This document shows, in pieces, positions 1 through 57,462 of a DNA stretch of 57,462 nucleotides. Position 1 is the stretch's first letter; every line of letters begins with the position of its first letter. The stretch is from a virus. The DNA lies in the IMG/VR virus record IMGVR_UViG_3300017960_000003, positions 1-57,462 of that record. One strand, 5' to 3'. The notes below the pieces were generated by a model that made no database searches, was not told the DNA's origin, and saw only the letters and a list, made by a program, of their open reading frames with translations. The translations under genes and the position numbers were made by a program.

Positions 1-123
1 AAGAAGCGGGCAACTCATTCCTCAACTTCCTGGTCATCGAGGGTGAGTCCGGGACGTATCACTTCGCGTTCAACCCGTCCCGAAACGGTGGCGCGTTCAC
101 ACTGAAGAACACCCCCAACAACG
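1..123. repeat. Left copy of 123-bp terminal direct repeat
   Basis: Bases 1-123 are identical to 57340-57462, read base by base. Reading through the join keeps the tail gene begun at 57069 in frame with the frame ending at 2729, so the molecule is circular in the assembly. An overlap this short is most simply explained by assembly of a circular or circularly permuted genome; a real short terminal repeat cannot be excluded. Confidence 0.95.
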
Positions 124-2729
124 GTGGCTTGAAGTTCGGCGTGGCATTGAACGACCACTCGTGGGCGTACACAAACACGGGCGGGGACATCGAGACGAAC
201 GGTACTGCGTACCTCGACGGTCTGCCGTACTCAACTTCAACCGGGAAGACAGACGCCTCCAGCCGGCCAGCGGGCGCGTACCTTCTCGGCGGCATCGGGG
301 GCAACGGGTATCACCGATGCGGACCGATCTACCTCTGGCGGCGAGTTCTCACGCCGGAGGAGATATGGGAGCTTCACAACGACCCGTGGGTGATGTTTCG
401 CCCGGCGGCGAGACCTGTTTCCCTGTGGGTGCCCGGTGGGGCTACCGCTCAGTCGATTACGGCCGCGCCGCTCAACGCCGAGGCCGATCTCCAAGCGACG
501 ACTCTTGATGTCGAAACGCCGCTCGCCCCGCTCAACGCCGAGGCCGAGCTTCAGGACGCGACTGCCGACGGTGAGGTGACGGAGACTCTCGCGTCGCTTG
601 ACATCTCGATGGACTTCATTGCGGCCTCGTTCAACCCGGGGCCCGTGTCCATCGCACCGGCGTCGCTCAACCCGGAGATGGACGTACCCGCTGCGACGCT
701 GCCTGCGCCAGACGCGCAAGTAGACGCGGACCCGCTCAACCCTGAAGCTGAACTCCCGGCCACGTCGCTTGACGCGGAAGGCTCGATGGCGGCCGCCCCG
801 CTCAACGCTGAGGCCGAGCTCATCGATGTAACCCATGACATCGACATACCGGCTGCACAGCTCAACCCTGAGGCCGAGCTTCAGGACGCGACTGCCGACG
901 GCGAGGCTTCGATGGCTGCGCCTCCTCTCAACCCTGAGGCCGAGATTCTCGACGCTTCTGCGACCGCGGAAGGGTCGATGGCCGCATCGCCCCTCAACCC
1001 GGAGGCCGAGCTCGTCGATGTAACCCACGATGTTGACATCCCGGCTGCACAGCTCAACCCTGAGGCCGACGTCCCGGCCACGTCGTTCGACGCTGAGGCT
1101 TCGGTGGCTGCGGCGCCCCTCAACCCTGAGGCCGATGTCATCGATGTAACCCATGACGTTGACATACCGGCTGCACAGCTCAACCCTGAGGCCGAGCTCA
1201 TCGCGGCGGTGGTCGATGGTCCGGGCGTAGTGGCTGGCGTCCCGCTCAACCCGGAGATAGAGCTGCCCGCTGCCGTAGCCACGGGCGGTGGCACGGCGCA
1301 GATAGACGCCGACCCGCTCAACCCGGAGATCGACATCGTCGCCGCTGTCGTGGCGACCGCGGGTGACGAACTCTGGGTCACGAAGCAAACGCTGCGACTC
1401 GTCGGGCGTCGCACGCCCACCGTGGTCCCGGTGGAGATCGACGGCGACACGGTCTTGCTGAGTCTCGTGCCACATAACTGGATCGCGCAGGTCACGGTCG
1501 AGTCGTCGTTCCTCACAGACGTCACGCGCTCTGAGACCATGCGTGAGGAGCGCGTCTCTCTCCGTGAGAAGCCTCTGCGCCTCGCAACCTTTCAGCACAC
1601 CGGGATGTCGCGCGCGGACTCAGCGCGGATCATGATGAACATGGCTCGCATCGCGAACGGCGGGGCACCTGTCCCGCTTCATTGCGACGCGACGCGGCTG
1701 ACGCAGACGGCGGGGCTCGGAGCGCAAACGCTGACAGGGGACTTCCGTTGGCGCCGCTTCTTCCCCGGGGCGCGTCTCGTCATCCATACGTGGGACGCAT
1801 CGGGTCGCCCGACGGATGTTGAGATCCACGCCATCGAGAAGATCTCCGCGGACCGCCAAGTCGTGACGCTCGTGACAACGCTGGCCGCGGCGAAGGCGTC
1901 AGGCGCGCGGGTGATCCCGCTGCTCGATTGCGACGTCACCGCAGAGTCTTCGGCGCAGGTGGTCAGCGATGCGAACGTCGACCTCACGATCACGTTCGCC
2001 GAGAAGCCCGGCGCGTCCTCGCTCCCGGCCACGATCATGGATGTGGCGCCGTGGCTCCAGCATCAAGACGGGCTGCCGATCCTTGACGTGTCGGGAGACT
2101 GGTCCGCCGGTCACCAACTCAGAGTCATGGCCTCTGGCGAGAGGGCTCGCGACGGTCGTGCCTCTGTGTTCGCAGCCACCGGAGACGCGCCGCGCTTCGC
2201 ACACACGATCAACTTGAATGCGCTCACTCGCGAGCGTGCGTGGGACGTCATCCAGTTCTTCGAGTCGCGACGCGGCCGGGCCCGGCCGTTCTGGCTGGTA
2301 GCTCCGCTGTCTCCGTGGACGTTGGAGAACGTGAACGGGACCACGATCAAGATCGCGCGCGTCGGGAACATCGAGGACGTCCAGGACTTCGTGAAGCACA
2401 TCGGCTTCGTGCTACGTGACGGGACCGTGGTCATCCGCACAGTGACCACCGCGTACGACAACGGGACGCACTTCCTCATCGGGCTACAGGGCGCTCTGCC
2501 CGCGTCGGTGACCACCTCCGCGGTTCGGCGTCTGTCACCGGCGTGGCGTGTTCGCATGGAGCGCGATGCGTTCACCGAGCGCTGGACCACGGACGGGATC
2601 TGCACTATGAGATTCGATGCCATCGACGTCGACGACGAGGACGCGCGCGTGACGCAGCTCGAGGACGATGATGATCGCACGCTGCTGGTGACGCGGCAGG
2701 TCGTCCGCGTGCTGGGAGCTCTCTCATGA
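1..2729 (+). CDS. Tail fibre/tip protein with LamG-like domain and PLNPEAE repeats, 3' part of gene spanning the contig join
   Basis: This is the continuation of the gene that starts at 57069; base 3 is the first base of codon 92, and the joined product is about 999 residues. The first ~230 residues look like a concanavalin/LamG-type jelly roll, ending in the phage-typical YLWRRVLTPEEIWEL and DPWVMFRP. Residues ~245-545 are an imperfect tandem repeat built on PLNPEAEL. The C-terminal ~450 residues form a separate domain that I do not recognise. It lies just upstream of a DUF2163-like gene, overlapping it by four bases (ATGA), so it probably sits at the tail tip and may contact host glycans. 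The role is inferred from domain type and position. Confidence 0.8.
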   Translation, partial: EAGNSFLNFLVIEGESGTYHFAFNPSRNGGAFTLKNTPNNGGLKFGVALNDHSWAYTNTGGDIETNGTAYLDGLPYSTSTGKTDASSRPAGAYLLGGIGGNGYHRCGPIYLWRRVLTPEEIWELHNDPWVMFRPAARPVSLWVPGGATAQSITAAPLNAEADLQATTLDVETPLAPLNAEAELQDATADGEVTETLASLDISMDFIAASFNPGPVSIAPASLNPEMDVPAATLPAPDAQVDADPLNPEAELPATSLDAEGSMAAAPLNAEAELIDVTHDIDIPAAQLNPEAELQDATADGEASMAAPPLNPEAEILDASATAEGSMAASPLNPEAELVDVTHDVDIPAAQLNPEADVPATSFDAEASVAAAPLNPEADVIDVTHDVDIPAAQLNPEAELIAAVVDGPGVVAGVPLNPEIELPAAVATGGGTAQIDADPLNPEIDIVAAVVATAGDELWVTKQTLRLVGRRTPTVVPVEIDGDTVLLSLVPHNWIAQVTVESSFLTDVTRSETMREERVSLREKPLRLATFQHTGMSRADSARIMMNMARIANGGAPVPLHCDATRLTQTAGLGAQTLTGDFRWRRFFPGARLVIHTWDASGRPTDVEIHAIEKISADRQVVTLVTTLAAAKASGARVIPLLDCDVTAESSAQVVSDANVDLTITFAEKPGASSLPATIMDVAPWLQHQDGLPILDVSGDWSAGHQLRVMASGERARDGRASVFAATGDAPRFAHTINLNALTRERAWDVIQFFESRRGRARPFWLVAPLSPWTLENVNGTTIKIARVGNIEDVQDFVKHIGFVLRDGTVVIRTVTTAYDNGTHFLIGLQGALPASVTTSAVRRLSPAWRVRMERDAFTERWTTDGICTMRFDAIDVDDEDARVTQLEDDDDRTLLVTRQVVRVLGALS
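466..1356 (+). repeat. In-frame tandem repeat region coding for PLNPEAE units
   Basis: More than a dozen imperfect units centred on PLN(P/A)EAE(L/I/V) are spaced mostly 19-22 codons apart, some alternating with IDVTHDxDIPAAQ. At DNA level the blocks around 820-880, 1012-1072 and 1138-1198 are nearly identical over about 50 bases. This is the kind of sequence that changes copy number by recombination. The encoded stretch is rich in Pro, Ala, Glu and Asp and probably forms an extended linker or shaft between the N-terminal jelly roll and the C-terminal domain. Confidence 0.85.
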
Positions 2730-3523
2730 GCGCACTCACCGACACGCACAAGGATCGCCTCACTCTCGTGGACTTCACTCACGACGATGGCTCAGCGAGG
2801 TACGCCGACTGGGACGTCGCAGCGGGCGCGTACGTTGCCACGCCCACGATGGACATCACCTACCCGCCGGCCACGTCGCTGCTCGACGAGAAGCCGGTCA
2901 AGATCGTGCTGCCGACGGATGACTGGCTCCACGCTCTGAGTAGCGGTGATCCACACCCGCCGGTGGAGTGCCGCATTCGCGTTCTGTCGCGCGGAGATAG
3001 CGGCCCGGACACACGCACGCTGGTTCTCGGAGACCTCGGTCGCGTCACGCGCAACCCGCGTGGGCGCAAGGATCGCGTGCGGCTGGAAGTGTGGAACGAC
3101 AAAGAGCTCCTCAAGACGGCGCTCGGAATGCCAGCGAACCTTCACTGCGAGTGGCGGCTCGGAGACTCCAAGACGTGCCAGATCACCATCGCCTCGTATC
3201 AGGAAACAGGGACGCTGGCGTTGGGCTCAGGGCCGAATGTCACGATCACGGGTCTCTCGTCTCACGCAGGCGACTCCACGTACTGGGTTCGCGGTCGCGT
3301 CATCCTCGGAGGTGTGGCGCTGACGATTCGCAACTGGGATGGCTCGACCGGCTTCGAGCTCGTGCGACGTCCGCCATCGGGGTGGGCGAGCCAGACCGTG
3401 ACCGTTCAGCCGGGGTGCGACAAGACGCAGGAAACGTGTGACGCCCGATGGAGCAATCTCGACCGGTTCTTTGGCGCAGGCTTCAGCATCCCGGCTTATC
3501 ACCCGGTGATCGAGAGGCCATAG
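2726..3523 (+). CDS. DUF2163 / BR0599-like tail protein
   Basis: 265 residues. The C-terminal part has the conserved signature of this family: PGCDKTQETCDARWSNLDRF followed by a short FSIP motif, with paired cysteines that may bind metal or form a disulfide. Family members lie in tail-tip gene blocks between the distal tail genes and an NlpC/P60 peptidase, as here and in gene transfer agents. The start ATG overlaps the preceding stop (ATGA at 2726-2729). The likely role is as a structural part of the tail tip or hub, inferred from synteny and motif. Confidence 0.75.
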   Translation: MSALTDTHKDRLTLVDFTHDDGSARYADWDVAAGAYVATPTMDITYPPATSLLDEKPVKIVLPTDDWLHALSSGDPHPPVECRIRVLSRGDSGPDTRTLVLGDLGRVTRNPRGRKDRVRLEVWNDKELLKTALGMPANLHCEWRLGDSKTCQITIASYQETGTLALGSGPNVTITGLSSHAGDSTYWVRGRVILGGVALTIRNWDGSTGFELVRRPPSGWASQTVTVQPGCDKTQETCDARWSNLDRFFGAGFSIPAYHPVIERP

Positions 3524-3993
3524 AGCGCCGCATACTTGCCGTGACGTCCAGCTGGCTGCGGACGCCGTACATGGCGGGGCAGTGCGCGAAGGGCGGAGGC
3601 GTCGACTGCGTCCGCTTCGTTGCTGCCGTGATCGACGAACTCCACGGTGAGGTGCGCATCCCGGCCATCAAGCTCCCGCAAGATGTCGCGTTCCACGCGC
3701 CAGCGACGGCGCGCGCGGCGCTGCGTCTCTTTCGGAAGGCGTACGAGCCTTTGCGGGTGGTACGCGACGGCGTCGTCGAGCCGGGCGACATTGCCATCGT
3801 GACGCTTGGGAAGGTGGCAGGACCGGGTCACGCTGTTCTCATCGGCGCGGAGCCGAACACGGCGTGGCACGCAACAGGTGACGAGGTTCAACGAGCAGGC
3901 ATCGGCGTTCTCACTCGCCCGCCTGCTCATCTCTACGGAATCTACCGAATCGAGGACAAGGACCGATGGCTCAAGTCTTCGTGCCATTCGTGA
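3448..3993 (+). CDS. NlpC/P60-family cell-wall peptidase (tail-associated)
   Basis: Up to 181 residues. The core reads WLRTPYMAGQCAKGG then VDCVRF, the NlpC/P60 Cys motif, with the catalytic His expected in GPGHAVLIG about 80 residues later. Such phage proteins cut peptide cross-links in peptidoglycan and are carried in the tail tip to help genome entry. The start is uncertain: the conserved helix ERRILAVTSSW needs sequence upstream of the only nearby in-frame GTG (3541), so either ATG 3448, overlapping the previous gene by 76 bases, or an ATA at 3520 touching the stop codon is used. The frame and peptidase identity are firmer than the start. Confidence 0.75.
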   Translation: MEQSRPVLWRRLQHPGLSPGDREAIERRILAVTSSWLRTPYMAGQCAKGGGVDCVRFVAAVIDELHGEVRIPAIKLPQDVAFHAPATARAALRLFRKAYEPLRVVRDGVVEPGDIAIVTLGKVAGPGHAVLIGAEPNTAWHATGDEVQRAGIGVLTRPPAHLYGIYRIEDKDRWLKSSCHS

Positions 3994-6680
3994 TCAGCAT
4001 GGGCCTGTCCTTCCTGGCAGGCTTCATCGCCGAGCAGACGCGGAAGAAGGGTCGTCGTGCGTCGCTTCAAGACGACAAGCCCACGACGATCGCATCTCGC
4101 GGTGCGTTCATCGCGTATCTACTCGGCGTTAGGCGGCTCGGTCCGATCTTCGCTTGGGTGGGTGACAAGACCAGCGGCCGCGAGCGCACGAGCTCTTGGT
4201 CCGGAAAGGGCGGCGGCTCCGAGACCAAGACCAAGAAGGCCACCGTCTACTTCGAGAGCGGGTGGCACCACCTCTGCGTCGGACCGGCCACGGCGATTCA
4301 TGCCATCTACGAGAACGGGAGAGACATCCTCGGCTACTCCATCGACTCGACGTCACACCCGAGCGGGACGACCGTCGACCTCGGGAAGTACGGGAAGTTC
4401 GACATCTACTGGGGCGAGACTGATCAACCGGTCAATACGTGGCTCGGCAACGCAACGCGTGTGGGAATCGAGTCGCGCTGGCCGTTCGGCTGCTACATCC
4501 AGTGGACCAAGAAGCGTCTCGGCACCGTGTCGCAGTGGCCGTTGCTCGACTACGTAGTGGAGGTGCGACCGGGCTACGCCGTCAATGTGACGGCTGACTC
4601 GGCGTGGATCGACCCGACGTTCACTCTCGGCTCTTACTCCGAGTCGTGCGACAAGGCGACGTCCGGCGCCGAAGGCACGGGGCGCTTCCGCGTCAAGGGC
4701 CGAAAGGCCACGAAGTTCAACGCGGGAGACCGGATCAAAGTCCAGGGAAACCACGCGAACAACGACGGCGACTACGTCATCAAGTCGATCACGGTCACGA
4801 CCGTCGGGTACAAGACCACGAAGACGAACATCTACGTCTACGGCGGAGTGACGACGGACGTGGCCAGTCCAGCGGGCACGATCACGCTGTACGAGTCGGA
4901 CAAGAACGGCGGCGCGAACCCGGCGTACGTGATCGACCAGCTCCTGTTCGCGACGCACCCGCACGGGCTCGGGCTCGACGTGTCAAACTACGACATCAGC
5001 ACGCTCGACGCTATCGCGACGGCGCTCGGCACCTCGGGTGAACGCCTGCCCGTGTCTTCGCTGGCCGTCGATGGTGAGGACGCGCAGTCGCTTCTGGCCG
5101 AGCTGCTACAGGACATCGGAATCGCGATGCGATGGAACGTGACCACCGCGCTGTGGGAGTTCCATCTGATCCGCGAGGAGACAGCGCGGCCGCAGGTGCC
5201 TGCCAAGCTGCTGCTCCCGCCGTTGCCGGAAGTGACCACGGTCCTCGACCAGCAGCGACCCGTGGACAAGCTCATCTTCACGTTCCCGTCGTGGCTCGAG
5301 CGCTTCAAGGAGTACACGCTGGTCGTGGACGACGACGCTCTCGCCGAGACGCGCGGGCGCCCGAGGCCGCGAACGATCCACCTGCCCACCATCATCGACA
5401 TCGAGACGGCCACGATGGTCGCGTCGCGTCGCGCGCAGGAAGCGCTCGGCGTTGTGACGGCGTGGCGGCTCGTGGTCCAAGGCGAGGCGTGTCTCCTGCG
5501 CCCCGGCGATAGCATCGACGTGGAAGGCATCACAGACCCGCTGCGCGTCATGTCGATCACCCACCAGCAGGACAGCGGTGCGGTGGAGATCGAAGCCATC
5601 ACCGACTACTATTCGGTCCCGGCCACGGAGGAGGACGCGCCTGCGTCGTTCACCCCTGCGACCGACATCGAAGAGGAGATCCTGCCGGACGAGGAGTGGG
5701 AGCCCATCGAGGTTCCGCCTGGCATCACGCCCGTGACTCCGCGGTATGGGATCCCGGTGCTGCGCCCGCTCGTGTTCATCCCCATCATTCGCGGCAGCGC
5801 CGCCACCGTGGGGCATGAGGTGTACATCTCCACGGACGACTCGACGTTCACCTCGCTCGGCGACGACGAGGGCGTGTACTCGGGCGGGCTGCTCGAGGAA
5901 GACTTCCCGCTCTCTGGCGCAACGCTGGTTGAGACGGGGCCCGAGTTCACTGCCGAGGGCGACGACATCGCGAGCGTCGCGCAGGATCTCAGCGCGGACA
6001 CCGAGGGGTGGCGCGCGGGCAAGCAGATGGTGTTCATCGGGAGCGAGATCCTGTTTGTCCGGGAGATCACCGCAGTGAGCGGGGACACGTACCGTCTGGA
6101 CGGCGTGCTCCGCGGTCGCCTCGGAACCGCTGAGGAAGAGCACAGCATCGACGACCCGGTGTTCATCGTCCCGTATGAAGACCTCACAGTCTACGGCGAC
6201 TTGCTCATGCGGCCCGGTGAGACCTACTACTTCAAGGTCGTGCCGTGGGGCAACCAGTCGATCCCGCTCGATGAGCTGCCGTCGAAGTCGATCACTCTCG
6301 TGGGCAACGGCATCGTGCCGCCGGCGGTCGTCAACCTCCGCAACGATCTCATGAACTCGTACTTCGCAGGAACAGACTCGCCGACGTTCGAGTGGACATA
6401 CCGCTTCGGCCGCGACCCGGGATCGGGTTCCGGCAATCAAGCTTCCGGCGAGGCGTGCGCTGCGAGCGCTGTTGAGGGCGAGTTCCTCATCGACGTTCTC
6501 GATGCGAGCGACGTCGTGAAGCGCAGCCTCACGGTGACCGAGCCGACCTGGCAGTACACGAACGCGAACATGCTGGCCGACTTCGGCGGCGCGGCCCCGT
6601 CCTCTTTCAAGATCAGCGTCGTCCACGCCGTTGGCGGTCGAGCCAGCGCCGCGACGGTGCTCACGATGACCAAGCACTAG
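3966..6680 (+). CDS. Large central tail hub / baseplate protein (host-specificity type)
   Basis: 904 residues. The N-terminus (VFVPFVISMGLSFLAGFI) is hydrophobic, as in phage tail-hub proteins of the GTA ORF15 / lambda gpJ class. It is followed by beta-rich segments (around residues 60-200) and a stretch at ~290-560 that matches the putative phage tail protein fold, including GLGLDVSNYDISTLDAIATA and LLAELLQDIGIAMRWN. The C-terminal ~300 residues look like fibronectin-type or Ig-like modules. It overlaps the peptidase gene by 28 bases and is the last large structural gene. It probably forms the tail tip and may determine receptor binding. Family assignment is by pattern and synteny. Confidence 0.75.
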   Translation: MAQVFVPFVISMGLSFLAGFIAEQTRKKGRRASLQDDKPTTIASRGAFIAYLLGVRRLGPIFAWVGDKTSGRERTSSWSGKGGGSETKTKKATVYFESGWHHLCVGPATAIHAIYENGRDILGYSIDSTSHPSGTTVDLGKYGKFDIYWGETDQPVNTWLGNATRVGIESRWPFGCYIQWTKKRLGTVSQWPLLDYVVEVRPGYAVNVTADSAWIDPTFTLGSYSESCDKATSGAEGTGRFRVKGRKATKFNAGDRIKVQGNHANNDGDYVIKSITVTTVGYKTTKTNIYVYGGVTTDVASPAGTITLYESDKNGGANPAYVIDQLLFATHPHGLGLDVSNYDISTLDAIATALGTSGERLPVSSLAVDGEDAQSLLAELLQDIGIAMRWNVTTALWEFHLIREETARPQVPAKLLLPPLPEVTTVLDQQRPVDKLIFTFPSWLERFKEYTLVVDDDALAETRGRPRPRTIHLPTIIDIETATMVASRRAQEALGVVTAWRLVVQGEACLLRPGDSIDVEGITDPLRVMSITHQQDSGAVEIEAITDYYSVPATEEDAPASFTPATDIEEEILPDEEWEPIEVPPGITPVTPRYGIPVLRPLVFIPIIRGSAATVGHEVYISTDDSTFTSLGDDEGVYSGGLLEEDFPLSGATLVETGPEFTAEGDDIASVAQDLSADTEGWRAGKQMVFIGSEILFVREITAVSGDTYRLDGVLRGRLGTAEEEHSIDDPVFIVPYEDLTVYGDLLMRPGETYYFKVVPWGNQSIPLDELPSKSITLVGNGIVPPAVVNLRNDLMNSYFAGTDSPTFEWTYRFGRDPGSGSGNQASGEACAASAVEGEFLIDVLDASDVVKRSLTVTEPTWQYTNANMLADFGGAAPSSFKISVVHAVGGRASAATVLTMTKH

Positions 6681-6690
6681 GAGACCGGCA

Positions 6691-7116
6691 ATGGCTCGAC
6701 CCACGCATGCGACGGTGCTCTCGTCTCACCAGAACTGGGACGCAGAGATCCGTGCCAACTTCAACCTCGTCTTCACGACGCCGATTCCGATCCCGCGCTA
6801 CGCTAACTCTGCGGCGCTTCCGGCGGCTGCGGACTATGAGGACTGTCTTGCGATGACGGCCGACACCCACAAGCTCTACCACAGCGACGGGACGTCCTGG
6901 CTGTTGGTGGACAACGCTGCCGCGGGGTCGGCAATCGCGGACCTCAGCGTCAGCGCCGTCGCGGATCCGTCCGACTCGCCGACGACTGCGGACAGCCTGC
7001 GCGACGATCTCGTCGCGACGACGCTCGCGGATCTCGCGACGGCGCACGGCGAGATCGAGAGCAAGATCAACGCGATCCTCGCGGCGTTGCGCGACCACGG
7101 GCTGATCGCAACGTAG
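6691..7116 (+). CDS. Small tail-fibre-associated protein
   Basis: 141 residues, starting ATG 6691 after a GGAGACCGGCA ribosome-binding region. Residues ~35-70 (NSAALPAAADYEDCLAMTAD, then YHSDGTSWLLV) resemble the short DUF2793-like or fibre-attachment segments found in phage tail proteins. The C-terminus (LADLATAHGEIESKINAILAAL) is a heptad-like helix typical of trimeric fibre or chaperone proteins. It is the last gene of the late operon before a regulatory spacer. The exact role is unknown. Confidence 0.6.
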   Translation: MARPTHATVLSSHQNWDAEIRANFNLVFTTPIPIPRYANSAALPAAADYEDCLAMTADTHKLYHSDGTSWLLVDNAAAGSAIADLSVSAVADPSDSPTTADSLRDDLVATTLADLATAHGEIESKINAILAALRDHGLIAT

Positions 7117-7118
7117 CA

Positions 7119-7135
7119 TGGCACCAAAGGTGCCA
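7119..7135. promoter_or_regulatory. 17-bp inverted repeat, left end of cassette A
   Basis: Perfect inverted repeat TGGCACC-AAA-GGTGCCA, three bases after the stop codon of the last late gene. It lacks a following T-run, so it reads as a protein-binding site more than an intrinsic terminator. It resembles the 18-bp TGGCCCCA palindromes at 35 kb and, like one of them, is followed after one base by the conserved 26-base element. Confidence 0.7.
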
Positions 7136-7136
7136 G

Positions 7137-7162
7137 GGGTAACTGGCAAATGCGCCTGCGGC
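7137..7162 (+). repeat. Conserved 26-base element, copy 1 (cassette A)
   Basis: Begins GGGTAACTGGCAAATGCG and ends CTGCGGC. It differs at one position from 35205-35230 and at four from the inverted copy at 35337-35362. In each case it starts one base after a TGGC-type inverted repeat. Function unknown; a protein-binding or replication site is likely. Confidence 0.7.
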
Positions 7163-7268
7163 GGGAGCCGCCTGTCTCGGCAAGAAGAGCTTAGAATAAT
7201 AGTACCTGGCTGAGGTCTACTTTCAATTCAACGTCCATACCTCGGGCGTTGGCGGTCCAGCCCCAGGG

Positions 7269-7294
7269 CGAGTTAGGCGCACTGTACGATACCC
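7269..7294 (-). repeat. Diverged inverted copy of the 26-base element (cassette A)
   Basis: Read on the minus strand it begins GGGTATC and contains TGCGCCT. It therefore shares the GGGGTA start and the TGCGCCT core of the other copies but has several changes and probably one indel. It abuts the inverted repeat at 7296-7312, making cassette A a mirror-image pair. Confidence 0.5.
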
Positions 7295-7295
7295 C

Positions 7296-7312
7296 TGGCA
7301 CCAACGGTGCCA
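7296..7312. promoter_or_regulatory. 17-bp inverted repeat, right end of cassette A
   Basis: Perfect inverted repeat TGGCACC-AAC-GGTGCCA, differing from 7119-7135 only in the spacer. It lies 34 bases upstream of the -35 box of the promoter that faces the early genes, a suitable place for an operator. Confidence 0.7.
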
Positions 7313-7346
7313 CCTGAGAAAATCTCGCCCGCCTACCGCTTTTCCC

Positions 7347-7375
7347 TGTACACCTACGCGTGGGTCGGGTACAAT
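7347..7375 (+). promoter_or_regulatory. Sigma70-type promoter P1 for the first early operon
   Basis: -35 TGTACA (7347-7352), 17-base spacer, -10 TACAAT (7370-7375). CTGAGAAAATCTC lies just upstream (7314-7326) and a small inverted repeat TGTCC-CTT-GGACA (7375-7387) covers the likely start of transcription. Drives 7424 onward. Confidence 0.7.
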
Positions 7376-7423
7376 GTCCCTTGGACATTGACACTTTCGA
7401 TTGCCGCACGAACAGGAGCCGAC

Positions 7424-7612
7424 ATGGAAAACACGAACGAGACGCACGACTGGCTGGCCGAGGCCGAAGCAGCTTTCGCGGCGAACCGCTGGAGCGACAG
7501 CGAGACGACGATCAGCGCTGAGCAGCTGGCGGAGGCCGAGGCGCCTCGCAAGCGGTCGTGCTTCCTTGACACGCTCGCCGAGGCAGTCGAGCGCTTCGGA
7601 CTCGAGAGCTAG
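7424..7612 (+). CDS. Small acidic early protein, unknown function
   Basis: 62 residues, rich in Ala and Glu, with no recognised domain. The start ATG 7424 is chosen because it follows GAACAGGAGCCGAC, the ribosome-binding leader shared with several other early genes. It is the first gene behind promoter P1 and immediately precedes the helicase gene. Small proteins in this position are often host-takeover or regulatory factors, but nothing in the sequence shows that here. Confidence 0.65.
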   Translation: MENTNETHDWLAEAEAAFAANRWSDSETTISAEQLAEAEAPRKRSCFLDTLAEAVERFGLES

Positions 7613-7642
7613 ATGACTTCCCACAGTGATAGGAGCCGACCG

Positions 7643-9793
7643 ATGACCACGACACTTCCCGCCCCGGTGCTCGACGAGCACCCCATCATCGAGCCCCTGG
7701 GCGAAGCGACCCAGGACCTCTTCACCCCCCTCCCGCTCCGGGACAACGACTTCCTTCTCATCGAGACCGACGAGAAGGGCGAGGCGTTCGAGATGCGCCC
7801 CTTCCGCGGGCGGTTCCTCGACGTGAACGAGGACGCGAGCGCGTACGCCGTCGAGGCTGTCCGCAAGAACTCGCGCGGCGACACGGTCCTCGAGGTGAGC
7901 GGCCCGCCGAGCTGGGCGTCGCGACAGGACTTCTTCCGTCGCATTCCGCAGGCGCATCAGGGCCAGAAGGATTTCTGGCAGCGCAACCAAGGCGAGTACA
8001 CGTGCGCGGCCACGGACTACACGTGCATCGTGACGCATCACAGCTGGCCGCAGTCGCGGCTCGTGTTCGGGGACGACAACGCGCGGCTCCTCTACACGTT
8101 CCTGCTCAAGCGCTTCATGCGCCAGACGATTCGCGCGCAGCTCCAGAGTAAGTTCAAGCTCGCCGGTGAAGTGCCGGTCATGCCGGACGACTACTATCCG
8201 GACGAGCTCAGGCAGTTCGCCGCCGCCGACTACCAGAAGACGGCGATGATGATGAGCCTCGGCCAGGAGGGCACGGCGCTCTTCATGGACCGGGGAACCG
8301 GCAAGACCTACACGACCATCGATCGCATCTGCCTCGAGGCGCACCGCACTCGCCGAGGCAAGATGCCCGGCGAAGAGGCGCACATGATGCGCGTCCTCGT
8401 GATCGCGCCTCTTCAGGTCCGCCTCAACTGGCAGGAGGAGTTCACGAAGTTCGCATGGGTCGGCGGCAAGGTCACCGTCCTCCGCGGCGGCAAGGAGAAG
8501 CGGGTCAAGATCCTCACGCACGCCATTCGCACCGAGGACGACTGCGACTTCTCTGCGGTCATCGTCTCCTACGACACCGCCGCCCGCGACGTGTCGTACC
8601 TCAGCAAGCTTCAGTGGGATCTCGTCGTCCTCGACGAGTCGCATCGGATCAAGTCGTCGCAGACCAAGCGGTGGAAGCAGATCAAGAAGCTGCGCGCCGC
8701 GTCGCGCCGTCGGCAGATCCTCACGGGAACGCCCTACGCGAACTCCATCTTCGACCTCTATACCCAGCTCGAGTTCCTCGGCGAGGGGCTCAGCGGGTTC
8801 TCGAGCTTCCGTTCGTTCATGAAGTTCCACGGGAAGTTCCAGAAGACCGAGGGCGGCCGGACGTCGCTCGTCGGGATGAACAACATCCCGCTCATGCGCG
8901 AGCGCCTCGCTCGTCTGTCGTTCGCGGTCTCGAAGGAGGAGGCTGGCCTCAAGCTCCCGCCGAAGGTGTACGACACTCTCGAGGTCGAGATGACCCGGAA
9001 GCAGGCCAAGTTCTACGAGCAGATGGCGACGCAGCTCGCGGTCGAGATCGAAGACATGATGAGCGGCGCGCTCGACAACACGGCGAACCGCGCGATGACG
9101 GCCGAGAACATCCTCACCAAGCTCCTGCGCCTCGCGCAGATCACGAGCGGGCACGTCGTGTGGGACGCCACCTACTCCGATGACGGCGAGCAGCTCACCG
9201 AGAAGCGCGTCCAGCAGATCGACCCTGAGAAGAACCCGAAGGTCGTCGCGCTGGTCGAGACGCTTCAGGAGGAACTCGCTGAGGACCCGCTCGCGAAGAA
9301 GATCGTGTGGGCCGTCTTCGTGCCGGACATCAAGGAGATCGAGAAGGAGCTCACGCGGGCCTTCGGCGCTGACGCGGTGGTGACCTACTACGGCGCCACG
9401 AGCGAGCGCGGCCGCGAGGAAGCTATCGCTCGCTTCAACTGCGATCCGAACTGCCGCGTGATGATCGCGAATCCGCAGACGGCGGGCGAGGGTCTCAACC
9501 TGCTCGGCTACGATCAGAAGGATCCCGACAACTCGCCGACCTACTGCGATCATCAGATCGTCTTCTCGGCCAACTGGTCGCACGTGCTTCGGGCGCAGCT
9601 CGAGGACCGCGCGCATCGGCGCGGCACGCGCACGACCGTTCGCGTGACGGACCTGGTGGTGCCGCACAGCATCGACACGGAGATCCGGGCGCGCGTCCAG
9701 GGCAAGGCTGCGGACGCGGCGAAGGTCAATGACATCAAGGACATTCTCGAGTCCGTCCTCGGCCTCGAGCTCAACGGATTCGGGAGGCTCTAA
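7643..9793 (+). CDS. SNF2/superfamily 2 DNA helicase
   Basis: 716 residues. Helicase motifs are clear: Walker A MDRGTGKT (~215), VLVIAPLQVRLNW (motif Ia), Walker B VVLDESH (~330), motif III LTGTP (~360), a C-terminal RecA-like lobe with ANPQTAGEGLNLL, and motif VI RAQLEDRAHRRG (~650). This is the DEXX/SNF2 layout of phage replication or recombination helicases, which remodel or unwind DNA using ATP. ATG 7643 is preferred to an in-frame ATG at 7613 because it follows ATAGGAGCCGACCG. The stop overlaps the next start by one base. Confidence 0.9.
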   Translation: MTTTLPAPVLDEHPIIEPLGEATQDLFTPLPLRDNDFLLIETDEKGEAFEMRPFRGRFLDVNEDASAYAVEAVRKNSRGDTVLEVSGPPSWASRQDFFRRIPQAHQGQKDFWQRNQGEYTCAATDYTCIVTHHSWPQSRLVFGDDNARLLYTFLLKRFMRQTIRAQLQSKFKLAGEVPVMPDDYYPDELRQFAAADYQKTAMMMSLGQEGTALFMDRGTGKTYTTIDRICLEAHRTRRGKMPGEEAHMMRVLVIAPLQVRLNWQEEFTKFAWVGGKVTVLRGGKEKRVKILTHAIRTEDDCDFSAVIVSYDTAARDVSYLSKLQWDLVVLDESHRIKSSQTKRWKQIKKLRAASRRRQILTGTPYANSIFDLYTQLEFLGEGLSGFSSFRSFMKFHGKFQKTEGGRTSLVGMNNIPLMRERLARLSFAVSKEEAGLKLPPKVYDTLEVEMTRKQAKFYEQMATQLAVEIEDMMSGALDNTANRAMTAENILTKLLRLAQITSGHVVWDATYSDDGEQLTEKRVQQIDPEKNPKVVALVETLQEELAEDPLAKKIVWAVFVPDIKEIEKELTRAFGADAVVTYYGATSERGREEAIARFNCDPNCRVMIANPQTAGEGLNLLGYDQKDPDNSPTYCDHQIVFSANWSHVLRAQLEDRAHRRGTRTTVRVTDLVVPHSIDTEIRARVQGKAADAAKVNDIKDILESVLGLELNGFGRL

Positions 9794-10146
9794 TGTCGCG
9801 CGTGTTCTTCATCACCGACGAGACCCGCTTCGACACCACACCGGCCGAGGAGTACGGCGAGCGCATGTTCGTCTACGATCGCACGAGCTACTGCCCGTGG
9901 AGTGACCCGGACAAGCTCGCGCGTGAGGCGCTGCGCTTCCTCAGCGAGAACCGGTTCGACCCGGAGTACGATCACATCGCGCTCACGGGTCCCGCGACGC
10001 CGCTCTCCGTGTTCACGGCCGTCGTCCTCGCGGCGTACGAGACCATCAACGTCCTCATCTTCAACGCGCGAGCCGAGAAGTATCGCCCGCGGACGCTCAA
10101 CGCCCGGCTCCCGTCGGGCGAGGTCCCCGGGGTGCCCCAGGGCTAG
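9793..10146 (+). CDS. Conserved-looking small protein of unknown function
   Basis: 117 residues, one-base overlap with the helicase stop. The middle (YDHIALTGPATPLSVFTAVVL then YETINVLIFNAR) alternates hydrophobic strands and helices like a small Rossmann-type fold, and the C-terminal tail is rich in Pro and Gly. I do not recognise the family. Its position suggests co-translation with the helicase. The 3' end lies within the start of a palindrome-rich spacer. Confidence 0.6.
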   Translation: MSRVFFITDETRFDTTPAEEYGERMFVYDRTSYCPWSDPDKLAREALRFLSENRFDPEYDHIALTGPATPLSVFTAVVLAAYETINVLIFNARAEKYRPRTLNARLPSGEVPGVPQG

Positions 10147-10162
10147 GGCACAGGTAATGCCT

Positions 10163-10194
10163 CCAGGGCCCCTAGGGCACCACTGGGGCCCTGG
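10163..10194. promoter_or_regulatory. Strong GC hairpin in 153-bp intergenic spacer
   Basis: Arms CCAGGGCCCC (10163-10172) and GGGGCCCTGG (10185-10194) are perfectly complementary around a 12-base loop containing CCTAGGGC. A second inverted repeat, GTGCCC...GGGCAC (10132-10151), lies just before it. There is no T-run. ACCCTGCGAG (10232-10241), just before the next gene, is repeated at 37221-37230 in another palindrome-rich spacer. A regulatory site or attenuator is likely; an origin is possible. Confidence 0.5.
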
Positions 10195-10299
10195 GGGCCA
10201 CCTACGCGATGATTCATACCTGTCTAGCCCCACCCTGCGAGTATGGACGACCCAGGGCTGCCCCTGGACGACAGACGGGCCTTCATGAGAGGAGGGACG

Positions 10300-10863
10300 A
10301 TGGCCGAGCAGGATGTTGCCATGTTCGTGGACCGCGCGTTGCGCGCGGCCGATCGCGTGGAGGACGTCCACGTTGAGACGCTTCGCGCACTCATCGAGCT
10401 CTCGGACACGGTGAAGAAGAACGAGGCGTCGCTCACGAGCGAGCAGCTCTGCGACGCGGGCTTCATGTGCCGCCAGATGGAACGGTGGGCGGACGAGCTG
10501 CGCAAAGAGGCGAAGGCCAGACGCGAGCGCCTCGCGTACCTCATCGCGTATCGCGCGGCGCAGGCGGTCGCGACCAACCCTACGGCCGAGACCACCGTGC
10601 GCGGGAAGTACGCGACCGGTACCCCGGACGTGAAGGTCGCTGCCGGACTGCCGAAGCGCGACACGCCCGAGTACGCGAAGCTCTGCGAGTGGCTCGGAGT
10701 CAGCGAGGAGGCGCAAAAGTCGGGCGCCATCCGCTTCCACTTCAACACGCTCATGGACATCGTGAGCGAGCGCATCGCGGCGGGGCAGGACGTCCCGCCG
10801 GGCATCACCAAGACGTACTCGATGTTCGTGACCAAGTTCATCGCGCGGCGTCGCGCGAAATGA
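10300..10863 (+). CDS. Early protein of unknown function, helical
   Basis: 187 residues from ATG 10300, which follows GAGAGGAGGGACG. An upstream in-frame ATG at 10243 has no such site and would run through the repeated ACCCTGCGAG spacer. The first half (residues ~15-95) is strongly helical and charged. The second half has KLCEWLGVSEEAQKSG and a basic C-terminus (KFIARRRAK). It lies directly upstream of the candidate ssDNA-binding protein gene, suggesting a DNA-replication role by association only. Confidence 0.65.
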   Translation: MAEQDVAMFVDRALRAADRVEDVHVETLRALIELSDTVKKNEASLTSEQLCDAGFMCRQMERWADELRKEAKARRERLAYLIAYRAAQAVATNPTAETTVRGKYATGTPDVKVAAGLPKRDTPEYAKLCEWLGVSEEAQKSGAIRFHFNTLMDIVSERIAAGQDVPPGITKTYSMFVTKFIARRRAK

Positions 10864-10876
10864 GAGGAGGCCCACA

Positions 10877-11713
10877 GTGGCCAAGCGAGACGACAAGCCG
10901 AAGGAAGTCGTAAAGGTCGAGGCGCCGCCGCAGTGGCTGGCCGAGGCCGCGGAGACGGACCAGTCCATCGAGGCGATGGCCGAGCACCGTGTGCTGCCCC
11001 GTCTCAAGGTCGTCCAGGGCATGAGCGACTCCGCGCTCAAGGACGCGGTGGGCGAGGGCGGCGTCGTCCTCACGCCGGGCAACGTTCTGGTCTGCTCCAG
11101 GGACGAGGGCTTCGAGTTCGTCCCGGTGTTCTTCTTCACCGAGTTCATCGAGATGTCCGACATCAACGACTCGGAGTCGCCCACGGTGCTCGAGCGCACC
11201 TTCGACGTCACGCACCCGCTCGCCGTCCGCGCGCGTGACGCGGACCAGTGGGAGCGCGACTACGGTCCCGAGGACTCGAAGGGCCGCGCGAAGTACACGG
11301 CCCGTGCCTGCGAGGTCTTCAACTTCGTCGGCTTCCTCGACGGCGGCGACATCCCCGCCGAGCTCCACGGCGTGCCGCTGACGATCACGTTCGCGCGCGG
11401 CGAGTTCAACACCGGCCGGTCGTTCATCACGGCCATCACCATGCGGCGCGTCGGCGGGAAGATCGTCCCGCTGTGGGCGCAGCGCTGGGCGTTCACCATC
11501 GGGTTCCGTGAGCGCGACTCGAAGAAGTGGTACGGTCTGGACGTTCGCAACCCGGCGCAGCCGTACATCAGCGAGGAGCAGGGCGCGATGTTCAAGGGCG
11601 CGCACGAGGAGTTCGCCGAGCTCTTCGAGAAGCAGCGCCTCAGCGTGGACCACGAGGACAAGCCCGCCGACGCCGAGATCGTCGAGGAGGGCGAGGACGA
11701 GTCGGAATTCTAG
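10877..11713 (+). CDS. Candidate ssDNA-binding protein (gp2.5-like acidic tail)
   Basis: 278 residues, GTG start after GAGAGGAGGCCCACA. The N-terminus is basic and the centre is beta-rich (residues ~55-215). The last ~20 residues are strongly acidic and end EDESEF. An acidic tail with a terminal aromatic residue is the hallmark of phage T7 gp2.5 and bacterial SSB, where it recruits replication partners. Its position between helicase and primase genes fits. Sequence similarity to known SSBs is not obvious by eye, so this is an inference from tail and context. Confidence 0.55.
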   Translation: MAKRDDKPKEVVKVEAPPQWLAEAAETDQSIEAMAEHRVLPRLKVVQGMSDSALKDAVGEGGVVLTPGNVLVCSRDEGFEFVPVFFFTEFIEMSDINDSESPTVLERTFDVTHPLAVRARDADQWERDYGPEDSKGRAKYTARACEVFNFVGFLDGGDIPAELHGVPLTITFARGEFNTGRSFITAITMRRVGGKIVPLWAQRWAFTIGFRERDSKKWYGLDVRNPAQPYISEEQGAMFKGAHEEFAELFEKQRLSVDHEDKPADAEIVEEGEDESEF

Positions 11714-11727
11714 GCGTCGCATCCTTC

Positions 11728-11754
11728 GCGGGGCGTGGAAGGTCCGCGCCCCGC
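11728..11754 (+). terminator. Intergenic hairpin after candidate SSB gene
   Basis: Stem GCGGGGCG (11728-11735) with CGCCCCGC (11747-11754) and an 11-base loop. Only a weak T-rich tail (GTTCACTT) follows, so it may attenuate transcription or stabilise the 3' end rather than terminate fully. Confidence 0.45.
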
Positions 11755-11783
11755 GTTCACTTGGCCGCGCACAGAGGTAGCCG

Positions 11784-14648
11784 GTGAATCTACTCGCCAT
11801 CAACGCGCTCTCGGAACTCGAACGCGCTGGCTGGAAGTACGAGCCAGCGGGCGAGAACGAGGTCCGCATCCGTTGCCCTGCTCACGACGACGATACTCCG
11901 AGTGCGGCGGTCAACACCGCCAAGAACAAGTGGAAGTGTCACGCCGCGGGCTGTAAGGGGAGCGGTGACATCGTCACGCTGCTTGCGCTCATCATGAGCG
12001 TTGAGCGCGCGACGATGCTCGCGGATCTCTCAACGCGTTACGAGCTTCAAGAGGTCAAGTCTATTCAGCCGTCTCGCATCGAGACGCTTCACGCGAAGAT
12101 CTGGGACGCCGGTCCGTTGCTCACGTCACTACGCGAGCGCGGAGTTACAGACCCGATGATCCGTGCTGCGCGCCTAGGCTTCGCCAAGGGGCGCATCACG
12201 ATCCCGGTGTACGATCTCCAGCGTCGGATCATCAACGTGCGTCGCTACTTGCCGGGCGCGCCAGGCCCGAACAAGATGCGGAACACGAAGGGCTACGGGC
12301 GTCCCGCCATCTACCAGCCTGAGCAGCTTGCGAAGTTCGACAAGGTAGTGTGGTGCGGCGGTGAGATGAAGGCGCTCGCCGCTGGCTGGTACCTCAAGCG
12401 CAAGGGTATCGGCGCGTTCTCGGTCACGGCTTCCGAGGGGGTATGGGAATCGCGGTGGAACGGTCTGCTCAAAGGCAAGACCGTGTACATCTGTATGGAT
12501 GTGGACCACCACGGTGAGCTCGCCGCGACCAAGGCCGCGCGTCTTATCGCACGCGCCGCCGCGGCCGTCTACATCTGCCGCATCCCGTTGGACGTCGAGA
12601 AGTATCCCAAGGGCGACCTCAACGACTGGATCGGCCACGAGGGAGCGCGCACCTCTGAGTTAGTACAGATGCTCGAGGACGCGGAGCTCTTCGACCCGGC
12701 AGACCAGGTGACTGTCACCGGCGCCAACGGTGACGCCACCGACGTTCGCATACAAGAGGTCACGGACCCGCGCAACGTTGCGCGCCGCATCGCGTTCACA
12801 GGCGTCGTGTCTGCCCTCGCCGAGACGCCGTTCCTCGTGCCGAGTAAGCTCACGGCGTTCTGCGATCGCGACCAGCCGTTGTGTCACGCCTGCCCGATCA
12901 ACCAGCTCGAGCCGTCGCGCAGCGACAACTCTGTTGAGGTCGAGGTGCCACCGACGGCGCTCGGCATGCTCATGCTGGTGGACCAGCCAGCCGGTCGGCA
13001 GCGTGAGGGAGTGATGGCAGCGCTCGGGGTACCGCGATGTAAGGTCGCGCAGTTCGTGCCGCAAGAGCACTCACGCGTGCACGACGTTCGGCTGGCGCCG
13101 ACGTTGCTCATAACGTCCGAGGGCACCAGCAACCACGCGCAACCAGCGCTCATCGTGAACCACACGCCTGAGCTCAACGTCCCGTACCGCTTCGAGGGCG
13201 TCACGTACCCGCACCCTGCGAACCAGCAAGCCGTGCTGCTCATCGACAAGCTCGAGCTTGCTGAGGACAGCCTGTCATCGTTCGCGCCATCGGTCAGCGA
13301 TCTCGAGACGCTCAAGATACTTCAGCCTCGGAGTTGGACGCTCGACTCGCTGAGCGACAAGCTCGACCAGCTATGGACAGACCTCGAGCACAACGTGACC
13401 CGGATCTTCGGACGACGCGAGCCGCACGTGCTCTTCGATCTCGCGTACCATTCGCCGCTGGTCATCCAGGCGAACGGCCGCAACGTCCCTGGCTGGGTTA
13501 ACGTCCTCATCGTCGGAGACAGCGGCCACGGCAAGTCCGAGATGGGTACGCAGATCTCGCAGCACTACGGTCTCGGCGAGAGAGTCGAGGCGAAGAACGC
13601 CACCGTGGCTGGCATACTCGGAGGCCTCTCGCAAATCGGGAATCGCTGGTTCGTACAGTGGGGTGTGATACCCACGCACGACCGGCGCCTCGTCATCCTC
13701 GAGGAGATCAAGGGCGCGGACCCGGAGGTGATCGCGAAGCTCACCGACATGCGGTCCTCTGGCGTTGCTGAGCTTCAGAAGATCGAACGGCGTCGCGCAC
13801 ACGCGCGAACACGGCTCATCATGATCTCGAACCCGCGTGGCGCGAAGCGTCTCGAGAACTTCAACTTCGGCGTTGACGCCATCAAGGAGCTCATCGGTGG
13901 GCTCGAGGACATCCGGCGTTTCGACGCCGCGTGCCTCATGTCCGGGAAGCAAGTCGACGTGGCGCAGATGACAGCGCTGGCCAGCGAGCCATCGAAGATC
14001 CCGAACGTGCTCACGCGCGACGTGGCCCGACGCGCCATCCTGTGGGCGTGGACACGAACGCCCGGGCAAGTCGAGTTCGAAGACACGACGTGGGAAATGA
14101 TACGGGAGAAGACCCTTGAGCTCTGCGCCAAGTACACCGAAGCCATCCCGCTCATCGACCGCGGAACGACCCGCTTCAAGCTGGCTCGTCTCAGCGCTGC
14201 TCTGGCGGCGCGAACATTCTCCGTTCGCGACGATCCGCAGGTCATCGTGGTTCGACCCTGCCACGTCCAGTACATTGCCCGATTCCTTGACGCCCAGTAC
14301 GGTGATCCTCATTTCGGGTACGCGGACTACTCACGAGCGCAAGTCCAAGCGGACGAGCTCGTAGACCCGAAGCTCATACAACGCCAGCTCATGGGAACCA
14401 AGTACCCGAAGGACCTCGTGAGCTCGCTGCTCTACCGTGACGAGATCACAACGCACGACTTCGAGGACTGGTGCGAGGTCGACCAGGAGTCCGCGCGTCG
14501 ACTTGTCAGCTTCCTCGTTCGCAAGCGCGCGATGTTCCGCAAGAAGCGGCAGTACCGGAAGACCGCGGAGTTCATCGCGCTGCTTAAGACGCTGGCCGAA
14601 AGCGACCTGCCGGACACTGGCGAGTCGCACGAAGAAGACGAGTTCTGA
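11784..14648 (+). CDS. Primase fused to MCM-like AAA+ helicase
   Basis: 954 residues, GTG start after AGAGGTAGCCG. The N-terminus is a CHC2-type zinc finger (C31, H34, C52, C57) followed by a Toprim-like region (WCGGEMKAL, then CMDVDHHG). The middle has LCHACPI near residue 366, like the zinc motif in MCM N-domains. The C-terminal half is AAA+: Walker A GDSGHGKS (~578), Walker B LVILEEIKGA (~636), SGVAELQKIERRRAHARTRL, ISNPRG, and the arginine-finger-like RRFDA (~713). That order is the MCM signature, not the DnaB/RecA-type helicase usual in phages. The product would both prime and unwind. The end, EEDEF, is acidic like the candidate SSB tail. Confidence 0.85.
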   Translation: MNLLAINALSELERAGWKYEPAGENEVRIRCPAHDDDTPSAAVNTAKNKWKCHAAGCKGSGDIVTLLALIMSVERATMLADLSTRYELQEVKSIQPSRIETLHAKIWDAGPLLTSLRERGVTDPMIRAARLGFAKGRITIPVYDLQRRIINVRRYLPGAPGPNKMRNTKGYGRPAIYQPEQLAKFDKVVWCGGEMKALAAGWYLKRKGIGAFSVTASEGVWESRWNGLLKGKTVYICMDVDHHGELAATKAARLIARAAAAVYICRIPLDVEKYPKGDLNDWIGHEGARTSELVQMLEDAELFDPADQVTVTGANGDATDVRIQEVTDPRNVARRIAFTGVVSALAETPFLVPSKLTAFCDRDQPLCHACPINQLEPSRSDNSVEVEVPPTALGMLMLVDQPAGRQREGVMAALGVPRCKVAQFVPQEHSRVHDVRLAPTLLITSEGTSNHAQPALIVNHTPELNVPYRFEGVTYPHPANQQAVLLIDKLELAEDSLSSFAPSVSDLETLKILQPRSWTLDSLSDKLDQLWTDLEHNVTRIFGRREPHVLFDLAYHSPLVIQANGRNVPGWVNVLIVGDSGHGKSEMGTQISQHYGLGERVEAKNATVAGILGGLSQIGNRWFVQWGVIPTHDRRLVILEEIKGADPEVIAKLTDMRSSGVAELQKIERRRAHARTRLIMISNPRGAKRLENFNFGVDAIKELIGGLEDIRRFDAACLMSGKQVDVAQMTALASEPSKIPNVLTRDVARRAILWAWTRTPGQVEFEDTTWEMIREKTLELCAKYTEAIPLIDRGTTRFKLARLSAALAARTFSVRDDPQVIVVRPCHVQYIARFLDAQYGDPHFGYADYSRAQVQADELVDPKLIQRQLMGTKYPKDLVSSLLYRDEITTHDFEDWCEVDQESARRLVSFLVRKRAMFRKKRQYRKTAEFIALLKTLAESDLPDTGESHEEDEF

Positions 14649-14659
14649 GAGGAGACGAG

Positions 14660-15358
14660 ATGCCTGAGAGATTGGAGACGCGACGGCTGTTGCGCCACCG
14701 AGCGGCGGCGACGTCACGACCTTACATGGCGGCGCAGCTGCCCGGTGGAGAGGTGCTCGTGTTCGACACGCGGCCCTCCGGCGGTGGCCCGTTCTTCCCG
14801 GACATGGACGAGGACCGGGCGGCAGCGTACGCGCTGTCGATGTGCCGCGCGTGGAATGACGCGCTCGGTCGCGAGGACACCACACCACACACGGATCTCG
14901 TACGACGCTTCCACGAGCGCCACCACTTCGGGATCGACCGTAACCTCTGCGAGGAAGGCGGCGATCACGACATGTTCCCCGCTGCGATGCTCACGGCCAT
15001 GGCGATGCAGGTGCTGGCGATGTCCGAGACGCTCGCGGCGTACGCCAGGAAGAGCGAACCGAACGGCGACTGGCGCATGAGTCGCGCGCACAACATGACC
15101 GAGGAACTCGCCGAGGTGCTCTTGGCCATGGCGGCCAAGGATCCTGTCGCGCTGCTCGACGGCCTGGGTGACTTGGCGTATGTCACGCATGGCACCGCGG
15201 TCGTGTACGGGCTTCCGCTGGAGCGCGGGTTCCGGGAGATCCATCGGTCGAACATGACCAAGGACCCCGCGCCGGAAGGCGAGGTCACCCTGCACCCGGT
15301 CAAGGGCGAGAACTACGAGCCGCCGGATCTCGCCGGTTGCTTCGAGGTGACGGAATGA
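14660..15358 (+). CDS. MazG-like all-alpha NTP pyrophosphohydrolase (candidate dCTPase)
   Basis: 232 residues; ATG 14660 follows GAGAGGAGACGAG. The C-terminal half has the all-alpha NTP pyrophosphatase pattern: helix with EELAEVLLA (~145), then LLDGLGDLAYVTHG (~170) supplying the metal-binding Asp/Glu pairs, and PLERGFREIHRSNMTK with KGENYEPPDL at the end, as in phage dNTPases. The N-terminal ~90 residues are not recognised. The gene overlaps the hydroxymethylase start by four bases. By analogy with T4 gp56 it may hydrolyse dCTP to dCMP, both removing normal cytosine nucleotide and feeding the next enzyme. The substrate is inferred from context. Confidence 0.7.
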   Translation: MPERLETRRLLRHRAAATSRPYMAAQLPGGEVLVFDTRPSGGGPFFPDMDEDRAAAYALSMCRAWNDALGREDTTPHTDLVRRFHERHHFGIDRNLCEEGGDHDMFPAAMLTAMAMQVLAMSETLAAYARKSEPNGDWRMSRAHNMTEELAEVLLAMAAKDPVALLDGLGDLAYVTHGTAVVYGLPLERGFREIHRSNMTKDPAPEGEVTLHPVKGENYEPPDLAGCFEVTE

Positions 15359-16401
15359 GCCAGGTCAACCACGCCGCGGATCGCAAGGGCGCGGCGCTGT
15401 GCCTCGACGAGGCGTGGCACTACGCGGCGGCCGAGCTGTGGGACCACGCCGCTCACGCGACGTCGCGAGACGGTGACATCTTCGCGGAGCTTCCGGCCGC
15501 GCGTCTCATGCTCATGAACACCCGCGCCGTGTGGATGATGGGGCCGCGCAGCCCTTCACCGCTGTACGCTGCGGGCGAGCTCATGTGGTACCTCAGCGGG
15601 TCGGAGGATGGCGAGTTCATCTGCCACTATGCTCCGAGTTACGAGCGGTTCCTCAACGACGGCGTCGCGCTCGGCGCGTACGGGCCGCACATTCGTGGCC
15701 CGCTCAAGAGCGTGGGTGGCTTCGACCCGCTCATGCGGATCGCGTCGCTTCTCACAGCGAAGCCCGATACCCGGCAGGCCGTGTTGCCGATCTACGGCTA
15801 TCACGACCTCCAGGCTGCGGGCTCGCTGGCGAACGACATACCCTGCACACTCGGTCTTCAGTTCCTCGTGCGCGATTCGAGTCTCAACGTGATCTCGACC
15901 ATGCGCTCGAACGACCTATGGCAGGGTCTGCCGTACGACATCTTCGCGTTCGCGACCATCAACGTTCTGCTGGCGCACCACCTCGACCTCTCGCCAGGAT
16001 GGATCTGCCACCAGGCGGGATCGCTTCACCTGTACGAGCGCCACGCTGAGGCGACGCACCGCGCGATACTCAGCGGCCAAGACATGTACGCGCGACCGCC
16101 GAAGCTGGGGTGGTGGACGCGTCGCGAGCCGGGCCGGCTGTTCCACGATCTCGCCGCCGCGGTCGCGCTCGAGCGTCGCTTTCGCGAGGATCGCGAGGTG
16201 CCGCTGGCCGAAGCGATCTCGTGCATCCAGCAGAGTCTCGGGGCGCGAACGCTGCTCGGCACCATCGTCGCGCTCTGCTACGCGAACCGCCGGGCCTTCA
16301 ACATCGACGAAGCGAACGCGATGAACGTCGTCATCCCCGACTGGCTCATCGCCAAGGTCATCAACTGGCAGGGCCGTCAGCGAGCGTGGAGGAAGTCATG
16401 A
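15355..16401 (+). CDS. ThyA-family pyrimidine hydroxymethylase, probably dCMP-type
   Basis: 348 residues. Thymidylate-synthase-fold landmarks are all present: E75 in GELMWYLSG, catalytic Cys164 in NDIPCTLGLQ, phosphate-binding RSND (184-187), and SLHLYERH (223-230). The key residue is Asp195 in GLPYDIFAF, where thymidylate synthases have Asn (N177 of E. coli). T4 dCMP hydroxymethylase has Asp at this place, and that change is known to switch preference from dUMP to dCMP. The enzyme would therefore use methylenetetrahydrofolate to make 5-hydroxymethyl-dCMP. Neighbours are a MazG-like pyrophosphatase and a dNMP kinase, as needed for such a pathway. It starts at ATG 15355, overlapping the upstream stop. 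Confidence 0.85.
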   Translation: MSQVNHAADRKGAALCLDEAWHYAAAELWDHAAHATSRDGDIFAELPAARLMLMNTRAVWMMGPRSPSPLYAAGELMWYLSGSEDGEFICHYAPSYERFLNDGVALGAYGPHIRGPLKSVGGFDPLMRIASLLTAKPDTRQAVLPIYGYHDLQAAGSLANDIPCTLGLQFLVRDSSLNVISTMRSNDLWQGLPYDIFAFATINVLLAHHLDLSPGWICHQAGSLHLYERHAEATHRAILSGQDMYARPPKLGWWTRREPGRLFHDLAAAVALERRFREDREVPLAEAISCIQQSLGARTLLGTIVALCYANRRAFNIDEANAMNVVIPDWLIAKVINWQGRQRAWRKS

Positions 16402-16946
16402 TCACGCTCATCATCGAAGGCGCAGACAACCTCGGCAAGACCACGGCCGCGAAGAGGCTCGCGGCGCTGCACCTCGATCGGACCGGGGAGGCTATCCCCG
16501 TCATCCATCACGGCCCGCCAACGGACCCCGTGATGGAATACTCGACCGAGCTCCTGCGCCCTGCCATACACGACCGTGGCCATCTTGGCTGGCTTGTGTG
16601 GCAAGGCATGCTGGCGCAAAGCGGGACGGAGTTCGACCGCCTCGCGATGGAGCAGCTGGTCCGGGTGCTGCGCGTCGTCCATCGTGTGATCGTCGTGTGC
16701 CTGTACGCCGATGACGACTGGTACTGCGAGCGCATCGCAGAGTACGACGATCGCGATGAGCTCATGCCGCCCAACATTCGACGGGTCGCGAACCGCGCGT
16801 TCGCGCAGCTCTGCTGGTCGCGCGACGGTAACTGTGAGAAGTACGTCGACATCCCTTACAACGTCAGCGTCAGCGGGTTCCCCAGCGATGCGACCTTGAA
16901 CCGCTGGCTGGACCGCTGCTCCCTGCGCCAGAGTGAGGCGCTCTGA
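16398..16946 (+). CDS. Deoxynucleoside monophosphate kinase (thymidylate-kinase-like)
   Basis: 182 residues; ATG 16398 overlaps the hydroxymethylase stop and follows GGAGGAAGTC. The P-loop is IIEGADNLGKTTAAKRL (residues ~5-21), typical of the thymidylate kinase branch. VVCLYADDDWYCERI is consistent with the strand before the lid region. In this cassette it would phosphorylate the unusual nucleotide made by the upstream enzyme, as T4 gp1 does for hydroxymethyl-dCMP. Substrate choice is inferred from position. Confidence 0.75.
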   Translation: MITLIIEGADNLGKTTAAKRLAALHLDRTGEAIPVIHHGPPTDPVMEYSTELLRPAIHDRGHLGWLVWQGMLAQSGTEFDRLAMEQLVRVLRVVHRVIVVCLYADDDWYCERIAEYDDRDELMPPNIRRVANRAFAQLCWSRDGNCEKYVDIPYNVSVSGFPSDATLNRWLDRCSLRQSEAL

Positions 16947-16953
16947 GGTCACA

Positions 16954-18975
16954 GTGATAGAGCTTGAGACCCACGACGGTCGAGTCGTCAATCTCGTTGA
17001 GCACGCCCGTGAGCTGCCAGAGTTCACGGGCGTTCAGCGGGTCTACGCCGACTGCGAGACCACGTCCGGCGACCCGAAGGTGAAAGCCTTCAAGCCGTAC
17101 GGTGGGCATCGCATCGCTGGCGTGGCCGTGCTGCGCGACGACGAGGCGACGGCGTGGTACGTCCCGGTGCGCCACAAGCATGGGCGCAACATCCCGGCGC
17201 AGGCGGTGCGTCGCTGGCTCCGAGACATGATGACCGTCCCGGAGTGGGTGAACCACAACGTCAAGTTCGACGCGCACTTTGTCGCGTGCGCCGGCCGTGG
17301 CGACGAGCTCGTCTTCCCTGGCCGCATGATCGACACCGCCACGCTCGCCAAGTGCCACGACACGGATCGCATGGGTCACGGGCTCAAGGCGGTATGCGCC
17401 GACTGGCTCGAGCAAGATCTCTCTGAGCAGGACGAGGTCGAGGCGTACCTGAAGAACGAGAAGACCAAGGACTACGGGGAGCTGCCAGCGGATCTCTGCG
17501 GGCGGTACGCCGGCCAGGACGTCTTGATGAACCGCGAGCTCATGCGGTTCCTCGAGGACCAGCGGCCGGAACAGATGCGCGACACGTGGGAGACCGAGAT
17601 CCTTCTCACGCCTGTCCTCTTCGACATCGAGCGAGCGGGCATGCGTGTGAACGATCTCGCCGTGAAGAAGCTCAAAGTCAAGACGCTGCGGTCGATACTC
17701 GGGGCGCAGCAGGAGATCGTGGACCTCACTGACGGCCGCGAGTTCGTCGACTCTAGCAAGAACCTGTACGACCTCATCGTGAACGTGCTCGGTCTTCCGG
17801 TCCTCAAGTGGAACACGGACCCCGAGTCGAAGGAGCGTGGCTCGCCGTCCTTCGACAAGGAAGCGCTTGAGCTGTACGGTATGCACCCCGAGGTGCTTCA
17901 CCAGCCGAGGAACGCGCGCGTGATCGAGCTCATCAAGTCGGCGCGCGCTGAGTCGCACTTCCTCAGCAACTACTTGGAGGTCTTCGGTCAGGCGGTTGAG
18001 ACCGGTGGCTTCGTTCATCCGAGCTTCAACCAGCTCATTCGGACGGGGCGCATGAGCGCCTCGGACCCGAACGTGATGGGGATGAGCAAGGCCGCCAAGG
18101 ATCTCATCATCCCCGACGACGACGAGTACGGCATCCTCACTGCGGACGCAGAGCAGATTGAGTTCCGTCTCATCGTCCACTACATCCGTGATGCCGATGC
18201 GATCGCAGCGTACGCGCGTGACCCGGACACGGACTTCCACATGTGGGCGGCGCGGCTGTGCGAGGTCGAGCGCACGCCCGCGAAGACTCTCAACTTTGCG
18301 ATGGGCTACGGCGCAGGGAAGAAGCGCGTCGTGTCGCTGCTGCTCACGGACCCCACGATCATGCACGACGTCGGCGAGATCATCGCCCAGCAGATCGAGG
18401 AGGGTCGCGTACCCGAACGCCTACGCGCACAGGCGTACCACCGGCTGTGCGAGCGTCGCGCGCAGGGCGTGTACACGCGGTACCACGAACGCCTGCCCGG
18501 GATCAAGAGGACCTCGCGAGCTGCGGCGCAGAAGTGCATCATGCGTGGGTACGTCTTCAACCCGTTCGGCCGTCGCCGTCACTTGCCGCCTCGCGCTGCG
18601 CACAAGGCCTTCAACACCATCGTCCAGGGCGGTGCGATGGACATCATCAAGCGGCGGATGATTCGGTTGGCTCCGCGTTACAACTCGTGGGTGCGGAACA
18701 GCGACATCCGTCTCTTCGGAAACGTCCACGATGAGCTGCCGCTTCACGGGCCACGCGAGGCGCTGGAGGACCCGAAGATCCAGGCGCGCATCCACGCGGT
18801 GCTCGAGACCACAGACATCGACTTCCGGGTTCCGTTCACCTGGGAGGCCGGCTACTCACCGCTGTCGTGGAAGGCGGCGGGAGCGAAAGAGAACGTCATC
18901 GACAAGATCCGGCTGCGGAAGATCGCCCTCGAGGAGGGCTTCCTCGGCCCGCAAATGCGGAGGTACTACGAGTGA
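16954..18975 (+). CDS. Family A DNA polymerase with 3'-5' exonuclease
   Basis: About 673 residues. The exonuclease domain shows YADCETT (Exo I, D and E), NHNVKFDAHF (Exo II) and YAGQDVLMNREL (Exo III). The polymerase domain shows motif A TADAEQIEFRL (~395), motif B RTPAKTLNFAMGYGAGKK (~440) and motif C VHDELP (~590). It copies the phage genome and would have to accept modified dNTPs if the neighbouring pathway works as inferred. GTG 16954, after TGAGGTCACA, is preferred; an in-frame GTG at 16933 overlaps the kinase gene but lacks a ribosome-binding site. Confidence 0.92.
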   Translation: MIELETHDGRVVNLVEHARELPEFTGVQRVYADCETTSGDPKVKAFKPYGGHRIAGVAVLRDDEATAWYVPVRHKHGRNIPAQAVRRWLRDMMTVPEWVNHNVKFDAHFVACAGRGDELVFPGRMIDTATLAKCHDTDRMGHGLKAVCADWLEQDLSEQDEVEAYLKNEKTKDYGELPADLCGRYAGQDVLMNRELMRFLEDQRPEQMRDTWETEILLTPVLFDIERAGMRVNDLAVKKLKVKTLRSILGAQQEIVDLTDGREFVDSSKNLYDLIVNVLGLPVLKWNTDPESKERGSPSFDKEALELYGMHPEVLHQPRNARVIELIKSARAESHFLSNYLEVFGQAVETGGFVHPSFNQLIRTGRMSASDPNVMGMSKAAKDLIIPDDDEYGILTADAEQIEFRLIVHYIRDADAIAAYARDPDTDFHMWAARLCEVERTPAKTLNFAMGYGAGKKRVVSLLLTDPTIMHDVGEIIAQQIEEGRVPERLRAQAYHRLCERRAQGVYTRYHERLPGIKRTSRAAAQKCIMRGYVFNPFGRRRHLPPRAAHKAFNTIVQGGAMDIIKRRMIRLAPRYNSWVRNSDIRLFGNVHDELPLHGPREALEDPKIQARIHAVLETTDIDFRVPFTWEAGYSPLSWKAAGAKENVIDKIRLRKIALEEGFLGPQMRRYYE

Positions 18976-20222
18976 AGAAGGAAGACGGGACCGCAATCGG
19001 AGTCCACGCGTTCGCGGGTGGCCTCACACTGGGCATGGACCGCGTGTTCAACGTCAAGGGTCAACTCGAAGTCTTCGACCTCGGCTGCGACAGCGTGCGT
19101 CACAATCTCGGGATCCCCGTCGTCCGTTGCGACGACGCGTCGTGGATGGACTCGCCGCCCGAGTGGGCCGAGAAGGCGCAGATCGTCTTCGGCAACCCGC
19201 GGTGCACGGCGTTCAGCTGTCTCAACCGCGGGTGCGGGAAAGACGGGTACGGGCCCGAGGGCCGCGCGACCAAGGACGTTCGGCAGGCCGTCGACTTCGT
19301 GGAGCGCGTGCGTCCGCACGTGTTCGTGTGGGAGTCCGTTCAGCCAGCGATCACCGCGGGCCTTCCGCTCGTCCTCGACATCGAGGAGCGCCTCGCCAAG
19401 CTGCGGTACTCGCCGACGCGGCTGCTGCTCAACGCAGCGACGTGGCACAACTCGCAGAACAGGCGTCGCTTCTTCCACGTGTTCACGAAGCCTGGCATCC
19501 ACTTCTGGCCCGACGTCCCGGAGGTCCCGAAGAAGTGGCTCACCGTCCGCGAGGTGATCGAGGACCTCGCTGAGCACGAGGTGACCAGCGACCATCAGTG
19601 GAACTACGAGACACCGGAGGACGCGGCGCAGGACGAGGTGCTCAACCACCACTGGTGGGACGACCCGTGCTTCACGCGTCTCGTCTGCTCGCTCGTCCCG
19701 CCAGGGCGCTCGATGAATGACGTGCCGTGGGACGACCTGCTCAAGATCCAGGCGGAGGGATTCAGCGGTTACGTCGACGGCTACCTCAGAGGCGCAGGCT
19801 CGTTCTCGCGTCACGCCGCGCGACGTCTCCATCCCGACGGCGCGAGCCGCGTCGTGTACGGTGGCTGGCACATGACGATCCACCCGTGGCTCGACCGCGG
19901 CGTCACCGTGCGTGAGACCGCGAGGCTCATGGGGTTCCCCGACGACTGGGTCTTCCTTGGTCCGGCCGGTGGCTACGCGCAGATCGGGAAGGGCGTCGTG
20001 CCGGCCGTCGCGGAGTGGCTCGCGTGGCAGATCCTTCGAGCCATCGACTCGCCGAACCCGACCAAGCGCAAGAAGGAGTGGCGGTTCAACACGCGGACGC
20101 GGATGGTCGAGGAGCGCCGCGTGCCGGATGGCGAGGTGCGCACGTTCGATCTCACGCGCATGACTGCGAAGGTGCCGCGCCCGAAGCTCGCGCCTCGACG
20201 GAGCGTGTTCGAAGGCTACTGA
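18972..20222 (+). CDS. C5-cytosine DNA methyltransferase-like protein with altered motifs
   Basis: 416 residues, GTG start overlapping the polymerase stop, with GGAGG ten bases upstream. Motif I is HAFAGGLTLGM; motif IV is GNPRCTAFS (Cys78), where standard enzymes have PCQ; motif VI is WESV instead of ENV; motif VIII is SQNRRRFF; and the C-terminal RETARLMGFPDDW with IGKGVVPAVAEWLA matches motifs IX-X. The catalytic Cys and the motif VI Glu are kept. It may methylate cytosine or act on an already modified base. Its place after the hydroxymethylase, kinase and polymerase genes ties it to base modification. Confidence 0.75.
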   Translation: MKKEDGTAIGVHAFAGGLTLGMDRVFNVKGQLEVFDLGCDSVRHNLGIPVVRCDDASWMDSPPEWAEKAQIVFGNPRCTAFSCLNRGCGKDGYGPEGRATKDVRQAVDFVERVRPHVFVWESVQPAITAGLPLVLDIEERLAKLRYSPTRLLLNAATWHNSQNRRRFFHVFTKPGIHFWPDVPEVPKKWLTVREVIEDLAEHEVTSDHQWNYETPEDAAQDEVLNHHWWDDPCFTRLVCSLVPPGRSMNDVPWDDLLKIQAEGFSGYVDGYLRGAGSFSRHAARRLHPDGASRVVYGGWHMTIHPWLDRGVTVRETARLMGFPDDWVFLGPAGGYAQIGKGVVPAVAEWLAWQILRAIDSPNPTKRKKEWRFNTRTRMVEERRVPDGEVRTFDLTRMTAKVPRPKLAPRRSVFEGY

Positions 20223-20235
20223 GAAAAACTCTGAG
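20219..20235. promoter_or_regulatory. CTGAGAAA-type element upstream of P2
   Basis: CTGAGAAAAACTCTGAG starts at the stop codon of the methyltransferase-like gene and lies 16 bases before the -35 box of P2. Related sequences lie in the same place before P1, P3, P4 and P5. Confidence 0.5.
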
Positions 20236-20251
20236 TTAGCGGAGATTGCTG

Positions 20252-20280
20252 TTGACGGCCCATGGCCCGTGGTGTAGAAT
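20252..20280 (+). promoter_or_regulatory. Sigma70-type promoter P2
   Basis: -35 TTGACG (20252-20257), 17-base spacer, -10 TAGAAT (20275-20280), then TTTCAACAGTCGATTGAAA, an inverted repeat at the start of a leader that recurs after P3 and P5. Drives the gene at 20329. Confidence 0.8.
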
Positions 20281-20282
20281 TT

Positions 20283-20304
20283 CAACAGTCGATTGAAACC
20301 ACGG
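20283..20304 (+). repeat. Shared 22-base leader, copy 1
   Basis: Starts CAACAGTCGATTG and ends ACCACGG. It is exact at 20888-20909 and differs at one base at 24984-25005; a diverged form is at 24586-24603. It occupies the 5' untranslated leader just after each promoter. Confidence 0.8.
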
Positions 20305-20328
20305 GCCGCACAGAACAGGAGACGAACA

Positions 20329-20793
20329 ATGGCTAACACCGACAAGCAGCTTCAGGAACTCTTCGACAACGCCGATCGCTTCGGCCGCCACAGCGCGACC
20401 ATCGGCGGCATCGAGTTCATCGTCCGCGTTCGGACCGACGGGATCGTCGTCGTGGTCGATGGCGACGAGGACAGCCGCGAGGGGTTCGACACGATGGACG
20501 ACGCGCTGCACGCCGCTGCGGACCACATCGCGATGGTCGAGGACGCGACGCTCGCCGAGATGGCGCATGACGAGCCGTCCGACAAGTTCGAGTTCGAGGC
20601 GCTCGTCGGCGAGACGGACGTCACCTTCAAGGCGCCGAAGACCTTGGCCATCAACGAGTGGATGCGACGCGCCCTCGTCCACGCGATCATCGAAGGCGAG
20701 GAGCCGACGGCCGACACGCTCATCTGCCTCAAGCGGGCGGGCACCTCCGAGGACGACGCCTTCTTCGCCAACGTTTCCGACCTCACCTGCTAG
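20329..20793 (+). CDS. Early protein of unknown function
   Basis: 154 residues from ATG 20329 after GAACAGGAGACGAACA. The protein is acidic. The first ~75 residues have a beta-rich segment (IGGIEFIVRVRTDGIVVVV) followed by a helix (DALHAAADHIAMVED); the second half has another strand-helix pattern. It has its own promoter (P2) and is followed by a GC hairpin, so it is a single-gene unit. No family recognised. Confidence 0.65.
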   Translation: MANTDKQLQELFDNADRFGRHSATIGGIEFIVRVRTDGIVVVVDGDEDSREGFDTMDDALHAAADHIAMVEDATLAEMAHDEPSDKFEFEALVGETDVTFKAPKTLAINEWMRRALVHAIIEGEEPTADTLICLKRAGTSEDDAFFANVSDLTC

Positions 20794-20801
20794 AGCTGCG
20801 C

Positions 20802-20830
20802 GCCGGGCGCCTCCACGAGGGGCGCCCGGC
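20802..20830 (+). terminator. GC hairpin, copy 1
   Basis: Arms GCCGGGCGCC and GGCGCCCGGC are perfect inverted repeats around a nine-base loop. The whole hairpin is repeated at 24898-24926, again between a small early gene and a CTGAGAAA element with promoter. No T-run follows directly, so efficiency as an intrinsic terminator is uncertain. Confidence 0.6.
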
Positions 20831-20833
20831 TGA

Positions 20834-20849
20834 CTGAGAAATTTCTCAG
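20834..20849. promoter_or_regulatory. Perfect 16-bp palindrome upstream of P3
   Basis: CTGAGAAATTTCTCAG ends seven bases before the P3 -35 box. It is the most symmetric member of the element family found upstream of P1-P5 and is a candidate operator or activator site. Confidence 0.65.
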
Positions 20850-20856
20850 AAGGTTG

Positions 20857-20885
20857 TGGACGGGTCGTGGCCGCAAGCGTACACT
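20857..20885 (+). promoter_or_regulatory. Sigma70-type promoter P3
   Basis: -35 TGGACG (20857-20862), 17-base spacer, -10 TACACT (20880-20885). The promoter and following bases are almost identical to P4 (24555-24583), indicating duplication. Confidence 0.75.
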
Positions 20886-20887
20886 AG

Positions 20888-20909
20888 CAACAGTCGATTG
20901 AAACCACGG
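20888..20909 (+). repeat. Shared 22-base leader, copy 2
   Basis: Identical to 20283-20304; located directly after P3. Confidence 0.8.
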
Positions 20910-20938
20910 CCGCACGGAACCACGAACAGGAGCCAGCC

Positions 20939-21157
20939 ATGAAGTTCGGAATCACGATTCGCGAGGCGTACGCCGCGCTGAAGAAGCCGGGCATCTTCAT
21001 CGACGCCGCTGTCCGCCTCTTCGAGGAGGACTCGGTACACGTGTCGCTCACGAAGGCCGCGCTGCGCGAGCGACTGGACTCGGCTGCGGCCGAGCTGGGG
21101 ATGAACCATCGCACCAACATCGACGTCGACGCTGACGGCAACCTTTGGGTCGAGTAG
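20939..21157 (+). CDS. Small early protein of unknown function
   Basis: 72 residues from ATG 20939 after GAACAGGAGCCAGCC, behind promoter P3. It contains one helix-rich segment (TKAALRERLDSAAAELG) and a short C-terminal DADGNLWVE strand. It is the first of three genes in a unit that ends at the hairpin 22179-22200. No domain recognised. Confidence 0.65.
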   Translation: MKFGITIREAYAALKKPGIFIDAAVRLFEEDSVHVSLTKAALRERLDSAAAELGMNHRTNIDVDADGNLWVE

Positions 21158-21180
21158 TGAACCAGGAACAGGAGACTACG

Positions 21181-21693
21181 ATGAACGCTTCGCAGACGAG
21201 AGCCGTGACGCTGGTCGAGAACTTCAACCGTCACACGGACACGGGCGACATCGTCGAGTTCGCCGTCGATGACCTCACCGTCAAGGTGTGGCGCGACGAG
21301 CTCGGCCGGACCCGCGTCGACGCCGGCGGCCGCAGCGCCGCCTTCGACTCGGCGCTCGCCGCCGAGAACGCCCTCCGCTTCAAGCTCGGCCTGCCCGAGC
21401 GTACGACGCGGCGCACGGGCGCCGCGGCCGAGTACTACGCCCAGGCCGTCGAGCAGACCGTTCAGCGCACGGGCGCCGAGCTGCTGCGCAACATGCGCGA
21501 CCTGGCCGAGCACCTTCAGCGCGAGGCGCAGCGTCTCGAGGACGCGCTCAACGCCGAGCAGGTGGTTCGCGGGACCGTCAACAGCCTGGGCGTCTGCCAG
21601 ACCCGCGCCACGGAGGTCGACCGCCTGTGCGCCGTCCTCACCGAGCAGGTCGAGGCGCGTACCATGGTCCGCACGATGGTGAAGGGAAAGTAG
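21181..21693 (+). CDS. Early helical protein of unknown function
   Basis: 170 residues from ATG 21181, which follows GGAACAGGAGACTACG; an upstream in-frame GTG at 21145 overlaps the preceding gene and lacks that site. The N-terminal ~60 residues are mixed strand/helix (VEFAVDDLTVKVWRDELG). From ~75 to ~165 the protein is a long coiled-coil-like helix with many Glu, Arg and Ala. Function unknown. Confidence 0.65.
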   Translation: MNASQTRAVTLVENFNRHTDTGDIVEFAVDDLTVKVWRDELGRTRVDAGGRSAAFDSALAAENALRFKLGLPERTTRRTGAAAEYYAQAVEQTVQRTGAELLRNMRDLAEHLQREAQRLEDALNAEQVVRGTVNSLGVCQTRATEVDRLCAVLTEQVEARTMVRTMVKGK

Positions 21694-21695
21694 AG

Positions 21696-22169
21696 ATGAG
21701 CGGCAGGATCTACATCCGCGACGCGCGGACCGGCGAGGAGCTCAAGAGCCATTCGATGCACGGGCGACGTCTCGAGGGTTGCTCGTCCGCGCCCATCATC
21801 GAAGGGCGCCGCGTGATGAACGCGCGGACCGCCGTGCACACCTTCCGCACCTCGCGCCAGCGGGCCGAGAACTGGATCGTCGGTCTCAAGGCTCTGCCCG
21901 ACCCGCGCCAGCCGCTCCAGGTCAAGATGTGGTGGGGCCCGGAGCACGCTGAGACCGTGTGGCTGCTCGACCACGATGGGAGCGAGCTCGTCGATGAGCA
22001 CCCGCGCTACATCACCCGCGAGGAGTTCCTCGCGCTCAGCGCGGCGCAGGCGGCGGGCACGCACCCGCGCGACCCGGAGCCGCAGAGCGCCGCGCGGACC
22101 GAGGAGCAGGTCCAGGCGGACATCGACCGGTGGGAGCAGTGGGAGAAGGAGAACGGGTACTACGACTGA
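21696..22169 (+). CDS. Early protein of unknown function
   Basis: 157 residues from ATG 21696, just after the previous stop. It starts MSGRIYIRDARTGEEL, a strand-turn pattern. A Trp-rich middle (VKMWWGPEHAETVWLLDHDG) is followed by a helical, acidic C-terminus (EEQVQADIDRWEQWEKENG). It is the last gene before a strong hairpin terminator. No family recognised. Confidence 0.65.
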   Translation: MSGRIYIRDARTGEELKSHSMHGRRLEGCSSAPIIEGRRVMNARTAVHTFRTSRQRAENWIVGLKALPDPRQPLQVKMWWGPEHAETVWLLDHDGSELVDEHPRYITREEFLALSAAQAAGTHPRDPEPQSAARTEEQVQADIDRWEQWEKENGYYD

Positions 22170-22178
22170 GTCGATCAC

Positions 22179-22205
22179 GCGGGGACCTTCGGGTCCCCGC
22201 TCTTT
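22179..22205 (+). terminator. Intrinsic terminator with TTCG loop
   Basis: Stem GCGGGGACC (22179-22187) and GGTCCCCGC (22192-22200) around a TTCG tetraloop, followed by TCTTT. This is the clearest intrinsic terminator in the window and insulates the nucleotide-sugar operon from the upstream genes. Confidence 0.8.
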
Positions 22206-22220
22206 CGCAGGTAAAGTACA

Positions 22221-22238
22221 CATTGCGTATCCGCAATG
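22221..22238. promoter_or_regulatory. 18-bp inverted repeat upstream of nucleotide-sugar operon
   Basis: CATTGCG-TATC-CGCAATG, a perfect inverted repeat with 7-base arms, lies between the terminator and the GAGAGGAGGAAGC ribosome-binding site of the first sugar gene. I see no clear sigma70 promoter beside it, so it may be an operator, a site for another factor, or a leader hairpin. Confidence 0.6.
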
Positions 22239-22253
22239 TCGAGAGGAGGAAGC

Positions 22254-22853
22254 ATGCATCAACTCAGAGTTGCGAGCGTCGCCCCCTTCGAGGGAGTGAA
22301 GCTCGTCAAGTACGGTCGCTTCGACGACGAGCGCGGGTACTTCGCCGAGCCGTTCCGCGCCAGCCAGATGGCCGACGTCGTCGGCGCGCCCATCGTCCAG
22401 ATGAACGAGTCGCTGTCGCACGCGGGCGTACTCCGAGGTCTCCACTTTCAGTGGGCGCCCTTCATGGGCAAGCTCGTTCGCGTGATCGACGGGTACATGG
22501 TCGACATCGTGTGCGACATCCGCGTCAACTCGCCGACGTACGGCGTGGTCCAGATGGTCCGCATGCTCCCTGGCAGCGGATGGATCTGGGTCCCGCCGGG
22601 TTTCGCACACGGGAACGCGTTCCCGGTCCGCACGCGCATTCAGTACCTGTGCACGGGCGAGTACTCGCAAGAGACGGAGGCCTGCCTGTCGCCACTCGGG
22701 ACGGACCTCGACTGGTCCCTCTGCGACCCCGCCGTGCTCGAGGTCGTGCGCGCGTGCCCGACCATCTCGATGAAGGACCGCGACGGCTACTCGGCGCAAG
22801 AGTGGCTGGCCGACGAGCGGTCGATGAACTTCCTGTATGAGGACCTCCGATGA
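22254..22853 (+). CDS. RmlC-like dTDP-4-dehydrorhamnose 3,5-epimerase
   Basis: 199 residues from ATG 22254 after GAGAGGAGGAAGC. RmlC cupin hallmarks are in order: FDDERGYFAEPFR (~23-35), the NESLSHAGVLRGLHFQ block (51-66, with the His64 expected in catalysis), KLVRVIDGYMVDIVCDIR, SPTYG, and IWVPPGFAHG. The known reaction is double epimerisation of a dTDP-4-keto sugar at C3 and C5. It is translationally coupled to an RmlD-like gene. RmlA and RmlB are not in the window, so the host must supply the starting nucleotide sugar. Confidence 0.85.
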   Translation: MHQLRVASVAPFEGVKLVKYGRFDDERGYFAEPFRASQMADVVGAPIVQMNESLSHAGVLRGLHFQWAPFMGKLVRVIDGYMVDIVCDIRVNSPTYGVVQMVRMLPGSGWIWVPPGFAHGNAFPVRTRIQYLCTGEYSQETEACLSPLGTDLDWSLCDPAVLEVVRACPTISMKDRDGYSAQEWLADERSMNFLYEDLR

Positions 22854-23575
22854 CCCGCGACGCCAGCGTCCTCTTCACCGGCGGCTCGGGCCTCTTGGGC
22901 GCCGCCATGCGAGCCAGGCGCCCCGGCCTCAGGTACCCGCCTAGGGGCGCGTTCGATGTAACCCGCCCGTCGGCAATGCGAAACTACGTGGAGGCCCTTA
23001 GCCTGTCCTGTATCGTCCACGCAGGGGCCTTTACGTCCCCACCACGGGTAGACGCTGACCCTGCCCGGGCGATCGAGGTCAACGTGGCGGGCACCGCGCA
23101 CGTGGCCGCGCTGTGCGCGGCGCGGAAGCTGCGCCTCATCTACATCTCGACGGACTACGTCTTCCGTGGCACGCGAGGACCGTACGCCGAGGACGATCCC
23201 GTGTACCCCGTCAACTGGTACGCGTGGTCGAAACTCGGAGGTGAGTGCGCCGCTCGTCTCTGTCCGGGCAGCCTCATCATCCGCACCTCGTTCGGACCGG
23301 ACGAGTTCCCGTACGAGAAGGCGTTCTACGATCAGCTCACGTCGCGGGTCGCGGTGAGCGTGTTCGCAGACGCGCTGTCGCGACTCATCGACTCGGACGT
23401 GTCCGGAGTCCTGCACGTGGGCCACTACGAGGGCCGCTCCGTCCTGGCGTTCGCGCGGGAGCAAGGCGCGGCGCCGGAGCAAGTCACTCGCTTCGACATG
23501 CCGTTCGCTGTTCCGTATGACACCACGCTCGACGTCGACCGATGGCTCGAGCTCAACGAGGAAGGACGTGTGTGA
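22850..23575 (+). CDS. RmlD-like NAD(P)-dependent sugar reductase
   Basis: 241 residues, shorter than the usual ~290-300 of RmlD. The nucleotide-binding motif is LFTGGSGLLG (~9-18); then HAGAFT, IYISTDYVFRG, and the catalytic YAWSK (Y-x3-K). It is an extended short-chain dehydrogenase that would reduce a dTDP-4-keto sugar made by the neighbouring epimerase. Start ATG 22850 overlaps the RmlC-like stop by four bases. The N-terminal DNA at 22915-23050 has runs of GGGGCC and CCCTAG types unlike its flanks. Confidence 0.8.
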   Translation: MTRDASVLFTGGSGLLGAAMRARRPGLRYPPRGAFDVTRPSAMRNYVEALSLSCIVHAGAFTSPPRVDADPARAIEVNVAGTAHVAALCAARKLRLIYISTDYVFRGTRGPYAEDDPVYPVNWYAWSKLGGECAARLCPGSLIIRTSFGPDEFPYEKAFYDQLTSRVAVSVFADALSRLIDSDVSGVLHVGHYEGRSVLAFAREQGAAPEQVTRFDMPFAVPYDTTLDVDRWLELNEEGRV

Positions 23576-24540
23576 TGCGCATCGTACTCTGCGGAGGTGG
23601 GGGCTTCATCGGCTCGGCGCTGGCGCCCGAGCTCGTCCAACGCGGCCACGACGTCACGGTGCTCGACCTCTTCTGGTTCGGGCGCGCGATGCCGAGCGAC
23701 GTCACGGACGTGAAGCAAGAGCTCTTCGACTGCTGCGGCGACGACTTCGAGAATGCGGACGTCGTCGTGTTCCTGGCCGGCCTGTCGAACGACCCGATGG
23801 CCGAGTTCAGCCCGGCTCTGAACTTCAAGTACAACGCCGCGCTCCCTGCGCTGCTCGCGTTTCTCGCGCGTGGCATCGGCGTGCGTCGCTTCGTCTACGC
23901 CTCGAGCTGCTCCGTGTACGGGTGGGCGCCCGACGAGGAGCAGACCGAGAGCGGCACCATCGACTGCGACTACCCGTACGGCATCGCGAAGCTTCAGGGC
24001 GAGGCCGGCGTTTCTCGGATGCTGTGCGACGGAGAGTTCGAAGTCGTCGCGCTGCGGAAGGGAACCGTCTGTGGTCACAGCCCGCGCCCGCGTGCGGACC
24101 TCATCGTGAACGCGATGATCAAGTCCGCGCTCACCGAGGGCGTCATCTACATCAACGACGCCACGACGTGGCGTCCGCTACTCAGCGTCCGCGACGCCGT
24201 GCGTGCGTACGTGCGTGCGATCGAGGGACGCGCCAGCGGCGTGTTCAACGTCGCGAGCGTGAACGCGACCGTGCGCGAGGTCGCGGACGACGTGCTCGCG
24301 ACGCTGTGCCTGTTCAAGTACGGCGCCGGCGTCGAGATCGTGCACCGCATGCGGAAGGACCGCCGCAGTTACCGCGTGAGCACCGCGTCGTTCCGCGCCG
24401 TGTTCGGCAACTGCTTCAGCGACGGCGTACGCGACATGGCCGCGAGCGTCCTTCAGAACCTCGAGGCGTACGGGGACTTCAGCGACCCCGCGCTGAGCAA
24501 CATCGAGACGTTCAAGGCCCTCGGAGAAAATCTCAGTTAA
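23575..24540 (+). CDS. NAD-dependent sugar epimerase/dehydratase (extended SDR)
   Basis: 321 residues from ATG 23575, which shares one base with the RmlD-like stop. Motifs: GGGGFIG (8-14), VVFLAGLSND, the SSCSVYG substrate motif, and catalytic YPYGIAK. The C-terminal region (TTWRPLLSVRDAVRAYV, GVFNVAS) is typical of nucleotide-sugar epimerases such as GalE- or RmlB-type enzymes. The exact sugar is not determinable. Together the three genes are a nucleotide-sugar operon; in this phage the sugar may be put on DNA bases or on a surface structure. Confidence 0.8.
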   Translation: MRIVLCGGGGFIGSALAPELVQRGHDVTVLDLFWFGRAMPSDVTDVKQELFDCCGDDFENADVVVFLAGLSNDPMAEFSPALNFKYNAALPALLAFLARGIGVRRFVYASSCSVYGWAPDEEQTESGTIDCDYPYGIAKLQGEAGVSRMLCDGEFEVVALRKGTVCGHSPRPRADLIVNAMIKSALTEGVIYINDATTWRPLLSVRDAVRAYVRAIEGRASGVFNVASVNATVREVADDVLATLCLFKYGAGVEIVHRMRKDRRSYRVSTASFRAVFGNCFSDGVRDMAASVLQNLEAYGDFSDPALSNIETFKALGENLS

Positions 24541-24547
24541 CTCTGAG
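24524..24547. promoter_or_regulatory. Double CTGAG-type element upstream of P4
   Basis: GAGAAAATCTC (24524-24534) overlaps CTCAGTTAACTCTGAG (24532-24547), a second inverted repeat. Both lie at the end of the epimerase gene and just before P4, in the same position as related elements near P2, P3 and P5. Confidence 0.55.
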
Positions 24548-24554
24548 TTTGCTG

Positions 24555-24583
24555 TGGACGGGTCGTGGTCGCAACGCTACACT
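24555..24583 (+). promoter_or_regulatory. Sigma70-type promoter P4
   Basis: -35 TGGACG (24555-24560), 17-base spacer, -10 TACACT (24578-24583). Very similar to P3. Drives the gene at 24621. Confidence 0.75.
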
Positions 24584-24620
24584 AGCAACAGTAGAAGTGA
24601 AACACGAACAGGAGACGACG

Positions 24621-24887
24621 ATGACCAAGAACGCGACCGCGACCAATGGCAGTGGCTGGTACACCTGGCTGGTGGAGTTCGGGACCGAGAAGAGCTGCCG
24701 GTTCTCGAAGGCCGTTCGCATCCACGAGATGAACACGGTGCACGACGCTGTCCGCGCTGCGGCGCTGCTGCTCGTCCTCGAGAACGGGGCGGCGCTCGAG
24801 CCGACCTTCCGTTTCTGCGTCACGACGGACAGCGGTGTCTGCCTCCGCGGCAACCTGGCCGACGCCGTTCGCGAGAACAAGGTCTAG
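24621..24887 (+). CDS. Small early protein of unknown function
   Basis: 88 residues from ATG 24621 after GAACAGGAGACGACG. The central helix (AVRAAALLLVLENGAALE) is hydrophobic but too short and mixed to call a membrane segment. SGWYTWLVEFGTEKSCRFSKA suggests a strand-rich N-terminus. It is a single-gene unit between P4 and the hairpin at 24898. No family recognised. Confidence 0.65.
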   Translation: MTKNATATNGSGWYTWLVEFGTEKSCRFSKAVRIHEMNTVHDAVRAAALLLVLENGAALEPTFRFCVTTDSGVCLRGNLADAVRENKV

Positions 24888-24897
24888 CACGCCGGAC

Positions 24898-24926
24898 GCC
24901 GGGCGCCTCCACGAGGGGCGCCCGGC
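24898..24926 (+). terminator. GC hairpin, copy 2
   Basis: Same arms and loop as 20802-20830, again after a small early gene and before a CTGAGAAA element with promoter. The duplicated unit hairpin-element-promoter-leader looks like a mobile or recombinational gene cassette border. Confidence 0.6.
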
Positions 24927-24929
24927 AAA

Positions 24930-24949
24930 CTGAGAAACTTTGAAAAGAG
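24930..24949. promoter_or_regulatory. CTGAGAAA-type element upstream of P5
   Basis: CTGAGAAACTTTGAAAAGAG, a degraded relative of the perfect palindrome at 20834-20849, ends three bases before the P5 -35 box. Confidence 0.4.
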
Positions 24950-24952
24950 TAG

Positions 24953-24981
24953 TGGACGGGGCGCACCACGAACGCTAGAAT
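24953..24981 (+). promoter_or_regulatory. Sigma70-type promoter P5
   Basis: -35 TGGACG (24953-24958), 17-base spacer, -10 TAGAAT (24976-24981), followed by the shared leader. Drives 25035 onward. Confidence 0.75.
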
Positions 24982-24983
24982 TC

Positions 24984-25005
24984 GAACAGTCGATTGAAAC
25001 CACGG
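24984..25005 (+). repeat. Shared 22-base leader, copy 3
   Basis: One base different from copies at 20283 and 20888; sits directly after P5. Confidence 0.75.
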
Positions 25006-25034
25006 GCCGTACAGAACCGAACAGGAGCAGACCG

Positions 25035-25556
25035 ATGACCACGAACACCGCCAACCTCAGCAACATCCGCCTCAGCAAGACCTACCTCCGCAGCCTCGAC
25101 ATCCTCGTCGAGAACGGGACGATCACCGAGGACAAGCGGGCCGAGCTCGTTGCCGACGAGGTGAGCCGCCTCGAGCTGCGCGCCTCGCGCCTCGACAGCT
25201 ACGACGCGCCGCTCGAGCGGGTCGTCGAGGAGGAGCTCGAGCGCGCCCTCGAGATGGCGCGGCTCGACGCCGAGGCCACCAAGCAGGGCGGCGGCGCCCG
25301 CGAGCACATCGACCACGCGTGGTCGCGCCGCTGGTTCACCCTCGCGCAGATGCGCCGCTGGATCGTCGAGCTCGCCGCGACGCGCAACGGCCTCGACGGC
25401 TTCGACTTCCTCAGCGTCCGCGACCAGACGAACCGGGTCGGCAAGGCGCTCGACGCGCTGGTCCGCGCCGGGAAGGCCGAGATGGCGTACGGTCCGGGCG
25501 AGCGCAAGGGCGAGGTCAAGACCTGGGCGGCCTTCGACGCGGACGTCGAGGCCTAG
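25035..25556 (+). CDS. Early helical protein of unknown function
   Basis: 173 residues from ATG 25035 after GAACAGGAGCAGACCG. Mostly helical with many Glu, Arg and Leu. The segment ~100-160 (FTLAQMRRWIVELAATRNG, then GKALDALVRAGKAEMAYG) has the feel of a winged-helix fold, which could bind DNA or protein. It is first in a unit reading into 25618. Family not recognised. Confidence 0.65.
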   Translation: MTTNTANLSNIRLSKTYLRSLDILVENGTITEDKRAELVADEVSRLELRASRLDSYDAPLERVVEEELERALEMARLDAEATKQGGGAREHIDHAWSRRWFTLAQMRRWIVELAATRNGLDGFDFLSVRDQTNRVGKALDALVRAGKAEMAYGPGERKGEVKTWAAFDADVEA

Positions 25557-25570
25557 AACGGAACGCTCAC

Positions 25571-25595
25571 GCGGGGCGCCCACGCGGCGCCCCGC
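25571..25595 (+). terminator. Intergenic GC hairpin
   Basis: Stem GCGGGGCGCC (25571-25580) and GGCGCCCCGC (25586-25595) around a five-base loop, without a T-run. It lies directly before the GAACAGGAG ribosome-binding site of the next gene, so it may tune expression. Confidence 0.5.
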
Positions 25596-25617
25596 CGGCA
25601 AGGAACAGGAGACGATC

Positions 25618-26142
25618 ATGACCACCTTCGAGCAGCTCACTCGCATGTGCCGCGACGCGAAGCTTCACGACTGGAACGGCCTCACCGAGGAGGTGAACGG
25701 CGTCTCGGTCACGGCTCTCTTCGGGCCGGGCGGCCTCTACGTCTCGGTGGACGGGTCGGCGTTCGCCGTCGCTCGCGACGAGCGTCACGCGCGGCTCATC
25801 GCGTTCGTCAACGTCATGCGAATCGTGAGCGCGACGCGCCGCACCACCACGCGCCTGCGTCGGTCGGACGACAACCTGAGCCGCGCGCTCAGCGACATCT
25901 TCCGCAACACCCGCGAGTACCTGGAGATGGACGAGCGCGACTCGGAGTTCGGGCGCAGCGTCTCGCATCATGGGACCGCCCGCTACGAGGCGCGCGTCAT
26001 CGCCGGCACGTACGGCTTCGACTCGCTCGGTGTGCTCATCGTCGAGGCCGAGGAGCGGACCTCGAGCAAGTGGGTTCACTTCACGGACGAGCTCGCGTAC
26101 CTCCAGGTCGTCGAGGCGCACTGCGCTCCGAGGCTGTCATGA
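25618..26142 (+). CDS. Early protein of unknown function
   Basis: 174 residues from ATG 25618 after GGAACAGGAGACGATC. The N-terminal half has a strand pair (VSVTALFGPGGLYVSVDGSAF) and helices, and the C-terminal half repeats a similar alternation (GVLIVEAEERTSSKWVHF). It overlaps the next start by four bases. No family recognised. Confidence 0.65.
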   Translation: MTTFEQLTRMCRDAKLHDWNGLTEEVNGVSVTALFGPGGLYVSVDGSAFAVARDERHARLIAFVNVMRIVSATRRTTTRLRRSDDNLSRALSDIFRNTREYLEMDERDSEFGRSVSHHGTARYEARVIAGTYGFDSLGVLIVEAEERTSSKWVHFTDELAYLQVVEAHCAPRLS

Positions 26143-26330
26143 TCCTCTCCGTCGCAACACGCTGCGCATGCGGTCGGCAGCTCGCGCGGATCGACGTGGG
26201 CGAGCACGCGCCCGCCCACGTGCGTCGTACCTGCCGTGGTTGCCGGACCCGCTGGGCGGTAGCCGTCCACCCGCTGGGCCCCGTCACCGGCGGGTTCGCT
26301 CACCGAGCCGACCTGGTGAGGCTGTCATGA
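26139..26330 (+). CDS. Small zinc-ribbon-like protein
   Basis: 63 residues, coupled to both neighbours by ATGA overlaps. The N-terminus has TRCACGRQLARID and later TCRGCRTRW, two Cys pairs about 22 residues apart, as in small zinc ribbons such as phage Com-type regulators. It could bind nucleic acid or protein. It is the first of several Cys-pair proteins in the early region. Confidence 0.6.
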   Translation: MILSVATRCACGRQLARIDVGEHAPAHVRRTCRGCRTRWAVAVHPLGPVTGGFAHRADLVRLS

Positions 26331-26722
26331 GCGCGCGCGACTACGACGACCTGGTCTCGCTCGTGCGGACGCACCTCGAGCCGCAGCACTGCTACGCGAC
26401 GCGCCTCAACTTCACGGCCGACGCGTGGCTCGTCGAGGCGGTGATCGCGGGCGTCGGCGAGTCGGTGTTCGTCGCCGTCGACCGACGCACCGGCCTCATG
26501 CGGACGGTGAGTCGGCGCGACTTCGAGTTGGGCGTCGTGACGTGTTGCGAGGAGCTGGCGCACTGGCTCGTCGCCGGGAAGGTCGAGACCGACGCCGACG
26601 GCAGGTGGCAGGTCGTCGGCTGCTGTGGCAGCTGCTACGTCCTGGCCATCGACCACTGCCCTGGCTGCGGACAGCCCCTGGGTCGTCCTTCCTCGTCGGG
26701 CACCGAGGTGTCCGATGAATAG
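26327..26722 (+). CDS. Cys-rich early protein with C-terminal zinc-binding motif
   Basis: 131 residues from ATG 26327, overlapping the previous stop. The C-terminus holds CCGSC and CPGCGQP (about residues 102-120), a treble-clef or ribbon-like zinc site. An isolated CC occurs at ~70. The N-terminal ~65 residues are mixed strand/helix. Role unknown; the pattern suggests a regulatory or inhibitor protein that binds metal. Confidence 0.6.
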   Translation: MSARDYDDLVSLVRTHLEPQHCYATRLNFTADAWLVEAVIAGVGESVFVAVDRRTGLMRTVSRRDFELGVVTCCEELAHWLVAGKVETDADGRWQVVGCCGSCYVLAIDHCPGCGQPLGRPSSSGTEVSDE

Positions 26723-26828
26723 CATGGCCCTCCTCGCCCTGGCCCTCATGGCTGTCACAGGGGTCGGTGCCGTGGTCGAGCTCGTGATGGAACTCGTCGA
26801 GAGATTTTTTGAGAACTGCCGGAAATAG
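26715..26828 (+). CDS. 37-residue single-pass membrane peptide
   Basis: MNSMALLALALMAVTGVGAV begins a hydrophobic helix of ~20 residues, followed by an amphipathic, charged C-terminus ending FENCRK. ATG 26715 overlaps the preceding gene; ATG 26724 is an alternative. Such tiny membrane proteins in phages can be holins, exclusion factors or regulators; nothing here decides between them. Confidence 0.45.
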   Translation: MNSMALLALALMAVTGVGAVVELVMELVERFFENCRK

Positions 26829-26831
26829 AAG

Positions 26832-26860
26832 TGTACCGGGCGACGCGGTCTCGGTATAAT
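26832..26860 (+). promoter_or_regulatory. Sigma70-type promoter P6
   Basis: -35 TGTACC (26832-26837), 17-base spacer, -10 TATAAT (26855-26860). An AT-rich stretch (GAGATTTTTTGAGAA, 26801-26815) lies upstream. Drives 26951 onward, with a leader of about 85 bases. Confidence 0.8.
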
Positions 26861-26950
26861 GTACGCATGACAAGTGAACGCGGACGGGACGGCGCGGGCA
26901 AGAGACCCGCGGCCCTCCGCAGGAAGACGCAGAGAGTGAGGAGACGTGAC

Positions 26951-27424
26951 ATGGCCCGCAAGAGCACGAAGAAGGACGAGACGGTCAAGGTCGGCAAGGC
27001 GAAGCCCGAGGCCACCGAGGTCGAGAAGAAGGAGAAGCCGGCGAAGACCGAGTTCCCCTTCGCGGACGCCACCGACGAGAAGGGCGCGGCGATCGCGCTC
27101 GAGACCATCGGCGAGGACGACGAGGCCCGCGAGGTCCTCACCGCCGTCCCGTTCAACTGGACGCCGGACCACGAGAACCTCGGCCGGAAGGACTTCAAGG
27201 ACCGCGCCACCTTCCTCCGCTTCCAGGCCCGCAAGGTCGACCTGAGCATCGACAAGATGAAGCTCCGGAAGGACGACCTGCTCGCGAAGGCCGAGGAGGC
27301 CGAGAAGGGCGTCGACCCGACCCAGAAGAAGATCCGGCGCGCCGAGCGCCTCAAGGCGCAGCTCGCCGCGCTCGAGGCCGAGCTCGAGGCCGAGGGCATC
27401 GAGCTGGACGAGGACGAGGACTAG
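26951..27424 (+). CDS. Highly charged coiled-coil protein of unknown function
   Basis: 157 residues from ATG 26951 after GAGTGAGGAGACGTGAC; an in-frame ATG at 26867 lies too close to the promoter start site. The N-terminal ~35 residues are Lys/Glu-rich and probably disordered. Residues ~90-150 form a coiled coil (DKMKLRKDDLLAKAEEAEKG), and the end is very acidic (ELDEDED). Strong promoter P6 suggests high expression. Family not recognised. Confidence 0.6.
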   Translation: MARKSTKKDETVKVGKAKPEATEVEKKEKPAKTEFPFADATDEKGAAIALETIGEDDEAREVLTAVPFNWTPDHENLGRKDFKDRATFLRFQARKVDLSIDKMKLRKDDLLAKAEEAEKGVDPTQKKIRRAERLKAQLAALEAELEAEGIELDEDED

Positions 27425-27443
27425 CCTCGCTCACCGGTACCAC

Positions 27444-27473
27444 GCGGCCCGGCGGGTTCACTCGCCGGGCCGC
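27444..27473 (+). terminator. Intergenic GC hairpin
   Basis: Arms GCGGCCCGGCG (27444-27454) and CGCCGGGCCGC (27463-27473) with an eight-base loop. ACCTTCCTGG follows, so there is no good T-run. Probably a 3'-end stabiliser or partial terminator after the P6 gene. Confidence 0.5.
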
Positions 27474-27507
27474 ACCTTCCTGGGGTCGAACAGCGATAGG
27501 AGATGTG

Positions 27508-28080
27508 ATGAGCCGACGGGGTAGAGACTTGACCGCTCTCGAGGATGCGCGCGAGGACCTCCGGGTGTTCAACGCGCTGCGCCTTCACTACACGAGAGCG
27601 CGTGACACGGAGAACCGGCCGCAGATCTCGGCGCTCATGCGAGAGATCTCGCGGCTCTTCGGGGAGGTCGAGCGCCTTCGCGACGAGGTGCGCCGCGCCG
27701 CCGACGAGGTGCCGAGGTACGAGGCGAAGGTCGCGGACCAGGCGAGCATCGTCCGGCAGCTCGAGCGCGACCCGCGCGCCGTCGTGTACCGCCGCGGCGG
27801 GAAGACGCGCGTGGCGAAGGGCGACTCGCGCAAGGCCAAGGCGCTGCGCCTGAGGCGCCAGCTCCGGAAGCTCGAGCTCGAGCTCGCCGCTGAGAACGCG
27901 GAGGCCTTCGAGCTGGGCGACACGGTCGAGGCCGAGGGCATCGTCGCCGAGTCGCGCGAGCAGGGCTGGTACTGGCACGGCATCGAGGGCGGGGCGGTCG
28001 AGGGTCCGTTCGAGTCCGCGTACGAAGCGCTGCGCGCGGGCGGCGTCTCGACGGGCGCAGCAACGCGAGCGGTCCGATGA
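27508..28080 (+). CDS. Early coiled-coil protein of unknown function
   Basis: 190 residues from ATG 27508 after GATAGGAGATGTG. The first ~110 residues are a long charged helix (REISRLFGEVERLRDEVRRA). The C-terminal ~60 residues (VEAEGIVAESREQGWYWHG, then AYEALRAGGVSTGAATRAV) look like a small globular domain. It overlaps the metalloprotease start by four bases. No family recognised. Confidence 0.65.
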   Translation: MSRRGRDLTALEDAREDLRVFNALRLHYTRARDTENRPQISALMREISRLFGEVERLRDEVRRAADEVPRYEAKVADQASIVRQLERDPRAVVYRRGGKTRVAKGDSRKAKALRLRRQLRKLELELAAENAEAFELGDTVEAEGIVAESREQGWYWHGIEGGAVEGPFESAYEALRAGGVSTGAATRAVR

Positions 28081-28673
28081 CCCGCAAGGAACGACTCATG
28101 GCGCTGGCACTGGAGGAGCGGGCGCGTATCGCCCGCCTCCTCCGGGAGCACGGGCTCAAGCGCCTCGCCGCCCGCGTCGCGAACACCGAGTTCGCGTGGG
28201 ACGAGCACCGCACGCACGCGGGCCACGCGTGGCACAACATGTCGCCCGCGGTCGCTGTGATGCGTGGCGCGGCAGAGGACCCGTCCTACTCGCCCGAGGG
28301 GCTCGCGAATCTTCGGGAGCGCATGCGCTCCTTCGAGGACCCGCCGGATCGCCCCGTCGTGACGCTGAGTTGGGCGATCTTCGCGCTGCATCGGAACGAG
28401 CACGGTCTCGTCCCGACCGTGGCTCATGAGCTGGCGCACATCGCCCGCCTCCGCAACGGGCACGACAAGCGGTGGCGACGGCTCGACGTGTTCTTCGGCG
28501 GGACTGGCAAGAGGCTGCATACCCTGGCCGTGGGGCCACGCCTGCCATCGACGCGGGTGATGAGTCGAATGACGCCACAGGGTAGGCTGTGGGCCCGTAG
28601 ACAGCTGCTCCTGGCCATCCACGTGCTCGAGCGTATGATCGAGGGGGAGACCGTCGATGAATCTGCTACCTAG
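28077..28673 (+). CDS. SprT-like zinc metalloprotease
   Basis: 198 residues. The metal-binding signature is VAHELAHIARLRNGHDKRW (H117-E-x2-H121, with a third ligand expected at His129), as in SprT/WLM-type minigluzincins. These proteases include DNA-protein crosslink repair enzymes. N-terminal helices ~1-40 could mediate DNA or partner binding. It lies directly before the DNA ligase gene and overlaps it by 17 bases, consistent with a DNA repair or DNA-maintenance role, which is inference. Confidence 0.7.
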   Translation: MTRKERLMALALEERARIARLLREHGLKRLAARVANTEFAWDEHRTHAGHAWHNMSPAVAVMRGAAEDPSYSPEGLANLRERMRSFEDPPDRPVVTLSWAIFALHRNEHGLVPTVAHELAHIARLRNGHDKRWRRLDVFFGGTGKRLHTLAVGPRLPSTRVMSRMTPQGRLWARRQLLLAIHVLERMIEGETVDESAT

Positions 28674-29493
28674 CCACAACACTCTCGTCGCGTCCGTCCC
28701 TCCCGTGGCCACGTGGCGGCCCGACGACGAGCCGCCACGCTGGCTCTACGCCGAGCAGAAGCTCGACGGGCGTCGCATGCTGCTCACGAAGACCGGAGCG
28801 AACGAGATCGCGCTCAGGGGTCGCAAGAGCTACATCGACCACTGGCCGTCCGCGCGTCGTCTGGACGGTCTCACGTACGCGACGGACCGGATGCCGCTCG
28901 AGTCGGCGCTGGTGTGTGAGGCCCACATACCCGGAGTCAATCGCAGCGGCGACGTCCCGGCAGCGATCGCGAGCGGCGAAGGCTGGCAGCTCACGCCGCT
29001 CGCGCCGCTGTTCTGGGACGGGAAGCTCACCATCGCGTCGAAGCTCATGAGCTGGCGCAAGCGCATGGCCGACCTCGGCCTCGAGTGCCCACGCGTCGCG
29101 CCGCGTCTGGCCACGCGCGAGCAGCTGCTCGAGTTCGCGAACGACCACGGGTGGGAAGGCGTCGTGCTCAAGCTCGGAGTTTGCTTCGGCTGGACCAAGC
29201 TCAAGCCCACGCTCACGGCGGACCTCGTGGTGCTCAGCACGTACGAGCACGATCACGGCGGGCTGCTCGGCGGCCTCGTCTGCGGCATCGGCGACGCTGA
29301 GATCGTGCGCGTGGGATCGGGCTTCACGCTCGAGGACCGCAAGGCTCTCTGGAAGGTGCGCACCGGTCTCGTCGGCCAGGTGTGCGAGATCGCGTACGAG
29401 CGACGCGCCGCCGCTGGCTCGCTGCTCTTTCCGAGGTTCATGCGCTGGCGTGACGACAAGAGCGCCAGCGAGTGTGACGGGAGGGACCTGTGA
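28657..29493 (+). CDS. ATP-dependent DNA ligase
   Basis: 278 residues, compact. Motif I is YAEQKLDGRR with adenylated Lys35; EAHIPG fits motif III; EGVVLK (~167) is motif IV; and WTKLKPTLTADLVV is motif V. A short OB-fold region follows (VRVGSGFTLEDRKALW). It seals nicks in phage replication, repair and recombination. It overlaps the protease gene and is coupled to the next gene by an ATGA-like overlap. Confidence 0.88.
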   Translation: MNLLPSHNTLVASVPPVATWRPDDEPPRWLYAEQKLDGRRMLLTKTGANEIALRGRKSYIDHWPSARRLDGLTYATDRMPLESALVCEAHIPGVNRSGDVPAAIASGEGWQLTPLAPLFWDGKLTIASKLMSWRKRMADLGLECPRVAPRLATREQLLEFANDHGWEGVVLKLGVCFGWTKLKPTLTADLVVLSTYEHDHGGLLGGLVCGIGDAEIVRVGSGFTLEDRKALWKVRTGLVGQVCEIAYERRAAAGSLLFPRFMRWRDDKSASECDGRDL

Positions 29494-29807
29494 TCACTCA
29501 CGCCTGCTACATCCTGGCGCTGCTCATCCTCGCGACGCTGTATCGCATGCGGGTGAAGAGGCACCAGCGACTCCAACGTCAGTGCCTGGAGGAGAGCCAG
29601 CGGTACCACGAGTACGTCGCGGTGCTGACGGGCGGCGAAGACCGGGACCGTGTTACGAAGGTGCGCGCGTCGCTGCCGGCGTACGTACAGGTTCCTCGCG
29701 TTTGCTCGCGTAACGCTGAGGACGAGGCGTGGCTCGCCGCTAAAGACCTGAAGCTCGCCGCTGATCACTACTCCATCGACCGCATCGTGTACATCAAGGA
29801 GGACTGA
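29490..29807 (+). CDS. Small protein with N-terminal membrane helix
   Basis: 105 residues, GTG start overlapping the ligase stop. MITHACYILALLILATLYRM is a probable single membrane segment or uncleaved signal anchor, followed by basic RVKRHQRLQRQ. The remaining ~75 residues are soluble and unremarkable. Role unknown. Confidence 0.6.
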   Translation: MITHACYILALLILATLYRMRVKRHQRLQRQCLEESQRYHEYVAVLTGGEDRDRVTKVRASLPAYVQVPRVCSRNAEDEAWLAAKDLKLAADHYSIDRIVYIKED

Positions 29808-29809
29808 GC

Positions 29810-30061
29810 ATGCTCGAGATCCAGCTGGGCAACGGGACCGTACTCGTCGGGATCGCTGTCTCGAAGGACCACGGGCCGTGCATCACCTTCACCGAGATCC
29901 CGGTGCCGTGCGCCATCGGTGAAGAGATACCCACGAGCGGCCCGCTCGGCGAGCACGCGGCCCGGATCTACATCTCTGATACTCGGAGTTGCGACGTCAT
30001 GATACAGGTCGCGAAGAAGCTGCGCCACGTCTTGGAGGAGCTCGATGAACGATCTGTGTGA
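29810..30061 (+). CDS. Small early protein of unknown function
   Basis: 83 residues, ATG two bases after the preceding stop, following AAGGAGGACTGAGC. The first half is beta-rich (EIQLGNGTVLVGIAVSK, ITFTEIPVPCAIG) and the C-terminus is a helix (MIQVAKKLRHVLEELDE). It overlaps the next gene by 17 bases. A related strand-helix layout is seen in the protein at 32761-33141. No known family seen. Confidence 0.6.
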   Translation: MLEIQLGNGTVLVGIAVSKDHGPCITFTEIPVPCAIGEEIPTSGPLGEHAARIYISDTRSCDVMIQVAKKLRHVLEELDERSV

Positions 30062-30407
30062 CGCCCTCGCGACGGAGGTTCTTGGCTGGCATGAGCGCCA
30101 CACCATGTGGTGGCGACTCGGCTCGCCGACGGGCCTCCATCGCGCCACGGGCGCTGCGCAGATTCCGCAGCGTGGGTTCTTCCGACCGGACATGAACCTG
30201 CTGCACCTTCAGATCTGCCTCGCCCGTTTGAAGGACGACGGGTGCGAGTTCTCGCATGGCTGGTCTAACATGAGGTACGCGTATCGCATCGACTTCGAAG
30301 ACACGCGAGCCGAGCTGACGGTCGACGTCGAGGAGCTGCTCAGCGGCGAGACCATCGAAGCGGCCGCCCGCGTCGCGCTCGCGATGTGGAGGGAACTGCA
30401 TGGGTAA
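30045..30407 (+). CDS. Early protein of unknown function
   Basis: 120 residues from ATG 30045. It contains NLLHLQICLARLKDDGCEFSH and a C-terminal helix rich in Ala (TIEAAARVALAMWRELHG). The pattern resembles small phage proteins with a single alpha/beta domain. It is packed between overlapping genes of the 28-35 kb operon. Family not recognised. Confidence 0.6.
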   Translation: MNDLCDALATEVLGWHERHTMWWRLGSPTGLHRATGAAQIPQRGFFRPDMNLLHLQICLARLKDDGCEFSHGWSNMRYAYRIDFEDTRAELTVDVEELLSGETIEAAARVALAMWRELHG

Positions 30408-30624
30408 GCTGCATATTCGGAAGCAAGGCGAGCCGCAGCCCACCGAGGCTTATCTCGTCGAGGCTTTCGTGCCGGGTCTCGGCACGCGGCTCGTCACCGT
30501 TCATGACAGGCCGTACAAGCCGCACTCATCGTACCGCGCCGCGACCGTGGGTCGTGGGCGGAACATCAAGTACGGGTACGTCATCTACGGCGGGGCGCCT
30601 GGCGCCACGTTCGTCCAGTGCTAG
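30400..30624 (+). CDS. Small basic protein of unknown function
   Basis: 74 residues from ATG 30400, overlapping the previous gene by eight bases. The beta-rich sequence (AYLVEAFVPGLGTRLVTVHD, then YGYVIYGGAPG) with many Arg, Lys and Tyr suggests a small nucleic-acid or protein-binding fold. No family recognised. Confidence 0.55.
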   Translation: MGKLHIRKQGEPQPTEAYLVEAFVPGLGTRLVTVHDRPYKPHSSYRAATVGRGRNIKYGYVIYGGAPGATFVQC

Positions 30625-30710
30625 AGCTCTTCGTCGCACTCGTAGGCGGGCTCATCGGGTTTGTACTCGGAGTTCGCGCGGCGAGGATGGATCGAGAGAG
30701 GAGGAAGTGA
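30618..30710 (+). CDS. 30-residue candidate membrane peptide
   Basis: GTG start inside the end of the previous gene; stop overlaps the next ATG. LELFVALVGGLIGFVLGV is a clear membrane helix, followed by basic RAARMDRERRK. The fit between two overlapping genes and the strong hydrophobic/basic layout support it, but the start has no good ribosome-binding site. Function unknown. Confidence 0.4.
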   Translation: MLELFVALVGGLIGFVLGVRAARMDRERRK

Positions 30711-31735
30711 TGAGCTGTACCTACTACTGTGACGGGTGTGGGAAGAAGCTCGGTTCGCACGTCGAGGGCGTGCTGAAGGCCGAGCACCGCACTCGCAACG
30801 GGCGCACCCTTTCCGTGTTCGTTCAGCCACAGCTGGTCAACGGCGAGCACTGGTGCCACGACTGCCAGCGCGCGGCCATCGCGTCCACGGGAGACGGGCG
30901 CAAGCAGCCGATGGCAGAGCGTGTCGACCTGCCCGTGGTTGAGAAGCGCGGCGAGGAGCTGCCGCTGTCGCGGTATCGCAACAGCGACTGGCGCGTGAGC
31001 GTGATCAACGACATCATGAATAGCGCTGCCGACGCTGCGCCGCAGTACGGCATCGACAAGATGATCGCGCTCGAGTTGCGGGAGCGCGCGCAGCTCGCGT
31101 TGCTCGACGCGTGGGTCGCGGGCGTCAGACATCAGCTCTCGCTTCGCGATGACTTCGGCGCCGACGAGAAAGCGTACGCCGGTGAGGCGCTTCACGAGCT
31201 CGCGAGGGTCGTCACGGGTCAGATCACCGACGTCAAGGCTGCGCTGAAGGGCGCGTACAACACCGGACTCGGAGTCGGCGTCAGGCGCAACTACAACGAT
31301 CTCGAGGCTGCGCGCGAGCAGCGGAACAAGTACAAGGAACGGCGCGACGCCGTGTACCGGGTGTTCCGCAGTGTCATCGCCGCGCTCGGCTTCGAGGACA
31401 TGCCCGTCGAGACGCTTCACGCGGTACAGCTGGACCAGTGGCTGGCGCGAAGCGAGCCGCGTCTTCGCGAGCTGGTCGAGACCCGTGATAGGCTGCGCTC
31501 GGCGAATCGCACCCTCAGTCGTCGTCGGCGTGAGCGCGACGCCGCGGTCGAGGACCTCAGCACCGTCGCGAGGATCATCGAGTGCGAAGACCAGCAGCAC
31601 ATCATCGAGCGGGCGCGCCAGCTGCGGTCTGCGAAGTCGACGGCGTGGGACATGCTCAGCACGCTGCGAACGAAGATTCAGCATGGCGCGCCGCGCGATC
31701 AGCTGCTCGAGAACATCGCCGAGGTGCTCGGATGA
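30710..31735 (+). CDS. Zinc-finger protein with long helical region
   Basis: 341 residues; ATG 30710 follows GAGAGAGGAGGAAGTG. The N-terminus YYCDGCGKK (~5-13) with CHDCQ (~50) forms a likely zinc site. Residues ~130-330 are mostly helical, with strong coiled-coil character (EAAREQRNKYKERRDAVY, then RSANRTLSRRRRERD). It overlaps ThyX by four bases. It may be a scaffold or regulatory protein; no family recognised. Confidence 0.65.
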   Translation: MSCTYYCDGCGKKLGSHVEGVLKAEHRTRNGRTLSVFVQPQLVNGEHWCHDCQRAAIASTGDGRKQPMAERVDLPVVEKRGEELPLSRYRNSDWRVSVINDIMNSAADAAPQYGIDKMIALELRERAQLALLDAWVAGVRHQLSLRDDFGADEKAYAGEALHELARVVTGQITDVKAALKGAYNTGLGVGVRRNYNDLEAAREQRNKYKERRDAVYRVFRSVIAALGFEDMPVETLHAVQLDQWLARSEPRLRELVETRDRLRSANRTLSRRRRERDAAVEDLSTVARIIECEDQQHIIERARQLRSAKSTAWDMLSTLRTKIQHGAPRDQLLENIAEVLG

Positions 31736-32376
31736 ATGTCATCGAGCCGAGCTACCAGATCGAGTACGTCACCGGCACGGAGTGTGACGATGACCCCGTT
31801 CAGTCGCCCCTCGCTCTCATCGAGCGCGCGGCCCGTACGTGCTACAAGTCCGAGGCCCGCATCGCGCCCGGTACTGCCGAGAAGCTGACGCGTCATCTCA
31901 TCAAGCGCGGGCATCACGCGATGCTCGAGTTCGGGTTGGTGGTCGTGCGGTTCATCGTCGACCGCGGCGTCAGCCACGAGCTGGTCCGCCACCGCCTCTG
32001 CTCGTTCGCGCAGGAGTCGACGCGCTTCTGTAACTACAGCGGCGGTGTCACGTTCATCCGACCGCCGTGGCTAGACCAGGGCGGTTCCACGTCGGCAAGT
32101 GGTCGCTGGCGGCACGCCATGTCGAGAGCGGAGTCCGACTACCTCGCCTTGCTCCGCGGAGGTTGGACGCCGCAGCAGGCGCGCAGCGTTCTGCCGAACA
32201 GCACGAAGACCGAGATCGTGGTCGGCGCCAACTTCCGTGAGTGGCGAACGATCTTCGGTCTCCGCGTGGCGAAGGCCGCGCACCCGCAGATGCGGCAGGT
32301 CATGGTGCCCTTGCTCGAAGAGGTCAAGACCATCGTTCCCGTTCTCTTCGACGACGTTGAGGTGCCTGATGCTTGA
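31732..32376 (+). CDS. thyX: Flavin-dependent thymidylate synthase
   Basis: 214 residues. The ThyX signature is R86-H-R-x2-S-x4-S-x-R (RHRLCSFAQESTRF). LIERAARTCYKS and KRGHHAMLEFG are conserved N-terminal blocks, and LPNSTKTEIVVGANFREW with HPQMRQVMVPLL is the C-terminal part. It methylates dUMP to dTMP with FAD, NADPH and methylenetetrahydrofolate. Its presence frees the ThyA-family protein at 15355 from making dTMP and supports a different substrate for that enzyme. Confidence 0.92.
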   Translation: MNVIEPSYQIEYVTGTECDDDPVQSPLALIERAARTCYKSEARIAPGTAEKLTRHLIKRGHHAMLEFGLVVVRFIVDRGVSHELVRHRLCSFAQESTRFCNYSGGVTFIRPPWLDQGGSTSASGRWRHAMSRAESDYLALLRGGWTPQQARSVLPNSTKTEIVVGANFREWRTIFGLRVAKAAHPQMRQVMVPLLEEVKTIVPVLFDDVEVPDA

Positions 32377-32785
32377 TGTTCACGACATCGGCCAGATGGG
32401 CGCCATCGTCGCGACTGCGATGCCTCTGAGTCAGGCGCAGGTGGATCGACTCGGACGTGAGATCCGCGAGGGCTGCCTCATGGTTTGCGACCGCATCGTG
32501 GTCGATGGGCCGGACGGCGTGCGTGGAGCGACGCTCGAGTTCATCGACAAGACGGTGCTCGCGGGCTTCAAGATCGGTCACCCGATACGTCCGAGCGACG
32601 TGGGGCCTGCGGCCATAGCAGACGCGAGCGCAAAGAGCCACGAGCTGTTCGTGGTCTTCCTACCGGACGCGGACCGCGGGACGCGCGAGTTCGCAGAGGC
32701 GTGGAAGTACTGGTGCCGTCCGTACATTCGCGCAGCGCAGAAGGGTGAGCGCGTGCTGCTATGCGTCGACCGCGACGGCCAGTGA
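32369..32785 (+). CDS. Early protein of unknown function
   Basis: 138 residues from ATG 32369, overlapping ThyX by eight bases. It has alternating helices and strands (QAQVDRLGREIREGCLMVC, HELFVVFLPDADRG), and a C-terminal KYWCRPYIRAAQKGERVLL. No known motif; overlap with ThyX suggests co-translation. Confidence 0.6.
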   Translation: MLDVHDIGQMGAIVATAMPLSQAQVDRLGREIREGCLMVCDRIVVDGPDGVRGATLEFIDKTVLAGFKIGHPIRPSDVGPAAIADASAKSHELFVVFLPDADRGTREFAEAWKYWCRPYIRAAQKGERVLLCVDRDGQ

Positions 32786-33141
32786 CGCGAGTCGTTGGCG
32801 CCATCGACCCAGACGGTCAGACCTTCGAGGTCGCTGTCGAGATCGAGAAGCCCGACGGGTCGGTGACGATGATGGAGCTCCCGGTGCCTGCGCTCTACGG
32901 CGGCGGATGTTACATCCCGTTCGAGTGGGGCACCGGGAGTGATCGCCTTGCGCAGTACTCGCTGGCGCACGCGATGATCTTCGCTGCGACGGGGGATGAA
33001 GAGCTGGCGTGCGACGCGCGGGTCGGTTTCGCAAATGGTGTCATCGAGCGCATGCCCACCGACACAGGCTGGCGCTTGCGCTTCACGCAGATCGTAGCTG
33101 CCGCGGATCAGTATGCGGCCGAGAGGAGGGACTCGAAGTGA
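32761..33141 (+). CDS. Early protein of unknown function
   Basis: Up to 126 residues. A GTG at 32782, overlapping the previous stop as GTGA, is an alternative start giving 119 residues and fits the overlap style of this phage. The N-terminal half is beta-rich (FEVAVEIEKPDGSVTMMELP) and the C-terminal half helical. No family recognised. Confidence 0.55.
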   Translation: MRRPRRPVTRVVGAIDPDGQTFEVAVEIEKPDGSVTMMELPVPALYGGGCYIPFEWGTGSDRLAQYSLAHAMIFAATGDEELACDARVGFANGVIERMPTDTGWRLRFTQIVAAADQYAAERRDSK

Positions 33142-33419
33142 TGTACGTTCTGACGCAGGAAGAGAAAGACCAGCTCGTACCACGTGATCGCCTCGACTCG
33201 CAGACGGCTCGCGCGAATGCGCTCGTCAACGTCGTGCAGCGCCTCATGCGCCGCGGCGACGAGGAGGGCGCGCCGGAGTGGGAGTGCCCGCATGACGGCG
33301 GCTACGTGTGCGACGAGTGCCCGCTCATCGTGACGCCGGACGGTAAGCATCGGCGGTTCATCGGGACGGGCGGCGCGCGCGTCGAGCTGTGTCACCTGGA
33401 CAAGGAGTTCTCGAAGTGA
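33141..33419 (+). CDS. Small protein with Cys/His cluster
   Basis: 92 residues from ATG 33141 after GAGAGGAGGGACTCGAAGTG. The segment WECPHDGGYVCDECPLIV (~49-66) with ELCHLD near the C-terminus offers four Cys and two His, a likely zinc site. N-terminal helices precede it. Probably regulatory or nucleic-acid-binding; no family recognised. Confidence 0.6.
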   Translation: MYVLTQEEKDQLVPRDRLDSQTARANALVNVVQRLMRRGDEEGAPEWECPHDGGYVCDECPLIVTPDGKHRRFIGTGGARVELCHLDKEFSK

Positions 33420-33628
33420 GGCTCCCGAAGAAGAAGGCCAAGGCGCAGAGCAAGGGCCAGATCATCTGCGCCGTCAACGCAACCGCGCGGTGCGAGATCG
33501 CTGCCGTGACGCCGGACAAGGCGGCGCTGGTCCGCCTCGGATGGAAGAGGTCCTCGCCGGAGGACGGGAAGCACGACACGTGGGCCTGCCCGCACTGCTC
33601 GAAGATCGTGGAGGTACTCGGACGATGA
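33416..33628 (+). CDS. Small basic zinc-ribbon-like protein
   Basis: 70 residues, GTG start overlapping the previous stop. Basic N-terminus (LPKKKAKAQSKG), then Cys residues in ICAVNATARCE and ACPHCSK, spaced as in a zinc ribbon. It overlaps the glycosyltransferase-like gene by four bases. A nucleic-acid-binding role is likely by composition only. Confidence 0.6.
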   Translation: MRLPKKKAKAQSKGQIICAVNATARCEIAAVTPDKAALVRLGWKRSSPEDGKHDTWACPHCSKIVEVLGR

Positions 33629-34626
33629 AAGCGCTCATCACTGGCATGACACCGACGCAATGCGGTCGGCAGGCTCGCGGCATCACGGTCGCGGGTGACG
33701 GCTGGCGCAGCGCACTCGAGCACGCGGGGTGGGAAGTGGATCACCGCGTGATCGCTGTCAACGAGGACCTCGGCGAGTACGATGCCGTCCTCGTCGGGAT
33801 CGGACAGATCAACTCCATGACTGCGAGGCACGCGAGCAGCGCACTGTACGCCTTGCTCGACCGGCCGGACGCGAAGCTCTTCTGCGACGACTGGCAGATC
33901 ACGCAGGCGCACTCTGGCTTCCGCGTCGCACGCTGGTCGCCCATGCGCCTGTACACGATGGACGGTCGGCCGGGCAATACGCTGCTCTACCGCGATCACC
34001 AGGACGCCGTCATGAAGGTGCTCAAGGAGTTCGCGAAGCCGCGGTGGAAGCGACCGATGCTCGTCGCGACGCACGGCGACGGCGTGCCGTACAAGCTGAA
34101 GGTCCCCGGTCCGGTGACGTGCGCGGACCCGTCCAACTTCACTCCGAGGTGGGCGCCGTACCCCTGGCCGCGTGAGCGTGCGTGGATCTGGGCATCGCTG
34201 TACCGCTACGAGAAGAGCAAGAACCGCAAGACGCCGTGGGCGGGCACGTGGCCGATCGTCCATCACGGACGCGTCCGCGACCTGCCGAACGGCGTCGACC
34301 TCGACAACGACAAGGAGTTCATTCCGCAGGACGAGCTCATCGAGAAGATGCAGCGAACCGTGGGCTACGTCGTCCCCGAGCGCCCGCTCATGGGCAGTGG
34401 CTGGTGGCGTCACCGCTACGTTCTCGCGAGCGACAGCGGTAACGTGGTCGTGTGCCATCCGGACGAGGCCGCGATCTTCGGTGATGCGTACCTCGTCACG
34501 CCGCAGGAGGTCGAGGCGCATCCGGAACCGCACGCGCTCTGGCAGGCGCAACGCGATGCGCTCAACGCCGTGGTGTGGTCGGCCGACCGCTGCGCCGAGG
34601 TCGTGGACGAGTTCATGCGCTCATGA
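33625..34626 (+). CDS. GT-B glycosyltransferase-like protein (candidate DNA base glycosyltransferase)
   Basis: 333 residues. The N-terminal Rossmann-like lobe reads MKALITGMTP, then YDAVLVGIGQIN (~53-64), and AKLFCDDWQI, the same order of elements as in T4 beta-glucosyltransferase. The C-terminal lobe has GYVVPERPLMGSGWWRHRY followed by NVVVCHPDEAAIFG and YLVTPQEVEAH, the usual GT-B nucleotide-sugar-binding end. A role in glycosylating hydroxymethylcytosine in phage DNA is inferred from the upstream dCMP-hydroxymethylase-type gene and the nucleotide-sugar operon; another acceptor is possible. Confidence 0.65.
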   Translation: MKALITGMTPTQCGRQARGITVAGDGWRSALEHAGWEVDHRVIAVNEDLGEYDAVLVGIGQINSMTARHASSALYALLDRPDAKLFCDDWQITQAHSGFRVARWSPMRLYTMDGRPGNTLLYRDHQDAVMKVLKEFAKPRWKRPMLVATHGDGVPYKLKVPGPVTCADPSNFTPRWAPYPWPRERAWIWASLYRYEKSKNRKTPWAGTWPIVHHGRVRDLPNGVDLDNDKEFIPQDELIEKMQRTVGYVVPERPLMGSGWWRHRYVLASDSGNVVVCHPDEAAIFGDAYLVTPQEVEAHPEPHALWQAQRDALNAVVWSADRCAEVVDEFMRS

Positions 34627-35012
34627 GAGAGAACGGGCCAGGTGGGTTGACGGCGCTTGTTCGCGAGGCACTGAAGCGAGTGAACGCGTACTCGCTCAAG
34701 CTTCACGGTCATCGCGAGCAAGCGCCAGGGTGGCCGGACTTCTTCGTGGCGCACTCGCGGATTCCTCGCGGGGTGTGGATCGAGTTGAAGGCCGGCGGCG
34801 GGCAGCTCAGCGGAACTCAGAGGCGCGTGTTCCGCGAGCTGTCGAGACGAGGCACGCCGGTCCTCATTCTCGAGGAGCGGGACGGGATGCTCATCGCGTA
34901 CGAGCAGGACGACGAGGACGCGGCGATCCTCACCCGGTGCCTGGCGGACGAGACGCCAAGCGACATAGGCCGCTGTATCGTCCTCCATTGCACGCAAAGG
35001 CTAGGCGAATAG
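34623..35012 (+). CDS. VRR-NUC domain nuclease
   Basis: 129 residues. GWPDFFVA (D39) and WIELKAGGGQLSGTQ (E54, K56) make the PD-(D/E)XK active site typical of VRR-NUC proteins, with QRRVFRELSRRGTPVLIL as the following helix-strand. These enzymes cut branched or damaged DNA; phage members often work as Holliday-junction or flap nucleases. It is the last gene of the early operon, overlapping the previous gene by four bases. Confidence 0.85.
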   Translation: MRENGPGGLTALVREALKRVNAYSLKLHGHREQAPGWPDFFVAHSRIPRGVWIELKAGGGQLSGTQRRVFRELSRRGTPVLILEERDGMLIAYEQDDEDAAILTRCLADETPSDIGRCIVLHCTQRLGE

Positions 35013-35113
35013 TAACTATCGTGTCAGGGCGTGGCCTGTAGCCCTGCGGCCATACAGACGTGCTACACGGCAAACCCGCGGCATAGTGCGGGTAGAATAG
35101 GGGACTGGCTCGG

Positions 35114-35131
35114 TGGCCCCATGTGGGGCCA
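35114..35131. promoter_or_regulatory. 18-bp palindrome 1 (TGGCCCCA type)
   Basis: TGGCCCCA-TG-TGGGGCCA, inverted repeat with 8-base arms. First of four copies flanking the HTH regulator gene; candidate operator. Confidence 0.7.
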
Positions 35132-35185
35132 TGCGGGTCAAGTCTCTACCAGTACAGGACTTAGAGCGTTTCGACGGGTCGCAGG

Positions 35186-35203
35186 TGGCCCCACGTGGGG
35201 CCA
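35186..35203. promoter_or_regulatory. 18-bp palindrome 2, left end of cassette B
   Basis: TGGCCCCACGTGGGGCCA, a perfect 18-bp palindrome, followed after one base by the 26-base element. Confidence 0.75.
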
Positions 35204-35204
35204 T

Positions 35205-35230
35205 GGGTAACTGGCAAATGCGTCTGCGGC
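35205..35230 (+). repeat. Conserved 26-base element, copy 2 (cassette B)
   Basis: Begins GGGTAACTGGCAAATGCG; 25 of 26 bases match 7137-7162. Same one-base spacing from its palindrome. Confidence 0.75.
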
Positions 35231-35336
35231 TGGTAGCCCCTACCCTATCGAAACGCCCTAACCACCTGATAGATAAAGACCTACACTGACCCAGGTACTG
35301 TTATTCCTAGCTTTCCGGGAGGAGAGGCCTGGGAGC

Positions 35337-35362
35337 GCGGCAGGCGCACATACCAGTTACCC
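35337..35362 (-). repeat. Conserved 26-base element, inverted copy (cassette B)
   Basis: On the minus strand it begins GGGTAACTGG and contains TGCGCCTGC; 22 of 26 bases match 7137-7162. It starts one base from palindrome 3, so cassette B is a mirror-image pair like cassette A. Confidence 0.7.
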
Positions 35363-35363
35363 C

Positions 35364-35381
35364 TGGCCCCACGTGGGGCCA
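35364..35381. promoter_or_regulatory. 18-bp palindrome 3, right end of cassette B
   Basis: TGGCCCCACGTGGGGCCA, identical to palindrome 2, 23 bases before the start codon of the HTH regulator gene: a natural position for autoregulation. Confidence 0.75.
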
Positions 35382-35404
35382 CCTGATTTTGGAGCCCGGG
35401 AGGA

Positions 35405-35968
35405 ATGAGCGAGGAACGCGAGATACTGGACGCGATCGCGAAGGCAGAGGCGCAAGAGCAACGCGACATTCTGCGACGCTGTGACTGGGAGGATCCCGCG
35501 GACGTCGCGCTCTTGAGAAGCAGCGACAGGCTGGCAGCACGGATGCGTGCGATACGCCGCCTCTGCCAGGGTATGCGCTGCCCGGGGTGCGGCGACATCG
35601 TGCTGAGGTCGCGCTCATGGGTGTTGCGGAACGACGGCGAGAGCGCGGTCTGCCGGTCGTGCTTCTTCCGCATGCGTGAGCGCGGCGAGAAGAAGGTGAC
35701 GATAGCTTCGAGTCTCGTCTCCTTCGAGGAAGTGCGGTACCACATCGAGCCGCACACGCTGGTGCTGGCGCGTGAGGCTGCGGGCATACCGCAAGCAGAG
35801 TTCGCGCGTCGCGCCGGATGGAGTCGAGGCTGGCAGCGCAAGCTCGAGGCGGGCGAACGCATCAGGCTTCAAGCTGAGGCAGTGCAGACAATCTTCACCG
35901 TGCTTCGAGAGGCCGGCGTGGAACTCGAAGACGGGGACAGGGTGGCCCCAAGTGGGGCCAGGCAGTAA
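35405..35968 (+). CDS. Zinc-ribbon and HTH (XRE-like) transcription regulator
   Basis: 187 residues from ATG 35405 after CCCGGGAGGA. Cys pairs CPGC (59, 62) and CRSC (83, 86) form a zinc ribbon. Residues ~117-155 (TLVLAREAAGIPQAEFARRA, then GWSRGWQRKLEAGE) match an XRE-type helix-turn-helix. The gene is monocistronic between early and late operons and is flanked by four 18-bp palindromes, one of which overlaps its own last codons. It is the best candidate for the early-to-late switch or autorepressor. Binding to the palindromes is inference. Confidence 0.8.
   Translation: MSEEREILDAIAKAEAQEQRDILRRCDWEDPADVALLRSSDRLAARMRAIRRLCQGMRCPGCGDIVLRSRSWVLRNDGESAVCRSCFFRMRERGEKKVTIASSLVSFEEVRYHIEPHTLVLAREAAGIPQAEFARRAGWSRGWQRKLEAGERIRLQAEAVQTIFTVLREAGVELEDGDRVAPSGARQ
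35943..35960. promoter_or_regulatory. 18-bp palindrome 4, inside the end of the regulator gene
   Basis: TGGCCCCA-AG-TGGGGCCA lies within codons for the last residues of the HTH protein and 12 bases upstream of the late promoter -35 box. It is followed by GGCAGTAACTG, which keeps the GTAACTG core of the 26-base element. Confidence 0.7.
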
Positions 35969-35971
35969 CTG

Positions 35972-35999
35972 TGGACATTGACGGTCCACATGGTATAAT
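35972..35999 (+). promoter_or_regulatory. Sigma70-type promoter P7 for the late operon
   Basis: -35 TGGACA (35972-35977), 16-base spacer, -10 TATAAT (35994-35999). The inverted repeat GTGGAC-ATTGACG-GTCCAC (35971-35989) covers the -35 box and spacer, and TGGACATTGAC also occurs at 7382-7392 near P1. First gene is 36030. Confidence 0.75.
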
Positions 36000-36029
36000 G
36001 ATACGCGTGGACTGACCTGGAGTTTTCCA

Positions 36030-36392
36030 ATGGTGACGAAGAGACAGGACCTGGTGGCGGGACGCAACGTCGTCATCCGTGACGTGATGCGCGGGCGGCT
36101 CATCCGATCGTGCGGACGCGACGAGTGGCTGGCCGAGGTCGACGGGGAGCGGGTCGCGGCGCACGCACGGGACATCGTGGTGATGCCGGGCGAGGGCGAG
36201 CAGGTCATCGTGGACGAGCGCGGTGCGACGCGGGTCGTTCCGGTGGTCGAGGAGCCTGTGGTGGTCGAGGAGCCTGTGGACGAGGCGCGTGAGGCGCTGC
36301 TCGCTCAGGTGGTTCACCTCGCGCTCGACCTCGAGAACGTCGAGGACATGAGCAACGAGGAGATCGAGAAGGCCATCGCGTCGGCGTTCTGA
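36030..36392 (+). CDS. First late-operon protein, unknown function
   Basis: 120 residues from ATG 36030, about 30 bases after P7. The N-terminal ~60 residues are beta-rich with GRNVVIRDVMRGRLIRSCG and HARDIVVMPGEG. A Val/Glu-rich linker (VVPVVEEPVVVEEPVDEA) leads to an acidic C-terminal helix (DLENVEDMSNEEIEKAI). Position before the terminase genes suggests a packaging or regulatory accessory role, by context only. Confidence 0.65.
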   Translation: MVTKRQDLVAGRNVVIRDVMRGRLIRSCGRDEWLAEVDGERVAAHARDIVVMPGEGEQVIVDERGATRVVPVVEEPVVVEEPVDEAREALLAQVVHLALDLENVEDMSNEEIEKAIASAF

Positions 36393-36420
36393 GCTCGCAA
36401 CGCTGTGACAAGGAGCGACT

Positions 36421-37059
36421 TTGCTCGGCGACTACCGCATCGACCCATCGCTCGCTGGCACAGTGAACGCGATGGCGTCAGCGCCGGACGGTCATCCGCG
36501 GCGTTGTCAAGCAAAGAGCCGCGCGACGCAACAGCAGTGCAAGAACTGGGCCACGAAGGGAAGGCACTACTGCCGCTTCCACGGCGGTCACCTTCCCTAC
36601 CACAAGGAGAAGAAGTTGGCGGGCCTCTATTCACGACGCGCGAACAAGCGGCTCAAGGAGCTACTGACCGACGCAGCGAACGCCGAGCGCAATTCGCTGG
36701 CCGAGGAAGTGGATGTCGCGCGTGTGCTTGCGGCCCGTGCCATGAAGTCGTTCGAGAAGATCTGCATCGAAGATCCCCCGACCGAGCTCGCGGCGGACAA
36801 GGCCAAGCTCGGGAGACTCAGAGCTACTGCGACAGCGTCGCTGCGAACGGCGCTGTCGCAGGTCGCATCGCTGGTCACGGCTCACTCGAAGGTGATCAGC
36901 GAGCAAGCGCTCGACGCACACGCCGCAGAGTACGTCGTCGCGCAGGTCGTCAAGATCCTTCAAGAGCGCATTGAGGACGAAGAGTTGCTCAATGCGCTCG
37001 TGACGGATCTCGAAGAGTTGAAGGTGCCGAGCAAGACCACGGTCGTCGTGGTCGAGTGA
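36421..37059 (+). CDS. Candidate terminase small subunit with HGG zinc motif
   Basis: 212 residues, TTG start after AAGGAGCGACT. The N-terminus has RRCQAKSRATQQQCKNWATK and YCRFHGGHLP: Cys, Cys, Cys and His in the HGG-type zinc motif found in many phage proteins just upstream of large terminases. Residues ~60-195 are helical, as expected for an oligomeric DNA-recognition subunit. It would bind phage DNA and direct packaging. The assignment rests on motif plus synteny with the large subunit at 37702. Confidence 0.65.
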   Translation: MLGDYRIDPSLAGTVNAMASAPDGHPRRCQAKSRATQQQCKNWATKGRHYCRFHGGHLPYHKEKKLAGLYSRRANKRLKELLTDAANAERNSLAEEVDVARVLAARAMKSFEKICIEDPPTELAADKAKLGRLRATATASLRTALSQVASLVTAHSKVISEQALDAHAAEYVVAQVVKILQERIEDEELLNALVTDLEELKVPSKTTVVVVE

Positions 37060-37275
37060 AGGGTCTGCTGAGCCGTAGCGCAGCGGTCGGTGTCGGCATG
37101 ACACCGGGCGATAGTGAGACGGGCGCGGCCACTAGGCCCTTCACACGATCACTACGACACGTACCCAGCCCTAGGGCGTACCTGGGGCGGGTACAGGCAG
37201 TATCCATCGCGTAGGGCCCTACCCTGCGAGAATAGGCCGTACAGGACACCCTACGCCTACGTGGGAGGGACGGGC
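37060..37275. other. Palindrome-rich spacer between terminase genes
   Basis: 216 bases with no convincing gene. GGTGTC-GGCAT-GACACC (37089-37105) is an inverted repeat. CCCTAGGGC (37171) and GTAGGGCCCTAC (37211-37222) are palindromes. ACCCTGCGAG (37221-37230) is shared with 10232-10241. It could be a regulatory site or a packaging recognition site given its place between terminase genes. Confidence 0.5.
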
Positions 37276-37407
37276 ATGAAGGCCGACGAGCGTCGCGCCC
37301 GGCAGCGTCGCCGCAAGGCGGCCTTGGCCGGCGTCCCTGTTTTGAAGCGCGGAGTGGGCGGGACCGCGCGCAAGGCGGAGAAGAAGAAGCGTGCCGAGCC
37401 CAAGTGA
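37276..37407 (+). CDS. Small very basic protein
   Basis: 43 residues from ATG 37276 after GTGGGAGGGACGGGC. Nearly 40% Arg/Lys (ADERRARQRRRKAALAG, ARKAEKKKRAEPK), suggesting nucleic-acid binding. The frame stays open back to 37114, but that part crosses the palindromic spacer and lacks a ribosome-binding site. It overlaps the next gene by 17 bases. Confidence 0.5.
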   Translation: MKADERRARQRRRKAALAGVPVLKRGVGGTARKAEKKKRAEPK

Positions 37408-37705
37408 CGTGAGACGCATCGCAGAGCTCGCGAGCGCGTTCAGCGGTGTGCGGGTCGATGCACTACATGATGCACTCTCCGATCTGCTCGAGGACTTCGA
37501 GGAAGAGGGCGACGCCCTCATCGAGTTCGGCGAGCCGAAGGACGACCTCGCACAGTTCGCGATCTTCGACCTCAACACCGGCGAGGTCAACATCGGGCCG
37601 GTGACCGTGAGGCAGTTGCTCGCACGTGAAGAGCAGCAGCTCACCGCAGAGCTAACGCAACTGACGTGTCAGCTGAGACGCGTGAGGAGCCAGAGCGCGA
37701 AGTGA
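37391..37705 (+). CDS. Small protein upstream of large terminase, unknown function
   Basis: 104 residues with a GTG start. Helical N-terminus (IAELASAFSGVRVDALHDAL), acidic middle (LEDFEEEGDALIEFGEPKDD), and a C-terminal helix. It is coupled to the large terminase gene by a four-base overlap if that gene starts at 37702. Could be a packaging cofactor; no family recognised. Confidence 0.6.
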   Translation: MPSPSDVRRIAELASAFSGVRVDALHDALSDLLEDFEEEGDALIEFGEPKDDLAQFAIFDLNTGEVNIGPVTVRQLLAREEQQLTAELTQLTCQLRRVRSQSAK

Positions 37706-39912
37706 CGCCAACGTCGACCCAGTTCCGCATCGAGTTGCCCAACCATCTGCGATTCATTGCGCGGATGGGGGAGGACGTTGTGTGCCTGCGTCCTGATCTC
37801 GACTGCCGGACTGACGCGATGGCGCTGGCCATTAGCTTCTCGGTCGCGGCCAGCGGTGGTGAGGCAGCTGTGTTCGTTCCGGACGGGCTGTCTCTCCGCG
37901 TCATGCTGGACGACTGGCTCGCCGCGAGTGGTCTCGGAGTTCAGCGACGTTGGACGTGCGACGCAGGCGACGCCAAGGCACACATGGTGACGCTGAAGTC
38001 AGGCGGCCGGTTGTGGCTCGTCTGCGGCGCCCGTCCTCAAGTCGATCGCATTCCCATGCGTCCGCACGTCGTTACGGGCGACGTCTGCGACCGCATAGCG
38101 ACCGATCTCGCGTCGGAATACAGGGGACGCTCGCGTCTCCTCCTCTCGGGCACGCTCGCCGACCGCGGTCACTGGTTCTACGAACTGGCGCGGAACGGCG
38201 AGTGTGCCGTCGAGACCGTGTCGCTGGACGACGTCCTCGCCGCGTACCCCGGCCTCGCGTTGGACGCAGAGCGCTACGACCCCACGCTCGCCCCGCGACG
38301 GTTGCGGCTAGAGGACGTCGTCCCTCGACCGGCACCGCAGAAGCCGTTCGGACGGTTCGCGATCAACAGGCTGCGGATCAAGTCGGACAAGCCGCCGTCA
38401 GTGCTGCATCCGAAGCAGCGCGAGATAGCTCTGAGCCAGCCAGGCGTCACGCCGATCGTTCCGTTCTACGTCTCGGCGCTTCAGCGTCGCTACATGGCGA
38501 TGAAGCGGCTCGCTGTCATGAAGGGCCGCAAGCCGTGGTACCTGCTGCTCAAGTATCGTCGCGGTGGTTTCACGACGCTCGAGCAGGGGCTCAGCTATCG
38601 CATGTGCGTCACGTCGGCCCGCTCAGAGGTCGCGACGCTGGCGCATCACAAGGACCCGACTCAGCGTATCTTCCGCATTGCGCGGCTCATGGCCGAACAG
38701 GACCCGGCGGGCACGAAGCTCATTGGTGACTCCAAGTCCGCTCTTGAGTTCGCAAACGGTTCGTCCTTCTTCATCGGGACCGCTGGCGGCTCTGGCTTCG
38801 CGCGAGGTGACACGCTGCGTCGCGTCCACGGGTCAGAGATCGCGAAGTGGTGCCGAGGCCCACGGCAAGAGACTCAGGTTGAGGACCTGCTCGCTGGCAT
38901 ACTCGGAGCTGCGAGCTACGGCGAGGTGGTCCTCGAGACGACGGCCGCGGGACGTGAGCACTTCTGTCGCATGTACCAGGAAGCGAAGCGAGGCGAGAAC
39001 GAGTTCACGCCGCTCTTCCTCAGGTGGTTCGACGATCCGATGAACCGCGCGTTGCCTGGCACGTACTCAGAGGAAGAGCTGCTCGACACGCTCAGCGCTC
39101 GCGAGAAGGACTTGATGGAGCGGTTCGGTCTCGACCTTGCGCAGATCGCCTTCCGTCGCGAGAAGGTCCGCGTTTACAAGCGGCTCTTTCCGCAGGAGAT
39201 GCCAGAGGACGACGAGACCTGCTTCATCACGTCGGGCGTCTGCTGGTTCGACACGGACATGCTGCTCACCATCGCCGAGTCTCTTCCCGAAGAGGAAGGG
39301 ACGTGGTCGCACCTACCCGGCGGTTACGAGGTCCGATGGAAGGAGCCAGAGGTCGGCCGCGAGTACGTAGCCGGATGCGATACGAGTGAGGGACTGCCAG
39401 GGTGTGACAACTCTGGCTTGGGGGTCCTCGACAAGAGGACGGGGGAGCAGGTCGCGGCCATCCACGGGCTCTTCGCGCCACGCGTTCTAGCGGGGCACGC
39501 GGTCCGCGTCTGCCGCGACTACAACGACGCATTGCTCGGAGTCGAGCGCGAGAACCACGGACACGCGGTCATCATGCGCGTCATGGATCTCGGATACAGG
39601 AAGCCGCACTTCCGTGGTGGCCCGCTCTACTACTTCGATCGCAGGAAAGATGTGAAGAAGGCGAGAGCTGGCTGGACCACGAACGCACAGACGCGACCGG
39701 TCATGCTCGAGGACCTCGCTGAGGACATCGAGGAAGGCGGTCAGATCGTTCACGACAAGCAGTTCATCGAGGAAGCTCTGAGCTTCCGGCTTCAGCCGAG
39801 CGGGAAGTTCGAAGCGGACCCCGGGGCGAAGGACGATGCGGTGATGAAGTGGGCGATCGCAGGACAAATGAGGCGCATGCGTAGGCGCAAGCCGAGGATC
39901 ACCGTCGGCTAG
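37702..39912 (+). CDS. terL: Terminase large subunit with extra N-terminal ATPase-like domain
   Basis: About 736 residues. From ~270 on it is a standard large terminase: Walker-A-like LLKYRRGGFTTLEQ (~283), Walker-B-like RRVHGSEIAKW, coupling motif VVLETTAAG, then an RNase H-type nuclease with GCDTSEGLPGCDNSG (~558), LLGVERENHGH and GAKDDAVMKWA (~711). It translocates and cuts DNA during packaging. The first ~200 residues are extra and themselves resemble a decayed terminase ATPase (RTDAMALAISFSVA, AAVFVPDG, RSRLLLSGTLADRGHWFYEL). GTG 37702 overlaps the previous stop; GTG 37666 is an alternative start. Confidence 0.9.
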   Translation: MTPTSTQFRIELPNHLRFIARMGEDVVCLRPDLDCRTDAMALAISFSVAASGGEAAVFVPDGLSLRVMLDDWLAASGLGVQRRWTCDAGDAKAHMVTLKSGGRLWLVCGARPQVDRIPMRPHVVTGDVCDRIATDLASEYRGRSRLLLSGTLADRGHWFYELARNGECAVETVSLDDVLAAYPGLALDAERYDPTLAPRRLRLEDVVPRPAPQKPFGRFAINRLRIKSDKPPSVLHPKQREIALSQPGVTPIVPFYVSALQRRYMAMKRLAVMKGRKPWYLLLKYRRGGFTTLEQGLSYRMCVTSARSEVATLAHHKDPTQRIFRIARLMAEQDPAGTKLIGDSKSALEFANGSSFFIGTAGGSGFARGDTLRRVHGSEIAKWCRGPRQETQVEDLLAGILGAASYGEVVLETTAAGREHFCRMYQEAKRGENEFTPLFLRWFDDPMNRALPGTYSEEELLDTLSAREKDLMERFGLDLAQIAFRREKVRVYKRLFPQEMPEDDETCFITSGVCWFDTDMLLTIAESLPEEEGTWSHLPGGYEVRWKEPEVGREYVAGCDTSEGLPGCDNSGLGVLDKRTGEQVAAIHGLFAPRVLAGHAVRVCRDYNDALLGVERENHGHAVIMRVMDLGYRKPHFRGGPLYYFDRRKDVKKARAGWTTNAQTRPVMLEDLAEDIEEGGQIVHDKQFIEEALSFRLQPSGKFEADPGAKDDAVMKWAIAGQMRRMRRRKPRITVG

Positions 39913-39953
39913 AGCACGGTGACAGCGAGGCCCACGACTCGGGGGAGCATCGC

Positions 39954-40343
39954 ATGGGCCAAGACCAGACGAAAGCAGCAGCGGAGGGACTCGCCTTGAG
40001 CGTCGCCCAGAGAATCTTCGTGATCGCGCTTGGGTGCATCGTTACGCTGGGTCTCACGTTCATCTGGACGAGCGTAACGGGTTCGAGCGCCGATGTGCGC
40101 AAAGAGCTGAAGGCGAGCATGGAGTCGATGAGCACGCAGCTCGACGAGCAGGGCGAAGCGCTGGCCGAGGTGAAGGCGGAGAACAAGCTGCTGCGGCAGG
40201 AGATCGGACACTTGCGTGAGATCATCCAGCAAGGCATGGACGATCGCTATCGCGCGTCCGACGCTCGACGCGACTTTGAGTTGCGCGATCTGAAGATCGA
40301 GGCGCTCAAGCGCCGCGTCGAGAAGCTCGAAGAGAAGAAGTGA
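39954..40343 (+). CDS. Membrane protein with coiled coil (candidate inner-membrane spanin or holin-like)
   Basis: 129 residues from ATG 39954 after GGGGGAGCATCGC. Residues ~20-42 (IFVIALGCIVTLGLTFIW) form one membrane helix. From ~50 to the end the protein is a coiled coil (LDEQGEALAEVKAENKLLRQ, then LRDLKIEALKRRVEKLEEKK). An N-terminal anchor plus coiled coil is the layout of inner-membrane spanins (Rz-like), and a lipoprotein gene lies two genes downstream. A tail- or head-linked membrane role is an alternative. Confidence 0.55.
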   Translation: MGQDQTKAAAEGLALSVAQRIFVIALGCIVTLGLTFIWTSVTGSSADVRKELKASMESMSTQLDEQGEALAEVKAENKLLRQEIGHLREIIQQGMDDRYRASDARRDFELRDLKIEALKRRVEKLEEKK

Positions 40344-40498
40344 TGGGATACATACGAGACATCGCAGGCTCCGACGAGTCGACGACCGCTGTGGTCGAGG
40401 CCGCGGAAACGACCAAGGACCCCGAGCAGAAGCCGCGCGGCATGCGGCCGATCTTCGGTGACGTCGAGACACTGCTCGACGTCTTCGGTCTCGAGTAG
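40343..40498 (+). CDS. 51-residue acidic protein of unknown function
   Basis: ATG 40343 overlaps the stop of the preceding gene by one base. The product MGYIRDIAGSDESTTAVVEA continues to IFGDVETLLDVFGLE. It is acidic and probably partly disordered, with a short amphipathic C-terminal helix. It lies between the membrane coiled-coil gene and the lipoprotein gene. Confidence 0.5.
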   Translation: MGYIRDIAGSDESTTAVVEAAETTKDPEQKPRGMRPIFGDVETLLDVFGLE

Positions 40499-40512
40499 GG
40501 GAGGAGGAACGC

Positions 40513-41175
40513 ATGCGTCTCATCGTTGTGATGATCATGGCGCTGGTCCTCGTGGGCTGCGCGTCCACGATGCCCGCGCCGGGTGCGTACCCGGACACGG
40601 CCGTCAAGGGCCCGGAGTCGGGCAAGGCGTCCAGCGACATCGGCACGAACGACATGCCCGTCGCGGGCGGCTACAACGGAGCGGCCGGCAGGCAGAAGAA
40701 CGTCGCGATGAGCAACAAGGTCTCGCCTCAGCGTCAGAACACCGGGACCGGCTCACTCGTGACGGCGTTCATCCAGGGCGCGACGCCGCAGCAAGAGCAG
40801 GCGGCGCACGGCAGACTCATGGCGATGCTCGAGAGTGACGAAGAGATCGCCATGATCCGCAAGGAGATGAAGTGGCTGATGGACGCCGAGGAGTACAGCC
40901 CCGACTGGCAGACTCGAGCTGATGCGCTCAAGCTCCAGTATCGCGAGGCGCGAGATCGGCTGGTCGCCATGTTCGAGACAACGTCGGGGCTCTCGGGTCG
41001 CATCGACCTGGGTAAGCTCCGAGTCCTGGTGAACGTCGGTATCATCTCGGGCAATGTGGGCCACACCGAGCGAGAACCCTCGGCTGATGAGATGGCCGCG
41101 CTGAAGGCTATCGTACCCGAGCTCGTGAAGGCCGCCGCGCTGGTGGCTGAGGACGACGACGAGGACGATCAGTAG
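40513..41175 (+). CDS. Predicted lipoprotein (candidate outer-membrane spanin)
   Basis: 220 residues from ATG 40513 after GGGGAGGAGGAACGC. MRLIVVMIMALVLVGCAS is a textbook lipoprotein signal peptide with lipobox LVGC, the modified Cys being residue 16. The mature N-terminus is Pro/Gly-rich and disordered; residues ~85-200 are helical; the end is acidic (EDDDEDDQ). It is long for an Rz1-like spanin, so the lysis role is uncertain, but lipid anchoring in the outer membrane is well supported if the host is Gram-negative. Confidence 0.65.
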   Translation: MRLIVVMIMALVLVGCASTMPAPGAYPDTAVKGPESGKASSDIGTNDMPVAGGYNGAAGRQKNVAMSNKVSPQRQNTGTGSLVTAFIQGATPQQEQAAHGRLMAMLESDEEIAMIRKEMKWLMDAEEYSPDWQTRADALKLQYREARDRLVAMFETTSGLSGRIDLGKLRVLVNVGIISGNVGHTEREPSADEMAALKAIVPELVKAAALVAEDDDEDDQ

Positions 41176-41184
41176 GAGCAAGGG

Positions 41185-43458
41185 ATGAAGAAGCAGGCAG
41201 TGATGGGTCGCGTCAAGAGTCGCAGAAGCGTGCGGCGGAAGAGCTCGATGGTCCGGGGTCTCCAGTCGTGGTATGCGAGCTTGGCGAACACTCGCCTGAC
41301 TCCCTTGCTCAGAGCACAGGACCCGTTCAACAACCACGCCTGGGTTATGGCGGCGGCGGTCACGACGGCCGTCGTCGCCTCACAGGCGCCGTTCACGGTC
41401 TTCCGCGAGACGCCTGATGAGATCAACAGGCGTCGGGCGAAAGCTCGCGGCGGCTTCCGGCTGCGTCGTGGATCCATGCGCACGATGGTCCAGCGCGTCA
41501 TCCAGCGCAGCGCCGAGCACCGCTTTCTGAAGGCGAGCCTCGGTCTCGAGCCGGACTACGATCACGCGCTCTCGCGTCTGCTCGCGCACCCCAACCCGCA
41601 CCAGCATGGGTCGCAGCTCTTTCAGATGACCGAGCTCTGGCTCTCCGTTCGCGGCGAGTGCTTCTGGGTCCTCGAGAAGGACAACGGCGAGCCGATGCTT
41701 CCGGGCGATGTCCCGGACCGCATCTGGCCGCTGAGTCCCGATCTCTTCAAGCCGATCCTGAGCGACGGCGGTTTCGGCGAGCTCGTGGGCTGGGAGATGA
41801 GCAGCGCGTACTACATGCCGCATCGTCTCAAGGGCATCAAGGTCCCGCTGCCGCTGGGCGACGTGGTCCAGTTCAAGTACCCGAATCCCGACGATCCGCT
41901 GCGCGGCCTGTCGCGTCTCGGCGCTGTCGCACTCGGCATCGAGATCGACATGCTGGCGAAGGCGCATAACCGGGCGGTCATCGAGAACGGTGGCGACCCG
42001 GGCGGCGTGCTGATGTACGACGAGATGATGGAAGAGGAGGAAGAGAAGGAGTTCATGTCGAAGTGGAACTCCATGTACGGCGGGCCTGAGAACGCCCGTC
42101 GCACGGCTCTTCTCTCCGGCGGGTTCAAGTACGCGAGCATCGCACTGAGCCCGAAGGATATGCAGTTCCTCGAGCAGCAGAAGTGGGACCGCGAAGAGGT
42201 GCTCGCCGTGATGGGCGTTCCTCGCTCGGTCCTCGGCGTCCCGGACCAGAACTACGCAACGCAGCTCGGACAGGACGCGAACTTCTGGGACAAGACGCTG
42301 CTGCCGCTGATGAAGCTCGAAGAGACGACGCTCGACGCAACGCTCTTCCACAACGAGACGGACGACGTCGTCGGCATGCACGACGTTCGCGACGTGGAAG
42401 CGCTGCGCGTGGGCATCTCGGAGAAGACCAAGACCGCGCTGGACTTGACGGACCAGCGACTCCACATGCCGCCTCGCGTCGCGTACGACATCGTGGGCCT
42501 CAGCGTTCCGGAGTACGAGAACGACGATGTCTCGATCTGGACCCCCGCGGACGAGACGGTGACGGACCAGCCAGAGCAGAGTGCCGCTGCTGCTACCATG
42601 ACGACGTCACTCGACACCCCTGAAGATCGCGTCGTGGGAGCTGGCGACTCACTCGAGCTGATCCGTCACCGACTCGCCCGCGCCAAGGCCAGGCGATGGG
42701 AGGAGTTCGCGGTCGTTCAAGAGACGGCCGAGGACGACCTCAGCACCCGGTGGCGTTCGTGGAACAGCGAGGAGAAGCGCGTTGTCCTCGCGGCCTTCGA
42801 CGAAGCGAACAAGGCCAAGCAGATTCGCGCGCTGCTCAAGGAAGGCGACGGCAATCTCAGCGCGTTCCTTCCGACGGAGCAGGAAACGTCTCAGCGGTTG
42901 CGCCCGAAGGTGAGGCCGTTCTACGACGCGACGCTCGGCAAGACGTACGAGTTCACCATCGAGGAACTCGGAGTCCCGGTGTTCGCGCCGGACGACGCGC
43001 TCATCGTGGACGTCCTCGAGAAGCGCGAGGCGCTGTTCGCGGGCAACACGTCTGCGTCGCTGCGCAAGCGGATCTCCGCGCAGGTGGAAGCGTGGGCGCA
43101 GACCGGTGACAACATCAGTGAGCTGCGCAAGCGCGTCGCGTCGGTGTTCAACGTCAACGCGTCGTCGGCCAAGACTCTGAGCGTGGCGCGGACCGAGGCG
43201 GGCGGGTACATGAACGCGACCCGTGACGCCATGTTCGGCGCGCAGGGCGTGCTCAGGGAGGCGTGGTCCACAGCGGGTGACGAGCACGAGCGCGATACGC
43301 ATCACACGTACGGGCTGGCCGAGCCGCAGGATCGCGAGTTCAACTATCTCTCGCTCGGTCCGAACACGGGCAAGGGTACGCTGGCCTTCCCTGGCGACTC
43401 ACGCTGCACGGAGCTCGCCGAGATCATGAACTGCCGGTGCTTGAAGGTCCCGGCTTAG
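41185..43458 (+). CDS. Portal protein fused to Mu gpF-like head protein
   Basis: 757 residues from ATG 41185 after AGGAGCAAGGG. Residues ~30-430 are an HK97-type portal: HAWVMAAAVTTAVVASQAPF, LYQMTE-type loop (LFQMTELWLSVRGECFWVLE), and VMGVPRSVLGVPDQNYATQ near the wing helix. The C-terminal ~250 residues form a MuF/SPP1 gp7 domain ending in LSVARTEAGGYMNATRDAM, WSTAGDEHERDTH and MNCRCLKVP. The portal is the dodecameric DNA gate, and MuF-type proteins join it inside the procapsid. Here both are one chain. Confidence 0.88.
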   Translation: MKKQAVMGRVKSRRSVRRKSSMVRGLQSWYASLANTRLTPLLRAQDPFNNHAWVMAAAVTTAVVASQAPFTVFRETPDEINRRRAKARGGFRLRRGSMRTMVQRVIQRSAEHRFLKASLGLEPDYDHALSRLLAHPNPHQHGSQLFQMTELWLSVRGECFWVLEKDNGEPMLPGDVPDRIWPLSPDLFKPILSDGGFGELVGWEMSSAYYMPHRLKGIKVPLPLGDVVQFKYPNPDDPLRGLSRLGAVALGIEIDMLAKAHNRAVIENGGDPGGVLMYDEMMEEEEEKEFMSKWNSMYGGPENARRTALLSGGFKYASIALSPKDMQFLEQQKWDREEVLAVMGVPRSVLGVPDQNYATQLGQDANFWDKTLLPLMKLEETTLDATLFHNETDDVVGMHDVRDVEALRVGISEKTKTALDLTDQRLHMPPRVAYDIVGLSVPEYENDDVSIWTPADETVTDQPEQSAAAATMTTSLDTPEDRVVGAGDSLELIRHRLARAKARRWEEFAVVQETAEDDLSTRWRSWNSEEKRVVLAAFDEANKAKQIRALLKEGDGNLSAFLPTEQETSQRLRPKVRPFYDATLGKTYEFTIEELGVPVFAPDDALIVDVLEKREALFAGNTSASLRKRISAQVEAWAQTGDNISELRKRVASVFNVNASSAKTLSVARTEAGGYMNATRDAMFGAQGVLREAWSTAGDEHERDTHHTYGLAEPQDREFNYLSLGPNTGKGTLAFPGDSRCTELAEIMNCRCLKVPA

Positions 43459-43466
43459 GAGGAAGC

Positions 43467-44630
43467 ATGAGACTGATCGAGGACCAGGACGAGCTCGTCG
43501 CTCGACTGCGTGAGCTCGAGGAGCTGGCGGGTCCGGGCCACGTGCGCCTCCACGGTCGCACAGAGTCGGGCCACGCGCTTCTGCGCAAGACCGTGGGGCG
43601 CATCGACAAGGCGCCGAAGGTGCCGAGTGCGAAGGCGCTTCAGAAGCTCGCCGAGGCGCTGGGCATCCAGTGGACCGAGGGACTCGAGGAGCGCGTCCTT
43701 CCGTACTGGGCGTCGGACGAGCGCGTCGACGGCGACGGCGACATCATCCGGCAGGTCTGGCACTTCAACGAGTTCGCCAAGAACTCGCCGCTGATGTACT
43801 CGCACGACTGGTTCTCGCCGCCCATCGGGCGCGCGCTCCAGTGGAAGGTCGTCGGCCGCAAGGAGGACGACTACAAGGGCAAGGCGCTGTGGCTCCTCGA
43901 GCTCTTCGCAACGCAGGAGCAGAGCGCGTTCGCTGACAGTGTGTTCCGTCTCGTCCAGGCGGGGCTGCTCGTGAGCGGGTCGGTCGGGTTCTATGCGACG
44001 CAGGTTTCGGACCCGGACGACGCCGAGCGCGAGAAGCTCGGTCTCGGGCGGTACGGACTGATCTTCGAGGAGAACCATCTCCTCGAGTTCTCGACGTGTC
44101 CGATTCCGTGCAACGCCGGGGCGCATGTCGCTCGTGCGCTCACCGGCGCGAAGGGGGTGATCAAGCCGTCGGACGTCACCGTCCTCCGCGAGTCGTGGCG
44201 GTCCACGTTCACGCGAGGTCCGGGTGACGCCGAGCGCTGGGTCGAGATCGAGAGAGGCATCGTCGCTCTCGCTCGTGCGCTGTGGCCGCAGGAGGACTTC
44301 CGAGTTCACGACGAGCTCGACGTCCCGATGCTCACGACGCTCAGCTTCTCCCCGGAGCCCGAGGATGACTCGGAGCCCGAGATCGAGGAGGTGGAACCCG
44401 CCGAGCTGGATCCCGAAGTTGCCGTGCGTCTCGACGCGCTCGAGGAGCGCTTCGAAGAACAGATCAGCATCCTCAACGACATTCGCTCGGGTGTCGAGCG
44501 GATCGAGAGATCGTCCAGGTCGGTGTCTTCCGACGCGGGCGACCACGAGGGAGGCGAGACCAGCGAGGCGCTGCGGCGCGCGATGGACGACCTCTCGAAG
44601 CGCATTGGTGAACCGGTCACCGAGCGCTAG
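43467..44630 (+). CDS. HK97-type prohead maturation protease with acidic coiled-coil tail
   Basis: 387 residues from ATG 43467, which follows TAGGAGGAAGC; an upstream ATG at 43437 overlaps the portal gene. The serine protease core shows MYSHDWFSPPIG (His ~112), LLVSGSVGFYA (Ser ~172) and LLEFSTCPIPCN, the usual end of the fold. The C-terminal ~120 residues are very acidic (SPEPEDDSEPEIEEVEPAEL) then coiled coil, and may act as built-in scaffold. It would cleave the capsid delta domain during maturation. Confidence 0.82.
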   Translation: MRLIEDQDELVARLRELEELAGPGHVRLHGRTESGHALLRKTVGRIDKAPKVPSAKALQKLAEALGIQWTEGLEERVLPYWASDERVDGDGDIIRQVWHFNEFAKNSPLMYSHDWFSPPIGRALQWKVVGRKEDDYKGKALWLLELFATQEQSAFADSVFRLVQAGLLVSGSVGFYATQVSDPDDAEREKLGLGRYGLIFEENHLLEFSTCPIPCNAGAHVARALTGAKGVIKPSDVTVLRESWRSTFTRGPGDAERWVEIERGIVALARALWPQEDFRVHDELDVPMLTTLSFSPEPEDDSEPEIEEVEPAELDPEVAVRLDALEERFEEQISILNDIRSGVERIERSSRSVSSDAGDHEGGETSEALRRAMDDLSKRIGEPVTER

Positions 44631-44665
44631 TCACAGAGCATCTCACTCACAAGGAGAACATTGAG

Positions 44666-46057
44666 ATGAGCGGAAACGCACCCACGACCCTCGAGGAGCA
44701 GGTCGCCACCGTCGTCCAGCGGGTGAACGGTCTTCTCGACGGCGACGAGTCGCTGAGCGCGACGCAGGAGAAGCTCAAGGCGCTGAAGGAGTCCGTCGAT
44801 GGACTCGAGGCGCTCAACATCGCCGGCGTCGTCGAGGAGATCGAGAAGCTCCGCGCCGCCCAGGAGCTGCTCGTCAAGCAGATCCGGACCAGCCGCAAGG
44901 GCGTCTACGTCCCGGGCGTCGAGGAGGAGGACTTCTCGGTCGTCAAGGCGATGATCGGCGTTCGCACCGGCCGGTGGAAGGACGCCGGCAAGGAGAAGGA
45001 GATCATGCTCGAGGCGGCCCGCATGAAGGCGGGTCAGACCTCCGGTGACGACGAGGCCGGCGGCTTCTTCATCCCGGACCAGGTGATCCCCGAGGTCATC
45101 GGCGCGATCTACACCCGCTCGGCGTTCATCGCGCTGGACGGGAACGGCGACACCCGCGTGAGCGTCCTCGAGGGCCTCACCGGCGGGACCGTCAAGATCC
45201 CGAAGTTCGACGGCGGCCTCATCGCGTACTGGATCGGCGAGGAAGACGCCTACGCCGCCAGCGTCGCGGACGTGGGCGACGTCACCATGACGCCGAAGAA
45301 GCTCGGCGTTCTGGTCCGCCTCACCGACTCGATGGTCAAGCTCCAGGGCTACGGCTTCGAGCGGATGATCCGGAACGAGATGGCCACCGCGTGCGCCAAG
45401 AAGCTCGACTTCACGGTGATGTACGGGCGCGGTGGCGACAACATGCCACGCGGCATCGCCCACATGCGGGACATCAAGATCTTCTCGAACGAGCAGAAGA
45501 CCGTGTACACCCGCGACCAGGTCGAGGCCGCCTCGTCGCCGCTCGGCGACTGGGACGGCGCCGAGCTCACGTTCGACACCCTCAGCGAGATGGAGCTCGC
45601 GCTCGAGGAGGACGACATCACGCTCGACTCCACGCACGCGTGGATCACCTCGCCGCGGGGCATCAACTACCTCAAGCGTCTGCGCATCCCGAACTTCTCG
45701 GGCGACACCGAGGGGCAGTACCTCGTCGGCGTGCCGTACCTCAGCGACACCAAGCTGCAGGACGTCGTCGGCCACCCGTTCGGCAAGTCGACGCAGATCC
45801 CCAGCGACAACGTCCCGGGCGAGACCATCAACGGCGCCACCGACTCGACGACCGAGAAGTACACGGACGTCGTCGGCGGCAACCTGGGCAACGTCGTGGT
45901 CGGCCGCTGGGCCGGCATCGAGGTGGACGACGACGGCGGCAAGGGCCCCGGGTTCCTCCGCGACCACCTCTACATCAAGCTGAAGATCTACGCGGACGTT
46001 CAGGCGCGGCAGCAGCGCGGTCTGATCCTCTGCCCCGACGCGCAGTGCCGCGCCTAG
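44666..46057 (+). CDS. HK97-fold major capsid protein
   Basis: 463 residues from ATG 44666 after AAGGAGAACATTGAG. Residues ~1-95 are a helical coiled-coil delta domain (ESLSATQEKLKALKESVDGL), probably removed by the upstream protease. The mature part has the HK97 pattern: GGFFIPDQVIPEVIGAI, KLGVLVRLTDSMVK, FERMIRNEMATACAKKLDF and YGRGGDNMPRGI. Codon use is strongly GC-biased and regular, as expected for the most expressed gene. Confidence 0.9.
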   Translation: MSGNAPTTLEEQVATVVQRVNGLLDGDESLSATQEKLKALKESVDGLEALNIAGVVEEIEKLRAAQELLVKQIRTSRKGVYVPGVEEEDFSVVKAMIGVRTGRWKDAGKEKEIMLEAARMKAGQTSGDDEAGGFFIPDQVIPEVIGAIYTRSAFIALDGNGDTRVSVLEGLTGGTVKIPKFDGGLIAYWIGEEDAYAASVADVGDVTMTPKKLGVLVRLTDSMVKLQGYGFERMIRNEMATACAKKLDFTVMYGRGGDNMPRGIAHMRDIKIFSNEQKTVYTRDQVEAASSPLGDWDGAELTFDTLSEMELALEEDDITLDSTHAWITSPRGINYLKRLRIPNFSGDTEGQYLVGVPYLSDTKLQDVVGHPFGKSTQIPSDNVPGETINGATDSTTEKYTDVVGGNLGNVVVGRWAGIEVDDDGGKGPGFLRDHLYIKLKIYADVQARQQRGLILCPDAQCRA

Positions 46058-46075
46058 GTGAGCGCGTAGCTCACT
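46057..46075 (+). terminator. Short hairpin after major capsid gene
   Basis: GTGAGC (46058-46063), loop GCGTA, GCTCAC (46069-46074). No T-run follows, so it more likely stabilises or modulates capsid mRNA than terminates. Confidence 0.35.
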
Positions 46076-46113
46076 CAGGTTGAACCGCAACTCAAAGTTC
46101 AGGAGGAACGCCA

Positions 46114-46518
46114 GTGACGATCGCGAAGAACGCCCTTCAGATCGGAAAGGAGAAGGGCCTCCCCTCCGACGCCGTCCCCGTCAGCGGCATGACGGCCTCG
46201 GACATCACCGGCACGACCGCCGTCGCGGCTCTCGCTCCGAGCGCGAGCACGAAGGCGCTGTACGTGACGGACATTCTCGTTCACAACAAGACGATCGCCG
46301 AGGACCCGGTCATCACGATCCAGTCCAACGCGTCCACCCCGGTCCCCATTCTTCAGTGCCTGCCGTCCACGGCGGGCGCCGGGAATGGGCACTTCTCGGC
46401 GAAGTTCGACCCGCCGGTGAAGGTGGCCACGGGCAAGAGCGTCATGGGAGTCGCGGCCTCGGCGGTCGGCGATTGCCGCGTGACGGTCAACGGGTACGAG
46501 GGCACGCCGGGCGTCTAG
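46114..46518 (+). CDS. Head-region protein, possible capsid decoration
   Basis: 134 residues, GTG start after CAGGAGGAACGCCA. Beta-rich with low charge (KALYVTDILVHNKTIAED, ITIQSNASTPVPILQCLPS) and a C-terminal SAVGDCRVTVNGYEG. Small beta proteins directly after the capsid gene are often decoration or head-stabilising proteins. Function by position only. Confidence 0.6.
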   Translation: MTIAKNALQIGKEKGLPSDAVPVSGMTASDITGTTAVAALAPSASTKALYVTDILVHNKTIAEDPVITIQSNASTPVPILQCLPSTAGAGNGHFSAKFDPPVKVATGKSVMGVAASAVGDCRVTVNGYEGTPGV

Positions 46519-46549
46519 CTCGGGACCTCCCAACTCCAAGGAGACCACA

Positions 46550-47032
46550 GTGAAGGGTAACAACTTCTTCCACGCGGCCATCCCCGTCGCCGGACTGCTC
46601 TCGCAGGTCGTGAACAACACGACCGTGGTGGGCGCCGCGATCAAGGAGCCGTGGACCAAGGGCCGGCAGCTGGCGGTCATGGTCAACTGCGGGGCGCTCC
46701 CCGCGACGACGTCGCTGATCATCAAGCTGCAGCAGCTCGCGCGCTCCGACGGAACCACGTGGTCCGACGTCCAGGACTACGCGGGGACCTCGGACCTCGA
46801 GTTCCTTCAGACGCTGTACGACGACGGCGGCGACGGCGAGTCCGCCGTCCTTCTCGGCACGGTGCCGCTGAGCCACATCGACAGCGACACGTACGAGGCG
46901 CTGCGCATCTCGGTCCAGAACGAGGCGGCGACGGCCGCGCCCGTCGGCGTGACCTGCGTCATCTTCGATCTCTACGAGAAGCCCAGCGGGGTGACGGACT
47001 ACCTCTTCTCGGCCTGCCGCTACGCGAGCTAG
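46550..47032 (+). CDS. Head-region protein, possible decoration or head fibre
   Basis: 160 residues, GTG start after CAAGGAGACCACA. Predominantly beta (AIPVAGLLSQVVNNTTVVGA, APVGVTCVIFDLYEK). It sits between the first candidate decoration gene and the connector block. No family recognised; a virion surface role is plausible from composition and position. Confidence 0.6.
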   Translation: MKGNNFFHAAIPVAGLLSQVVNNTTVVGAAIKEPWTKGRQLAVMVNCGALPATTSLIIKLQQLARSDGTTWSDVQDYAGTSDLEFLQTLYDDGGDGESAVLLGTVPLSHIDSDTYEALRISVQNEAATAAPVGVTCVIFDLYEKPSGVTDYLFSACRYAS

Positions 47033-47043
47033 GCTGATCCACG

Positions 47044-47196
47044 ATGAATGACAACCCGCGCGACAGGACGGGCCAGGGCGACGCGCCCGCCGATCCGGTA
47101 CCGCCTCTGCGTAGTGCCGCGCCAAGCGTGCGCGTCGTCCTGCGCACGTCCGTCGTGCGGGTTCGCCTCAAGCACGATAAGGAGCGAAGCGAATGA
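47044..47196 (+). CDS. 50-residue basic protein of unknown function
   Basis: ATG 47044 to TGA 47196, ending in an ATGA overlap with the next gene. NDNPRDRTGQGDAPADPVPP is followed by a strand-like basic end (VRVVLRTSVVRVRLKHDKE). It is a good candidate because it fills the gap exactly and overlaps the next start, but its ribosome-binding site is weak. Confidence 0.45.
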   Translation: MNDNPRDRTGQGDAPADPVPPLRSAAPSVRVVLRTSVVRVRLKHDKERSE

Positions 47197-47549
47197 GCAC
47201 CGACAGCCTCGACCTTCTGACGCTCGTCGTCGGCTCGACGCGACCCTTCGAGATCGAGATCGCGGACAAGAACAACGAGGACCTCGACCTCACTGGCGTA
47301 ACGCGTGCCTCGTTCCGCATTGCGGACAGCGTCGAGTCCACGACGTACGTCCTCGAGCTCGACACCGACGAGGGCGACCTCGCAGTCGGGTCGGGCAAGC
47401 TCACGGGCTCCATGACGCAGACGCAAGCAGACGCGCTCACCACCGGCGAGTACGTGGCCGAGGCCTCGTTGCTCATCGACGGTGGGTGGCAGCACACGGA
47501 CATCTTCCACGTTCGCATCCGACCGGCCATCGCGGAGCACCTCGCATGA
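47193..47549 (+). CDS. Small Ig-like virion protein
   Basis: 118 residues from ATG 47193 after AAGGAGCGAAGCGA. The order of strands (STRPFEIEIADKNNEDLDLT, ASFRIADS, GEYVAEASLLIDGGWQHTD, FHVRIRP) resembles the small Ig-like or BppU-N-like domains found in phage neck and baseplate genes. It overlaps the connector gene by four bases. Probably a virion component; family uncertain. Confidence 0.55.
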   Translation: MSTDSLDLLTLVVGSTRPFEIEIADKNNEDLDLTGVTRASFRIADSVESTTYVLELDTDEGDLAVGSGKLTGSMTQTQADALTTGEYVAEASLLIDGGWQHTDIFHVRIRPAIAEHLA

Positions 47550-48073
47550 TCACGACCGCAGAGTTGCGCAGAGCGCTGGGCTGGGGCCCGGACCGCGAGG
47601 ACGAGTTGCCGCTGATTCGCGACGCTGTCATCGGGCTCTGGGAGGACACGACCAAGTTCCTGTGGAACACCCGCGCCGCGCACGTCCAGGTGTTCGAACC
47701 ACGGCCGCGCACGACGCAGCTGTTCCTCGAGCTCATTCCTGTCACGTCCATCACGGCCGTCAAGGAACGCAGCTTCGGTGACACAGCGTGGACGACTCTC
47801 GACTCGGACTACTACGAGGTGACAGGGCGTCGCACGCTCGAGCGCATCGGCGGCGGTTCGTGGGGTGAGCAGGTTCACGTGACGTACGCTGGCGGCGCTG
47901 ACGTCGCAGACGCGCAGATACGCCGAGCGCTGATCGCGCAGGTCAAGTTCGAGGCCGCGATCCCCGCCGGCGTCCAGGCGAAGACGGTGAACAAGGCCAC
48001 AACGAAGTTCCACGATCCGACGCTTCACCCGTTCTTCGCGATGATGGCGAAGAGGAAGGGCCGCAAGCTGTGA
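47546..48073 (+). CDS. Head-tail connector (gp6-like adaptor)
   Basis: 175 residues from ATG 47546, which overlaps the previous stop. The N-terminal helices (TAELRRALGWGPDREDELPL, VIGLWEDTTKFLW) followed by a beta segment (PRTTQLFLELIPVTSITAVK) and a C-terminal helix (IRRALIAQVKFEA) are the pattern of HK97 gp6-like connectors, which form the ring below the portal. Confidence 0.7.
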   Translation: MITTAELRRALGWGPDREDELPLIRDAVIGLWEDTTKFLWNTRAAHVQVFEPRPRTTQLFLELIPVTSITAVKERSFGDTAWTTLDSDYYEVTGRRTLERIGGGSWGEQVHVTYAGGADVADAQIRRALIAQVKFEAAIPAGVQAKTVNKATTKFHDPTLHPFFAMMAKRKGRKL

Positions 48074-48753
48074 CCGACTCTGTCGTGCTCTTCATGAGCA
48101 AGGAGACGTTGCGCGGGTTGGAGCGTCTGAAAGGCACGCTCGGTCCGCGCAAGTTCACGACGGTGATGGACCAGTTCTTCGAGCACGAGTCGGCCAAGGC
48201 GGCCGGCCACGTCTCGGATACGATGCTCAGCGGTCAGCGGCTCAAGCGACGGACCGGGGCGCTGGCTAGGTCGATCGTGGGGCGGGGTGTCCGCTTCGGC
48301 AAGGCACCAGCCATGCGAGTCGGCGTCTTTCGAGGAGCGGCCGCAGAGGACTACGCCCGCATCCAGGAGAAGGGCGGGGTCGTGAAGGCCAAGCCAGGCA
48401 AGGCGCTGGCCATCCCCATGAAGCATGCGAAGACGCCGGCGGGTGTGCCGCGGTGGGACTCGCCACGCGACGCGCCGGTTGAGCTGAAGCTGATCCCGTT
48501 CACGTCGGGTGGAACGGCGAAGGCGGGGCTCTTCGACGCGAGGAGTCTCGAGGCCGCCGAGCGCTACGACGGGACGATTGACATGAAGAAGGCGAAGCTC
48601 TACTACCTGCTCGTGAAGCAGGTTCGCATTCGCGGCAAGCACTATCTCCGAGACGGGTTCCGCGACTTCTTTCCGATCCTCATGGAGGACCTCGCGGAGT
48701 TCGTGGTCGGCAAGTTCCGCACCGCATTCTGGACCAGAGGAGTTCTCAGGTGA
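48070..48753 (+). CDS. Neck/tail-completion protein (HK97 gp10-like)
   Basis: 227 residues, GTG start overlapping the connector stop. The N-terminal helix (LERLKGTLGPRKFTTVMDQF) and RLKRRTGALARSIVGR, then YARIQEKGG, match the gp10-like minor head/neck family. The extra C-terminal part (KLYYLLVKQVRIRGKHYLRD) is as in longer members. Likely seals the head-tail joint. Confidence 0.65.
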   Translation: MTDSVVLFMSKETLRGLERLKGTLGPRKFTTVMDQFFEHESAKAAGHVSDTMLSGQRLKRRTGALARSIVGRGVRFGKAPAMRVGVFRGAAAEDYARIQEKGGVVKAKPGKALAIPMKHAKTPAGVPRWDSPRDAPVELKLIPFTSGGTAKAGLFDARSLEAAERYDGTIDMKKAKLYYLLVKQVRIRGKHYLRDGFRDFFPILMEDLAEFVVGKFRTAFWTRGVLR

Positions 48754-49187
48754 GCTCGTTCAAGACGATGATGGAGACGTTCAAGACGCTCGCGAAGGAG
48801 GTGCGCTCCGGCGCGTACTTCGCGAAGCGCGGCGCCATCGTCTGGGCCGAGTTCCCGTGGGACCAGTGCGGCAAGGATCGCGCGATCTCAATCCAGGTGG
48901 ACGAGGGCTCGCTGCTGCGAAACGATACGCAGATGCTGCCGTGCGCAGTGACGATGGAAATGGCAGCACCGATGCCGGACCCCGCTGAGATCGCCGAGAT
49001 CGACAGCGACCTCGAAGATGAGATGATCGAGGACGCGCGGTGGATTCTCAGCACCATTCTCGCACGAACCGACGACGGGGGCGACCCAGTCGTGTTCAAG
49101 GTGGATCGTGACGCGCCGTTCGTGGAGTTCCACGACGCGTCGCTGAAGGTCCAGGGACTCGTCGTATACTTCAAGGCTACCTGCTAG
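48750..49187 (+). CDS. Candidate tail terminator protein
   Basis: 145 residues, GTG start overlapping the previous stop. It alternates strands and helices (RGAIVWAEFPWDQCGKDRAI, EDEMIEDARWILSTILART), with a C-terminal strand LKVQGLVVYFKATC. It lies exactly between neck and tail-tube genes, where tail terminators lie. Identification is by position and fold-like pattern. Confidence 0.5.
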   Translation: MSSFKTMMETFKTLAKEVRSGAYFAKRGAIVWAEFPWDQCGKDRAISIQVDEGSLLRNDTQMLPCAVTMEMAAPMPDPAEIAEIDSDLEDEMIEDARWILSTILARTDDGGDPVVFKVDRDAPFVEFHDASLKVQGLVVYFKATC

Positions 49188-49197
49188 GAGGCCGAAC

Positions 49198-50274
49198 ATG
49201 AGCGTGTCAGGCGCGCAGGAATTCTGGGTCGTCGGTTCGCGGCTGTACTTTCAGCGTGACGCCGTCGACTCCGTGGATCAGCCGTACGTGGACCTCGGCG
49301 TCATCCAGACGGCGAACCCCAGTCTCGAGGTCGAGAAGCTCACGCTTCAGGACTCGGACGGCGGGCTGAAGGTCGACGTCGACGAGGCGATCGCGAGCAT
49401 CACCGAGACGTACGAGATCGTCTGCTCGAACATCAACATGCACAACCTCGCCATGCTGCTGATGGCGGAGCCGCCGAGCGCCTTCACTCAGACGGCGGAG
49501 CAGAAGTCCGTGGTCCACGACGTCCCGAAGGTCGGCGGTCTCGTGAAGATCCACGACTCCGATACGGATCTCACGAACCTCTTCAACCTCTACGCCGTCT
49601 CGGGTGTCGTGAGCGACCCGGCGGATCTCACGACGGCCGTGCTCACCGACATCGTCGCGTCCACGAAGACGCTGACGATCACCGGGGACCTCTCCGGCGA
49701 TCTCAGTGCCGGCGATCAGATCGTCGTGTACCGCACCGGCCTCAGCGATCTCCGCAACGCGAAGACGCTCACGGTCGTGTCCGTGACGTACACGACGAGC
49801 ACCGCCGTGGTCGTGTCCGAGGCCGTGTACGACGAGACCACGATCACCGGCTCCGTGCTCTACGCGGCGTCCGGCGACAGCGGCACCGTCTACGACCAGG
49901 ACACGGACTGGGAGGTCGTGAACCTCTCGCGCGGCTTCATCCGCATCATCGACGGTGGCGCGATCACGACGGACGGGACGGACGTGTACGTCATCTTCCA
50001 GCTCAACGCCCTGTCGGGCAACCGGCTGGCGATGCCGCACACACAGCAGGACGAGATCAAGGGGACCGCGCTCATCATGTGGTCGCGTGACAACCACGCG
50101 GCGCAGACGGTGCGCGAGGCTCGCGTTTCGATCACGCCGGCCAGCTCGGCGCTGAGCGCCGACGAGTTCTCGAACATCACGTTCACGGTGAAGGTGCTCA
50201 ACGTCATCACGAGCACGACCGAGCCCGCCGGACGTGTCGTCCACTTCAAGGGCACGGTGCCCAGCGAGTCGTAG
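49198..50274 (+). CDS. Major tail (tube) protein
   Basis: 358 residues from ATG 49198 after TAGGAGGCCGAAC. It is beta-rich. The N-terminal DLGVIQTANPSLEVEKLTLQ with DEAIASITETYEIVCSNINM is typical of tube proteins. The middle (~130-230) looks like an inserted domain rich in Thr, Ser and Val. The end, VVHFKGTVPSE, is a final strand. It is followed by a hairpin spacer and the tail assembly chaperone gene, the standard siphovirus order. Confidence 0.75.
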   Translation: MSVSGAQEFWVVGSRLYFQRDAVDSVDQPYVDLGVIQTANPSLEVEKLTLQDSDGGLKVDVDEAIASITETYEIVCSNINMHNLAMLLMAEPPSAFTQTAEQKSVVHDVPKVGGLVKIHDSDTDLTNLFNLYAVSGVVSDPADLTTAVLTDIVASTKTLTITGDLSGDLSAGDQIVVYRTGLSDLRNAKTLTVVSVTYTTSTAVVVSEAVYDETTITGSVLYAASGDSGTVYDQDTDWEVVNLSRGFIRIIDGGAITTDGTDVYVIFQLNALSGNRLAMPHTQQDEIKGTALIMWSRDNHAAQTVREARVSITPASSALSADEFSNITFTVKVLNVITSTTEPAGRVVHFKGTVPSES

Positions 50275-50325
50275 TAACTAGCTCCCGGTCGCACCTCGTC
50301 ACCGCAGCGTCGAGGATAGAGCTTC

Positions 50326-50355
50326 GCGAACCGCTGAGCGACCGCAGCGGTTCGC
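50326..50355 (+). terminator. Hairpin after major tail protein gene
   Basis: Stem GCGAACCGCT (50326-50335) with AGCGGTTCGC (50346-50355), 10-base loop, followed by ATCACATT. Likely a partial terminator or mRNA stabiliser that keeps tube protein in excess over downstream tail genes. Confidence 0.55.
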
Positions 50356-50382
50356 ATCACATTCGTGCTGCGGAGGAAGGTC

Positions 50383-50901
50383 ATGACGGAGAAGAAGAGC
50401 GCGACGGCTATCATCGTGCCCCAGGGCACCCTGGTGGCCCTGGAGCAGGGTCTCAGCGCACGCGTGTTCCCCATGGGGTTCGCGCACATCCAACGGTTCA
50501 GCGGCGACCTGGGGCGGGTAGCGCTTGCTCTCGTCCAGGCTCTCGAGCACGACAAGGCTGCGAGCGAGATGGAGGTCGGCGCTGCCGTCGCGGCGCAGGC
50601 ACTCCCGGTGCTCGTCGCCGAGGCGATGGACCTCGTCCTCGCGTGCACGCGCTTCGAGTCGAACGGTGAACCGGCCGAGGTGAAGTTCGAGGACCTGCCT
50701 CACTGGTGGGCGCCGCCCATCATCGAGGCGTGGCTCGTCGAATCGTTCGGCGAGGAGAAGAAGCGCGACCCTTGGGTCAGGGCGATCGAGTCGACGATCG
50801 CCCGAGTGACGGGAGCCGAGGTGAAGATCTCGGGGATGCTGTCCAAGGCCTGGTCTTCGCTGGCCACGAGCTTCGGGACATCCTCCGAGGACAGCAAGTA
50901 G
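50383..50901 (+). CDS. Tail assembly chaperone, short form (gpG-like)
   Basis: 172 residues from ATG 50383 after GGAGGAAGGTC. Helical and acidic, with FSGDLGRVALALVQALEH and LPHWWAPPIIEAWLVESFGE. It is located between tube and tape-measure genes, where siphoviruses encode G and the frameshifted GT chaperones that coat the tape measure. The following frame (-1) encodes a T-like extension with no start of its own. Confidence 0.75.
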   Translation: MTEKKSATAIIVPQGTLVALEQGLSARVFPMGFAHIQRFSGDLGRVALALVQALEHDKAASEMEVGAAVAAQALPVLVAEAMDLVLACTRFESNGEPAEVKFEDLPHWWAPPIIEAWLVESFGEEKKRDPWVRAIESTIARVTGAEVKISGMLSKAWSSLATSFGTSSEDSK

Positions 50902-51083
50902 GACTCCCGTATCCAGGATGGACATGGCCGCAGTTCGAGTTCTACGCGAAACGCGCTCTTGCCGTACGCAGCGAGCTCATCGCATCGCTGTCCGAAGTGG
51001 TGACAGGGTCGATAGGCGCGCTCTTCGATAAGAAGGCTGGCGCAGCACTCGAGAAGTGGCTGAAGGAGTTGCGGAGCAACTAG
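50898..51083 (+). CDS. Tail assembly chaperone T-extension, read by -1 frameshift
   Basis: The -1 frame carries VGLPYPGWTWPQFEFYAKRA and further to EKWLKELRSN. PYPGWTW-Q-F is a common signature of T-type chaperone extensions. There is no ATG or GTG start between the G stop and this sequence, so it should be made as a G-T fusion of about 230 residues. I could not find a perfect X-XXY-YYZ heptamer near the G stop. Candidate slip sites are the stretches around TCGGGGATG (50831) and TTCGGGACA (50873), with GAGGA (50888) as a possible stimulator. Confidence 0.6.
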   Translation, partial: VGLPYPGWTWPQFEFYAKRALAVRSELIASLSEVVTGSIGALFDKKAGAALEKWLKELRSN

Positions 51084-54000
51084 ATGGCCGAAGAGCGCAT
51101 CAGCATCCTCGCTTACCTGAAGGACCAGATCTCGCCGAAGGTCGGCAAGATGGTGCGCGGGTTCCGCGCGCTCGGTAAGGTCCTGAAGACTGCGAGCTCC
51201 GCTGGCACTAAGTCGTTCGGGCTTCTCGGCCGCACTCTCAAGAGCCTGCGCTCGCAGGTCTTCAACCTCCGCAACCTCGTCGCTGGCGCAGCCGCCGGCG
51301 GCATCATCAAGACGTTCTCAGACTTCGAGCGCGGCATGGTGAACGTGTACACCCTGCTCGACGACGCGCCGAAGCACGCCGCGAAGTTCGAGGCCGGGGT
51401 CAAGCGACTTGCCAAGGAGACCGGCGAGTCGCTTGACGATCTGGCCACCGCTCTCTTCGATGCCATATCAGCCGGCGTGGCTCCAGAGGGAGCCATCGAG
51501 TTCCTGGAGCAGTCGGCCAAGCTCGCGATCGCGGGCAACACCGACATCGCGGCTTCGACCAAGGGCCTCGTGTCCGTCCTCAACGCCTACCACATCGGCA
51601 CCGAACGCGCCGAGGAGGTGAGCGACTCGCTGTTCAAGGCGATGAAGGGCGGCATCACGACCATCGAGCGCATGAGCTCGGTGATGGGCGCGCTTGCTCC
51701 GACCTCGTCTCTCGTCGGTGTTTCGTTCGACGAGATGAACGCCGCCATCGCCGCGGTGACCAAGACCGGCTTGTCCACCGAAGAGGCCGCGACCGCGATC
51801 CTCAACACGTTCAACGTGTTGCTCGCCCCGATGGAAGATGCGGTCAACGAGTCCGAGCGGCTCTCGAAGCTCTTCCCGGAGCTCAACTTCGAGTTGAGCA
51901 TCGCGAACCTCCGCGCGAAGGGCCTCGCGCAATTCATGTCAGACTTGGCCACGGTCACCGGTGAAGAGGCCACGGTGATCAAGAAGCTCATCCCGAACAT
52001 CCGGGCGTTCAAGGGTGTCGCGGTCCTCGCGTCAGACGGCGCGAAGGAGATCGCTGCCCAGATGGAGCAGATGGCCGAGAAGAGCGGGACCACCGCTCGC
52101 GAATTCGCGAAGGTCGCCGAGACGCTCGACCTCAAGCTCAAGCAGCTGCGTTCGACGTTCGTGATCCTCCTGGTTGAGATCGGCCGGGCTGCGAAGCCGT
52201 TCATCGAGCGCACCATCGAGCGTCTCCGCGAGTGGATCGAGTACGTGACCACGCGCCAGAACACGATCCGCGTGTGGGTCGAGACGATCCTTCGCTCGCT
52301 GCGCCAGCTGGTGGTCGTGGCCAAGGAGCTCGTTAAGAACCTGGACGTCGTCCCGGCACTCGTGAACTCGATGATCACGGGCATCACGCTGCTGGTGCGA
52401 CTCTTCTGGGCTTCCCTCCCGTTGCTCCTGTCCACGGTCACGCTCATCGGCAAGCAGCTCGGGACTGCGTTGATGGTCGCGATCGTTGGAGCGTCGAAGG
52501 AACGCATCGCGACTGAGCTGGCCACCGGTGACATCGGGCTCATGCGCGAGCTCTTGCTGAAGGCCGGACTCGGTGGCGAGGAAGTCGACCGGCTCAAGGA
52601 GATCGGGAATCGACTGCCCGTGGTTCGCGAGGAGCTCAAGCAGCTTCAGCGCATCGCGGACAACCCGGAGCACTTCGCGCGACTCGGTGACTTGTCCCAT
52701 GGCGATCCGCAGGCGGACGCGATGTTCCGCAGGTTTGCGGAACTGGCCGAGATGTACACCGATCGCCGTCGGCTCTTCAACGCTGAGGTGAAGAAGCTTC
52801 AGGACGAGCAGACGCGACTCGAGGGCGAGCTCAGCGGCCAGATCACTGACGGCTTGCTTGACGCGGATAAGGCCGCGGTGCGCGAGCGGTCGCAGAAGTT
52901 CATCGAGGACGCTGGCCGCATCATCGGCGAGGAGCTTCCGAACATCGCGCAGGGCCTCGCGCCTGGGTCGCGTCAGGCCATTGATGACCTGATCAAGATG
53001 TGGTCCGATGAGCTCAGCGCGAAGCTCAGAGGAGCGCAAGGTCGCGACGCGCTTCGCAGCGTGGTCGATGCTGTGCGCAAGGGCATCGCAGACATCGGCG
53101 CCGGCGTGCGGCCGGTTCCGAACTTGCTGTACGAGGCTCTCGGTCTCGGCGCATTCGCTGGCAGCGATGGGGCGAAGAGCGCAAAGCCTGGCGTGAACAT
53201 CGAGCAGGTCGTTCAGCGGGTCACCGCCGAGTTCGAGAAGCTCGAGAAGCGGATGGAGGCATTCCGCACCAAGCGCGACACCGCTCGCGAGCTCGGTGAG
53301 GGCGGGTTCATCTTCCCGGCTGAGGCAGTCGAGCGAGAGCAGGAAGCCATCGCGGCAATGCGCGGCGAGATCGGTCGCTTCGATCAGCTGCTCGAGTCCT
53401 TCTTCGCGAAGGCGAACTCTGAGGAAGCGGCGATCCTTCAGACTGAGCTACGTCAGATCATCGAGCAGCTCGGTCTGGTCAAGCGCGAAGTCGCAGGTGC
53501 CGACGAGGTTCAGGGAACGTTCTGGACGGGCATGGCGGCCGGGATCCAGAATACGCTTGAGGATCTCGCGGATCTCCGCCAGCTCGGTGTTGAGGTAGGG
53601 ACCAAGTTCGTCACCGACGTCGCGGGCAAGATCGCGGACGCCTTCGTGGAGATGAAGGGTTCGTGGTCTGAGTTCGTGGTGAGCTTCCTCAAGGGCCTCT
53701 CGAAGATGATTCTTCAGGCGGCGATCGCGGGCGCGATGATCAAGGCGCTTGGCCCCGGCGGGTTGAACATCCTCCCGGCAACTGGGCGTCTCGGCGGTCT
53801 CTTGCGACGCAACGCGGGCGGTCCCATCCCCGGCCCGCGCCACGTGCGCAGCGACGTCGTCCCGGCGGTCCTCGCCCCTGGCGAGTTCGTGATCCCCAGG
53901 GACGCCGTGGATTTCTACGGCTCCGGGGCCATGGAGGCTCTACGCCGTAGGATGGTCCCACGCAGTGCTCTAGCAACCCTGGGTTCGCGTCCCTCGGCCC

Positions 54001-54188
54001 GTACGCTCAAGCGCGGGTTCCAGACAGGAGGCTCGGTGGATGCGGGTGGAGGCATGCTGAGGGCCGTGGTCGTGGGGTCCGAAAGCGAAGTCGAGAGACT
54101 CGTCGCGGGCGGGCGTCGCGCGTTCCTCGACTTCCTCGCTGAGGAAGACGCATCCCGCTACAGCCGACGTGGAGGAATGCCGGCATGA
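51084..54188 (+). CDS. Tail tape measure protein
   Basis: 1034 residues from ATG 51084, directly after the chaperone stop. The N-terminal ~300 residues are a TP901-type tape-measure core (VNVYTLLDDAPKHAAKFEAG, GESLDDLATALFDAISAGV, TGLSTEEAATAILNTFN). Two hydrophobic helices at ~425-475 (LLVRLFWASLPLLLSTVTLI) could enter the host membrane. Long coiled coils fill ~500-850, and a Gly/Pro-rich end follows. It sets tail length and is ejected ahead of DNA. Confidence 0.9.
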   Translation: MAEERISILAYLKDQISPKVGKMVRGFRALGKVLKTASSAGTKSFGLLGRTLKSLRSQVFNLRNLVAGAAAGGIIKTFSDFERGMVNVYTLLDDAPKHAAKFEAGVKRLAKETGESLDDLATALFDAISAGVAPEGAIEFLEQSAKLAIAGNTDIAASTKGLVSVLNAYHIGTERAEEVSDSLFKAMKGGITTIERMSSVMGALAPTSSLVGVSFDEMNAAIAAVTKTGLSTEEAATAILNTFNVLLAPMEDAVNESERLSKLFPELNFELSIANLRAKGLAQFMSDLATVTGEEATVIKKLIPNIRAFKGVAVLASDGAKEIAAQMEQMAEKSGTTAREFAKVAETLDLKLKQLRSTFVILLVEIGRAAKPFIERTIERLREWIEYVTTRQNTIRVWVETILRSLRQLVVVAKELVKNLDVVPALVNSMITGITLLVRLFWASLPLLLSTVTLIGKQLGTALMVAIVGASKERIATELATGDIGLMRELLLKAGLGGEEVDRLKEIGNRLPVVREELKQLQRIADNPEHFARLGDLSHGDPQADAMFRRFAELAEMYTDRRRLFNAEVKKLQDEQTRLEGELSGQITDGLLDADKAAVRERSQKFIEDAGRIIGEELPNIAQGLAPGSRQAIDDLIKMWSDELSAKLRGAQGRDALRSVVDAVRKGIADIGAGVRPVPNLLYEALGLGAFAGSDGAKSAKPGVNIEQVVQRVTAEFEKLEKRMEAFRTKRDTARELGEGGFIFPAEAVEREQEAIAAMRGEIGRFDQLLESFFAKANSEEAAILQTELRQIIEQLGLVKREVAGADEVQGTFWTGMAAGIQNTLEDLADLRQLGVEVGTKFVTDVAGKIADAFVEMKGSWSEFVVSFLKGLSKMILQAAIAGAMIKALGPGGLNILPATGRLGGLLRRNAGGPIPGPRHVRSDVVPAVLAPGEFVIPRDAVDFYGSGAMEALRRRMVPRSALATLGSRPSARTLKRGFQTGGSVDAGGGMLRAVVVGSESEVERLVAGGRRAFLDFLAEEDASRYSRRGGMPA

Positions 54189-55240
54189 CGCTGCGAATCA
54201 TCGAAGGCTTCGATCTCTTCACCGCGAGTGCGCTCGGGCGCGCGGACATCGCGCGTCGTTGGTCGGGTGCGAACACCAGCCTCGACGCGTCAGGACCGCA
54301 GACCGAGACCGGGCACCATCATGGTCTCGCGTGGGAGGCGATCGCAACCGCCGAGACGCTTCACACTCGCACACTCACTGAGGACACCGAGTGGACGCTC
54401 GGCTTCGACGTCTCGTTGAAGAACTCGCCTGTCACCACCGGGCTGCGCGTTCGGTTCTACCTCAGCGGCGTGCTACAGCTTGAGTTCAAGCCGAAGAGCA
54501 CCGCAGCGGGCAGCACGACGTTCGGGTTCTATCGCGGCGCAACGCAGGTCGGCAGTGACCTGGTGTTGACCGCAGCGGCGAGCAAGACCTCCTGGCAGTA
54601 CGTTGAGATCAGGGTCAAGTTCAGCGCGACGGCTGGCGAGGTTGAGGCTTACGTAGACGGCGTTCAGTCGTTCGCAGCCACGGCGCTCAACACAGTAGAC
54701 ACGGGCGCAGGTGGCGCGGACTCGTTTGATGTTACGATCCAAGACGATGGTGGCACAGGGTGGACGTTGCTCGACCACCTCTACGCGATGGACGCGTCGG
54801 GCGGTTCCTTCCTCGGCGTGCAAGTCGTCGAGGAGAGGGTCGCGACTGCGGACGGCACAACGTCCGGGTGGACGCCGAGCACCGGGACCGATCACTACGC
54901 GATGGTGGACGAGGCTGCCGCGGATGACGCCGCAACGTACTTGGAGTCAGACGCGGACGACGAGCTCGATCTCATGGACTACGAGAACCTCGCTTCGATC
55001 GCCGGTGCGATCGAGGGCGTGGAAGTGGAAACGCAGGCCGCGGTCTCCTCGTGGGGAACGCGGAAGATGAAGCCCATGGTGCGGACCAACTCGACCAACG
55101 TCGAAGGCGACGAGGAGACCGTCAACTCGGCCACGTTCGCCGCGTTCCGTCAGATGTGGGAAGACAATCCGGAGGCCGGTGGGGCCTGGACGCCCGCCGC
55201 AGTCAACGCCGCTGAGTTCGGCGTTAAGCGGTCCGGCTGA
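54185..55240 (+). CDS. Distal tail protein with lectin-like domain
   Basis: 351 residues from ATG 54185, overlapping the tape-measure stop by four bases. Residues ~40-215 read as a concanavalin/LamG jelly roll (TLGFDVSLKNSPVTTGLRVR, YVEIRVKFSATAGEVEAYVD). The C-terminal part (KMKPMVRTNSTNVEGDEETV, FAAFRQMWEDNPEAGGAWT) is common in phage tail proteins of this gene position. It may bind host glycans or form part of the tail tip. Confidence 0.65.
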   Translation: MTLRIIEGFDLFTASALGRADIARRWSGANTSLDASGPQTETGHHHGLAWEAIATAETLHTRTLTEDTEWTLGFDVSLKNSPVTTGLRVRFYLSGVLQLEFKPKSTAAGSTTFGFYRGATQVGSDLVLTAAASKTSWQYVEIRVKFSATAGEVEAYVDGVQSFAATALNTVDTGAGGADSFDVTIQDDGGTGWTLLDHLYAMDASGGSFLGVQVVEERVATADGTTSGWTPSTGTDHYAMVDEAAADDAATYLESDADDELDLMDYENLASIAGAIEGVEVETQAAVSSWGTRKMKPMVRTNSTNVEGDEETVNSATFAAFRQMWEDNPEAGGAWTPAAVNAAEFGVKRSG

Positions 55241-55254
55241 GAAAGGAGACCGAG

Positions 55255-55836
55255 ATGGATTCGTGGGACCCGACTGGGTCGAACACGCTCGACTTCGCGG
55301 ATCTCCCCGAGGACCTCTACGCACTGTTCCTTCAGCCCGTGCGCAAGGAAGAGTTCGAGGCCACGGAGGAGGATCCCGATACGGGCGAGATGGTTCGTGT
55401 GAAGCGCGAGCGCTGGGCCATCACCGAGAGCCGCCGTCGTCACCGTGTGGGCGGAGTGCCCGACGAGCAGACGTCCGGCATCGAGAACGGCTTGCTCGTC
55501 CGGCGCCAGCGGACCAAGTGCACCATCGCGAACGCGGAGTTCGTCGGTGATCTCGTGCGCGTTCGTAAGGCCGTCTGCGTTCCGGACCCCGAAGACGACC
55601 TGGACGACGGGCACATGCTGATCGTCGAGAAGAGCGTCAGCTTCGAGACCGAAGAGACGCCGAGCGCCGTCGTTCTCAACGAGACGTACATGCCGGGCGT
55701 TCCGGTGTGGCCCGAGCCCCACAAGGGCGCGACGCACGTGCGCATCGGCGTCGTGCGCGTCTCGCAGTTCGACGGACCGGATCGTCGTCCGGTCGAGCCG
55801 ATCATGCTCGTCCCTGTTCTCGGAAAGGAGGACTGA
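55255..55836 (+). CDS. Tail-region protein of unknown function
   Basis: 193 residues from ATG 55255 after AAAGGAGACCGAG. Charged N-terminus (LPEDLYALFLQPVRKEEFEA) and beta-rich remainder (VSFETEETPSAVVLNETYMP). It lies between two tail-protein genes and shows no signal peptide or membrane helix. No family recognised. Confidence 0.6.
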   Translation: MDSWDPTGSNTLDFADLPEDLYALFLQPVRKEEFEATEEDPDTGEMVRVKRERWAITESRRRHRVGGVPDEQTSGIENGLLVRRQRTKCTIANAEFVGDLVRVRKAVCVPDPEDDLDDGHMLIVEKSVSFETEETPSAVVLNETYMPGVPVWPEPHKGATHVRIGVVRVSQFDGPDRRPVEPIMLVPVLGKED

Positions 55837-55837
55837 C

Positions 55838-56305
55838 ATGGCCAGTGCGGTCAAGTTCGTCAGCAACAACTTCCTCGCCGAGCTCCTCAAGGGCAACGTC
55901 GACATGGACGCTGATACCCTGAAGACGCTGCTCGTCCAGTCCACGAACGACATGGACGACGAGGACGACAACGTCGGCGATATCACCACTCTCGGTGAGC
56001 TCTCCGTCACGGGGTACACCGGCGGGCACGGCGGGGCGGGGCGGAAGACGCTGAGCTCCATCACCATCGCCGTGGACGACGGCAACAACCGCGCGACGTT
56101 CGCGGCGGCCGATCAGACGTGGACGTCGCTCGCGTCGGGTCAGACGATCAAGGGTGCGATCTTCCACAGGGCGGGAACGGCCAGCGACGCGGATGCGCTG
56201 CTCATCGGGTTCTGGCCTGCGGACCTGCCGACCAACGGTGGCGACGTGACGCTCGCGTACACGGGCGGCTTCCCGATGATCCTCACTCGGGCCACCGGCT
56301 CGTAG
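55838..56305 (+). CDS. Tail-region beta-rich protein
   Basis: 155 residues from ATG 55838 after GGAAAGGAGGACTGAC. MASAVKFVSNNFLAELLKGN, then DADTLKTLLVQSTNDMDDED and LSVTGYTGGHGGAGRKTLSS, match a frequent type of small phage tail protein. The last part, ALLIGFWPADLPTNGGDVTL, is a beta-strand series. A hairpin follows the gene. The function is not established. Confidence 0.65.
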   Translation: MASAVKFVSNNFLAELLKGNVDMDADTLKTLLVQSTNDMDDEDDNVGDITTLGELSVTGYTGGHGGAGRKTLSSITIAVDDGNNRATFAAADQTWTSLASGQTIKGAIFHRAGTASDADALLIGFWPADLPTNGGDVTLAYTGGFPMILTRATGS

Positions 56306-56317
56306 TCACAGCAATTC

Positions 56318-56348
56318 AGCGGCGCGCTCTTCGGGGCGCGCCGCTTTG
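56318..56348 (+). terminator. Hairpin terminator-like element in tail operon
   Basis: Stem AGCGGCGCGC (56318-56327) and GCGCGCCGCT (56336-56345), eight-base loop TCTTCGGG, followed by TTT. The short T-run suggests partial termination. The next gene starts 13 bases after the stem. Confidence 0.6.
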
Positions 56349-56357
56349 GAGGTTCGG

Positions 56358-56711
56358 ATGGCGAATGAGATTCTTGTCTTGCCGGGTAGCGTGGGGCATG
56401 TTCATCTCGGCATGGTGTACGACATCCCGCTCGCGCAACGGATCGAGGTACCCGGCTCGCCGGGCACGTGGCACGTCGTGTCTCCAACGGCTGAGATTCG
56501 CGACGAGGCCCTGGCACTGATGACGGTCGATCAGAAGACGGCTCTGGACAATGGCACGGCGCTGTATCGGGAGCGAAGTCTGCCCACCACACTCGACGGT
56601 GCCGAGCTGCTCGCGGCCGTTCGCGCGTTCTATGAGGGGTGGAAGAGCTCGCTTCTCGCGCAGTACGTCGGCCGCTATCAGCACGCAGGCAAGACGTTCG
56701 ACGCCGAGTAA
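56358..56711 (+). CDS. Tail-region protein of unknown function
   Basis: 117 residues from ATG 56358, which follows TTTGGAGGTTCGG. Beta-rich first half (NEILVLPGSVGHVHLGMVYD), helical second half (LLAAVRAFYEGWKSSLLAQY). Part of the late operon leading to the large tail protein. No family recognised. Confidence 0.6.
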   Translation: MANEILVLPGSVGHVHLGMVYDIPLAQRIEVPGSPGTWHVVSPTAEIRDEALALMTVDQKTALDNGTALYRERSLPTTLDGAELLAAVRAFYEGWKSSLLAQYVGRYQHAGKTFDAE

Positions 56712-56720
56712 GGAGGGACG

Positions 56721-57065
56721 ATGGCCCCTACGAAAGACAGAGCCGCAATCACTCAGCTCACGGCGACCGGGAACTCCACAGACCTCGATGTCTCCGGCGC
56801 GTACCGCGCGAGTCTTGGGATCGAGCACAACAACGGCACCGGCACGATCACCGTCGGCGCGCAGATCGACGTGCGAGTGAAGCCCGCGAGCGGCTCGTGG
56901 TACGTCCTCACGACGATCACCGCGAACCTCACCGCGTCATCTCAGCAGACGTGGGTCGTCGACATCCCTGATGGAATGGCCAGCGTCGATCTGGACTACA
57001 CTGCCCCGACGGGTTCCACGGGCCACACGCTCGACGCCGAGGTCGGGCGGATCACGGCGGTTTAA
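56721..57065 (+). CDS. Small beta-sandwich-like tail protein
   Basis: 114 residues from ATG 56721 after AAGGAGGGACG. Strands dominate (SLGIEHNNGTGTITVGAQID, SWYVLTTITANLTASSQQTW), giving an Ig-like or carbohydrate-module impression. It directly precedes the large LamG-like tail protein gene. Role unknown, probably a virion component. Confidence 0.6.
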   Translation: MAPTKDRAAITQLTATGNSTDLDVSGAYRASLGIEHNNGTGTITVGAQIDVRVKPASGSWYVLTTITANLTASSQQTWVVDIPDGMASVDLDYTAPTGSTGHTLDAEVGRITAV

Positions 57066-57068
57066 CTG

Positions 57069-57462
57069 ATGCGCTTCCCGCCGACCATCGCCGTGTTGAA
57101 CCGCGAGCACCCGCTCGCTCGCGGTCTCATGTTCGCGATCCCGATGAACGAGGGAGCGGGCGCGACGATTCGGGAACACGTTGGCGGGACCAGCGCAGTC
57201 TCTTCTGTGACACCGACATGGGTCCGACGCGACTTCGGCCCCATGATCGACTTCGGCGCAAACGCGGCCTACTTCGCCGCGCCGCACACCGTCACCGACG
57301 CTGATCTTGACGGGCCGACATCGGCGTTCTTGATCGCGGAAGAAGCGGGCAACTCATTCCTCAACTTCCTGGTCATCGAGGGTGAGTCCGGGACGTATCA
57401 CTTCGCGTTCAACCCGTCCCGAAACGGTGGCGCGTTCACACTGAAGAACACCCCCAACAACG
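57069..57462 (+). CDS. Tail fibre/tip protein, 5' part of gene spanning the contig join
   Basis: Start ATG 57069, four bases after the previous stop. MRFPPTIAVLNREHPLARGL and MFAIPMNEGAGATIREHVGG are typical N-termini of phage LamG-type tail proteins. The frame is open to the window end; through the duplicated 123 bases it continues in frame to 2729, giving ~999 residues. Codons from 57340 on repeat those at 1-123. Confidence 0.8.
   Translation, partial: MRFPPTIAVLNREHPLARGLMFAIPMNEGAGATIREHVGGTSAVSSVTPTWVRRDFGPMIDFGANAAYFAAPHTVTDADLDGPTSAFLIAEEAGNSFLNFLVIEGESGTYHFAFNPSRNGGAFTLKNTPNN
57340..57462. repeat. Right copy of 123-bp terminal direct repeat
   Basis: Exact copy of bases 1-123, inside the tail gene that starts at 57069. 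Only one copy should be counted, giving a unique length of about 57,339 bases. Confidence 0.95.

Follow-up and report, generated by a model that had tools for sequence, protein, structure and literature searches.

The gene at 15355-16401 of the window, the whole 57,462-nucleotide stretch of viral DNA that was analyzed, very probably specifies a dCMP 5-hydroxymethylase, and the DNA of its phage very probably contains modified cytosine. This prediction draws on active-site residues, relatives, tree, fold and neighboring genes. The initial annotation had read the product as a pyrimidine hydroxymethylase of the dCMP type from Asp195, and that reading is now supported beyond this one residue by additional active-site positions, the match to the CMP hydroxymethylase MilA, the tree and the flanking genes. 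No near DNA match to the window was found among 50,697 phage records. The result singles out a group of ~57-kb siphoviruses, mainly metagenomic, in which cytosine is likely to be modified, with a candidate sugar decoration and a C5-methyltransferase partner. MetaGPA (PMC8670742) had already linked the residue that defines the class, at position 177 in E. coli ThyA numbering, to phages with modified cytosine; the present analysis goes beyond this with a tested four-column residue rule, the operon of these phages and its C5-methyltransferase partner.

Table 1. Predicted features of the window that bear on cytosine modification.
Feature	Coordinates	Strand	Evidence and remarks
MazG/PRA-PH-type all-alpha NTP pyrophosphatase	14660..15358	+	Pfam PRA-PH 2.9e-11; PDB DR2231 MazG-like E 2e-6
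dCMP-type hydroxymethylase	15355..16401	+	348 aa; C164, E75, D161, T165, M183, S185, R140, D195
P-loop NMP-kinase-like protein (GADNLGKTT)	16386..16946	+	PHROG 761 thymidylate kinase E 5e-5 (weak)
DNA polymerase family A (PolA)	16933..18975	+	Pfam 3e-38; 44% identical to MW202657
C5-cytosine-methyltransferase homologue, NPRCT motif IV	18972..20222	+	Pfam DNA_methylase 3e-18
dTDP-4-dehydrorhamnose 3,5-epimerase (RmlC-like)	22236..22853	+	Pfam 2e-35
RmlD-like NDP-sugar reductase	22850..23575	+	Pfam 2e-33
NAD-dependent NDP-sugar epimerase/dehydratase	23542..24540	+	Pfam Epimerase 7e-32; PDB matches
ThyX, flavin-dependent thymidylate synthase	31732..32376	+	Pfam Thy1 2.3e-44; ORF opens 31582
Candidate glycosyltransferase, possible DNA-base modifier	33625..34626	+	homologues annotated glycosyltransferase (Gordonia phages, DSL-LC01)

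The hydroxymethylase frame is intact, with zero internal stops, and its GC contents of 0.66, 0.48 and 0.85 at codon positions 1, 2 and 3 follow the pattern of a coding gene. Its ATG sits within the stop codon of the preceding gene in an ATGA overlap, and the two genes are coupled. Pfam assigns the protein to the Thymidylat_synt family (E=1.2e-22), and both PHROGs and generic family annotation label it thymidylate synthase (TS). It shares the ThyA fold and the catalytic Cys, Glu, Arg, Ser and Asp: alignment with E. coli ThyA pairs E75, R140, C164, H225 and Y227 with E58, R126, C146, H207 and Y209, and R184, S185 and D187 with R166, S167 and D169, in agreement with the retention of Cys164, E75 and RSND claimed in the initial annotation. 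The same annotation had placed an Asp opposite E. coli N177. When we checked for another residue at this position in an alignment that also contained T4 gp42, SPO1 gp29 and others, we found D195 there, in the block GLPYDIFAF.

This Asp is not a chance replacement, because columns 143, 147 and 165 also hold the residues of cytosine hydroxymethylases (D161, T165 and M183). D161 lies three residues before the catalytic Cys164 (C-3) and corresponds to T4 Asp145, the published hydroxylation signature; in T4 this residue activates water for hydroxylation, and D145N is inactive (PMC6400193). T165 falls in column 147, the second position reported by MetaGPA (PMC8670742). S185 and R140 are the equivalents of Ser167 and Arg126, the deoxyribose determinants, and Tyr96 stands where TS has Trp80. 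With T4 gp42 the protein thus shares the catalytic Cys, Glu and Tyr, the C-3 Asp, the Thr after Cys, the Met-Arg-Ser-x-Asp motif and the Asp at 177. It differs from gp42 in overall sequence (21% identity), in length (348 against 246 amino acids, with a C-terminal helical region) and in having Gly107 opposite T4 Ser94, at the second position ahead of the catalytic Tyr. This last difference counts against the assignment. However, the Ser/Thr at that site is a proposed signature and not a general defining feature, and T4 S94A keeps ~25% activity (PMC6400193); Gly is the common state among cytosine-type relatives (55 of 74), and the dUMP hydroxymethylase SPO1 gp29 has Ala.

Sequence, structure and phylogeny place the protein among the cytosine-type enzymes. 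The top PDB sequence match was MilA (5b6d, 5jp9; E 6e-28), with TS following at ~2e-12. An AlphaFold2 model (pLDDT 90.9) gave the same order in Foldseek, where MilA matched over the whole chain (E 2.6e-22, TM 0.78/0.84, 337 columns) and TS came next (E 5e-15, 248 columns). In a 99-row tree built by a quick method, with T4 gp42 as a long branch, the cytosine, uracil and TS classes each fell on one side of a branch (support 76 for the cytosine branch), and the window protein lay within a 19-row cytosine-type set (SH-aLRT 99). The tree also served as a check for clustering with dUMP synthases, and the protein fell in the cytosine class.

Four active-site columns (143, 147, 165 and 177) were sufficient to tell the three classes apart in IMG/VR sets. 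They read D/T/M/D in 74/74 cytosine-type viral relatives, L/H/Q/N in 76/76 ThyA-type sequences and D/N/N/N in 64 of the 68 uracil-type (dUMP-hydroxymethylase-type) sequences, counts that are not fully independent of the search patterns, which held column 177 for the cytosine set, 165 for part of the uracil set and 147 for part of the ThyA set. The rule was unmixed in 150 cytosine-type and ThyA-type sequences, with few exceptions among the 68 of uracil type. Two further sets, picked by other genes, are independent of these columns. Selecting genes by a C5-methyltransferase neighbor returned D/T/M/D in 29/29 readable TS-like genes, many of these contigs also occurring in the cytosine set. Selection by the glycosyltransferase candidate gave a cytosine-type hydroxymethylase in 9/9 records, with D/T/M/D in eight and E/T/M/D in one. 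The separate TS-type proteins of T4-like records retain Leu at C-3 and Asn at 177. An odd uracil-type relative (L249:7986-9197) reads D/N/C/D and so has Asp177 without its Thr and Met partners. For genes that are routinely annotated as thymidylate synthase, four residues can thus decide between three enzymes, and phages with modified cytosine become recognizable from sequence, which is relevant to restriction, CRISPR cutting and sequencing.

The residue opposite N177 gives the choice of cytosine but not the product, because E. coli or L. casei TS with N177D as its single change methylates dCMP and does not hydroxymethylate it, according to the passage of PMC8670742 that cites this work. The earlier claim that an Asn-to-Asp change separates TS from hydroxymethylase therefore stands for the substrate and not for the reaction. 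Such mutants, together with the 5-methylcytosine in XP12 phage DNA (PMC8670742), speak for a methylase of the XP12 kind, which would choose dCMP via Asp195 and finish by hydride transfer to yield 5-methyl-dCMP. We consider this very unlikely, since the protein has the C-3 Asp that is essential in T4, where all 76 TS sequences have Leu, and a Tyr in place of the Trp80 found in 75 of those 76. Hydroxylation is the expected outcome because of Asp161 at C-3, the loss of Trp80 and the kinship with MilA, T4 gp42 and other hydroxymethylases.

The closest structure also bears on the choice of sugar, as MilA prefers CMP and just two residues of the window protein, S185 and R140, point to dCMP. A MilA-like enzyme that produces hmCMP for a purpose other than DNA would fit the best match by sequence and structure and the shared D/T/M/D set, and is nevertheless highly improbable. 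MilA, which acts in antibiotic synthesis, favors CMP via Ala176 and Lys133, and A176S/K133R switches it to dCMP (PMC5175136); the window protein has Ser and Arg at these very positions and was rejected as a CMP hydroxymethylase by this criterion. Moreover, its gene is flanked by a pyrophosphatase, a kinase-like gene and a DNA polymerase. A second thymidylate synthase or a dUMP hydroxymethylase, as the generic family label would have it, is scarcely credible. The combination of Asp195, Thr165 and Met183 occurs in neither of these classes as compared here, and the tree separates both from the window protein. ThyA was rejected on D195, T165, Y96 and D161 (against Asn177, His147, Trp80 and Leu at C-3), with Gln at column 165 as a further difference, and on tree and fold. 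The dUMP hydroxymethylases of the SPO1 gp29, M6 and Kuttervirus type share the C-3 Asp and the catalytic core, but they have Asn at 147, 165 and 177, and were rejected on D195 and T165 as well as on tree and fold. The phage does encode a separate ThyX, as first noted, which would make another dTMP synthase redundant; this argument is supportive and goes no further, since the T4-like relatives checked carry their own TS besides the hydroxymethylase.

The genes around the predicted dCMP hydroxymethylase resemble a T4-like module for modified dCTP, with the substrates of the pyrophosphatase and the P-loop protein assigned by inference. The pyrophosphatase, whose start may lie at 14726 and whose 3' end forms the ATGA overlap, is conserved beside the relatives of the hydroxymethylase, and its predicted role is to eliminate dCTP and provide dCMP. 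The P-loop protein, a predicted hm-dCMP kinase, has homologues in the same place in relatives. In the best annotated relative, MW202657 (56,278 bases, circular), the order is the same: helicase, primase, pyrophosphatase, hydroxymethylase, kinase homologue, PolA and C5-methyltransferase. Within 3 kb of 62 cytosine-type genes we found the pyrophosphatase 29 times, the kinase 28, dCMP deaminase 22 and PolA 37, and at 36 uracil-type loci the respective counts were 0, 0, 0 and 11, a contrast that is partly sequence distance, the neighbor queries having come mostly from the cytosine side. T4 likewise encodes a dCTPase (gp56) and replaces the cytosine of its DNA with a modified base. The TS-family proteins of cytosine-modified MetaGPA contigs (PMC8670742) share Asp177, a changed residue 147 and a co-occurring PRA-PH pyrophosphatase, but unlike these contigs the window has neither the carbamoyltransferase PF16861 nor the dCMP deaminase PF00383. 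Carbamoylation of hmC as in MetaGPA was rejected on the first of these absences. The second counts against the dCMP-hydroxymethylase reading, the deaminase being frequent in relatives.

By homology and gene context, modification would begin with hydrolysis of dCTP to dCMP by the MazG-like enzyme. Cys164 would then attack C6 of dCMP. The cytosine ring would be held and protonated by Asp195, selection of deoxyribose and phosphate would fall to Ser185 and to Arg140' of the partner subunit, and methylene-tetrahydrofolate would donate the one-carbon unit. Water activated by Asp161 would add to the exocyclic methylene to give 5-hydroxymethyl-dCMP. The P-loop protein and a host NDP kinase would convert this to hm-dCTP for incorporation into DNA by the phage PolA, with ThyX presumably providing dTMP.

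Further decoration of the hydroxymethyl group is probable, and our best guess, tentative as it is, combines the candidate glycosyltransferase with an NDP-deoxysugar from the RmlC, RmlD and epimerase genes. Co-occurrence suggests this role: homologues of the candidate are present in T4-like Aeromonas, Stenotrophomonas and Providencia phages and in Gordonia phages, adjoin UDP-galactopyranose mutase in DSL-LC01 and IME13, and are accompanied by a cytosine-type hydroxymethylase in every record checked, the nine mentioned above. Profile searches of PDB and Pfam with this protein returned nothing usable, a viral scan gave no matches, and an AlphaFold2 model from three sequences reached a pLDDT of 35.5. 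T4 has a known beta-glucosyltransferase (beta-GT) and not a candidate of this type; hhalign between the two gave a probability of 7.9%, which is not significant. Glycosyltransferases of families 1 and 2 were not found in the window.

The C5-methyltransferase homologue poses a puzzle, as it partners an enzyme that would remove plain cytosine from the precursor pool. In its subfamily NPRCT replaces the usual PPCQ motif IV, so that both neighbors of the Cys are altered; C78, E121-S-V and Q162-x-R-x-R are invariant and the other catalytic motifs are kept. The gene stands directly before the hydroxymethylase in many relatives. A viral scan with the enzyme's own pattern gave 30 loci, with a TS-like gene within 2.6 kb in 30/30 and within 540 bp in 29, and a scan of 84,980 genomes gave no relative of the NPRC type. 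Loci with a member of the subfamily include L029, L033, L035, L048 and L263. One speculative and rather doubtful idea is that the enzyme acts on hydroxymethylcytosine DNA, its attack on C6 serving to exchange the hydroxymethyl group or add to it and produce a new kind of hypermodified cytosine. In favor of this idea are the linkage at all 30 loci, the D/T/M/D set of every readable linked TS-like gene, the lack of a relative in the genome scan, and the retained catalytic Cys, Glu and QxRxR beside the altered motif IV; against it, the viruses are mostly of one lineage and the linkage may reflect descent. More simply, the enzyme might merely methylate leftover cytosine.

TS-like proteins with the full dCMP-type residue set were also present at 26 actinobacterial genome loci (L311-L334, L337, L339), where the phage-type pyrophosphatase and kinase gave no match. 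In Salinispora (L320) and Kitasatospora (L334) the gene has an NDP-sugar epimerase on one side and a carbamoyltransferase on the other, and a glycosyltransferase or kinase-like gene is close by. These loci possibly represent a cellular nucleoside or DNA-modification cluster. The TS-like protein of LuckyBarnes (L014:4926-6479) has N/N at 147/177 and is of the uracil type. Because of this, its neighbors annotated as beta-glucosyl-HMC-alpha-glucosyltransferase may, judging from these residues, modify hmU rather than hmC.
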